Shown here in pieces: positions 1 to 35,306 of a DNA stretch of 35,306 nt. The translations under genes and the position numbers were made by a program. Origin of the DNA: Pancytospora philotis (taxonomy: Eukaryota; Microsporidia); assembly GCA_023647555.1 (NCBI GenBank), contig JALRLY010000247.1:5863-41168 (forward strand). Reading direction: 5' to 3'. The notes beneath the pieces are model-generated. The model had not been told where the DNA came from. It did no database searches and was given only the letters and a program-made list of their open reading frames with translations. The number at the start of each line of letters is the position of its first letter. The stretch's first letter is position 1.

Positions 1-9
1 CGCATTCCG

Positions 10-67
10 CCAATCGCAATAGCCATCAGTTGAAACACTGCGATTCCCTCCTTTTTCAGCTATAAAA
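10..67 (+). promoter_or_regulatory. Promoter of histone H3: CCAAT, pyrimidine box, TATA
   Basis: CCAAT lies at 10-14, CCCTCCTTT at 46-54 and TATAAAA at 61-67, 28 bases before the ATG at 89. The pyrimidine box and TATA have the same 15-base offset as in front of the small basic gene at 8701. The string TCAGCTATAAA around this TATA recurs before the structured RNA at 17676. The short TATA-to-ATG distance implies a very short 5' leader. Confidence 0.6.
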
Positions 68-88
68 AGAAATATTTTCGGGACCCAT

Positions 89-541
89 ATGGCGAGAACC
101 AAACAATCTGCAAGAAAGTCACCGGGCATCACGGGCGGTAAGGCCCCGAGGAAGCAGCTGGTGTCCAAGTCCGCGAGGAAGACCACGTCCGAGACACCGT
201 CCAGCGGTGCCGTCAAGAAGCACAGATACAAGCCGGGCACTGTTGCTCTGCGCGAGATCCGCAGATACCAGAGGAGCACCGAGCGCCTCATCCGCAAGCT
301 GCCGTTCCAGAGGATGTGCAGGTACATCTGCAGGGAGCAGGCCAACGCGGCGGACATCAGGTTCCAGGGCCCTGCGCTCGTTGCGCTCCAGGAGGCCACC
401 GAGCTCTACTTGGTCGGCCTGTTCGAGGATGCGCTGCTCTGCGCGCAGCACGCGAAGAGGGTCACCGTCTTCGGCAAGGACTTCCTCTTGGTCTCCAGAA
501 TCCGCTCTAGGTTCATGAAAGTTTCAAATATCCAGGAATAA
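89..541 (+). CDS. Histone H3, divergent, with a tail insertion
   Basis: This is core histone H3 of the nucleosome, 150 aa against about 136 in most eukaryotes. The N-terminus [10 protein letters not shown] is nearly canonical and is followed by a three-residue insertion (PGI) before [10 protein letters not shown]. The histone fold follows ([42 protein letters not shown]). The K4, K9 and K27 contexts are kept. The loop carrying Lys79 in other eukaryotes is longer and reads [10 protein letters not shown], with no lysine. The C-terminus has an extra tail beyond the usual end. The start is fixed by the conserved MARTK and by TATA 28 bases upstream. AATAAA overlaps the stop codon and may be the polyadenylation signal. 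Identification is secure; the variant type (bulk or special) is not known. Confidence 0.96.
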
Positions 542-981
542 ATAATATGTTCAATCTACCCGGCCTGTCCACCATCTGTTTTTCTTCTCCTTTGTCTGCA
601 AATTTTGCTGGCGCGCGTTTGGCTTTGTTTCCCGCGGGCATCTGTTTGGATATTGATCTGCAGTGGCGCTCGGCGCCGCGGCGTCCGTACAGAAGCCGCG
701 GCTATATGCCTGTGCCTTAAGGTTTGATGCTCTGCGGTTGCTTGCTTCATAGAAAGACACGCAACGATTTACTGCAAGGAATGGACCAACAAAATTTGCC
801 GGTCTCCTTTACTGCGCTCAGGAGCTGCTTATGCTGCGAAGTAGTCAGCCAGGCAACACCATCATCTGCCGATACTCTCTAAGCCAATCTAATCAGGATG
901 CCGAGCCTTAATTCTGGCTGTTGAATGCGGCTAGGTTATCGTCGAAGCGGCAACTCTATTTTTTTTGCGGCCTCCTTTTCG
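542..981. other. Intergenic, no supported gene
   Basis: This 440-base gap lies between histone H3 and the next plus-strand gene. It holds an isolated CAAAATTTGCC box near 789. A minus-strand ORF of 64 codons (556-750) is basic but matches no family and overlaps another unsupported ORF, so it is not called. No tRNA or structured element was recognised. Confidence 0.5.
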
Positions 982-1314
982 ATGCGCCCGGGAGTTTGCC
1001 ATGTGTTCCCGTTTTACGTCGAAGAGCAGGCCCGCTTCGATATCTGCCCGGACCCGCGCGCCGAGGAGCTGGTGGTGAGGGGCACGCTGTGCAAGAGAGA
1101 GGCGTTCGAGCCTGCGGCCCCGGTCTATGATGGCGGCCAACTCGTAGCGGACAAAATTTTCTGCTGGGTGCCGGCAGGGACCGCCAGTGCGATGCAGCGC
1201 GGGCTGGAGCTCATGAAAGAGGGCATAGGCCTCAAAGAGGCAGCGACGCAGCGAGTCGTTGGCTCGCCGTTCAAGCATGCCAGGGCTTTCAGCAAAAGCA
1301 GGAGCAGCTGCTGA
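982..1314 (+). CDS. Hypothetical protein, 110 aa
   Basis: I do not recognise this protein. It has GC-rich codon use like its neighbours and no obvious membrane segment or signal peptide. The middle reads like a small folded domain (HVFPFYVEEQARFDICPDP, then LVVRGTLCKREAFEP, then DKIFCWVPAG), and the C-terminus is Ser/Lys/Arg-rich. The ATG at 982 follows a T-run (TATTTTTTTTGCGG) and is preferred. An in-frame ATG at 925 would add 19 residues with no clear signal. The opposite strand is also open over most of this span, so the strand assignment is moderate. AATAAAA lies about 25 bases after the stop. Confidence 0.5.
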   Translation: MRPGVCHVFPFYVEEQARFDICPDPRAEELVVRGTLCKREAFEPAAPVYDGGQLVADKIFCWVPAGTASAMQRGLELMKEGIGLKEAATQRVVGSPFKHARAFSKSRSSC

Positions 1315-1622
1315 CATTCCCTCTGCGGGCTTTACCCAATAAAACTGCTGTCAAAATGCGATCCCGTTTATTAAAGTTGCCACGAAGTATGCAATTTCAG
1401 CTACATGCGCCTGGTAATACCAGAGTATTGCAGAACGCGTTGCCTGCCTACTAAACGATGGGCGCTGAGCCAATAAATTACTCTGCTAATCTGACACATT
1501 TACTGCTGCACTGTGCTGTGCGTATAGAAAGAACAGCATACAGACACTGCCCGCTGCTACACCGCTTCAGCATATTTACGCCGTTTCAACCGGCGTATTT
1601 GAGGCGAAAATTTCAGTTTATT
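1315..1622. other. Intergenic, ERO1 upstream region
   Basis: This stretch is AT-richer than the flanking genes. It contains a possible polyadenylation signal for the upstream gene (CAATAAAAC near 1338) and an AAAATTT box at 1607-1613, ten bases before the ERO1 ATG. An in-frame ATG at 1458 also opens here, but the residues it would add look non-conserved and would bury the signal peptide. Confidence 0.5.
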
Positions 1623-2669
1623 ATGTTTTGCGCCCCGTTGATTGTGCCGATGCCGCTGCGACTATTTTTCAGCTCGGTGTGCGCGAGCGCGCGCCGGCTG
1701 CCGGAGCAGACCGCGCTGAATAATCTGGGCATCTATGAGCAGCTGCGGAGCGTCGCCGAGTCGGACTACTTCTCGAAGATCCAGATGGGGCTCAACGGGG
1801 AGTGCCCGATCGGGACGCGCAAGTGCTCGGCAAGCGCCTGCGGGGTCAGGAAGGTGGATTTCGGCGGGCAGAAGGGCGTCATCGACCTCCTGCAGACGCG
1901 CGAGGCCTACTCCAAGCACGCGGCCACGGGGTCGGCCGAGGTGTGGACCGCGCTGCATGCGGTCGCAGGGCGGGACGCATACGTGTCGCGTCTGCTGAGC
2001 GGGCTGCGGCTCTCGATCACCACGCACATATCGGCCTTCTACATGCCGTACATCGGCGGCTACGTCTCGAGCCCGCATGTGCTGCAGCGCGTGCACAACG
2101 AGAGCTACCAGCGCAATCTCGAGGAGCTGTATGCGGTGTACAGGACAGCGGTGGCCGCGCTGCTGAACAGCCCGAGCGAAATACCCGAGGCCGTGCTCGA
2201 GCTGAGCGCCAAAATTGTGCAGCAGAACGCAGCCGAGCTGGGGCACCGCGCACACGGCGGGCCCGTGCTGCGCGCCCCGGCCTCGCTCAGCATCATGGAC
2301 GAGCTCAACATAGACAACCTGCACATCAGTCCGAGTGTGCTTCCGCTCTTCGGCGAGATGATCGGACTGCTGAGCTGCCTGAACTGCGAGAAGTGCATGC
2401 TGTGGGGGACCATCCAGATCAGGGGGCTGCGGGCGGCAGTTAAGGCGCTGAACAAAAAGCCGCTCACTAAGCTAGATCTCATCTGCCTCGTCAACGCTTT
2501 CCGAAGGGCCAGCGTGAGCATCCGAGAGGGTCCGCGGCTGATGCGCGCCCGTTTTGCACTACTGCGCCACCTGACGATGTACTACTACTACGAGCTGCTC
2601 GGGGGCACCGTCTTGATAAGTATATTCGTGCTGAGGCATCTGCATGCGAGAAGAAGTAAATCCCGTTAA
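1623..2669 (+). CDS. ERO1: Endoplasmic reticulum oxidoreductin Ero1
   Basis: Ero1 is the FAD-dependent oxidase of the ER lumen that re-oxidises protein disulfide isomerase and so drives disulfide formation. From the ATG at 1623 the protein has 348 residues. Residues 1-23 form a hydrophobic signal peptide ending CASA. A cysteine cluster at C61, C68 and C73 fits the shuttle region. The family motif LRLSITTHISAFY, which lines the FAD site, is present. The active-site block CLNCEKC, with the reactive pair C255/C258, is followed by the typical WGTIQIRGL. A hydrophobic stretch near the C-terminus (GGTVLISIFVL) could help hold it at the membrane. The protein is shorter than fungal Ero1 (over 500 aa), as usual for reduced genomes. 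The AAAATTT box ten bases upstream and the signal peptide decide the start; 1650 is a second possibility. Confidence 0.9.
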   Translation: MFCAPLIVPMPLRLFFSSVCASARRLPEQTALNNLGIYEQLRSVAESDYFSKIQMGLNGECPIGTRKCSASACGVRKVDFGGQKGVIDLLQTREAYSKHAATGSAEVWTALHAVAGRDAYVSRLLSGLRLSITTHISAFYMPYIGGYVSSPHVLQRVHNESYQRNLEELYAVYRTAVAALLNSPSEIPEAVLELSAKIVQQNAAELGHRAHGGPVLRAPASLSIMDELNIDNLHISPSVLPLFGEMIGLLSCLNCEKCMLWGTIQIRGLRAAVKALNKKPLTKLDLICLVNAFRRASVSIREGPRLMRARFALLRHLTMYYYYELLGGTVLISIFVLRHLHARRSKSR

Positions 2670-2937
2670 GTTATCTACCACACGTTCAGCCTTCTATTCT
2701 TTTAGCACCGCAGTGCGTGCTTGCAGATTGGCGATCGCTTGCAGCACTTTACAGGCTACTATAACAATATCCGCACAGGCTTCCGAGCAAAAAAGTGATG
2801 CTTGAACTGTTAGGCAGTACAGGGCGACTTGCACGCAAAATGAGTGAATTAAAATCTTTATTGCAATCATCACGTCCATCTGCAGGCACATGCCCGCGCA
2901 GTTAGCACGCGATGCAAGGCTGCGGCGTGGCGCACAG

Positions 2938-3678
2938 CTAAAACTTCCATCTATTCTCGCAGACGGTGCAGTACACGAACGTGGTCATCGGCTCGTCGCA
3001 CGAGCGCGTCTGCTGCTGGCTGTAGACGCATTTCCTATTCTTGCAGCGCGAGCACTGGAAGAGGTCGGTCTCGGCAGACACCTGCGCGGTCTGCGCATCC
3101 GACACGCTTTTCTGATACGCGCTGGCGTCCAGCTTTTTCGTCTTCTCGGACTTCATCTCCGAGTGCGACATCTTCACAAAGCCGAGCGGCTCTACCGCGC
3201 CGTTGTAGATGTCGGCGCACAGCTCCGCGTTCTCCTTCAGATTGTAGCACTTCGAGCGCACGGTCTTGGAAAACTCGGCGCCGTGGATGTCCATGATGCA
3301 GCGCGCGATCTGGAAGCACTTGGGCGCGGCAGCAGCGAAGTCTATGCTCTCGATGTTCGCCTTGAACGCGCCGAGAAACATGGCCGCTGCCTTATCTACA
3401 TTTGCGGACTTGGTCGCATACTTATCAAGCGCCTGCTTCTCGGTCAAGACCTCTCGCTCGTCCCCGGACTCCTTCCCATCCAGAGCATTGGAAGTTCTAT
3501 GCGCATCTCCGGCCGACTTAGCCGTGCAGGCTGCTTTAGAATCTGGCTTACGGCCCGCAGACGGCTTATTTGACACACTCGGCTTCGTGGCAGCGTCTGC
3601 AGCCGCGCTTTCTGCCGCGGACGCGCTGTGCTGGGAAATGTCGCTGTTTTTAATAGCACTCTCGGTATTTCTGCCCAT
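2938..3678 (-). CDS. Transcription elongation factor TFIIS
   Basis: TFIIS reactivates backtracked RNA polymerase II by stimulating transcript cleavage. The protein is 246 aa. A Ser/Ala/Lys-rich linker of about 75 residues opens it in place of a clear LW domain. A helical central domain contacting polymerase follows. The C-terminal zinc ribbon (residues 209-240) has CSRC and CTVC pairs, and the catalytic acidic pair D228-E229 lies in CDEPMT. The protein ends NRWKF, as the family does. The start at 3678 is chosen because AAAATTTT (3683-3690) lies four bases before it; the upstream ATG at 3699 is on the far side of that box. Convergent with the preceding gene. Confidence 0.92.
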   Translation of the reverse strand: MGRNTESAIKNSDISQHSASAAESAAADAATKPSVSNKPSAGRKPDSKAACTAKSAGDAHRTSNALDGKESGDEREVLTEKQALDKYATKSANVDKAAAMFLGAFKANIESIDFAAAAPKCFQIARCIMDIHGAEFSKTVRSKCYNLKENAELCADIYNGAVEPLGFVKMSHSEMKSEKTKKLDASAYQKSVSDAQTAQVSAETDLFQCSRCKNRKCVYSQQQTRSCDEPMTTFVYCTVCENRWKF

Positions 3679-3682
3679 GGGC

Positions 3683-3690
3683 AAAATTTT
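3683..3690 (-). promoter_or_regulatory. AAAATTTT box of the TFIIS gene
   Basis: AAAATTTT followed by GCCC and the ATG: the box ends four bases before the start. The peroxiredoxin gene has the same arrangement (AAAATTTT, ACCC, ATG), which supports a real promoter or initiator element with an almost absent leader. Confidence 0.55.
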
Positions 3691-4047
3691 TGACGCCATT
3701 CTGTGCGGGATTTCCGCCCGTTCTGAATTGACTGGACGGTCCCCACCATGCGCTATCTGCCTCTGCCATGTTAGTGCCATATGGCGATATTCGTACATTT
3801 TATATCGCAAGGATTATAGCCTGGTCTGCGCATTGCACTGGTATAAAAAGCAACGGTCGGCTTTGGGGCGCGGTGTGAGACAATCATGCCACAAGTGCTG
3901 AGCATTAGGTGGTCGGATAAAACATCCGTCGTTGCATTTATTCTAGCGTGCCAAAGCTGTTAGCCTGGTATGATCCGGCATTACACGCATCAGAGACGGC
4001 CGCTTCTGCGCCGGCCGCCACATAATTTTTACGCGGCGCGCGAGCCC
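3691..4047. other. Intergenic between divergent TFIIS and MPE1 genes
   Basis: A shared upstream region between two genes that point away from each other. Besides the TFIIS box it holds TAATTTTT at 4023-4030, 18 bases before the MPE1 ATG. No other gene or RNA was recognised. Confidence 0.5.
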
Positions 4048-4806
4048 ATGGCCTCGTTCATAAACTACCGCTTCCGCTCGAACAAGGACTTCTCCCAGGT
4101 CTTTTTCGAGAGCAACGGGCTGCCGCTGTGGGAGCTGAAGTACGAGATAATCAACCAGCGCAAGATGCAGTCGAAGGACTTCGACCTGCTCTTCTACGAC
4201 TCGGAGACCGAGGAGCAGATCACGGACGAGTACGCGCACATCCCGCGGAACAGCCACATCATCGTGCACCGCATCCCGGTGTGGATGTCCAAGAACGTCA
4301 TCCAGACGCGCGAGCGCAAGAACGACCACATCGCCACCAAGAAGTTCCTCAAGGAGCCGCCCGAGAACTACACGTGCTTCCGCTGCGGCAACAAGGGCCA
4401 CTTCATCCAGCACTGCCCGACGAACAGCGACAAGAGCTACGACATCGTGAAGATCCGGAAGCCGTCGGGCATCCCGAAGGACTTCCTCGAGCGCGTGCAG
4501 GACGGCGCGGACGGCACGAACTCGATGCTCGTCACCGACGACGGGTTCGTGAAGGTGATGCCCCAGACGCAGGACTGGGCGCGGCAGGGCACCTCGGTGG
4601 TCGCGCGCGGAAGCGTCCCGCGCGAGCTGCAGTGCCCCAACTGCCTGGGGCTGCTCAACAGGCCCGTGACCACAAACTGCGGCCACTCCTACTGCGAGGG
4701 CTGTCTGCAGATCGAGAGCAAGTGCCTCATGTGCTCCAAGATTGTGACGCGCATCAGCTACAACAAGTACACGGCCTCTAAGGTTGAGAAGTACCTCGGC
4801 AGGTAG
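4048..4806 (+). CDS. MPE1: mRNA 3'-end processing factor Mpe1 (RBBP6 family)
   Basis: Mpe1 is a subunit of the cleavage and polyadenylation factor. The 252-aa protein has the full diagnostic order. A ubiquitin-like DWNN domain comes first (about residues 1-75; INYRFRSNKDF, FFESNGLPLWELKYEII, DFDLLFYDSETEEQITDEY). A CCHC zinc knuckle follows near residue 110 (CFRCGNKGHFIQHC). Last is a RING-type finger at about 196-231 (CPNCLGLLNRPV, CGHSYCEGC, CLMC). The long Arg/Ser tail of metazoan RBBP6 is absent, as in yeast. The start at MASFINYRF matches the DWNN beginning; the in-frame ATG at 3970 would add 26 unconserved residues upstream of the promoter box. Confidence 0.95.
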   Translation: MASFINYRFRSNKDFSQVFFESNGLPLWELKYEIINQRKMQSKDFDLLFYDSETEEQITDEYAHIPRNSHIIVHRIPVWMSKNVIQTRERKNDHIATKKFLKEPPENYTCFRCGNKGHFIQHCPTNSDKSYDIVKIRKPSGIPKDFLERVQDGADGTNSMLVTDDGFVKVMPQTQDWARQGTSVVARGSVPRELQCPNCLGLLNRPVTTNCGHSYCEGCLQIESKCLMCSKIVTRISYNKYTASKVEKYLGR

Positions 4807-4890
4807 CGTACCGCGTGTTCGAAGCCATTAAATTACTATGTAGACAGTTTATCATGTAAGAAGCCATATGCAAAGACAAAGTGCGTGATT

Positions 4891-5655
4891 TTAATCAGAA
4901 ATGCGCCGCTCCGCATGCAGCGCATTTGGCAGCTCATCTATAATGTCGGAGGTTATCAGGCCGTATCCCGATCGGGAGAAGGCCAAGCGCGCCGCCTTGC
5001 GGACCAGGCGGCAGGCATCCGCACATGCTTGCAGGTAGTCATCGCCGCGCGCTACGGAAAGCGCGGTGGCCAGCACCCCCGAGAGGATGTCGCCCTGCCC
5101 TCCACAGCGCTTAGCAGCGCCCTGATCGTCAACCTCGCGCTCGCTGGCGCCGGATGCTACCCTGTCGGTCTTACCTTTATACACGCAGGTGTGCCCGGGC
5201 GCCACTGAGAGGCCTGTGCTTTCCTTGCAGTTCGGCGTAAGCACGCATTTGGTCAAGAAGGCCAGCGCGCCTTCTTTGTAGTAGTGTATGCCGTCGGCAT
5301 CAATGACTACAGGCACGCCGCGCGCATCCAGAAAGCGCAGACACTTCTCGATGGTTGCGAGCCGACGCGGAGACACCCTCCCGAGCCCGGGCCCGAAAAC
5401 GCAGGCTGTGATTTTGCTCAGCACGCGCTCGTCGTACCGCACCGGGCCGACGATGGCCTCTGGAAGCGTTTTGAGACTCGCCAACGCTCTACTGCTGCTG
5501 AGGATGTGCACGAGATCGGCTCCGGCGCGCAGCGCAGCCTTGGCGCTGAAGAGCGGGGCGCCAGTATAAAGGCGCGAGCCACCGATGACCAGAATGGTCC
5601 CGTTCTGTCCTTTGTGCTGACCGCCTTCTAGCTTCTTGAATACACCGTTCAGCAT
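4891..5655 (-). CDS. ADP/ATP-dependent NAD(P)H-hydrate dehydratase
   Basis: This enzyme repairs damaged nicotinamide cofactors by dehydrating NAD(P)HX back to NAD(P)H; the family is the YjeF C-terminal/CARKD ribokinase-like fold. The 254-aa protein shows the nucleotide-site motif GGSRLYTGAP near the N-terminus, AALRAGADLVH, FGPGLGR, VVIDADGIHYY and the catalytic GGQGDILSG, all in the expected order. There is no fused epimerase domain and no obvious targeting peptide, so a cytosolic location is likely. No AAAATTTT box was seen in front of this gene. It is convergent with MPE1 (84-base gap). Confidence 0.92.
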   Translation of the reverse strand: MLNGVFKKLEGGQHKGQNGTILVIGGSRLYTGAPLFSAKAALRAGADLVHILSSSRALASLKTLPEAIVGPVRYDERVLSKITACVFGPGLGRVSPRRLATIEKCLRFLDARGVPVVIDADGIHYYKEGALAFLTKCVLTPNCKESTGLSVAPGHTCVYKGKTDRVASGASEREVDDQGAAKRCGGQGDILSGVLATALSVARGDDYLQACADACRLVRKAARLAFSRSGYGLITSDIIDELPNALHAERRISD

Positions 5656-5791
5656 ATGATGGGCTAGGCATCATTCGAGTAATAAGACTGAGGGCTTTCA
5701 CACCAACAGCGCAGCATATTGCTACTTGAGCACGTTTTCCTATAATCAACGCGCCACTTGCGCACCAGACAATAAAAAACTCGTATTTAAT

Positions 5792-6832
5792 TTATTTATA
5801 GGAAAACTGCAGGACACCGGCGATTCCGCCCATTTCCTTGAGCTTGGCGCCGCTCTCGTGGATCTCCGGGATCACGCATATCTTCGCCCGCAGCTCGAGC
5901 GCCTGTCCGATGTACTTCTCGATGTGCTTGCGCGCCTCGACGGTCCGCGGACGGTACAGCGCGTCGGTGATGAAGAGCGTCTTCAGCGCGCCGTACTCCA
6001 GCGCCTCCTCGATCTCAGCGAAGCCCACGCAGACATCGGCCTTGCCGACCGCGATCATCACGAAGAAATCCTCCACCATCCGCAGATCGCCCACGTACTG
6101 CACTTCGGAGAACGCTTTGCTGAGCTGCTTGTCGAGCAGCATCTTGTTGATGACCTTCGCGTTCGGGATGTTCTTGTACTCGGGCGTCAGCTTCACCACC
6201 GTGGTGCTCTTCTCGAGCGTCTTGTCCTCCTTCAGCAGCGCCTTGTAGAACACGTCGTTGGCGCTGCTGAACCCCGCGATGATGACGATCCGGGCCTGCG
6301 CCCTGAGCGCGAGCACCGCCGCGATTGCCGGCTTGTAGTTCTTGTTCTTAATCTCCGCCTTGTACGCGTTTTTGATGTTGTTGGAGCCAACGGCCGACAC
6401 CACGCAGTCCTTGTCGTAGAGCACCACGAAGCAGATCCCCAGGACCTCTTTGGTGCTGTCGGCGAGGATCTTCTGCTCGGTGCGCGTCCACCTCTGCTTG
6501 GTGAGCTCGAACTTGTCGTTCAGCGCGACGTGGATGGAGTGGTACGTGCCCTGCTGCACGTGCTCGTTCTCCTTGCATATCCGGCCCTTCACGCTCATCA
6601 CGCCGTCCTCGAGGTCGAAGTCGGCGGTCTCGACCTTGATCGCGAGCCGCAGACTTATCTTCTGCTGCGAGCGGCCGCCGTCCATCGACAGCTTCCGCGT
6701 GGTGTGCGCCTCGACGACGTCCTCCGGGAACACCACGGAGCTCAGCGCGTAGATGTCGTCCGCGCACGTGGGGACCAGGACGACGGTCCCGCTGCGGGAC
6801 TTGCTATCGATCTGGTTCGAAACAATTTTCAT
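5792..6832 (-). CDS. DOM34: Pelota/Dom34, ribosome rescue factor
   Basis: Dom34/pelota is the eRF1 paralogue that, with Hbs1, splits stalled ribosomes in no-go decay. The 346-aa length matches the family. The N-terminal domain opens MKIV and contains SRSGTVVLVPTCADDIYALSSVV. The central domain has the AAVLALRAQARIVIIAGF region and no GGQ, as expected for pelota rather than eRF1. The C-terminal domain contains VQYVGDLRMVEDFFVMI and the closing GGIAGVLQF. AAAATTGTTT lies inside the first codons rather than upstream. Confidence 0.93.
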   Translation of the reverse strand: MKIVSNQIDSKSRSGTVVLVPTCADDIYALSSVVFPEDVVEAHTTRKLSMDGGRSQQKISLRLAIKVETADFDLEDGVMSVKGRICKENEHVQQGTYHSIHVALNDKFELTKQRWTRTEQKILADSTKEVLGICFVVLYDKDCVVSAVGSNNIKNAYKAEIKNKNYKPAIAAVLALRAQARIVIIAGFSSANDVFYKALLKEDKTLEKSTTVVKLTPEYKNIPNAKVINKMLLDKQLSKAFSEVQYVGDLRMVEDFFVMIAVGKADVCVGFAEIEEALEYGALKTLFITDALYRPRTVEARKHIEKYIGQALELRAKICVIPEIHESGAKLKEMGGIAGVLQFSYK

Positions 6833-7094
6833 CGCGCTGCAGGGGCGGCGGCCCGGCCGGTTTCTGTATTAAACCGGCAACCGCTGCATGCGGGCCGAGC
6901 TAGCGGTAATAGGCGGTTGCCCAGCGGCTATGCCGGAAGTTGTCGCGCCAGGCGCCGGTTATACCGCAAACCAGTGCCGAGGCGCCTAGGACAGGAAATA
7001 CCGTGCTGACTCATACAGCGCAACAAAAGCGCCTACTATGCACATCGGCAGCATAAGCGCACCCAGCGCGCGCCGCAGCGCACGGACACGCTCC

Positions 7095-7102
7095 AAAATT
7101 TT
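7095..7102 (+). promoter_or_regulatory. AAAATTTT box of the histone deacetylase gene
   Basis: A perfect AAAATTTT sits 22 bases before the ATG at 7125. The intervening bases are strongly GC-rich and end CACCCCAG. It favours 7125 over the in-frame ATG at 7038. Confidence 0.5.
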
Positions 7103-7124
7103 ACGGGCGCGCGGGCCACCCCAG

Positions 7125-8381
7125 ATGGCCAAAAATGTTTTGTACTTGCACGACCCGGAAATCGGCAACTTCTCGTACTCGCGCGGGCATCCGATGAAGC
7201 CGCTCCGCGTGCAGATGACGCATTCGCTCGTCGTCAACTACGAGCTGTTCAAGCACATGGACATCCGGCGGCCCTTCCACGCGTCGTATGACAACCTCGT
7301 CAGCTTCCACTCGCAGGACTACATCAACTTCCTCTCCAGCGTGACGGGCGACAACATGCACGAGCTCTCCAAGGACCTCTCCAAGTTCAACGTCGGCGAG
7401 GACTGCCCCGTCTTCCCCGGGCTCTTCGACTTCTGCAAGCTGTCCGCGGGCGGCTCGCTGCTCGCCGCGCAGAAGATCAACGCCGGCCGCTACGACATCG
7501 CGATCAACTGGGCAGGCGGGCTGCACCACGCCAAGCGGACCGAGGCGAGCGGCTTCTGCTACGTGAACGACATCGTGCTCGGCATTCTGGAGCTGCTGAA
7601 GGTGCACGAGCGCGTGCTGTACATCGACATCGACGTGCACCACGGCGACGGCGTCGAGGAGGCCTTCTACATCTCGGACCGCGTGATGACGCTCTCGTTC
7701 CACAAGTACGGCGACTACTTCCCGGGCACGGGCAGCCTGGACGACATCGGCTACGCCAAGGGCCGCGGCTACTCGGTCAACGTCCCGCTGAAGGACGGCA
7801 TCGACGACGAGACGTACCAGTCGATCTTCCGGCCCGTCGTGCAGCGGATCGTGGACGTGTTCCGGCCCTCCGTCATCGTGCTGCAGTGCGGCGCGGACTC
7901 CATATCGGGCGACAAGCTCGGCTGCTTCAACCTCTCGCACCGCGGCCACGGCGACTGCGTGGCCTTCGTCAAGGGCTTCGCGATCCCGCTCATCATGCTC
8001 GGGGGCGGCGGCTACACGATCGAGAACGTGGCGAAGGTCTGGACGTACGACACCAGCGTGGCGCTGGGCGTGGACGTCGACAGCGAGATCCCGTACAACG
8101 AGTATATGGACTACTACGGGCCGCACTACAAGCTCACCATCCCCAAGCTCAACCTGCCGAACATGAACACCCTGCAGGACATCGACGGGATCATCGAGCG
8201 CATCCACGAGAACCTGCGCAGCGTGAACCCCGCGCCCTCGGTCCAGATGCTGCGCACGCCCGCGAGCTTCGTGGAGGAGGAGAGCGACGACGAGGCCTAC
8301 TGGGAAAAGATCCGGACCGACTTCGGCGACGACTGCGCCGGTTTTGCCGACACGCGCTCCGCGGAGGCATGCAACGATTAA
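7125..8381 (+). CDS. Class I histone deacetylase (Rpd3/Hos2 type)
   Basis: A zinc-dependent deacetylase removing acetyl groups from histone lysines, 418 aa. Class I landmarks appear in order: [21 protein letters not shown] at the N-terminus; [22 protein letters not shown] with the catalytic histidine pair; [17 protein letters not shown] (about residues 165-180) with zinc ligands D and H; the [12 protein letters not shown] loop; [17 protein letters not shown]; and [15 protein letters not shown]. The acidic end [12 protein letters not shown] is typical. The C-terminus is short, without the long tail of Rpd3. [10 protein letters not shown] is the conserved beginning. It lies head-to-head with DOM34. 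Confidence 0.97.
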
Positions 8382-8646
8382 AGCCCCATGTGATTCTACT
8401 TGCTTAGGTCTTTATGTATCGCTTTTTTGGCGCATCCTGTGCTTTAGCAGGACTACTGCTGCTTTTGGCCGCAGCTCAGTTTGTTAATATGTTTTTTGCT
8501 CGTACGCGATCCCCGAGTTAAAACCGCCACGGTGTGGCATCTGCAATTGCTCGGGCATATGGAGTGCTAATTTGCGATACTAGGCGGGTATTTCTCGTAC
8601 ACTCGACCCGCATCTACTTTGATTATCCTGCTAGGGGTAAAACGGA
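8382..8646. other. Intergenic, no supported gene
   Basis: AT-rich spacer downstream of the deacetylase and upstream of the small basic gene. No coding signal, tRNA or repeated element was recognised; an open frame from 8534 is a shadow of the gene at 8701. Confidence 0.45.
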
Positions 8647-8679
8647 CCAATCACAGGGCCCTCCTTTCGCTAATATAAA
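8647..8679 (+). promoter_or_regulatory. Histone-like promoter of the small basic gene
   Basis: CCAAT at 8647-8651, CCCTCCTTT at 8659-8667 and TATAAA at 8674-8679, 27 bases before the ATG at 8701. The pyrimidine box to TATA offset (15 bases) equals that in front of histone H3, and the TATA to ATG distance differs by one base. This is the closest promoter match to H3 in the window. Confidence 0.6.
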
Positions 8680-8700
8680 CGGGCAGCCGTCATTATTACG

Positions 8701-9033
8701 ATGCAGACGGGGAACAAACGCAAATTTACAGATCTATCGCACTATTCCGATGACTACAGCGATGGGATGCAGCGCACCAGCATGCGGGTGCGTCTGCGCG
8801 CGCGGAGGCACCGTAACTACATCGCCGTGGCCAAGATCAACCGCCGGATGCAGAGAATGCTCGCGCTCTGGGCGCAGAAGCAGAACGAGGCGAAGCAGCA
8901 GCGTCCGAGGAACAAACTCCTGGAGTGCTCGCAGTACATCGCCAAGAAGCTCAAGTACTTCTTCTGCTATCTCATCACGGTCGACAGATCAGACAGGAGG
9001 ATCATCAAATCGGTCCATTACGACGGTAAATAA
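8701..9033 (+). CDS. Small basic protein, H3-like promoter
   Basis: I do not recognise the 110-aa product. It is strongly basic, with Lys and Arg making up roughly a quarter of residues. Residues 1-25 are acidic and polar (SHYSDDYSDG), then an arginine-rich stretch (RVRLRARRHRNY) leads into a helix-prone region (AKINRRMQRMLALWAQKQNEAK) and a short aromatic segment (KYFFCYLITV). No known histone fold could be matched. The promoter is laid out like that of histone H3, and the 3' end (TAAATAAATAATG) also resembles the H3 end, so co-expression with histones is inferred. A chromatin or nucleic-acid-binding role is possible but unproven. Confidence 0.72.
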   Translation: MQTGNKRKFTDLSHYSDDYSDGMQRTSMRVRLRARRHRNYIAVAKINRRMQRMLALWAQKQNEAKQQRPRNKLLECSQYIAKKLKYFFCYLITVDRSDRRIIKSVHYDGK

Positions 9034-9391
9034 ATAATGAAAATCTACTTACTTTTTGTATAGCGCTCGGCCTCTTGTATGCGGACTCTTTATCGCAGTG
9101 GGTGCTCGCCCATTTTACACGTGATTTTGGGTTTGCATCCATAATAGTCCGTTTGCATGCCGAAGCACTTTAATTTAAGTGCAAAAGCAAGCATGGCACG
9201 TAGCTGATCGAATACGTAGTGCGCACAATTTTGCCCACTCAAGTAAAACTAACGCTTGTTCTAAGTTTGACCAGCGAAATAAATGGTACGGTAATAAACG
9301 AAGTATGTAATAGGCTTTATCTGGCCATCGACTCGGCTGCACGCTGCTGCCAGTTGTCTTCACGCGCCCTCTACAGATATTAAGGCGCCTC
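9034..9391. other. Intergenic with one small hairpin
   Basis: AT-rich spacer. A palindrome GCACTT-TAATTT-AAGTGC around 9164-9181 could form a 6-bp hairpin. Nothing else was recognised. Confidence 0.35.
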
Positions 9392-9417
9392 AAAATTTGC
9401 AAATGCGGTGCAAAATT
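9392..9417 (+). promoter_or_regulatory. Double AAAATT(T) box before SLD5
   Basis: AAAATTT at 9392-9398 and AAAATT at 9412-9417 precede the ATG at 9425; the second ends seven bases before it. The doubled box resembles the multiple copies in front of the uS17 gene. Confidence 0.45.
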
Positions 9418-9424
9418 GGCGACC

Positions 9425-9916
9425 ATGGAAAATGCCAGGCTGGAGGAGCTTATAACTGCATACGTCAATGAGAAGTCGGCGAGGCGGCTGCTCCCGTACA
9501 GCAGGGCAGCAGACATCTTCAGTGCGCTGATTAAGAGCTACCGAGCCAATCCCTCCGAGCCCCAGGCGCTCCGGACGCTGCGCGAGGTCGAGGCCGAGCG
9601 CATCAAGTACTTCGTGAAGGAGTACCTGCTGGCGCGCCTCGACAAGCTGCAGCGGAACATATTCCTGGACCGCGGCCTGATGAGCCGCGGCGAGGCCGCA
9701 TTCTACGAGAAGTGGCTGGCGCTCCTCGCGCGCGAGGACGTGCTGACGGAGAAGCGGTCCAAGGAAATCGAGTACGTTGGGTTCTACTGCGTAAACAGTC
9801 TCAACAACGTGATGATAGATGGCGAGGTGATCGAGATCTTCGAGGGCGACTTTTTTGTGGCCAGCATCGACGACATCATGGAGTACGTCAAGCGGGGCGA
9901 CGTCGTGCTGATATAA
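9425..9916 (+). CDS. SLD5: GINS complex subunit Sld5
   Basis: Sld5 is one of the four GINS subunits that join Mcm2-7 and Cdc45 in the replicative CMG helicase. The 163-aa protein shows the Sld5 helical core (LREVEAERIKYFVKEYLLARLDKLQRN), the SRGEAAFYEKWLALL segment, and a small C-terminal beta domain ending DVVLI, the usual very C-terminal docking strand. It is somewhat shorter than yeast Sld5 because the N-terminal region is trimmed. The start is the first ATG after the paired AAAATT boxes. Assignment among GINS paralogues rests on the Sld5-like ERIKYFxKEYL pattern. Confidence 0.8.
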   Translation: MENARLEELITAYVNEKSARRLLPYSRAADIFSALIKSYRANPSEPQALRTLREVEAERIKYFVKEYLLARLDKLQRNIFLDRGLMSRGEAAFYEKWLALLAREDVLTEKRSKEIEYVGFYCVNSLNNVMIDGEVIEIFEGDFFVASIDDIMEYVKRGDVVLI

Positions 9917-10222
9917 AACCCGAGCTTCGGCGGTACACGCTCTACGGCTGCGTACGCGGATGCTGCTATAGAATTGCAGGACTCTGCGATCTCGCTTTTC
10001 GGTGGGTCTGCACAGAGACGAAGCAGCTTTGTCCGAGAGCGAGAAATACAAGTCTCGGGCCAGCCTGGGCAGATAAAAAGGACTGCTCTAAGTCATTTAC
10101 TAAATTTATTATGTAGGCGAGACGCGTGTGTGGCAAATCGCCTCCAGAAAGTAGTTAGGCGCTCCAATTCGGGCGATCACTGATCCAGCCGATCCCGTGG
10201 TGGACGATTAGTTCAGAACCCC
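9917..10222. other. Intergenic, convergent gene ends
   Basis: Spacer between the 3' ends of SLD5 and the first RING gene. TTTATTAT near 10105 would give AATAAA on the minus strand. No gene was recognised. Confidence 0.4.
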
Positions 10223-10975
10223 TCACTTCCTGGTGCCGGTCGTCAGAACCTCGCGGATGGAGTTTCCCTCCATAAAGTCTTTCTTGCACAGCGGGCACAG
10301 CTTTTTGATGTTGATCCACTCGTCGATGCAGGCCGAGTGGAAGAGATGCCCGCACTTCAGCATCTTCACCACGTCCTCGCCCTGGAACTCGTCGCGGCAA
10401 ATGGAGCACTCGTGCGAGGCGCCCGACGCGAACGAGCCCGCGATCTCGCGCGCGGCATAGGTGGTCTCCTTGCAGGAGATGCTGGCGAACAGCTCGATGC
10501 ACACCAGGCTCGCGATGATGAATATCTCTACACACGGCACGAAGATGATGGCGAGCTCGACGGTTTTGCACATCTGCTCGAAATCGTCCGCAGCAACGGA
10601 GTCGATGTGGTGCCCGAGCAGGGAACCAAGGAACAGGCTGAGCACCACGAACTCGGTCAGCAGAAAGTTGAACTCGTTGCGGTACGTCTCCGCGGCGGGC
10701 TCCACGAAGCCGAGGTAGAAAAAGGAGATCACCGGCATGGAGCTTGCGCCGGTGCACATGCGGAGCAGCTTGCAGGCTATGACGATGGCATAGAGCATCA
10801 GGCCCTTGAATGCCCAGTGCTCGTGATAGGCGCGCTGGACATACAGGAAGTGCAGGAACAGCACCAGGCTGAACGCGGCGAAAGTGCCGTACAGCATCCT
10901 GAGGCCGCGGCTCTGGGATATTTTGCTGATGCGCCCTTTGAGTGTCTGGGAGTCCAGGAGGATTTCGCTGAGCAT
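10223..10975 (-). CDS. Membrane RING-H2 protein, divergent member
   Basis: A probable membrane-bound E3 ubiquitin ligase of 250 aa. The N-terminal two thirds contain four or five hydrophobic segments (for example FAAFSLVLFLHFLYV, FLLTEFVVLSLFLGSLL and LAIIFVPCVEIFIIASLVCI). The C-terminus carries a RING-H2 finger: CSIC, then CGHLFHSACIDEW, then CPLC. The layout matches the array that follows, but sequence similarity outside the RING is low and the fixed ATTGG/TATA-like promoter is not seen, so it is a distant relative or an independent ligase. Multi-spanning domain plus RING-H2 is also the layout of Hrd1; I cannot confirm that identity. The first ATG is at 10975. Confidence 0.82.
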   Translation of the reverse strand: MLSEILLDSQTLKGRISKISQSRGLRMLYGTFAAFSLVLFLHFLYVQRAYHEHWAFKGLMLYAIVIACKLLRMCTGASSMPVISFFYLGFVEPAAETYRNEFNFLLTEFVVLSLFLGSLLGHHIDSVAADDFEQMCKTVELAIIFVPCVEIFIIASLVCIELFASISCKETTYAAREIAGSFASGASHECSICRDEFQGEDVVKMLKCGHLFHSACIDEWINIKKLCPLCKKDFMEGNSIREVLTTGTRK

Positions 10976-11188
10976 GCCTTCGGATGAGGGCTCGCAATTC
11001 TGACAATTTGGCTCCTTTAGAATAAGGAGCGGACACGGCCAGAACGAGCCGTGCACTGCGCACGCAGGGGCCGATATGCTGTCCTTTCCAATCGTGCATG
11101 CCTGCGACTCGTTCACCGGGCCACGCACAGAAACTGTACCTATTGCGCACCGGGCGCATGCACGCTGCGGGTTAAGAGGTATCCGTCT

Positions 11189-11201
11189 ATAAACAGTTTA
11201 T
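11189..11201 (-). terminator. 13-bp palindrome with AATAAA, downstream of RING gene A
   Basis: ATAAACAGTTTAT is a perfect 6-1-6 palindrome. Read on the gene strand it gives AATAAACTGTTTAT, containing AATAAA about 55 bases past the stop. Identical copies lie behind three other family members. Confidence 0.5.
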
Positions 11202-11255
11202 TAATAGTAACACGAACCGCCGGGCATCGTCATTGGTTAAATCGACGCGTTGGTA

Positions 11256-12428
11256 TTAGAAGCGTTTTCTACACATAGGGCACGATTTTTGCTCGCAGAA
11301 CCATGCGCAAATACACCCAGTGTGGAAATGGTGGCGGCACGGCAGGAAGGCAACTTTGCCTCCCGGGATGTAGCCTTCGGAGCAGATCATGCACGTGGGG
11401 TTGCCGTCAGATACGTCGTCCTCGGACATGTAAGTAGCGACTGTGCAGTGCTGGAGCAACAGCTGCTCTTTGCGCAGCCGCTCCTGTTCCCGCAGCCTCA
11501 GCCGCTGTTGTAGCTGCTGCTCTCGCTGCTCCCGCCGCTGCTGCTGTTGCCGCTGCTCCTGTAGTCGCTGCTGCTCCTGCTCCTCCTGCGGCAGCTGCCG
11601 CCACAGCTGCCGCCGCTGCTGCTTTTGTAACAGCCGCTGCTGCCGCTGGTGCTCCTGCTCCCGGTGCCACTGCCGCTGCTCCTCCGGTGAGAGCTGGTGC
11701 CACTGGCGCCGCTGCTGGTAGCGCAGCCGCTCCTGCTCCCCCTGCTGCCAGCGCCGCTCCCACTCCTGCTCTCCCAGCAGCTGCCGCCGCCACCGTCCCA
11801 GATGCCACCGCCGCTGCAGCTCCTGCTGCTGGCGCTGCCAGCGCCGCTCCTGCTGTTGCTGCTGCATTAGTTCCCGCTGCCTCTCCGGCGGCAGCTGTTG
11901 CCAGATCCGCGGCAGCGACAGCTGCTCGGAGATGCGAGACCGCGACTCCACTAGCAGCGAAATAGTACACTCGATCGCCAGCGTCGCGATGAACGAGAAG
12001 AAGCCGAAGTGGACACAGTAAAGACTCGTGTTGTACAAAACTGTGCTCGTGTCCTCGCGCGTGTCGCACTGCTTGACCCAGTGTAAACCGACGATGCACC
12101 ACACGAGCATCATCGCTTTGATGTAGAAGTACAACTGAGCAATGCCCTCTTTCTCCTTATAATCCTGGATGCGATGGATCTGGAAGAACATGCGGGTCTT
12201 GAGGTATAACGAAATGGTTAGGGCGACATTGAGTACACAGTAAACGCCCAGAAATATCTTAAACGGCACCTTGACATTCGCATGGCGCTGCGTTTCGTGG
12301 ATGACACTGATGATAAGCACCTCCAGCGCGTTGAATACAAGCCTCAGAACAATCTGAGAGCGGACGCACGAGAGCGGGCTGATGCGGCTGCAAAAACTCT
12401 GGGTGCTCTGTGCTGGTCCGCCATCCAT
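11256..12428 (-). CDS. RING-H2 membrane protein A with Q/R/W-rich insert
   Basis: First of four tandem long-form members (390 aa). After a short N-terminus beginning MDGG it has four hydrophobic segments, then about 165 residues very rich in Gln, Arg, Glu and Trp, then SEDD and a RING-H2 finger (CMIC, CRHHFHTGC, CPMC). By analogy with membrane RING ligases, the insert and RING should face the cytosol and recruit an E2; substrates are unknown. The insert contains three copies of a W-x2-L-(P/S)-(P/Q)-E motif (IWQQLPPERQ, QWHQLSPEEQ, LWRQLPQEEQ). The ATG at 12428 is chosen over 12449 because M(D/N)GG is shared by members A-D and because a TATA-like GTTAAA lies 26 bases upstream. The C-terminus stops at CRKRF, shorter than in B-D. 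Confidence 0.85.
   Translation of the reverse strand: MDGGPAQSTQSFCSRISPLSCVRSQIVLRLVFNALEVLIISVIHETQRHANVKVPFKIFLGVYCVLNVALTISLYLKTRMFFQIHRIQDYKEKEGIAQLYFYIKAMMLVWCIVGLHWVKQCDTREDTSTVLYNTSLYCVHFGFFSFIATLAIECTISLLVESRSRISEQLSLPRIWQQLPPERQRELMQQQQQERRWQRQQQELQRRWHLGRWRRQLLGEQEWERRWQQGEQERLRYQQRRQWHQLSPEEQRQWHREQEHQRQQRLLQKQQRRQLWRQLPQEEQEQQRLQEQRQQQQRREQREQQLQQRLRLREQERLRKEQLLLQHCTVATYMSEDDVSDGNPTCMICSEGYIPGGKVAFLPCRHHFHTGCICAWFCEQKSCPMCRKRF
11445..11939 (-). repeat. Coding low-complexity insert of RING gene A
   Basis: Imperfect triplet-like DNA, mostly CTG/CCG/CTC on the plus strand, encodes the Gln/Arg/Glu/Trp-rich insert (about 165 residues). It is not a pure microsatellite: the W-x2-LPxE module recurs at irregular spacing, and reading-frame integrity is kept throughout. 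Confidence 0.7.
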
Positions 12429-12453
12429 TTTGCAGGGCTGCTGCGGCATTTAA

Positions 12454-12508
12454 CGAAAATCATGTGGACCAATTGAAATCTAAGCATTCAGTGACTAAAT
12501 TAAAGGAG
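12454..12508 (-). promoter_or_regulatory. Family promoter of RING gene A
   Basis: On the gene strand, AATTGG lies with its near edge 41 bases before the ATG (plus-strand CCAAT at 12469-12473), GTTAAA lies at -26, and CTCCTTTAATTT lies further out (12497-12508). The second ATTGG present 18-19 bases further upstream in other members is degenerate here. Confidence 0.55.
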
Positions 12509-12702
12509 ACGGCGCCAAGATCTACAGAGGAGCACTGCTGAAAATAGCTACATGGTCAGCCGTCTTGACAGCACGGACCGATCCCCGTCAGCGGGTAGAA
12601 GTTTCCGCTCGAGCGGAAAAAGAGCACCAGGAAAGAGGCGTGCTCATCGCGCGTTGTAAGCCTTTAAATAGCGGGGTTCTCCTATCACGTGACTACATTT
12701 CT
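12509..12702. other. Spacer with sequence repeated before gene C
   Basis: The stretch from about 12630 to 12702 (AAAGAGGCGTGCTCATCG, CGCGTTGTAAGC, CTCCTATCACGTG) recurs almost unchanged at about 14205-14285. It marks the edge of a segmental duplication. No gene was recognised. Confidence 0.5.
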
Positions 12703-12715
12703 ATAAACAGTTTAT
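12703..12715 (-). terminator. 13-bp palindrome with AATAAA, downstream of RING gene B
   Basis: ATAAACAGTTTAT, identical to the copies behind members A, C and E, 44 bases past the stop of gene B. It provides AATAAA on the gene strand. Confidence 0.5.
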
Positions 12716-12758
12716 TATTATAGTGGCATAGGCCGTCAAATTATACCCTTGTCTGAAT

Positions 12759-13934
12759 CTATGGGCTGGTATCCAGAACAATACGTTTTCTGCACAGCGG
12801 GCACGATTTTTGTACACGGAGCCACATGCAGATGCATCCAGCATGGAAATTGTGGTGGCACGGGAGTAAGGCGATTTCATCTCCTGGAATGTAGCCATCG
12901 GAGCAAATGCTGCACATGCAGTTACCATTAAAGATATCGTCCTCGGACAAGTAGGAGACGGTTGTAAATTGCTGGAGCCACCGCCGCTCCTCCTGGTGCT
13001 GCTCTTCCCGCTGCTGTTGCCGCAGTCGCTGCCTCTGCTGCAACTGTAACTGCCGCTGTTCTAGCCGCTGCCGCAGTTGCTCCTGTTCTAGTTGTCGCTG
13101 CCGCTCCTGCTCCTCCTGCGGCAACATCCGCCACAGCTGCCGCCGCTGCTGTTGTTGCAGCTGCCTATGCAGCCGCCTTTGCTCCTGCTCCCGGTGCTGC
13201 TGACGCTGCTCCCCCGGTGAAAGCTGGTGCCATTGTTGTTGCCGCTGGTAACGTTGCCGCCCCTGCTCCGCCTGCCGCTGCCGCCGCCCCCATTCCTGCT
13301 CTCCCAGCCGCCTCCTCCGCCAGTCTATTTGATGCTGGCGCCACGCTAGTTCCTGCTCTCGCTGCCGCTGCTCCCATTCTCGCCGCCGCTGCAGTTCCTG
13401 CCGTATCTGCCGCTCTTGCCTCCACCGCCGGAAACCAGCGATCCAGTACTGCACTAGCAACACCAGCACTACCATGGCGCCGATAATCGGTAGTGCGCAG
13501 AAAGAGAATAGCTCAAACATGATACAGTATACGCTTGTGTAGTACAGAAGCGAGCTTGCCTCCTTACGCGCGCCGTGCTTCTCGGCCCAATGGTAACCGA
13601 CCATGCACCATACAAGCATCACTACATCGAGGGTCCGGTATTTAATCGACACGTCGTCCTCATCACAATCCTTGATGCAATGAATCTGGAAGAATATGCG
13701 GCTCCTGAGGTAGAGTGAAATAGTCTGGGCAATATTTAGCACGCAGTACACAGCCAGAAAAAGTTTGTACGGCGCATCGAGCTTCACATGGCGCTGTGCT
13801 TCGAGGACGGCACCGGCACTCACCGCTACCAGCACGTTGGCTATGAGCTTCAGTACTATCAGGGCGCGAATGCAAGCGAGCGCATTGATGCGGCCGAGGA
13901 ATCCCCGGGAGCTCTGTGCTGATCCTCCATCCAT
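12759..13934 (-). CDS. RING-H2 membrane protein B with Q/R/W-rich insert
   Basis: Long-form member, 391 aa, closest to gene C: the membrane domain and the RING with its tail RKRIVLD are almost the same in both. Hydrophobic segments include ALIVLKLIANVLVAVSAGAV, LFLAVYCVLNIAQTISLYL, VVMLVWCMVGYHW and a long fourth one (LFSFCALPIIGAMVVLVLLV). The insert covers residues 169-321 and has two clear W-x2-LxPxE modules (QWHQLSPGEQ, LWRMLPQEEQ), fewer than in C. RING-H2: CSIC, CHHNFHAGC, CPLC. The ATG at 13934 begins MDGG and has ATTGG at -41 and ATTGAA at -27. An upstream in-frame extension to 14021 would run through the promoter. Confidence 0.85.
   Translation of the reverse strand: MDGGSAQSSRGFLGRINALACIRALIVLKLIANVLVAVSAGAVLEAQRHVKLDAPYKLFLAVYCVLNIAQTISLYLRSRIFFQIHCIKDCDEDDVSIKYRTLDVVMLVWCMVGYHWAEKHGARKEASSLLYYTSVYCIMFELFSFCALPIIGAMVVLVLLVQYWIAGFRRWRQERQIRQELQRRREWEQRQREQELAWRQHQIDWRRRRLGEQEWGRRQRQAEQGRQRYQRQQQWHQLSPGEQRQQHREQEQRRLHRQLQQQQRRQLWRMLPQEEQERQRQLEQEQLRQRLEQRQLQLQQRQRLRQQQREEQHQEERRWLQQFTTVSYLSEDDIFNGNCMCSICSDGYIPGDEIALLPCHHNFHAGCICMWLRVQKSCPLCRKRIVLDTSP
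12972..13430 (-). repeat. Coding low-complexity insert of RING gene B
   Basis: About 153 residues of Gln/Arg/Glu with periodic Trp, encoded by imperfect CTG/CCG-type triplets. It is shorter than the insert of its near-duplicate C by about 60 residues, although the flanking domains are almost identical. Confidence 0.7.
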
Positions 13935-13954
13935 CCTGCTGGGCTGGGCGCAGC

Positions 13955-14013
13955 GTTCAATGGAAATGCCGTGGCCAATTGGACTCAGCCATCCAATGAC
14001 CATATTAAAGGGG
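13955..14013 (-). promoter_or_regulatory. Family promoter of RING gene B, paired ATTGG
   Basis: Plus-strand CCAAT at 13975-13979 and 13993-13997 (18 bases apart) reads as paired ATTGG upstream of the gene. A TATA-like ATTGAA lies at -27, and CCCCTTTAATAT lies beyond (around 14002-14013). Confidence 0.6.
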
Positions 14014-14285
14014 CGGCGCAATAGATCTGCTTGCGGAAATCACCAAGAATGGCTATGATGCGTATATCGCCGGATACCTGGCACGTAAACAGCCGTGGCT
14101 ACATGCTCTCCGCGGCAAGGTGATCGACCGTTTGGCGCAGCACCGACAGTGCAGGCACATCTCCATCCCGCGAGCTGCAGCTTTCGTCTCTAAGCAAAAA
14201 TGGGGCACCGGTAAAAGAGGCGTGCTCATCGGCGCGTTGTAAGCTTTTGCATGGTGAATCTCTCCTATCACGTGGCTACAGCTCT
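14014..14285. other. Spacer, part of the B/C duplication
   Basis: About 14014-14110 matches the region upstream of gene C (AGATCTGCTTGCGGA; ATACCTGGCACGTAAACAGCCGTGG against ATGCCTGGCACGTAAACAGCCGTGG). About 14205-14285 matches the region behind gene B. A small minus-strand ORF here has no support. Confidence 0.5.
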
Positions 14286-14298
14286 ATAAACAGTTTAT
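14286..14298 (-). terminator. 13-bp palindrome with AATAAA, downstream of RING gene C
   Basis: ATAAACAGTTTAT 41 bases past the stop of gene C, inside a longer stretch shared with the 3' flank of gene B. Confidence 0.5.
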
Positions 14299-14338
14299 TA
14301 TAGTGGCATGGGCCGTCAAATTATACCCTTGTCTGAAT

Positions 14339-15694
14339 CTATGGGCTGGCATCCAGAACGATACGTTTTCTGCACAGCGGGCACGATTTCTGTACACGAA
14401 GCCACATGCAGATGCATCCAGTGTGGAAATTGTGGTTGCACGGGAGTAAGACGACTCCTTCCCCTGGAATGTAGCCATCGGAGCAGATGCTGCACATGCA
14501 GCTACCGTCAGGGATGTCGTCCTCGGACAGATAGGTAATGACTGTTAGATGCTGGAGCCACCACTGCTCCTGCCGCTGTCGCATCTCCCGCTGTTGCTGT
14601 TCCCATAGCTCCTGCCGCTGCTGCTGTCGTATTAGCTGCCTCTGCTGCCGCCGCTGATTCTGCTGTTGCTGTCTTTGCTCCTGCTGTTGCAACACCTGCT
14701 GCCGTCGCTGCTGCTCCTGCTCCTCCTGCGGCAAGTGTCGCCACAGCAACTCTCGTTGGCGCTGCTGCAGCATTTCCTGCTGCCGCTGGCGCTCCTGCTC
14801 CCGGTGCCACTGGCGCAGCCCCTCCGGCGATAGCTGGCGCCACTGCTGCCGTCGCTGATTCCGCTGCCGTTGCCGTTCCCCTTGCTGCCACCGCCGCTCC
14901 CACTGCTCCCGCCACAGCAGTTGTCGCTGGTGTTGCTGTAGCAGCCGCTGTTGATGTTTTTGATCCCGCTGCTCGCGCTGCAGCTCTTGTTGCAGCTGCT
15001 CCTGGCGTCGCTGCAGCTCTCGCTCTTCCTGGGGTAAATGCCGCCACAGCAGCCGCCGCTGCTGCTTTTGCAACTCCAGTTGCTCCCGTTTATGCTGTTC
15101 CTGCCTCTGTTCCTGCTCCCGCTGCCGCTGCTCGCACTCCCGCTGCCGCTGCAGCGCATGCCGTATCTGCCGCTCTTGCAACCACCGCCGGAAATCAGAG
15201 ATCCAATACTGCACTAGCCAGAATAACAGTACCATGGCAGCGATAACCGGCAGCGCACAAAACGAGAATAGCTCAAACATGATACAGTATATGCTTGTGT
15301 AGTACAGGAGCGAGCTTCTTTCCTTACACTTGCCGTCATCCCCGGCCCATTGGTAACCTATTACACACCATAATATCATCACCACATCGAGGGCCCGGTA
15401 TTTCATCGATACGTCTTTCTCATGATAATCCTTGATGCAATGTATCTGGAAGAATATGCGGTTTCTAAAGTAGAGCGAAATAGTCTCTGCGATATTTAGC
15501 ACACAGTACACAGCCAGAAAAAGTTTGTACGGCGCATTGAGCTTCACATGGCGCTGTGCTTCGAGGACGGCGCCGGCGCTCACCGCTACCAGCACGTTGG
15601 CTATGAGCTTCAGCACTATCAGGGCGCGGATGCACGCGAGCAGATTGATGCGGCCGAGAAAGCCCCGGGAGCTCTGTGCTGATCCCCCATTCAT
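14339..15694 (-). CDS. RING-H2 membrane protein C, longest insert
   Basis: The longest member, 451 aa. Its four hydrophobic segments and RING (CSIC, CNHNFHTGC, CPLC, then RKRIVLDASP) are close to gene B. The insert spans residues 169-381 (about 213 aa). It contains three W-R-x-L-(P/S)-x-E modules (LLWRHLPQEER, QWRQLSPEGL, LLWRHLPQEEQ) plus a fourth partial one (LLWREQWERRW), consistent with internal duplication. The insert should form long charged helices, probably coiled coil, between membrane and RING. The ATG at 15694 (MNGG) has ATTGG at -41 and a weak TATA-like ACTGAA at -27. The open frame continues to 15853, but that part overlaps the promoter and has no counterpart in other members. 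Confidence 0.85.
   Translation of the reverse strand: MNGGSAQSSRGFLGRINLLACIRALIVLKLIANVLVAVSAGAVLEAQRHVKLNAPYKLFLAVYCVLNIAETISLYFRNRIFFQIHCIKDYHEKDVSMKYRALDVVMILWCVIGYQWAGDDGKCKERSSLLYYTSIYCIMFELFSFCALPVIAAMVLLFWLVQYWISDFRRWLQERQIRHALQRQRECEQRQREQEQRQEQHKREQLELQKQQRRLLWRHLPQEERELQRRQEQLQQELQREQRDQKHQQRLLQQHQRQLLWREQWERRWQQGERQRQRNQRRQQWRQLSPEGLRQWHREQERQRQQEMLQQRQRELLWRHLPQEEQEQQRRQQVLQQQEQRQQQQNQRRQQRQLIRQQQRQELWEQQQREMRQRQEQWWLQHLTVITYLSEDDIPDGSCMCSICSDGYIPGEGVVLLPCNHNFHTGCICMWLRVQKSCPLCRKRIVLDASP
14552..15190 (-). repeat. Coding low-complexity insert of RING gene C
   Basis: About 213 codons of Gln/Arg/Glu/Trp-rich sequence, including two near-identical LLWRHLPQEE units at roughly 15023-15055 and 14723-14755. 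Frame is preserved across the whole stretch. Confidence 0.7.
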
Positions 15695-15714
15695 TCTGCT
15701 GGGCTGGGCGCAGC

Positions 15715-15774
15715 GTTCAGTGGAAATGTCGTGTCCAATTAGAACGCATGCACCCAATGACCAAATTAAAGGAG
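15715..15774 (-). promoter_or_regulatory. Family promoter of RING gene C, paired ATTGG
   Basis: Plus-strand CCAAT at 15735-15739 and 15754-15758 (19 bases apart), near edge 41 bases from the ATG. ACTGAA lies at -27, and CTCCTTTAATTT at 15763-15774. Confidence 0.6.
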
Positions 15775-16010
15775 GCGGCGCTATAGATCTGCTTGCGGAT
15801 ATCGCCAGATGCCTGGCACGTAAACAGCCGTGGCCATGTGCGGCTTTTTCCATGCCTAAGCGTGGGAAAATATCAAGGAGTAAGACTTATCCACCGGCAC
15901 CCGCGTTGTTAAACTGTAATCTGCAAGTCTTCTTTCCTGTCCTGCGCGCCCATTTCTATGAACAATTTATTAATGGCGGCACGGCCGCCGAACTGCATCC
16001 TCGTTTGAAA
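15775..16010. other. Spacer between RING genes C and D
   Basis: The part next to gene C repeats the gene B upstream flank (AGATCTGCTTGCGGA, CCTGGCACGTAAACAGCCGTGG). Near 15956-15970 a degenerate copy of the downstream palindrome (ATGAACAATTTAT) precedes the end of gene D and supplies AATAAA on its strand. Confidence 0.45.
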
Positions 16011-17147
16011 CTACGTGTCGGTATCTAGAACAATACGTTTTCTGCACAGAGGGCACGATATCTTCACATGGAGCCACACCCTGACGCATCCGGCGTGGAA
16101 ATGATGATGGCACGGGAGGAAGGCGACTTCATCCCCCGGGGTGTAGTCATCGAAACAAATCATACACGCGTGGTAACCGCCGGGGACGTCGTCTTCGGTT
16201 AAGTAGGTAATGATCGTAAGCTGCTGGAGCAACTGCTGCACCTGCTGCTGCCGCTCCAGCTCACACCGCTGTTGCTGGTCCAGCTGCTCCCTTTGCCGCT
16301 GTCGCTCTTGCTCCTCCTGCGGCAACTGCTGCCACAGCCGCCGCCGCTGCTGCCTTTGCAACTCCCGCTGCTGCCGCTGGCGCTCCTGCTCCCGGTGTAA
16401 CTGCTGCTGCTCTTCTGGTGGCAGCCGGTGCCACTGCTGCCGTCGCCGGCGCCGTTCCCGCTCCTGCTCACCCTGCAGCTGTCTCCTCCCCCATTCTTGC
16501 TCTCCCAGCCGCTGCCGTCGTTCTAGTCGCTGCCGCTGCCGCCACTCTAGTTCCCGCTGCTGCTGCCGCCGTTCCAACTCCAGCAGCTGTGACCTCGGCG
16601 ACGTCTCTAGCCACGCCTGGGCCTGTCGCTCGCGCTGCGGGCACCCGGAGACCAGAAATTGCCACAGCACCGGCAGCAGTATGATGGTGCTGATCGCCAC
16701 CGGTGCGATGAACGAGGAGGCCCCGGATATAATACAGTATAGGCACGTGTAGTACAAAAGTGGATTCGTGTCTTTGCACCTACCGCGTTCCTCGACCCAA
16801 ATGAAGCCGAGCAAGTACAGGAGGAGCGACCCCGTCTCAAGCCAGAAATTAATTCTCCGCACGTTACTGCCCTCTTCGTAGTGCTCGATGTAAGAGATCT
16901 CGGAGAATTTGCGCCTCTTAAGGTAGAGCATCATGGTCTGGGCGATAGTCAGCATACAGTACATGCGAAGAAAAACGGCCAGAGGTCTCTCGGCCTTTAC
17001 ATAGCCCTGTGCTCCGTGGATGGCGCCGATGCTTACCAACATCAGCACGTTGAATATTAACTTGAACATTATTAGGGTGCGGGCGCACGATAGTGCGTCG
17101 ATGCGGTGGAAAAAGCTCTGGCTGTTGTGCGCCAGCCCTCCATTCAT
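16011..17147 (-). CDS. RING-H2 membrane protein D with Q/R/W-rich insert
   Basis: Long-form member of 378 aa and the most divergent of A-D in the membrane part (LIMFKLIFNVLMLVSIGAIH, VFLRMYCMLTIAQTMMLYL, LLLYLLGFIWV, SSFIAPVAISTIILLPVLW). The insert covers residues 171-309 and has two W-x2-LPxEE modules (QWHRLPPEEQ, LWQQLPQEEQ). The acidic linker reads TEDD rather than SEDD, and the RING-H2 is CMICFDDYTPG, CHHHFHAGC, CPLC. The segment NPLLYYT before the fourth hydrophobic stretch is shared with the short members E and G, so D bridges the two subfamilies. The ATG at 17147 begins MNGG and has ATTGG at -43. Confidence 0.85.
   Translation of the reverse strand: MNGGLAHNSQSFFHRIDALSCARTLIMFKLIFNVLMLVSIGAIHGAQGYVKAERPLAVFLRMYCMLTIAQTMMLYLKRRKFSEISYIEHYEEGSNVRRINFWLETGSLLLYLLGFIWVEERGRCKDTNPLLYYTCLYCIISGASSFIAPVAISTIILLPVLWQFLVSGCPQRERQAQAWLETSPRSQLLELERRQQQRELEWRQRQRLERRQRLGEQEWGRRQLQGEQERERRRRRQQWHRLPPEEQQQLHREQERQRQQRELQRQQRRRLWQQLPQEEQERQRQREQLDQQQRCELERQQQVQQLLQQLTIITYLTEDDVPGGYHACMICFDDYTPGDEVAFLPCHHHFHAGCVRVWLHVKISCPLCRKRIVLDTDT
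16221..16637 (-). repeat. Coding low-complexity insert of RING gene D
   Basis: About 139 codons, Gln/Arg/Glu-rich with spaced Trp, the shortest of the four inserts. The order of the two LPxEE modules and the HREQERQRQQRELQ segment between them match genes A and C. Confidence 0.7.
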
Positions 17148-17167
17148 TCTGTCGGGCTGCGCGCGGC

Positions 17168-17243
17168 GCATAACGAAAAGTGCCATGGACCAATTGAAAC
17201 TTGAGCACCCAATGGCGCGCTGCTAGTGGCCAATTTAAAGGAG
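17168..17243 (-). promoter_or_regulatory. Family promoter of RING gene D, paired ATTGG
   Basis: Plus-strand CCAAT at 17190-17194 and 17209-17213 (19 bases apart), with a third at 17230-17234 (21 bases on). The near edge is 43 bases from the ATG. GTTATG lies at -27, and CTCCTTTAAATT spans 17232-17243. Confidence 0.6.
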
Positions 17244-17596
17244 AGGAAGGCGGAGCAGAGCTGAGCATGGATATTGCTAGAAATGGCGATATTGCATTCA
17301 TGCCGGGCACATGGCACGCAAGGCATGTTGATTCACGCAAGTTAATTTGGTAGTGCTGCACGCCCGTGGAAGTTCCTTGTTTAAGCCACTGTGACACTCG
17401 TGCTGTGTTTTTGCATTTAGAACCAAACTCAACTCGAATCCGTGTATTGCATAGTGCTTGCCTCTGCTCGGCCGCGGTCGGATAAATTTTTCACGCAGCC
17501 CGTATGCGGTAACGACGAGCAAACGGTAAAATGCTAGTAGAACTGTGAAATAAGCTAGTACAATCTATTTGACAGTAATATAAGCAGATAGTGCTG
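17244..17596. other. Intergenic between the RING array and the RNA locus
   Basis: AT-richer spacer between divergent units. The first 100 bases faintly repeat the flank seen upstream of B and C (ATATTGC, CCGGGCACATGGCACGCAAG). No gene, tRNA or stable hairpin chain was recognised. Confidence 0.4.
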
Positions 17597-17656
17597 ATTG
17601 GCCGATTCTAAAACCTGATCGTGAGGCGTTTCTTTTTAAAACCTCAGCTATAAATA
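17597..17656 (+). promoter_or_regulatory. Promoter of the putative structured RNA
   Basis: ATTGG at 17597-17601 and TATAAATA at 17649-17656, then AGAAAAAATTT. TCAGCTATAAA is identical to the core promoter of histone H3. The TATA lies 27 bases before the first hairpin, the same offset that separates TATA from ATG in the protein genes. Confidence 0.5.
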
Positions 17657-17675
17657 GAAAAAATTTGTTTTGCCC

Positions 17676-18600
17676 CGGGGTCGCGCCCGACCCCGAAGAC
17701 GAATGCCACGCCTGCCACGACGCACGGCGAGAATGGGCGGGACCGCGCTCCATCTCTCAGCTTCACAAACCCAGCACCGAGCTGGTCAGGTACCTGCGTC
17801 CGCCGCATGCCTGCATAAGGTTCCCGAAACCTCGCGACAGCAGCCCTCCGAGGGCCTGTCTTGGCAGAGATAATCCGTTTATCCTGCAGGGCTGACAGAT
17901 TGGATTTCCCCGTTGCCATCTGTCTGGGGCCCGCATCGTGCGTGGACCGCGAGCCCAGTGCGCCGCATCCCCAGTGTACGCCGCTCCGCGCGGCTGCCAG
18001 CCAACCCGGTGCTACGCGATCAGCACCGAAGACCGCTCCGTGCGGTAAGCCCAGTCGTAAACTGGCAGAGCACTCGCCACTGAGGCAGTGCAGAAAGAAA
18101 TCTACGAACGATTTCTAGTGGACGCCGATACGTACAAGGCGGTCCAAGCAGCGATGATCCGCTCATCCTGCCCTGGGGTTGATGACCTTCCCCAGTAGCT
18201 GCTCTGGGATTCGATTGCACACGACCATTGATGCTGCACACCCAGAGCACGTCGCTTAAAGCGACTTAAACCCAGTCTTCAGCGACTGGTGTATCCCAGG
18301 TGGTTTACATCTGCGAGTGAGCCATTGAGCCCCGCACCCCTGGAGCGAGCATCGCCTCGCATGCCCTGCCCGATCGTTTAACGCAATTCAACGACTGCTA
18401 ACCAGCTGATTGCACGACAGCAGCGGCGCCTCCGCGCATTCACTGCGCGCGCCAAGCACCTCATCGCCTGAGGCCCGCACTTATCGGGTGCGCAGCCTGT
18501 AGATCGCTACTGTCTACGGCGCGTATGCTTCTCTGATGCTTATTGAAGGAGTTACTTTCAAGGAAGGTCGGCTTGCCTGGCTTTGCGTTGTGTAACTCAT
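17676..18600 (+). ncRNA. Putative ~0.9-kb hairpin-dense structured RNA
   Basis: No convincing protein is encoded, but perfect inverted repeats follow one another along nearly the whole stretch. Examples: 17676-17695 (8 bp, 4-base loop), 17836-17860 (5+5 bp with a two-base bulge), 17894-17924 (7 bp), 18007-18028 (7 bp), 18032-18046, 18051-18065, 18078-18090, 18096-18116 (7 bp), 18153-18167, 18173-18195 (6 bp), 18251-18265, 18272-18289 (6 bp), 18374-18394, 18425-18453 (5+5 bp), 18459-18473, 18476-18492 and 18549-18598 (7 bp enclosing the last segment). A TATA box sits 27 bases before the first stem; AATAAA (18604) and TTTT (18628) follow the last. I could not match it to rRNA, SRP RNA, RNase P/MRP or a spliceosomal RNA. 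Telomerase RNA would suit the length, but no convincing template was found. Strand is taken from the promoter. Confidence 0.6.
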
Positions 18601-18794
18601 TTCAATAAATATTCTAAGTCTATTACATTTTCTGTTGATTATCAAATTGCTTGCCAGCCAGGTTAAGTTCCGGACTGTGGTATTTGAATAACATAGACTT
18701 GCGTGGATCGCAATTTATTACTTTTGACGCTTATTAGAATGCTATTTCAGAAGTTTGCATTGTATCGTATCGTTTACAGCTCCTACCCTTGCAC

Positions 18795-18814
18795 AGCCTG
18801 AGGCGTCCCAGGCT
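18795..18814 (-). terminator. Hairpin just past the TRM5 stop codon
   Basis: AGCCTG and CAGGCT form a 6-bp stem with an 8-base loop, seven bases beyond the end of the TRM5 coding region. It could mark the mRNA 3' end or be an outlying part of the neighbouring structured RNA. Confidence 0.3.
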
Positions 18815-18820
18815 ATAAGT

Positions 18821-19912
18821 TTATAAGTTTGCTGAGCACTTCTGAAACGCATTGAGCTCTGCGCCTAGGACCTCGAGCTTGTAGACAGCCTTGGATGGCG
18901 AGACCATGCGCACCATGCGGAGCCACGCGGGCTTCACCGAGTAGCCGGTCCTGTCCAGCACCACCGCTGCGGGCTCCTGGTCGACGCGGCAGAAGAAGAA
19001 GCAGTGGAGGCGGTAGCCGCTGAACGGCCGCAGGTGCTGGACAAAGTTGAGGCTGTACTCAGGAAGGTTGAACACAAAGTGGTCGATCCTCTTGCCCACG
19101 AGCGATCTGATGAACTCGCCGGCATCGGTGTTGCCGATAGAGTCGCAGGCAAGCTTGTTTAGGCGAAGCGAGCGCTTCAGACAGTCGATCGCAGCCGGGT
19201 TCAGGTCGTTGGCATACACCACCGCGCCCTTCTTGAGGACGGGCAGGACCTGCGGACCCGCGCCGCAGAACGGGTCGCAGAGCGCCTCGTCCTTCCCGAC
19301 CATCTTCGTGATCGCCTCGCGCTCAGTCTGCAGACGCGAGCACCAGTAGACACGCTCGAGGTCCAGGTAGATCTTGACGCCGTTTTCGGTGTGCACCGTC
19401 TGGAGCAAGCCGCTGCCGGCTAGCACCTCGAACTGGTAGAAGCGGTAGACGTTGTCGATGCGGCCCGTCTTGTTGATGACGGTCAGCCCCGTCTTGGCGT
19501 GGAGCACCTCGCCTATGACCTGTTTGTAGGGCAGCTGCGCCTCTGAGAGGTTGAGGTGGATGACCGCGCCGATGATCTCGTAGGAGCCCGGCACGAGATC
19601 GGCCGGCATGACCCGCTGGAGCAGCTCCGTATAGGTGTAGTATTCGTCACCGAAACGAAGGGCAACGGTGGTAACAGCGCGCCCTCCAACCACGTCGGGC
19701 GCCGAGTCCACCAGCAGGATGTAGGCGTCAGCGCTTGCATTCTGCAGCTCAAACGCTCTGTAGGCCTTGGCCTTCAGGATAATGCTTGGAATCCTGGGCA
19801 CCTTCCTGATGTACGGCGCAGCCGCGGACAAGGCCGCCTGCATGTCGGCCATCGGGATGCCGATCGCCCTGAACACCACCGGCGCATCTGTTGGAGCTGC
19901 CGCCACGTCCAT
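18821..19912 (-). CDS. TRM5: tRNA (guanine37-N1)-methyltransferase Trm5
   Basis: Trm5 methylates N1 of G37 next to the anticodon, using S-adenosylmethionine, and prevents frameshifting. The 363-aa protein has the class I methyltransferase core: DPFCGAGP at 213-220, NDLNP at 235-239 and the catalytic NLPEY at 282-286. Upstream lie the recognition-domain signatures (PGSYEIIGAVIHLNL, LPYKQVIGEVL) and the strand VKIYLDLERVYWCSRLQTER that precedes the core in this family. No mitochondrial presequence is evident. The ATG at 19912 is five bases after AAATTTTTTCGTCC on the gene strand, so the start is well supported. Confidence 0.95.
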   Translation of the reverse strand: MDVAAAPTDAPVVFRAIGIPMADMQAALSAAAPYIRKVPRIPSIILKAKAYRAFELQNASADAYILLVDSAPDVVGGRAVTTVALRFGDEYYTYTELLQRVMPADLVPGSYEIIGAVIHLNLSEAQLPYKQVIGEVLHAKTGLTVINKTGRIDNVYRFYQFEVLAGSGLLQTVHTENGVKIYLDLERVYWCSRLQTEREAITKMVGKDEALCDPFCGAGPQVLPVLKKGAVVYANDLNPAAIDCLKRSLRLNKLACDSIGNTDAGEFIRSLVGKRIDHFVFNLPEYSLNFVQHLRPFSGYRLHCFFFCRVDQEPAAVVLDRTGYSVKPAWLRMVRMVSPSKAVYKLEVLGAELNAFQKCSANL

Positions 19913-20094
19913 GGACGAAAAAATTTACCGGCGTTTTGCGAGTGCTAGCCGGTTAATTGCCGCGCCGCAATGGACTGGCCGGCGCACCTAGCAAAAAGAT
20001 GCTGGCGTTGTGAATGCCGTAAATAGAGAAGGACGCTGCCCGCCCAAAAATTAACAAATCACTTCTGCGTTGAATTTACTATTTAGACCGCAGC

Positions 20095-20607
20095 TTACAT
20101 CTCAAGGCTCTGCCGCGCGAACCGGCGCACCACCTTAATGTACTCACCAGGCTCGTTGCGGAACTGCTGCGCGGCCTCGATGTTGAAGGGGCTCTCGATG
20201 TTCGGCGAGTTCAGCAGCGCACGTATGCTGATGATCACGCTCTCGGGCGTGCGCACGGGGAGCCACCGCTCCGAGAGCAGCTCGTACCCGAACTCGTCGT
20301 CGCCGGGCTTGTGCAGGATAGAAATGCACACGTTGCCCTCCTTGTCGATATTCGGGTGCCACATCGGCGTCACGAAGCGGAAGGTGGGCGGCGCGTCGGG
20401 GTAGTCGAGCGGAAATATCATCTCGGCGCGGTAGATGCCAGACTCGTAGGGCGTGTCCTTCGGCCCGATGATGACCACCTCCCACGTGCACACGTTGTTG
20501 TTTATGAGGCCGATGCTGAAGTCGCCGTTCAGCCCCGCGTCCTGTGTGATCCTTCTGTAGTCCTTCATGGCCTGTGCTTTACTCCTGCTCCCGTCTGCGC
20601 CCGGCAT
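20095..20607 (-). CDS. UBC7: Ubiquitin-conjugating enzyme E2, Ubc7/UBE2G type
   Basis: Ubc7 carries ubiquitin for ER-associated degradation, working with membrane RING ligases. The 170-aa protein has the UBC fold with HPN at 84-86, catalytic Cys94 in NVCISIL, and the acidic insertion after it (HKPGDDEFGYELLSERWLPVRT) that distinguishes Ubc7/UBE2G and Cdc34-type E2s from Ubc4/5. The short C-terminus, with no long acidic tail, favours Ubc7 over Cdc34. AAAATTTT (20615-20622) lies eight bases before the ATG at 20607; codons upstream to 20661 are not considered coding. Confidence 0.93.
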   Translation of the reverse strand: MPGADGSRSKAQAMKDYRRITQDAGLNGDFSIGLINNNVCTWEVVIIGPKDTPYESGIYRAEMIFPLDYPDAPPTFRFVTPMWHPNIDKEGNVCISILHKPGDDEFGYELLSERWLPVRTPESVIISIRALLNSPNIESPFNIEAAQQFRNEPGEYIKVVRRFARQSLEM

Positions 20608-20614
20608 TGGGGCT

Positions 20615-20622
20615 AAAATTTT
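20615..20622 (-). promoter_or_regulatory. AAAATTTT box of the UBC7 gene
   Basis: Perfect AAAATTTT followed by AGCCCCA and the ATG. The C-run between box and start resembles that of TFIIS, peroxiredoxin and uS17. Confidence 0.5.
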
Positions 20623-20887
20623 GGGCCGAATAACCAAAGAGAGCACGCACGCTAGGCGCAACAGGGCGGGCAGCAGTTGGCGCAGCCCGTATACATGCGC
20701 CCAGAAATAGCGGTATGGAATGTAGCTGGTAGCAGTTACACGGGCATTAATAGAGCTGCAGGCAGAAGCACATAGAACTACCTAGCTCTGCTGCGCAAGG
20801 GATTTCAGGGTTCCTGGAAAAGAATTCTCTTCAGCTGTGCGGCACAAAAATAGTTAGGCAAATGGAAACTGCTGCAGTGTTTAAACT

Positions 20888-21718
20888 CTATGATGAAGAA
20901 GCCAGGCAGCGGCTCTCCCCCTCTTCCAGCTCCCTCATTCTATCTGATCTGGCGAGCACGGCCCTGAGCGCCGACGCTTGGTGGTCCAGGATGCTGCCGG
21001 GGTACGGAGACTCGAGGCAGTAGGCGCGCCCGGCATGGGTGTCGGTCTCCACGGCGTAGCCGAAAAGCCCACACAGCGAGTGCTGGCCGCTGCAGCGCCC
21101 TGTGTAGATAGGGTCAGTGCAGAGCCCGACGTGCAGCGCGCGCGGCCCCGCGTCCAGCGAATCCGGACGCAGCAGGCCAATGGTCTGGCGGTCCCCGGGG
21201 CTGGAAAACGCAACTGCGCTGAGTCCGTACTCGTGGGCCATAATGGACGCGATAGCGCCACCGAGCGAGTGGCCAGTCAGCACGATGTGGCTGTCGGGAA
21301 AGAGCCTTGCTGTCCGCTCCACAAGCAGTCTCGCCAGCTCCAAGTACCGCTCGGCGCCCAGCCGTTGCTTCCGCAAATTTCTGGCCTCGTCGGAGCGCGC
21401 GCACGAGAAGAGCAGATTTACCGCCTGCCGATCCTCAGAGGCAGTTGGGCCGGAAGCACCGCCGAGGAGCTGGGGCGTTGTCCCCTTGAACGCGATCACG
21501 ATCGCCTCCCCAGCGCGGAACACTTTAGCAGCGAGCCCGCCGTCCGTTTTGTAGTTGAAGAGGCCGCCGGCCAGCTCCTTCGAACCGTAGGCACTCTCGG
21601 CCATGTCGAGCAGCGAAGAGAGGCCCGCTTTGAGGCTCGGACTAAGAGGGACGTAGCGCGCGGATGCTAATGCCAATGCCTGCCAGAATAGGCAGTTGTA
21701 CGGCAGGCCGCGCAGCAT
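20888..21718 (-). CDS. Secretory lipase, Atg15-like (lipase class 3 fold)
   Basis: An alpha/beta-hydrolase lipase, 276 aa, likely acting in the secretory or vacuolar lumen. Residues 1-20 form a signal peptide ending ALALASA. The nucleophile elbow is GHSLGG at 149-154 (Ser151), the oxyanion-hole region reads IAFKGTTP, and the later block TDPIYTGRCSGQHSLCGLFGY followed by VETDTHAG closely follows the Atg15 pattern (DPIY, paired cysteines, ET-x-H). D202 and H228 are the likely other triad members. The open frame runs upstream to 21904 only from a TTG; the first ATG is at 21718. Atg15 degrades autophagic membranes in fungi, whereas microsporidia have little autophagy machinery, so the substrate could be host or vacuolar lipid. 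Confidence 0.85.
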   Translation of the reverse strand: MLRGLPYNCLFWQALALASARYVPLSPSLKAGLSSLLDMAESAYGSKELAGGLFNYKTDGGLAAKVFRAGEAIVIAFKGTTPQLLGGASGPTASEDRQAVNLLFSCARSDEARNLRKQRLGAERYLELARLLVERTARLFPDSHIVLTGHSLGGAIASIMAHEYGLSAVAFSSPGDRQTIGLLRPDSLDAGPRALHVGLCTDPIYTGRCSGQHSLCGLFGYAVETDTHAGRAYCLESPYPGSILDHQASALRAVLARSDRMRELEEGESRCLASSS

Positions 21719-21918
21719 GTTTACTGAGAGAACTCGCAGATTTATTATGAAACGACGGGCAAATGCAGTTATAAACGCATCGCGGCTGGCTCGCACACCA
21801 ATTCCGCGTAGTATCTGGCGCCAGTGCCATAGCAGCAAAAGCCACCTACAAATGCAAATACAAATGCAACAAGAAAACAGAAGTTTGCAAAATGAGATGA
21901 TCAACGCAGTGGCTATAT

Positions 21919-22398
21919 TTAATTGTTATCGAAAACCTTGACGTCCTCCGTCTTCTGCTCCACCGCGACAACGGCGGAGTGCTTGGTCTTGGACAGCGGG
22001 CGCGTCTCGCCGCAGATCACAGTGTCGCCGACGTGGACAAGACCGTTGAAGCACGGGGAGAGGTGGCTGTTTATCTTGGTGTTCCTCCTGGCGTAACGCT
22101 TGTACTTCTTGTCGTAGAAAAGGTAGTTCATGATGACGACGACGGTCTTGTCGGCCTTCATCTTGTGGACAACGCCCTTGAAGAGGCGGCCGCGCACGTT
22201 GACGTCGCCGGTGAAGGGGCACTTGTGGTCGATGTACGACGCGTTGCGCGCGGTCTCGGGCGTCTTGATGCCGTAGCCGATGTCCTTGCACACTCTGGTG
22301 GCAAGCAGCTGCTCCTCGGTCGCGTACGGATCGATGGCAACGGTCGTCTGGCGGGGGAAGACCTTGTCCTTCACGGTGGCCTGCACGTTCGAAGACAT
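21919..22398 (-). CDS. 40S ribosomal protein uS17 (S11)
   Basis: A small-subunit ribosomal protein of the S17 family, 159 aa as usual for eukaryotic S11. Diagnostic segments are GIKTPETARNASYIDHKCPFTGDVNVRGRLFKG, VVIMNYLFYDKKYKRYARRNTKINSHLSPCF and VGDTVICGETRPLSKTKHSAVV. The ATG at 22398 begins MSSNVQATVK. The frame is open further upstream to 22551 but that part is non-conserved and contains the promoter. Three AAATTT-type boxes precede the start, in agreement with the reported use of this signal by microsporidial ribosomal protein genes. Confidence 0.96.
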   Translation of the reverse strand: MSSNVQATVKDKVFPRQTTVAIDPYATEEQLLATRVCKDIGYGIKTPETARNASYIDHKCPFTGDVNVRGRLFKGVVHKMKADKTVVVIMNYLFYDKKYKRYARRNTKINSHLSPCFNGLVHVGDTVICGETRPLSKTKHSAVVAVEQKTEDVKVFDNN

Positions 22399-22403
22399 TA
22401 GGG

Positions 22404-22434
22404 CAAATTTTTGCTGCAAAATTTTGAAAATTTT
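22404..22434 (-). promoter_or_regulatory. Triple AAATTTT cluster before the uS17 gene
   Basis: AAATTTTT at 22405-22412, AAAATTTT at 22418-22425 and AAAATTTT at 22427-22434; the nearest ends about six bases before the ATG. This is the densest cluster in the window and may also serve the divergent Rab11 gene. Confidence 0.6.
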
Positions 22435-22562
22435 ATCGGCACGCACCGGCGCGCTGCGCGGCGTGGCAGCGGTGGGCGGGCCGTCTGCGGCGCGCGGCTG
22501 CATCCGCGGGCGCCCGGTGCCGCTGCGCGATTGGCGGCGCCGGTGTTTCATCTGTGTGTTAT

Positions 22563-23222
22563 ATGGCGCCGCGCAACAAACAACGACGGATGGAGCAGCA
22601 GAAGTTCGACTATTTGTTTAAGATCGTGCTGATTGGCGACACGAACGTCGGGAAGACGCACATCCTCTCGCGCCTCATCAAGGACAGCGTGCCGAGCGCC
22701 TCGAAGCCCACGATCGGCGTGGAGTTCGGCACGAAGACGTTCGCCGTCGACGGCGCGACCGTCAAGGCGCAGATATGGGACACCGCGGGGCAGGAGCGCT
22801 ACCACGCGATCACGTCGGCGTACTACCGCGGGTCGTCCGGCGCGGTGGTCGTCTACGACATCACCAAGAAGAACAGCCTCGAGAACGCGCTCACACTGTG
22901 GCTGCGCAACCTGCGGCAGGTCGCGGACCCCAGCCTGCCCGTGCTGCTGATCGGCAACAAGAGCGACCTCAAGAGCAAGCGCGAGGTCAAGACCGAGGAG
23001 GGGCGCGAGGCCGCGCTGAAGGAGGGGATGGGCTTCTTCGAGACGTCCGCGCTGTCGGGCGAGAACGTCGCGGAGGCGTTCGAGATGTTCATCAAGCAGA
23101 TCTACGAGATAGAGCGGAAGAAGGAGAACTCGCCGACGCGGGTGAAGGTGCGCCGCGAAGAGCTCGTCGGCGAGTATCTGAAGGGCAAGAAGTCCAAGAA
23201 GCAGAAGTCGAGCTGCTGCTGA
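22563..23222 (+). CDS. Rab GTPase, Rab11/Ypt31 type
   Basis: A small GTPase of recycling and trans-Golgi traffic, 219 aa. The nucleotide motifs are GDTNVGKT (25-32), TIGVEFGTKT in switch I, WDTAGQERYHAITSAYYRG in switch II, NKSDL and ETSAL. The combination DYLFKIVLIG and AITSAYYRGSSGAVVVYDI is the Rab11 signature. The C-terminus is lysine-rich and ends SSCC for double prenylation. The P-loop is unusual, with TN where most Rabs have SG. An in-frame ATG at 22590 would begin MEQQKFDYLF, closer to other Rab11 proteins, and may be the real start. Confidence 0.93.
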   Translation: MAPRNKQRRMEQQKFDYLFKIVLIGDTNVGKTHILSRLIKDSVPSASKPTIGVEFGTKTFAVDGATVKAQIWDTAGQERYHAITSAYYRGSSGAVVVYDITKKNSLENALTLWLRNLRQVADPSLPVLLIGNKSDLKSKREVKTEEGREAALKEGMGFFETSALSGENVAEAFEMFIKQIYEIERKKENSPTRVKVRREELVGEYLKGKKSKKQKSSCC

Positions 23223-23449
23223 TGGGCCAATTTTGCACATGCCTGCAAACAGAAACAAGCCAGCAGCCAATATAGGATAGGTTCCTATTAAATCAGTGTC
23301 GTTCATTTTGCTCTAATAATTGATGCGGCTTATTTTTACACGTATCGGCCATGTTCAGTACCCTTACTAAGAAAGCCTAATGGATATTACAATGCACGGC
23401 AAATGGCGGCATTGCTAGAGTGCCGCCGTTTAATCGGTTCTGCCTGCCT

Positions 23450-23457
23450 AAAATTTT
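23450..23457 (+). promoter_or_regulatory. AAAATTTT box of the peroxiredoxin gene
   Basis: AAAATTTT then ACCC then ATG: four bases separate box and start, identical in spacing to the TFIIS gene. Confidence 0.55.
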
Positions 23458-23461
23458 ACCC

Positions 23462-23998
23462 ATGATTTTCCCGTCAACCGTGGCCGACTACGAGTACAAG
23501 GCCGTCGTCAACAGAGAGATCGTGAGCGTAAAGCTCAGCGACGCGCAAACGAAGTACATCGTGCTGGTGTTCTACCCGCTGGACTTCACCTTCGTGTGCC
23601 CGACCGAGATCGTCAAGTTCTCCCAGATGAGCGAGCGGTTCAGGGAGGAGGGCGCGACCATCTTCTTCGTCTCGTGCGACTCGGTGTACTCGCACCAGGC
23701 CTGGGCCAGGCAGAAGGTCGAGGAGAACGGCCTCGGGGACATCAGCTGCCCCATAATCTCCGACATCGCGCGGCGGCTCGTCTCGCAGTTCAACCTGTTC
23801 AACGAGGCGAACGGCACCGCGATGCGGGCCACGGTCATCATGGACCGGGACTTCAACGTCAAGCACATGAGCGCCAACGCCGACGAGATCGGCCGCTCGA
23901 CCGACGAGGTGCTGCGGCTCATCAGGGCGCTGAACTTCTCGGCGCTGCACGGCAACACGATCTGCCCCGTCGACTTCCAGTCAAGCAGGGAGTTTTGA
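23462..23998 (+). CDS. 2-Cys peroxiredoxin (thioredoxin peroxidase)
   Basis: Reduces hydrogen peroxide and organic peroxides with electrons from thioredoxin. The 178-aa protein has the peroxidatic block YPLDFTFVCPTE (Cys46) and a resolving cysteine in ICPVDF (Cys168), so it is a typical 2-Cys enzyme. Two features that make such enzymes sensitive to over-oxidation differ: GGLG is NGLG, and the C-terminal YF is absent because the tail ends shortly after the resolving Cys. A robust form is inferred. The start at 23462 follows the AAAATTTT box directly; the frame is open to 23420. The stop overlaps AATAAA (TGAATAAATG). Confidence 0.95.
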   Translation: MIFPSTVADYEYKAVVNREIVSVKLSDAQTKYIVLVFYPLDFTFVCPTEIVKFSQMSERFREEGATIFFVSCDSVYSHQAWARQKVEENGLGDISCPIISDIARRLVSQFNLFNEANGTAMRATVIMDRDFNVKHMSANADEIGRSTDEVLRLIRALNFSALHGNTICPVDFQSSREF

Positions 23999-24147
23999 AT
24001 AAATGTTGTTAAGGTATTCCATAGGAGCAACGTAGATAATTGATGCACCGTTTACATGGCCCTATCCTCATACGGCCCTATCTCCGTTGCGCACCATTTC
24101 ATCATGACAATATTTATTAAATCACACGGCTGTGCGCGCTGCAGCTC

Positions 24148-25770
24148 TCAGGAGCTGGTAAGGCGCCGCGCCTCGTCGAAGGATATGCTGGAGCCCGAGC
24201 CGTAGACTTCGTCGATGACGAAGAAGCGCCGGTGTTGGTGCCAGCCCGCCTTTTCGATGTACTCGCCGATGTCGCCGACGCTGCCCTCGATGCGGCCGCT
24301 TTTGAGCATATTGTAGGGCGCCTTGAGAGACGAGGGGTCCTGCAACTGCGCCTGGACGGCGATGAATCTGCTCTTGAGCAGCCTGTAGGCCGTGTCTGTG
24401 ATCTGCACGCCCCAGTTCTTCCGCGTCTGCAAGGCCGCCAGGAAATCGAGGAGGGACGGCATGTCGCAGCTGGCCACGAACGCATCGGTGAACGCGAAGA
24501 CGCAGCCCGCCTTCAGCACCTCGAATATGCGGAAGCCAGCGACGCCGTAGAACGTGGTATGCGCGGCCCTGAGCCGTGCGATTCCCCTGATCTGGTGCAT
24601 GTAGTCAAAGAAGGACTCCTGCACGACCACGCTGCAGCATTCGGTGGGCGTCGTGGACAGGCTTGCGTATCCGCGCAGCGCCCGCGCCAGATACTGCCCG
24701 GCGCAGCTCGTGCGATCACCCACGTAGTGGACAGGGCCCTTCAGCCTGCCCAGGTCCGCTTCGTACACAAAATCGCCGAAGAGCGACGCGCTTGCGCCGT
24801 AGCTGCGGCACGCCCAGCCGGCGTCCTTGGCCCTGGAGTTCTTGAGCCGCCACACGTGCTGGAGAAGCTTGTCGCCGGTGATCTTGAGGAGAATGTAACG
24901 CTTGTGGACCGGCAGCCGCAGGGCGTTGGTGCCGCCGTACGCGAATAGAAGCACCCAGCACGTGTCCCCAACAAGGGCTACGGGTATCAGGGAGCTATTA
25001 ACCATCCTCCACTTGAACACGTTGTACTCAGCAAACGAGCCGACCGAGAAGTTGTCGCTGCAGAACAGCTCGAAGCGCGGGTGCTGCGCCATGTGGAGGT
25101 TGTGGAGGTGCGTTTCTATCTGCCAGCGCGGCACAAAGGCCATGTCCTCGACCGCGAGCGACACGTGCGGATCTGCGCCGCGGCCGTAAAAATCGAACTG
25201 GAAGAGCTGGCGCCCGCCGAGCTTCAGGCTAAAGATGCTGGTCTTCGACGGATCGCGGTGCGCCCTGTTCGGCAAGACTTTCCTGCTCACATCCGCGCAC
25301 ACAGCCGCGTGCGCGTCGTACGGGCCCCTGGCGGCCTTGGCATCCATGCGCGGCATCTTATGCATATAGGCGCCGGCCTCGGCCCTGCCGGGCATGATCT
25401 CCGGATACGGGCGCTTCAGCGCGGTCTCGCAGGGGTGCGCCGCTTTCTTCTCCTGCCTTTCTGTCTCGGGCGGGGAAGAGGCGATGCGCGCTTCCAGCGG
25501 CTCCGCCCTTGGGGCCGTGTCTTTATTCTGGTCGATAATCCTCTTGAGCATGTCCTCCTCCATCTGCTTCTGGCTTTGCTGGAGCTCCGCTGCGTGCTTC
25601 GCCTTCAGAATACCGAGCGCACGCGCGACAAATGCGCACACGAAGTCCTTCTCCGCGATATTGCCGAGCCGGTTCCAGGCGGTGCTGCCGTCCGCCCAGC
25701 GCACCAGGAAATAGTCCGCGCCGTTGTGTCTTTTGTAGCGCAGCACAGCCGTGATCTTTTCGACAGCCAT
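24148..25770 (-). CDS. Chromodomain-like protein, 540 aa
   Basis: Residues 4-45 resemble a chromodomain: EKITAVLRYKRHNGADYFLVRWADGSTAWNRLGNI keeps the V-x-RW pattern, the aromatic positions and the W-x2-x2-N-[IL] end. This module typically binds methylated histone H3 tails. A charged, helix-prone linker follows (about 45-150; LQQSQKQMEEDMLKRIIDQNK). The remaining 380 residues look like one or two folded domains that I do not recognise. The protein lies in the same window as H3 and a deacetylase, but no operon-like link exists. AAATTTT at 25790-25796 is about 20 bases before the ATG. Heterochromatin readers such as Chp1-type proteins combine a chromodomain with unrelated C-terminal domains, but identity with any of them is not shown. 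Confidence 0.6.
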   Translation of the reverse strand: MAVEKITAVLRYKRHNGADYFLVRWADGSTAWNRLGNIAEKDFVCAFVARALGILKAKHAAELQQSQKQMEEDMLKRIIDQNKDTAPRAEPLEARIASSPPETERQEKKAAHPCETALKRPYPEIMPGRAEAGAYMHKMPRMDAKAARGPYDAHAAVCADVSRKVLPNRAHRDPSKTSIFSLKLGGRQLFQFDFYGRGADPHVSLAVEDMAFVPRWQIETHLHNLHMAQHPRFELFCSDNFSVGSFAEYNVFKWRMVNSSLIPVALVGDTCWVLLFAYGGTNALRLPVHKRYILLKITGDKLLQHVWRLKNSRAKDAGWACRSYGASASLFGDFVYEADLGRLKGPVHYVGDRTSCAGQYLARALRGYASLSTTPTECCSVVVQESFFDYMHQIRGIARLRAAHTTFYGVAGFRIFEVLKAGCVFAFTDAFVASCDMPSLLDFLAALQTRKNWGVQITDTAYRLLKSRFIAVQAQLQDPSSLKAPYNMLKSGRIEGSVGDIGEYIEKAGWHQHRRFFVIDEVYGSGSSISFDEARRLTSS

Positions 25771-25982
25771 TACGGGGCATACTGCGCAGAAATTTTCTCC
25801 GGCTCAGCCACTGCTTACCATGGCATAACGCATCCTAAAAGCTTCGCAGATGATGCACAAACTTGTGAGAATTCTAAGCAACTATGCATATTTGCTGTCT
25901 GATACATCACGCTAAACTGCAATTCAGCCTGCGTGGTCTCCACCGTAGTTTCTGGGAGAAATAAACTGGCTACCCACGGCCC

Positions 25983-26348
25983 ATGCGCGCCACCGAAAAC
26001 GTTTTCAACGACTGGCATGCCGAGAAAGTGATCCACGCCGACAGGATCACCCAGTGGGACTTCCTGCGCGCGAACGAGTGCATCGAGGAGATCGCCGACG
26101 GCTACTACTTCCTGAGCAAGCCGCTGGAGACAGTCGAGGCAGCGTATTACAGGCAGGAGAACGCCAAGCTGACGAAGATGCTTGGGATCAAAAACGTAGA
26201 GCAGGAGCTGAAGGTTCTCATCGGCAAGTTCAACACCTACAACGCCGCGAAGGACGTCGTCGAGGAGCTCTGTGGAAAGCTGGCGAGCCTGCGCGGCGTG
26301 CCGATCCGCGATATCCACAAGGAGCTGAATCTGACGTTTGATGGCTAA
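25983..26348 (+). CDS. Swi5/Sae3-like recombination mediator
   Basis: Swi5 (Sae3 in budding yeast) pairs with Sfr1/Mei5 and helps Rad51 and Dmc1 filaments form. The 121-aa protein carries the family region at its C-terminus (residues about 79-117): LIGKFNTYNAAKDVVEELCGKLASLRGVPIRDIHKELNL. It has the YN-x2-KD, G-K-(I/L)-A and RGV-x-x-x-(D/E)-(I/L/V)-(H/Y) positions of Swi5. The N-terminal half is extra compared with the smallest Swi5 proteins and is helix-prone (ENAKLTKMLGIKNVEQEL). The ATG at 25983 is the first in frame. No AAAATTTT box was seen. Assignment is by motif reading only. Confidence 0.65.
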   Translation: MRATENVFNDWHAEKVIHADRITQWDFLRANECIEEIADGYYFLSKPLETVEAAYYRQENAKLTKMLGIKNVEQELKVLIGKFNTYNAAKDVVEELCGKLASLRGVPIRDIHKELNLTFDG

Positions 26349-26535
26349 CAATAGAGTAAGTAAAGTAACACGCGTTCATTAACCTTTTAATCGTGCCTCA
26401 GTATTTTCAGACAGGATAGCAAAGCACTTAAGCGGGTGGGCTGCGCCGAGGCATGAAATGCCTTTCCTCTTGCGGCGCAAGCCGCACATTTTTGGCTCGT
26501 CGCTAGAAAGACAAGATTTTGCACCGTGCCGTCCG

Positions 26536-27309
26536 ATGCTGCAGTCGATACCGCTTAGGAACAAGCCGCTGTGCATCGCTGTGCGCGGAACGACCGCGTA
26601 CATCGGGGACGCCCGCGGAAACATATACACGGTCGAGCATCCGTACACGCACCCCAGGGTGCTGCGCTCGAATAGCAGCCCGGTATCGAGCATCGTCTTC
26701 GCGGATCAGCTGATATACGGCGACTGGGACGGAACGGTGCACACGGAGAACGCCTCGCGGCGGCTCGGCCGGGACATGGTAAAGGCCATGGCCGTTTTCG
26801 ACGGGCGCCTCTTCGTCTCGGTCGACCGCAAGCTCTTCGTGCTCGGGCTCGATCTGGCGGTGCTGGAGGAGCACGACACCCCCGCCAAGATCTACTCTAT
26901 GGACGTGCACGGCGGCGCGGTGCACTTCGGTATGGCCAGGGGCCTCGTGGCGAGCTACTGCGGTGGCTACCATGCGCCGGTCGACTCGGGGCGCGACGGC
27001 GACATCATTTCGCTGCGCAGCGGATGCGCCGGCTCCACGCGCGGCGAGCTCTGCGCGGGCGGGCGCGTGCTTTACTCCTCCGACAAATGGATACGCTCTG
27101 TCTGGGACGAGAGCCTTTTCGCGGCCGGGCCGTGCGTGCTGCAGCACGGAAATGTCCTGCACAGCCACGCGGACGATGTTGTGGGCGTGGCGAGGATAGA
27201 TGACGCAGTTATTTCTATCGGGCTTGACTGCTGCTACAAGGTCCACATCGCGACGCCGATGCTCAGCGAGAACGAGGAGAAGGAGCTAATGGACTTGTTA
27301 AATTCATAA
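26536..27309 (+). CDS. Beta-propeller (WD40-like) protein
   Basis: A 257-aa protein built from successive short beta-blade-like units: PLCIAVRGTTAYIGDARGNIYTVE, SSIVFADQLIYGDWDGTVHTE, AMAVFDGRLFVSVDRKLFVLGL, YSMDVHGGAVHFGMARGLVASY, and further blades to VVGVARIDDAVISIGLDCCYKVH. GH and WD dipeptides are mostly degenerate, as in shortened microsporidial propellers. It could be a subunit of a ribosome-biogenesis or chromatin complex; no specific family is recognised. The ATG at 26536 follows CAAGATTTT (26512-26520), a one-mismatch version of the promoter box. An in-frame ATG at 26458 would add 26 residues. Confidence 0.7.
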   Translation: MLQSIPLRNKPLCIAVRGTTAYIGDARGNIYTVEHPYTHPRVLRSNSSPVSSIVFADQLIYGDWDGTVHTENASRRLGRDMVKAMAVFDGRLFVSVDRKLFVLGLDLAVLEEHDTPAKIYSMDVHGGAVHFGMARGLVASYCGGYHAPVDSGRDGDIISLRSGCAGSTRGELCAGGRVLYSSDKWIRSVWDESLFAAGPCVLQHGNVLHSHADDVVGVARIDDAVISIGLDCCYKVHIATPMLSENEEKELMDLLNS

Positions 27310-27502
27310 CTTAGTTTACTTTAACATAGTCTGCACAGAGTCTTACATTATTTATTGAATTCTTGGCAGCATAGACACTACGTAATACGAATGGCTAGAG
27401 TGAGTCGGCAAGCATCCTTTATTCAAAACCTGAACGCCGGTCAAAAGTCATTTCTTTGTAGTTTCGCTTTAATCGAGTGTGCTAAAAGCCCTGGCGGCAG
27501 AG

Positions 27503-28879
27503 CTACATCCAGCTCAGCGCCCTTCGGACGCTGTCGTAAATAACTGGATTGTCACGCTTGTATGCGCTTAGATTCAGGATGAAATACGTCATCAGCTCAG
27601 TACGGTTCGCATTGTTAAGAAGTGCTATGAACAGGCCAATGCGCTTGTAGGTCAAATAAGAGAAGAAAAGCTCAAATATGCGTGTCAGCTTCTCCAAAGG
27701 CAGGGCGTTTAGTTCTGACCGCAGCATATGCTCGTTGTACACGCTGGACCGACTGAGCTCGCTGAATACATACCAGAGCAGCCTGCAGGGCAGCGCACTT
27801 AGCTGCAGCCCGCGGTTCCTGAGGAACTTGAGCCGCTGCCAGGACTGGTCCTTTTCGATAAAATAGCCCACGAGTCTGCCGAGTCTATCGAGATTCTCAA
27901 AGACCTCCTCCGGCACAAACCTAACAATGAAATGGTAGATCGCGGCGGCGTCCGCCCACTCGGCGCCGTGATGCTTCTCGCAGCGCTCCAGGATGCCGCG
28001 CATCTCCGCACGCATCTCGCTGCATGCAAACACGGAGGCCTCTTCGACGCAGCCCGTCTGCGCAACGAGTTTGAGGAGGATCATGCCAACCTGCACCAGC
28101 TGCGCCTGGCTGAGGATGTGGTATTTGATCACAACCCGCGCAGTTTTATCGATGGTGGCGTACTCGACCACCCCGAGGCTGTGGTAGAACGCCATCCGCT
28201 CGACCAGCTGGACGAACTTCTGGGCCATCACAGCGGAGTCGTACCGCGACTGGAAAAGCAGCAGCGCGACGAAGTTCGGCGCGTTCTTGCTCGTGCGCGA
28301 ATTCTTGAAATAGCTGCCGATGCTGCACTTTACCAGGCCGAGAATCGCGTTATCGTAGTCTCCGAGCAGGCGTAGAGCGTCCGGATTGCGGCTGTTGATG
28401 TTCGTGTATTCGCGAGTCCGCAGAGCCTCCAACAGAACTTGTTTGCCGCGGCCGTCTTCCGCGGCCAGAATATAACTCGCCAGGAACTTGGAGAGACACA
28501 GCAGTCCCGCGGGGTTGTACCGGTGGCTCTCTATGAGGGAGTTCCCCGTGTCCTCGCACCAGAGCAGAAGGCCCACCAGCGCTGTGCCGTGCTCCCTGAG
28601 ATCCAGCTCGGGATGCTCCAGCAGCGCCATGCACGAACGGTACTCGTCGGGCGGCTGGAGCTGCGGTGCATCGGGGCCCTCGAAATGGTGCCTGAGTATG
28701 TGCGCCAAGCACCGCTGCTCTCTAGAGCTCAAGGGCTTCGCATAGCTGAACCAATCGGCCATAATATTCCCACCGCCCGCAGGGTCAGCGCGTCCGTTCG
28801 GATTAGAGCCGGGCACGCCTGCACTGCAGACAAACGCCAATGATACACACAAGGCGATGCACGTCCAGGTGCTGATCAT
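27503..28879 (-). CDS. Secreted or luminal protein, unknown, 458 aa
   Basis: I do not recognise the family. From the ATG at 28879 the first 20 residues form a good signal peptide (STWTCIALCVSLAFVCSAG) followed by a Gly/Pro/Asn-rich linker. The remainder is alpha-helical in character with many leucines and paired helices (LVKCSIGSYFKNS, FVALLLFQSRYDSAVMAQKFVQLVERMAF, LVQVGMILLKLVAQTG, IFELFFSYLTYKRIGLFIALL), suggesting a helical-repeat fold. No second membrane anchor or ER retention motif is seen at the C-terminus (RRALSWM). An internal ATG at 28762 (MADWFSYAKPL) would give a cytosolic version without the signal peptide. AAAATT lies about ten bases upstream of 28879, which favours the longer form. 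Confidence 0.75.
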   Translation of the reverse strand: MISTWTCIALCVSLAFVCSAGVPGSNPNGRADPAGGGNIMADWFSYAKPLSSREQRCLAHILRHHFEGPDAPQLQPPDEYRSCMALLEHPELDLREHGTALVGLLLWCEDTGNSLIESHRYNPAGLLCLSKFLASYILAAEDGRGKQVLLEALRTREYTNINSRNPDALRLLGDYDNAILGLVKCSIGSYFKNSRTSKNAPNFVALLLFQSRYDSAVMAQKFVQLVERMAFYHSLGVVEYATIDKTARVVIKYHILSQAQLVQVGMILLKLVAQTGCVEEASVFACSEMRAEMRGILERCEKHHGAEWADAAAIYHFIVRFVPEEVFENLDRLGRLVGYFIEKDQSWQRLKFLRNRGLQLSALPCRLLWYVFSELSRSSVYNEHMLRSELNALPLEKLTRIFELFFSYLTYKRIGLFIALLNNANRTELMTYFILNLSAYKRDNPVIYDSVRRALSWM

Positions 28880-28894
28880 CTGTGGCTGAAAATT

Positions 28895-29222
28895 ACAAGG
28901 GTTTAATGTATTTGTTTTCAATCAGCCTGTCAACCGTGCGCTGGCCAGTGATGGGTAGACAGAGAGGGGATGCCTTGTATGCTGTATAAATTTAGTGGCC
29001 AAGTTATTATCTGCGCAGCAGAAGATAAATGAGCCAACTGGCACAGACCTCGCATCCATGACTTCGCATCCATACTTGTACTAGTTCAGGCTCCTTTCTG
29101 CGATATCTCTTGTATACTGAGTTGTAGTGGGTAGAACGCAACACACCGGCTGATACTGCGTAGCACACCCATCTTTCCGCCTAGCTCTCCGTGCGCTCTG
29201 CCGTACGCCGCGACTACTCGCC
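28895..29222. other. Intergenic between divergent genes
   Basis: AT-rich spacer between the 458-aa gene and the phosphatase gene. No additional gene was recognised; a long minus-strand open frame over 29081-29965 is a shadow of the phosphatase gene. Confidence 0.45.
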
Positions 29223-29230
29223 AAAATTTT
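29223..29230 (+). promoter_or_regulatory. AAAATTTT box of the phosphatase gene
   Basis: AAAATTTT 21 bases before the ATG at 29252, comparable to the box in front of the histone deacetylase. Confidence 0.5.
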
Positions 29231-29251
29231 GTTGTCGTCGAATTGCCGAGC

Positions 29252-30181
29252 ATGGATGGCCGCAGAAAGACCATCGCGCGGTGCATCGAGCGGATCGTCG
29301 CGTTCGATATCCTCGACGCGGAGGAGGTGGCGTACATCTGCAGCTGCGTGATGGACATCATGGTGCTCGAGCCCAACATCTGCTACGTCAGCTCCCCCGT
29401 GGTGGTCGTGGGCGACATCCACGGGCAGTTCACGGACCTGCTCACGATGCTGCAGCTCGAGGGCCCGCCGGGGCGGGCCGCGTACGTGTTCCTCGGGGAC
29501 TACGTGGACCGCGGCGAGAACTCGCTCGGGGTCATCCTCCTCCTGATGGCGTACAAGGTGCTGCGCCCGGACCGCATCGTGCTGGTGCGCGGGAACCACG
29601 AGCAGAGCTCCATCAACCGGTCGTACGGCTTCTACGATGAGTGCGTCGGCAAGTACGGCGATGCGACGGTGTGGCGGCTGGTCAACGAGGTGTTCTCGTA
29701 CTTCGCGATCGCCTGCGTGGTGGACGGGCGCTACCTGTGCATCCACGGCGGGATTTCGCCGCGCGTTTCGGTGAACAAGCTCGAGCGGATCGACAGGTTC
29801 GACGCCGTGCAGGACGACAGCATCTTCACGGATGTGCTGTGGAGTGACCCGTTCTACAAGCCGGGCGCGAGCCTGAACCCGCGCGGCAGCGGTTTCCTCT
29901 TCGGCGAGGACGTGATCAAGCGCTTTCTGATGTACAATAACCTCGAAATGGTCATCCGCTCGCACCAGCTGGCGATCGAGGGCTACAAGTGGGACTTCGG
30001 GGCGCTCTGTCTCACGGTGTGGAGCGCGCCCGACTACATGGGCAAGTGCTCGAACCCCGGCTCGATTCTTGTGATCCGCGCCGGCCAGCCGATCACGGCG
30101 AACAGCCTGCGACTGTACAAGAAGACGAAGAAGGCCGACCTGGCTGCGGTGGACGCCGGCCTCTACATCGTAGACGAGTGA
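29252..30181 (+). CDS. PP2A-family serine/threonine phosphatase catalytic subunit
   Basis: A metallophosphatase of 309 aa. Metal-binding motifs are GDIHGQ (54-59), GDYVDRGENS and GNHE. The substrate-side SYGFYDECVGKYG, LCIHGGISPRV and RSHQLAIEGYKWDF are those of the PP2A/PP4/PP6 group rather than PP1 or calcineurin. Two deviations stand out: the region that reads SAPNYCYRCGN in most members is SAPDYMGKCSN here, and the carboxy-methylated TPDYFL end of PP2A is missing, the protein ending GLYIVDE. It may therefore not pair with standard PP2A regulatory subunits. The first ATG is at 29252; the frame before it opens from a TTG. Confidence 0.92.
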   Translation: MDGRRKTIARCIERIVAFDILDAEEVAYICSCVMDIMVLEPNICYVSSPVVVVGDIHGQFTDLLTMLQLEGPPGRAAYVFLGDYVDRGENSLGVILLLMAYKVLRPDRIVLVRGNHEQSSINRSYGFYDECVGKYGDATVWRLVNEVFSYFAIACVVDGRYLCIHGGISPRVSVNKLERIDRFDAVQDDSIFTDVLWSDPFYKPGASLNPRGSGFLFGEDVIKRFLMYNNLEMVIRSHQLAIEGYKWDFGALCLTVWSAPDYMGKCSNPGSILVIRAGQPITANSLRLYKKTKKADLAAVDAGLYIVDE

Positions 30182-30365
30182 AAGCTGCTATGGTAGGCTC
30201 GACGCTCATAGAATAAATGTGAAATCAGTTCCCTGTTATTCGTTTTATAATACGCTGTTTTGCTGAGTGGTTAGGCTGGGCACGTTACGATGTATTGCGG
30301 CCTTGCTGACGCTTTTGCGCCCAATTCCATGCCATTGACGTATCAATGCACAGTCCGCCGAGCCC

Positions 30366-32348
30366 ATGGAGGAGGTTTTCCTGCCCAAGAAGGCCACGCG
30401 GTACCAGTTCCCCAAGGAGGAGATCGTGCTGAAGCCGGACCATGCGGACTGCCCCATCTGGATCAGCCACGACGCGCTGATCATCGTAGAGGCGTTCCGA
30501 GAGGACGCCAAGCGCGTCGCCGACTTTCTGATCGCGATCGCCGAGCCGGTGTCGCGCCCGGCCTACATCCACGAGTACCAGATCACCGCGTACTCGCTCT
30601 ACGCGGCCGCCTCTGTCGGGCTGACCACCGATCTCATCCTGGTCACGCTGCAGCGCTTTGCGAAGAACATCCTGCCCAAGTGCGTGCGCGCGTTTATCAC
30701 GGACTGCACGCTGAGCTACGGCAAGATCAAGCTGATCAGGGCGTACACGCGGTTCTTCGTAGAGACGGTCAGCGCCGACCTGTACGCGATGATCGCGAAG
30801 GACCCCGGCCTGTCGCGCTACATCGTCGAGGGCGACGCCGCGGCGCTGCGCATGGAGATCTCGGACGTGGAGGCCGTGAAGAAGCGCTGCATCGAGATCG
30901 ACTACCCGCTGATCGAGGAGTACGACTTCAAGAACGACAGCAAGCTGGCTGAGCTCGCGATCGATCTGCGGCCCACCTCGCAGATCCGGTCTTACCAGGA
31001 GATCTGCCTGAACAAGATGTTCTCGAACGGCCGCGCGCGCAGCGGGATCATCGTGCTGCCGTGCGGCTCGGGGAAGACGCTGGTGGGGATCACGGCGATC
31101 AGCACGATCAAGAAATCGGCCCTCATCCTGTGCACCTCGGCCGTTTCCGTCGAGCAGTGGCGCCAGGCCACGCTCGGCTTCACGAATCTGGCGCCCGACA
31201 GCATCGCGCGCTTCACGTCCGACCGCAAGGAGTGGTTCCGCAGCGACGCGGGCATCCTCGTCACCACGTACTCCATGCTCTCCTACAGCGGCAAGCGGTC
31301 CGCGGAGGCGCAGCGCATCATGGCGGCGATCCAGGCGTACGAGTGGGGCATCGTGATCCTCGACGAGGTGCACGTGGTCCCCGCGGCGATGTTCCGGAAG
31401 ACCGTGTCGGCCGTCTCGCACTACTGCAAGCTCGGCCTGACGGCGACGCTGGTGCGCGAGGACGACAAAATCGAGGACCTCAACTTTCTCATCGGCCCGA
31501 AGCTGTACGAGGCCGACTGGCAGGACCTCAGCGCGCAGGGCCACATCGCGCGCGTCGAGGGCGCGGAGGTGTGGTGCAAGATGACGGCGGAGTTCTACCG
31601 CGAGTACCTGCTGCAGAGCACCGCGCGCCGCCGCGTGCTCAGCATCATGAACCCGACCAAGTTCCAGACGTGCCAGTACCTCATCGACAAGCACGAGCAG
31701 CGCGGCGACAAGATCATCGTGTTCAGCGACAGCGTGCTGGCGCTCAAGGAGTACGCGGTGAAGCTGGGCAAGCCGTACATCTACGGGCCGACGGGGCAGA
31801 CCGAGCGCATGCGCATCCTGAAACAGTTCCAGACCAACCCGAACATCAACACGATTTTCCTGAGCAAGGTCGGCGACACGTCCATCGACCTGCCCGAGGC
31901 GACCTGCCTCATCCAGATTTCCAGCCACTTCGGCAGCCGGCGCCAGGAGGCCCAGCGCCTCGGGCGCGTGCTGCGCGCGAAGAAGCGCAACGACCCCAAC
32001 TTCAAGGTCTACTTCTACTCGCTCGTGTCGAAGGACACCGAGGAGATGGAGTACTCGGCGAAGCGCCAGCAGTTCCTCATCGACCAGGGCTACTCGTTCA
32101 ACATCATCACGGACATCCCCGAGTCGGCGATGGGCGACAGCCGCGTCTACAAGACCAAGAGCCAGCAGAAGGAGCTGCTCACCTCCGTGCTCGTTGCATC
32201 CGAGAACGACCTGGAGAGCGAGCCGTCCGAGGACTACGACTGCGTCGAGGGCGTGCTCGTCTCCGGGCTCAGCGGCGCCTCGGCCGCCGTGTACGAAGAG
32301 CGGCTGAAGGGCGGCGACGGCAAGCGCGGCAGGAAGAACAAGCGCTAG
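30366..32348 (+). CDS. TFIIH helicase XPB/Ssl2
   Basis: XPB is the DNA translocase of TFIIH that opens promoters for RNA polymerase II and acts in nucleotide excision repair. The 660-aa protein has an N-terminal damage-recognition region (about 30-200), the Walker A motif LPCGSGKT at 231-238, DEVH at 333-336, the XPB-specific RED loop in [14 protein letters not shown], and helicase motifs V/VI ([30 protein letters not shown]). The C-terminus is short, ends in a basic GRKNKR and lacks the long tails of larger orthologues. The start at 30366 fits [13 protein letters not shown]. No AAAATTTT box is visible. AATAAA lies shortly after the stop (around 32376). Confidence 0.96.
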
Positions 32349-32493
32349 CATGCGCAGAGCGGATCCATAGAATAGAATAAATGTGTGTTTTGACAGCGTA
32401 GACTAACTATTAAAGATGCAGGTTTGGACCCGCTACCATGAAAATCGCGGCGCATGCCAAAATCCATTCTTCCTCTAACATCTGCATGTTCCT

Positions 32494-32506
32494 ATAAACA
32501 GTTTAT
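32494..32506 (-). terminator. 13-bp palindrome with AATAAA, downstream of RING gene E
   Basis: ATAAACAGTTTAT, identical to those behind genes A, B and C about 20 kb away, located 18 bases past the stop of gene E. Confidence 0.5.
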
Positions 32507-32523
32507 TATACAGCGAGATGCTC

Positions 32524-33267
32524 TCACACCTCTCCCTCGTTGTCATCGACAAGCTCATACAGCAGGTTGATGTGCTTTTTACACAGCGGGCACGAGTCTT
32601 TGACGTTGAACCACTCGTCGATGCACTCAGCATGGAAATGGTGGTCGCACGGGAGGAACTTGACCTTGACGCCCGGGACGTAGTCGTCGAAGCAGATCGT
32701 GCATGTGTAGTTCCCGTCGGGGATGTCGTCCTCGGACGAATAGGCAATGACCTTCAGCTTCGGCCGCACGTAGTTCACGAGCAACAGAAGCAGGATGATG
32801 GCCAGCAGCGGCGCGATGAAAGAGAAGAACCCGAATAAGATCCAATAGTAGCTCATGTAGTACAGGAGCGGGTTGGTGACTCTGCACACGTCGCACTCTT
32901 GGACCCAGTGGAAGCCGATGATGTACCAGAAGAGCATCACCGCTTCGAGGCAGTTGTTCACCAGCGTCACGTCGCCGTTCTCCTCATAATCGGGGATGCG
33001 GTGGATCCTGAAGAACGCGCGGTTCTTAAGATAGAACGCGATGGCCTTGGCGACATTCAGTATGCAGTACACTCCCAGAAAGACCTTCAGCGGCGCTTCA
33101 ACCTTTTCGTGGCGCTTGATATAGAGGGTGACACTGATGCTTGCCACTTTCAGCACTTTGACCACGAGCTCCAGCATTACCAGGAAGCGGACGCACGAGA
33201 GCGCGTTTACGCGGCTGAAGTAGCGTCGGAAGCTCTGGGCTGACTCCACACTCACCTCGCTGTCCAT
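32524..33267 (-). CDS. RING-H2 membrane protein E, short form
   Basis: A 247-aa member without the Q/R/W insert. Hydrophobic segments at about 24-49, 60-80, 106-122 and 135-166 are followed directly by RPKLKVIAYSSEDDIPDG and a complete RING-H2 (189-229: CTIC, CDHHFHAEC, CPLC). It ends with an acidic helix (LLYELVDDNEGEV) also found in gene F but not in the long forms. It probably represents the ancestral layout to which the insert was added, or from which it was lost. The start at 33267 is supported by ATTAAA at -27 and ATTGG at -43, the same geometry as in the long forms. Confidence 0.88.
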   Translation of the reverse strand: MDSEVSVESAQSFRRYFSRVNALSCVRFLVMLELVVKVLKVASISVTLYIKRHEKVEAPLKVFLGVYCILNVAKAIAFYLKNRAFFRIHRIPDYEENGDVTLVNNCLEAVMLFWYIIGFHWVQECDVCRVTNPLLYYMSYYWILFGFFSFIAPLLAIILLLLLVNYVRPKLKVIAYSSEDDIPDGNYTCTICFDDYVPGVKVKFLPCDHHFHAECIDEWFNVKDSCPLCKKHINLLYELVDDNEGEV

Positions 33268-33288
33268 CCTGCCGGCAGGTGCGCTACA

Positions 33289-33333
33289 TTTAATGGTTAG
33301 CGCCGTTAACCAATCGACATGAAAGCGTCCAAT
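33289..33333 (-). promoter_or_regulatory. Family promoter of RING gene E, paired ATTGG
   Basis: Plus-strand CCAAT at 33310-33314 and 33329-33333 (19 bases apart), near edge 43 bases from the ATG, with ATTAAA at -27. The CTCCTTT segment of the long forms is not evident. Confidence 0.6.
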
Positions 33334-33647
33334 GGCTGGCTGGCAGCGACCAACGAGAGGGGTGACGGCTAGGACGGGCCTACAGGCAGATATTATCGAC
33401 CCCAGTAGAGCAAATAGCTTCAGTGGCTCTAGGGTTAGCTACCTGCTGTGATGTGAAGCCTGGCTACACAGAATACTAATGGGCATGACAGATTCTGCAC
33501 TCTTTATCACAAATGGTATCAGTGAGATATGCACTGCTATCATCTTTAAGACTAGCCTAGGTTCTAGTGGAGCCCACCTCAAACCAACATGCGCGTACCT
33601 TTATTCCAGTTGGTCGTTGCCGCTTATCATCTAATGTTTCAGTTTCT
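33334..33647. other. Intergenic between divergent RING genes E and G
   Basis: AT-rich spacer with no recognised gene, RNA or repeat. Confidence 0.4.
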
Positions 33648-33674
33648 ATTGGTCTATAGTTTTTACTATAAATA
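33648..33674 (+). promoter_or_regulatory. Promoter of the RING-less member G
   Basis: ATTGG at 33648-33652 (43 bases before the ATG) and TATAAATA at 33667-33674 (28 bases before it). The family geometry is kept although the downstream gene has lost its RING. Confidence 0.55.
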
Positions 33675-33694
33675 GTTGCGTACTAACGGGTCGT

Positions 33695-34297
33695 ATGATT
33701 CTTAGTTTGAGAATAAAATCACCCCGAAACTTTCGGCGCTTATTGTTCAGTCAAAATAGCAAAATTTCGCGCGTGCGCCGCCTGATTGTAATCGAGCTTA
33801 TAACTGGTGTGCTGCGGGTAACAAGCATTAGCGCCATCTTATACATAGAGCGTGACAAGACAGTCGCAGCATCGTTAGTGCTGTTACTGATTGGGTACTG
33901 TATACTGAATGCCGCGCAGACCATTAGATTCTACCTGAAGAGCCGCGTATTTTTTGAGATCCAACGCATCCGGGACTATGAGGTAGGCAGCAATATGATG
34001 CTGTTGTCTAGTCTTTTCGATGGATTGATACTCGCCTGGTATGTAACCAGCCTCAGATATTTCCGAGAGTTTGGTGCATGTAGAGTCACAAATCCGCTCC
34101 TATACTATACAAGCATTTTCTGGATTTTGTGCGGGGTTTGTTCATTTGTTGCGCCGCTACTCGGCATCGACGTGCTTACGCTGCTTGAAGACTACTTACG
34201 GTTGAGGCTTAAGGCCATAAAATACTTAGCTGAACACGGCATTACCTACGGAAACAGTATATGCATATTTGATGACCCGTTCAAACGATTAAATTAA
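33695..34297 (+). pseudogene. RING family member G, membrane part only
   Basis: The 200-residue open frame aligns with gene E across the whole membrane region (RRLIVIELITGVLRVTSISAILYIER, YCILNAAQTIRFYLKSRVFFEIQRIRDYE, CRVTNPLLYYTSIFWILCGVCSFVAPLL). It ends just where the RING should start: E has CTICFDDYVPG, G has SICIFDDPFKRLN and a stop. Small deletions and the in-frame stop remove all but one zinc-binding cysteine; beyond the stop only a doubtful remnant is seen. Base composition is more AT-rich than in its relatives, as expected under relaxed selection, yet the promoter and 200 codons remain open. It is either a recent pseudogene or a ligase-dead membrane protein that could act as a dominant partner. 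It lies on the opposite strand to E and F. Confidence 0.6.
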
Positions 34298-34527
34298 TTG
34301 GCACTATTGTATTGTCGCACCTACAGGGCACGCATCCTTATCTATCCCCACAACTGGCACCTCCGCTAATAGCGCTAACAGGGCATATTATTCCGCATTT
34401 TACGCCCCGTCGAACCCCCGCACCACAAAAAGGCTCTCCGACTCTATACATGGGAGAACTCCAAGAAACCTCCAATTATAATAAAGACCCTTGTTACGAC
34501 AAGTTTATTGTACTACGGGGTGCGCAA

Positions 34528-35271
34528 TCACACCTCCGCCTCGTTTTCATCGAGGAGTTCATATAACAAGCTGGTGTGCATATTGCACAGCGAGCACGTG
34601 TCTCGCGTATCGAACCATTCGTCAATGCACACAGTGTGGAAGTGATGGTTGCATGAGAGGAATTTGACGCCGTCCCCCGAGACGTAGTCGTTCAGACAAA
34701 TCGTGCATGTGGTGTTTTCGCCCGGGATGCCGTCCTCAGCAGAATAAGTGATGACATTGAACTTCGGCCGCACGTAGTGCACAAGCAGTAGAAGCAGGAC
34801 ACAAGCCAGCAGTGGTACGAAGAGCGCGAAACCCTCGAATAATATCCAGCACAGGCTCGTGTAGTACAAGAGTGTGTTTGCAGCCTTGCACTTGTCACAT
34901 TCATGGAGCCATTGATAGCCAACGAAACACCAAAAGAGTATCGTAGCTTCGAAAATGGTGTTTAGCAGCATAACATCGTCGCTCTCGTCGTAGTCCGAGA
35001 TGCGATGTATCTGGAACAACGCGCGGTTTCTGAAATAAAACGCAATGGTTCTAGCTGCGTTCAGTAAACAGTATACGCAAAGGAAGACCTTCAACGGGGC
35101 TTTGTCTTCTTCATCGCGTTTTATAAAAAGAATGGCGTTGATGCTTGCCATCTTCAGCATGTTGAATATGAGTATTAACACCGACTGAAGACGTATGCAT
35201 GAAAGCGGGCTAATACTAATAAAGGAACGCCTGGAGCCATGCGAATATGCTGAGCTCGCTTCGCCATTCAT
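34528..35271 (-). CDS. RING-H2 membrane protein F, short form
   Basis: A 247-aa short member closest to E. Hydrophobic segments (SVLILIFNMLKMASINAILFI, FLCVYCLLNAARTIAFYF, ATILFWCFVGYQW, LFVPLLACVLLLLLVHYV) lead to RPKFNVITYSAEDGIPGE and a RING-H2 with CTIC, CNHHFHTVC and CSLC. In the last block CPLC has become CSLC, losing the proline that often contacts the E2, so activity may be altered. It ends with the acidic LLYELLDENEAEV as in E. The first ATG is at 35271, with GTTAAA at -27; the window ends before the expected ATTGG. TTTATT at 34503 (AATAAA on the gene strand) lies about 20 bases past the stop. Confidence 0.86.
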   Translation of the reverse strand: MNGEASSAYSHGSRRSFISISPLSCIRLQSVLILIFNMLKMASINAILFIKRDEEDKAPLKVFLCVYCLLNAARTIAFYFRNRALFQIHRISDYDESDDVMLLNTIFEATILFWCFVGYQWLHECDKCKAANTLLYYTSLCWILFEGFALFVPLLACVLLLLLVHYVRPKFNVITYSAEDGIPGENTTCTICLNDYVSGDGVKFLSCNHHFHTVCIDEWFDTRDTCSLCNMHTSLLYELLDENEAEV

Positions 35272-35306
35272 TGCGCTGGCTTGTACGCAACTTTTAACGG
35301 TCAAAT

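What the first reader, a model, noticed from the sequence alone, without database searches (positions are those of the whole stretch)
17676..18600. Hairpin-dense 0.9-kb locus: a candidate undescribed structured RNA
Seen directly: more than fifteen perfect inverted repeats with 5-8 bp arms and mostly short loops follow one another, several as two stacked helices (17836-17860, 18425-18453), and the last 50 bases are closed by a 7-bp helix (18549-18598). No comparable chain was found elsewhere in the window. A TATA box identical in context to that of histone H3 lies 27 bases before the first stem. No plausible protein is encoded. Known long structured RNAs (rRNA, SRP, RNase P/MRP, snRNA) were not matched by eye. 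Telomerase RNA is a candidate by size only.
Basis: partly seen in the sequence, partly recalled or inferred. Interest (0 to 1): 0.8.

Follow-up and report, generated by a model that had tools for sequence, protein, structure and literature searches.

The report
Hairpin-chain RNA with repeated CCG loops
In the genome of a microsporidian parasite, a 0.93-kb stretch without detectable protein code holds about twenty short hairpins, and eight hairpins there share a CCG-centred five-base loop on differing stems; it is predicted to be transcribed into an undescribed RNA that would likely act as a multi-site docking scaffold for a loop-binding protein.

Summary
With pairs limited to 70 nt, 17676-18600 (+) is more stable than all 300 dinucleotide shuffles (z -5.70; minus strand -2.51). 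It has 19 perfect hairpins, the most of 1,186 tiles. All six frames score like intergenic DNA; no Rfam family fits.

New here: eight hairpins share an NCCGN pentaloop on differing stems, in one orientation; at most 4 hairpins share a loop triplet in 2,000 shuffles, at most 3 in 1,176 other tiles. Five follow each other every 23-27 nt. Two pairs of look-alike hairpins each differ by one compensatory pair change, and no difference breaks a pair. TATA, AAATTT and CCCC, a microsporidian gene start, lead into the first hairpin; AATAAA ends the locus. It fills a 1,634-bp gap; the 26 other gaps between my ORF models are at most 391 bp.

Telomerase RNA is not supported: telomeres are TTAG and no template word of 6 nt or more exists. 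RNase P RNA and a weak SRP hit lie elsewhere.

Best reading: an undescribed noncoding RNA gene; multivalent protein docking is inferred. Transcription and conservation are untested.

The parts
17649..17654 (+). TATA box (TATAAA) within TCAGCTATAAATAGAA
   Evidence: Sequence. TCAGCTATAAAWA occurs only twice in the 3.68-Mb genome, here and before the histone H3 gene of the same window.
17661..17676 (+). microsporidian gene-start signal AAATTT-GTTTTG-CCCC, ending on the first base of the first hairpin
   Evidence: Signal described in PMC2803860 (passages). In 200 kb of this genome 33 of 41 AAATTT-N1-9-CCC sites have an ATG within 60 nt that opens 80 aa or more. In the window, 4 of the 6 sites other than this one open an ORF of 159-246 aa.
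17676..18600 (+). proposed noncoding RNA gene body: chain of hairpins
   Evidence: z -5.70, 0 of 300 shuffles as stable; 19 hairpins, top of 1,186 tiles; no coding signal
17676..17695 (+). 5'-terminal 8-bp hairpin CGGGGTCG[CGCC]CGACCCCG
   Evidence: mean pair probability 0.98
17771..17785 (+). NCCGN hairpin 1, loop ACCGA
17795..17807 (+). NCCGN hairpin 2, loop UCCGC, 4-bp stem (inside a bulged longer hairpin)
17818..17832 (+). NCCGN hairpin 3, loop CCCGA
17843..17855 (+). NCCGN hairpin 4, loop UCCGA (U-A is predicted to pair, leaving a CCG triloop), on an outer GACAG/CTGTC helix
17864..17887 (+). NCCGN hairpin 5, GCAG-A-GATAA[UCCGU]TTATC-CTGC
17980..17994 (+). NCCGN hairpin 6, loop UCCGC
   Evidence: not in the minimum-energy folds, which pair this stretch otherwise
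18032..18046 (+). NCCGN hairpin 7, loop UCCGU; look-alike of hairpin 6 with G-C to A-U at the outer pair
18148..18171 (+). NCCGN hairpin 8, GCAG-C-GATGA[UCCGC]TCATC-CTGC; look-alike of hairpin 5 with A-U to G-C inside the stem
18540..18608 (+). 3'-terminal long hairpin, outer arms TTATTGAA/TTCAATAA and inner arms GAGTTAC/GTAACTC
18604..18609 (+). AATAAA, likely polyadenylation signal
   Evidence: Sequence. AATAAA or ATTAAA lies within 100 nt after 14 of 27 ORF models of the window; the chance rate was not computed.

Best explanation
The locus is a candidate noncoding RNA gene of a microsporidian, predicted to be transcribed by RNA polymerase II from a TATA/AAATTT/CCCC start to an AATAAA signal, whose roughly 0.93-kb RNA is predicted to fold into a chain of short hairpins and would likely act as a multivalent scaffold or sponge, each of its eight NCCGN loops holding one copy of a loop-binding protein. 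Shown directly: the inverted repeats, the shared loop in one orientation, the compensatory differences between look-alike copies, the absence of coding signal, and the start and end words in the DNA. Inferred: transcription, the strand, function as RNA, and multivalent protein docking. The partner protein and the biological role are not identified.
For: Structure: + strand z -5.70 (pair span 70 nt), 0 of 300 shuffles as stable, against -2.51 on the other strand; highest hairpin count of 1,186 tiles. Recurrent loop: 8 of 25 NCCGN words on the + strand sit in a pentaloop with a stem of 4 bp or more, against 31 of 4,888 in 234 kb of the same genome; 8 of the locus's 14 pentaloop hairpins are CCG, against 31 of 1,268 (p 3e-12 and 3e-10, post hoc). 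Allowing every loop size 3-8, triplet and place in the loop, shuffles reach at most 4 (2,000 shuffles) and other tiles at most 3 (1,176 tiles, the 10 tiles that touch the locus left out). All 8 loops read CCG and none CGG on the + strand. Five consecutive loops start at 17776, 17799, 17823, 17847 and 17874. Pairing kept: look-alikes 17864/18148 differ at 4 of 24 positions (one bulge base, one loop base, two partners, A-U to G-C); 17980/18032 differ at 3 of 15 (one loop base, two partners, G-C to A-U). Gene signals: TATA, AAATTT and CCCC abut the first hairpin; 33 of 41 such AAATTT-CCC sites in 200 kb start ORFs, median 2 nt before the ATG, while here the first ATG is 27 nt on and opens 56 aa with non-coding codon usage (-0.57). 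Gap of 1,634 bp; the other 26 gaps between 28 ORF models are at most 391 bp.
Against: No transcript data and no related species' DNA could be read, so neither expression nor conservation is shown. A DNA search of its genome found no second copy. The energy excess lies mostly in 18001-18375; the 5' part with the run of CCG hairpins scores only +0.1 to -1.5 in 150-nt windows. With arms of 6 bp or more the hairpin count only ties with other tiles. A model of the 8 hairpins also rates one unrelated place of the window (27015-27029, minus) at 17.2 bits, above 6 of the 8, so a single such hairpin is not distinctive, only the cluster. The pair counts over the 8 hairpins are circular, because they were chosen for having stems. 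The look-alike pairs are short two-copy repeats, of which one (13 nt) could be chance. Hairpin 6 is not in the best folds. Of the 6 other AAATTT-CCC sites in the window 2 open no ORF either. A shared loop shows a common constraint or origin, not protein binding.
Confidence: 0.5

Rival explanations
1. Structured noncoding RNA whose function rests on its global fold (ribozyme-like or ribonucleoprotein core), the NCCGN hairpins being stable caps or tertiary-contact loops rather than protein docking sites.
For: Large stable fold; other hairpins with different loops and a long 3'-terminal hairpin.
Against: Limiting pairs to 70 nt costs little energy (-342 against -377 kcal/mol for the 925 nt), so the fold is a chain rather than one core; no Rfam family or ribozyme matched.
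Confidence: 0.25
2. DNA-level feature: an old tandem array of short palindromes (duplicated hairpin units) kept or spread by recombination or replication, with no functional RNA.
For: Look-alike units and the regular 23-27-nt pitch of five hairpins point to duplication.
Against: Strand asymmetry of folding; promoter and AATAAA words at its ends; compensatory rather than pair-breaking differences; no second copy in the genome and no other cluster in 234 kb.
Confidence: 0.12
3. Telomerase RNA.
For: A telomerase RNA-binding domain lies in a 930-aa open frame of the genome, so a template RNA is needed; size fits; two 5-nt words of the template sense, CTAAC (18398, in a predicted loop) and TAACT (18593).
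Against: Telomere repeat is TTAG, found at two contig ends; no CTAA-series word of 6 nt or more on either strand of 17640-18640; 2.4 such 5-mers are expected on one strand by composition.
Confidence: 0.04
4. Protein-coding gene (spliced, frameshifted or decayed).
For: A gene-start signal and a 56-aa ORF on +; a 156-aa open frame on -.
Against: Codon scores -0.38 to -0.67 in all six frames against +0.07 to +0.80 for 21 window genes, which were also the training set; no relatives of the 156-aa frame at E 0.001. The 56-aa ORF was not searched and splice sites were not modelled.
Confidence: 0.03

Closest known systems
Csr/Rsm sponge RNAs of bacteria (CsrB, RsmZ)
   Same: One noncoding RNA that binds several copies of a protein and titrates it (CsrB binding multiple CsrA dimers: PMC5027483, start of abstract in search listing); many small hairpins repeating a loop motif (recalled).
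   Different: Bacterial; motif GGA (start of abstract of PMC4894983), which none of the NCCGN loops has on the + strand; no CsrA is expected in a microsporidian (recalled, not searched); here 0.93 kb, TATA and AATAAA words, CCG loops.
Nucleolin recognition element (stem-loop with UCCCGA loop; recalled; one paper seen in listing only)
   Same: Hairpin with a C-rich loop ending CCG(A); hairpin 3 reads U-CCCGA-A.
   Different: The other seven loops have CC, not CCC, before the G; loops are 5 nt; binding not tested.
Smaug/Vts1 recognition hairpins (CNGGN pentaloop; recalled)
   Same: Short stem with a pentaloop read by a protein.
   Different: CNGG is not present in the eight loops on the + strand.
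Large ornate bacterial RNAs (OLE, GOLLD, ROOL; recalled)
   Same: Long, highly structured, noncoding, function not obvious from sequence.
   Different: Eukaryotic genome; chain of small hairpins; no Rfam match.
Microsporidian lncRNAs of Nosema/Vairimorpha (PMC13276322, PMC13359526; listing and abstract starts)
   Same: Noncoding transcripts in microsporidia.
   Different: Those were found as transcripts; here a structure-defined locus without transcript data. Not compared in sequence.

Membership tests
Any Rfam family | score at or above the gathering threshold | tested here: not met
   0 matches in the window; the lax search of 17400-18800 gave 3 chance-level hits, E 1.5-4.5
Telomerase RNA | template of well over one telomere repeat | tested here: not met
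   TTAG telomeres; no word of 6 nt or more of the CTAA series on either strand; a bare 5-nt template cannot be excluded
Nuclear RNase P RNA | match to RF00009 at this locus | tested here: not met
   the genome's only match lies on contig C57, 85.1 bits
SRP RNA | match to RF00017 at this locus | tested here: not met
   the only hit, 47.1 bits and below the cut-off of 70, is on contig C72; such sub-threshold hits also ring in 5 of 14 control genomes
Csr/Rsm-type sponge RNA | several hairpins with one shared loop motif | tested here: met
   8 NCCGN hairpins
Csr/Rsm-type sponge RNA | GGA in the loops | tested here: not met
   loops are NCCGN on the + strand; GGA would occur only on the opposite strand
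Csr/Rsm-type sponge RNA | binds several copies of one protein | not testable with these tools
   needs a pull-down
Polymerase II noncoding RNA gene of microsporidia | gene-start signal AAATTT + CCC and 3' AATAAA | tested here: met
Polymerase II noncoding RNA gene of microsporidia | no protein code | tested here: met
   codon usage of all six frames; 156-aa frame without relatives
Polymerase II noncoding RNA gene of microsporidia | a stable transcript | not testable with these tools
   no RNA data held
Conserved structural RNA | covariation across species | not tested
   no DNA of relatives could be reached; only two within-locus look-alike pairs show compensatory differences

The most novel reading that the evidence does not exclude
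A eukaryotic counterpart of the bacterial CsrB principle: a strongly promoted 0.93-kb microsporidian RNA that displays at least eight NCCGN loops as a docking array and so controls the free amount of a loop-reading protein in the parasite, an RNA class with no described relative.
Probability: 0.25. Interest if true: 0.85.

Novelty: new variant of a known kind. Interest (0 to 1): 0.62.

Why it matters
Microsporidia have some of the most reduced eukaryotic genomes (general knowledge). Between 28 ORF models of this window the other 26 gaps are at most 391 bp, so 0.93 kb kept for an RNA would have to earn its place. A chain of hairpins with one repeated loop is the design of a protein-titrating or scaffolding RNA, known best from bacteria. 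It gives a ready test: find the protein that reads NCCGN hairpins. If that holds, it would be a new RNA-based regulator in a parasite lineage whose regulation is poorly known.

Tried and rejected
Telomerase RNA: own telomere repeat found, no template word of 6 nt or more. TTAGGG telomeres: none. RNase P, SRP: elsewhere, the SRP hit below its cut-off. tRNAs in the window: none. Coding gene. Dicer precursor: stems of 5-8 bp are far too short (recalled requirement). Dispersed mobile hairpin: NCCGN hairpins are no commoner than other pentaloop hairpins in 234 kb outside the locus, and no other cluster of 3 within 900 nt was found there on either strand. Relatives by DNA: a search of viral contigs with TRM5 found none. 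A degenerate pattern of hairpins 5/8 gave 1 viral and 21 prokaryote stretches; on inspection 16 of the 22 are one repeated stretch, mostly of Lachnospiraceae, with imperfect stems; 1 of 22 (L054) forms the NCCGN hairpin at the match; none has more than one NCCGN hairpin within 900 nt. I read them as unrelated. Covariance model of the 8 hairpins on the window: finds them and also one unrelated place at 17.2 bits, so single hits are not informative. Anticodon-arm mimicry (U33-CCG-N37 of tRNA-Arg, with TRM5 next door; recalled) was considered; the base after CCG is never G and 2 of 8 loops lack the U, so it was left as an idea. A paper search for hairpin arrays with pentaloops found no paper, which says little. 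Searches on microsporidian noncoding or telomerase RNA listed no such locus; only listings were seen, and for only the top 20 of 669 and 12 of 667.

Full report
What it lies in. The window is part of contig C58 of a 3.68-Mb, 83-contig genome. Its TRM5 protein is closest to microsporidian ones; among the named hits the best is Pancytospora epiphaga at 52% identity, with Glugoides intestinalis at 45% and Enteropsectra breve at 43% (two unnamed hits, 61% and 57%, are closer). Pancytospora and Enteropsectra belong to the Enterocytozoonida clade (PMC10393165, section 6 and passages seen). The species itself is not identified. Other gene names of the window (histone H3, RING genes) are read by eye.

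The observation. The hairpin density is real. Perfect hairpins (arm 5 or more, loop 3-12) number 22 against 7.48 +/- 2.25 in 200 dinucleotide shuffles, maximum 14. With arms of 6 or 7 or more the locus only ties with other tiles, so the excess is one of 5-bp stems. With loops of 3-8 there are 19, the most of 1,186 tiles over the window and 200 kb of the same genome; the best place outside the locus has 14. The + strand folds at z -4.47 (20 shuffles) or -5.70 with pairs limited to 70 nt (300 shuffles, none as stable). The - strand gives -2.21 and -2.51. Sixteen same-length controls (8 places, both strands, 40 shuffles each) gave -3.05 to +2.27. In 150-nt windows the + strand mean is -1.65 over 11 locus windows against +0.04 over 453 others (- strand: -0.76 against -0.07), but only 4 of the 11 are below -2, all in 18001-18375.

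The recurrent loop. Listing the hairpins showed the same loop again and again. Eight hairpins with stems of 4 bp or more have the pentaloop NCCGN: ACCGA, UCCGC, CCCGA, UCCGA, UCCGU, UCCGC, UCCGU, UCCGC. Of 25 NCCGN words in the locus 8 are such loops; elsewhere 31 of 4,888. Of 14 pentaloop hairpins in the locus 8 are CCG; elsewhere 31 of 1,268 (probabilities, post hoc). The fair test allows any loop size 3-8, any triplet and any place in the loop: the locus reaches 8, 2,000 shuffles reach at most 4, and 1,176 other tiles at most 3 (the 10 tiles touching the locus left out). All eight carry CCG on the + strand and none CGG. The first five loops start 23, 24, 24 and 27 nt apart; the others are in hairpins at 17980, 18032 and 18153. 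The cluster is what stands out: a covariance model of the eight rates one unrelated place of the window above six of them.

Compensatory differences. Two pairs of hairpins look like copies. 17864-17887 and 18148-18171 agree at 20 of 24 positions; the four differences are the bulge base, the last loop base, and two that pair with each other (A-U to G-C). 17980-17994 and 18032-18046 agree at 12 of 15; the differences are one loop base and two partners (G-C to A-U). No difference breaks a pair. This suggests duplication with pairing kept; the shorter pair could be a chance likeness. The formal count over all eight (95% of cells paired, all five pairs changed on both sides) is circular, since the eight were chosen for having stems.

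Gene signals. A known microsporidian gene start is AAATTT followed by CCC just before the ATG (PMC2803860, passages). In 200 kb of this genome 33 of 41 such sites have an ATG opening 80 aa or more, 30 of them 0-6 nt downstream; in the window 4 of the 6 sites other than this one do. The locus has TATAAA (17649), AAATTT (17661) and CCCC (17673-17676), the last C being the first base of the 8-bp first hairpin, and no such ORF: the first ATG, 27 nt after the CCC, opens 56 aa. The 13-mer TCAGCTATAAAWA occurs in the genome only here and before histone H3. At the other end AATAAA (18604-18609) overlaps the 3' arm of the long terminal hairpin; AATAAA or ATTAAA follows 14 of 27 ORF models within 100 nt. 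All six frames have codon scores of -0.38 to -0.67, within the range of six intergenic controls (-0.26 to -0.99); the 21 window genes used, also the training set, score +0.07 to +0.80. The 156-aa minus frame has no relative at E 0.001 among 283 candidates. The gap between the flanking genes is 1,634 bp; the other 26 gaps between 28 ORF models (up to 33267; the last 2 kb of the window not counted) are 11-391 bp.

What it is not. No Rfam family matches. RNase P RNA is on C57 and a sub-threshold SRP hit on C72. A telomerase RNA-binding domain in a 930-aa frame exists on C61, and the telomere repeat is TTAG, at ends of C63 and C78, as reported for Microsporidia sp. MB and Glugoides intestinalis (PMC13174016, passages). 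The locus has no word of 6 nt or more of the CTAA series on either strand, and two 5-mers on + where 2.4 are expected. Telomerase RNA is thus not supported, though a bare 5-nt template is not excluded.

Mechanism. The chain is local: limiting pairs to 70 nt keeps -342 of -377 kcal/mol. Differing stems with one conserved, same-orientation loop are what repeated protein sites look like, as in bacterial CsrB (PMC5027483, abstract start), though here the loop is CCG and not GGA. The most likely role is therefore a multivalent scaffold or sponge RNA. Shown: inverted repeats, loop recurrence, compensatory differences, gene-signal words, lack of code. Inferred: transcription, strand and docking. Unknown: partner and role.

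Limits. No relative's DNA could be reached, no RNA data are held, and only 234 kb outside the locus, of 3.68 Mb, was scanned for similar arrays, although a DNA search of the whole genome found no second copy.

Noticed in passing
contigs C63 (3-26) and C78 (16032-16157), loci L024-L033: Telomere repeat of this microsporidian is the short TTAG; a telomerase RNA-binding domain in a 930-aa open frame lies on C61 (L023). The telomerase RNA remains to be found.
   Followed up: partly
window 17645-17659 and the H3 promoter near window 57-71: The 15-mer CAGCTATAAAWAGAA occurs only twice in the genome, before histone H3 and before the hairpin locus, 17.6 kb apart; possible shared regulation.
   Followed up: partly
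window 17676-18600: CCCAGT occurs 5 times (0.29 expected) and CCCAG 8 times (1.74 expected); CGGA never occurs while TCCG occurs 7 times.
   Followed up: no
L006 7384 (+), L003 556 (-), L009 4140 (-): Orphan AAATTT-CCC gene-start words without a following ORF of 80 aa and in no open frame over 100 aa; L006 has 9 hairpins in the next 925 nt. Rfam finds nothing at them. Possible further noncoding genes.
   Followed up: partly
window 10223-17186 and 32524-33267: Array of RING-finger-like genes (read by eye), several with long glutamine/arginine-rich stretches; three of them (RING3, RING4, RING6) share AATAAACTGTTTATAG after the stop.
   Followed up: no
window 17484-17501 (+): A second AAATTT-CCC word without ORF upstream of the locus; the 17200-17640 stretch has no excess structure (z +0.75).
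   Followed up: no
window 18398-18402: Predicted pentaloop CTAAC equals one and a quarter telomere repeats (CTAA); probably chance.
   Followed up: partly
window 27015-27029 (-): One isolated NCCGN-type hairpin scoring 17.2 bits with the hairpin model, inside the WD-repeat-like gene region; probably chance.
   Followed up: no
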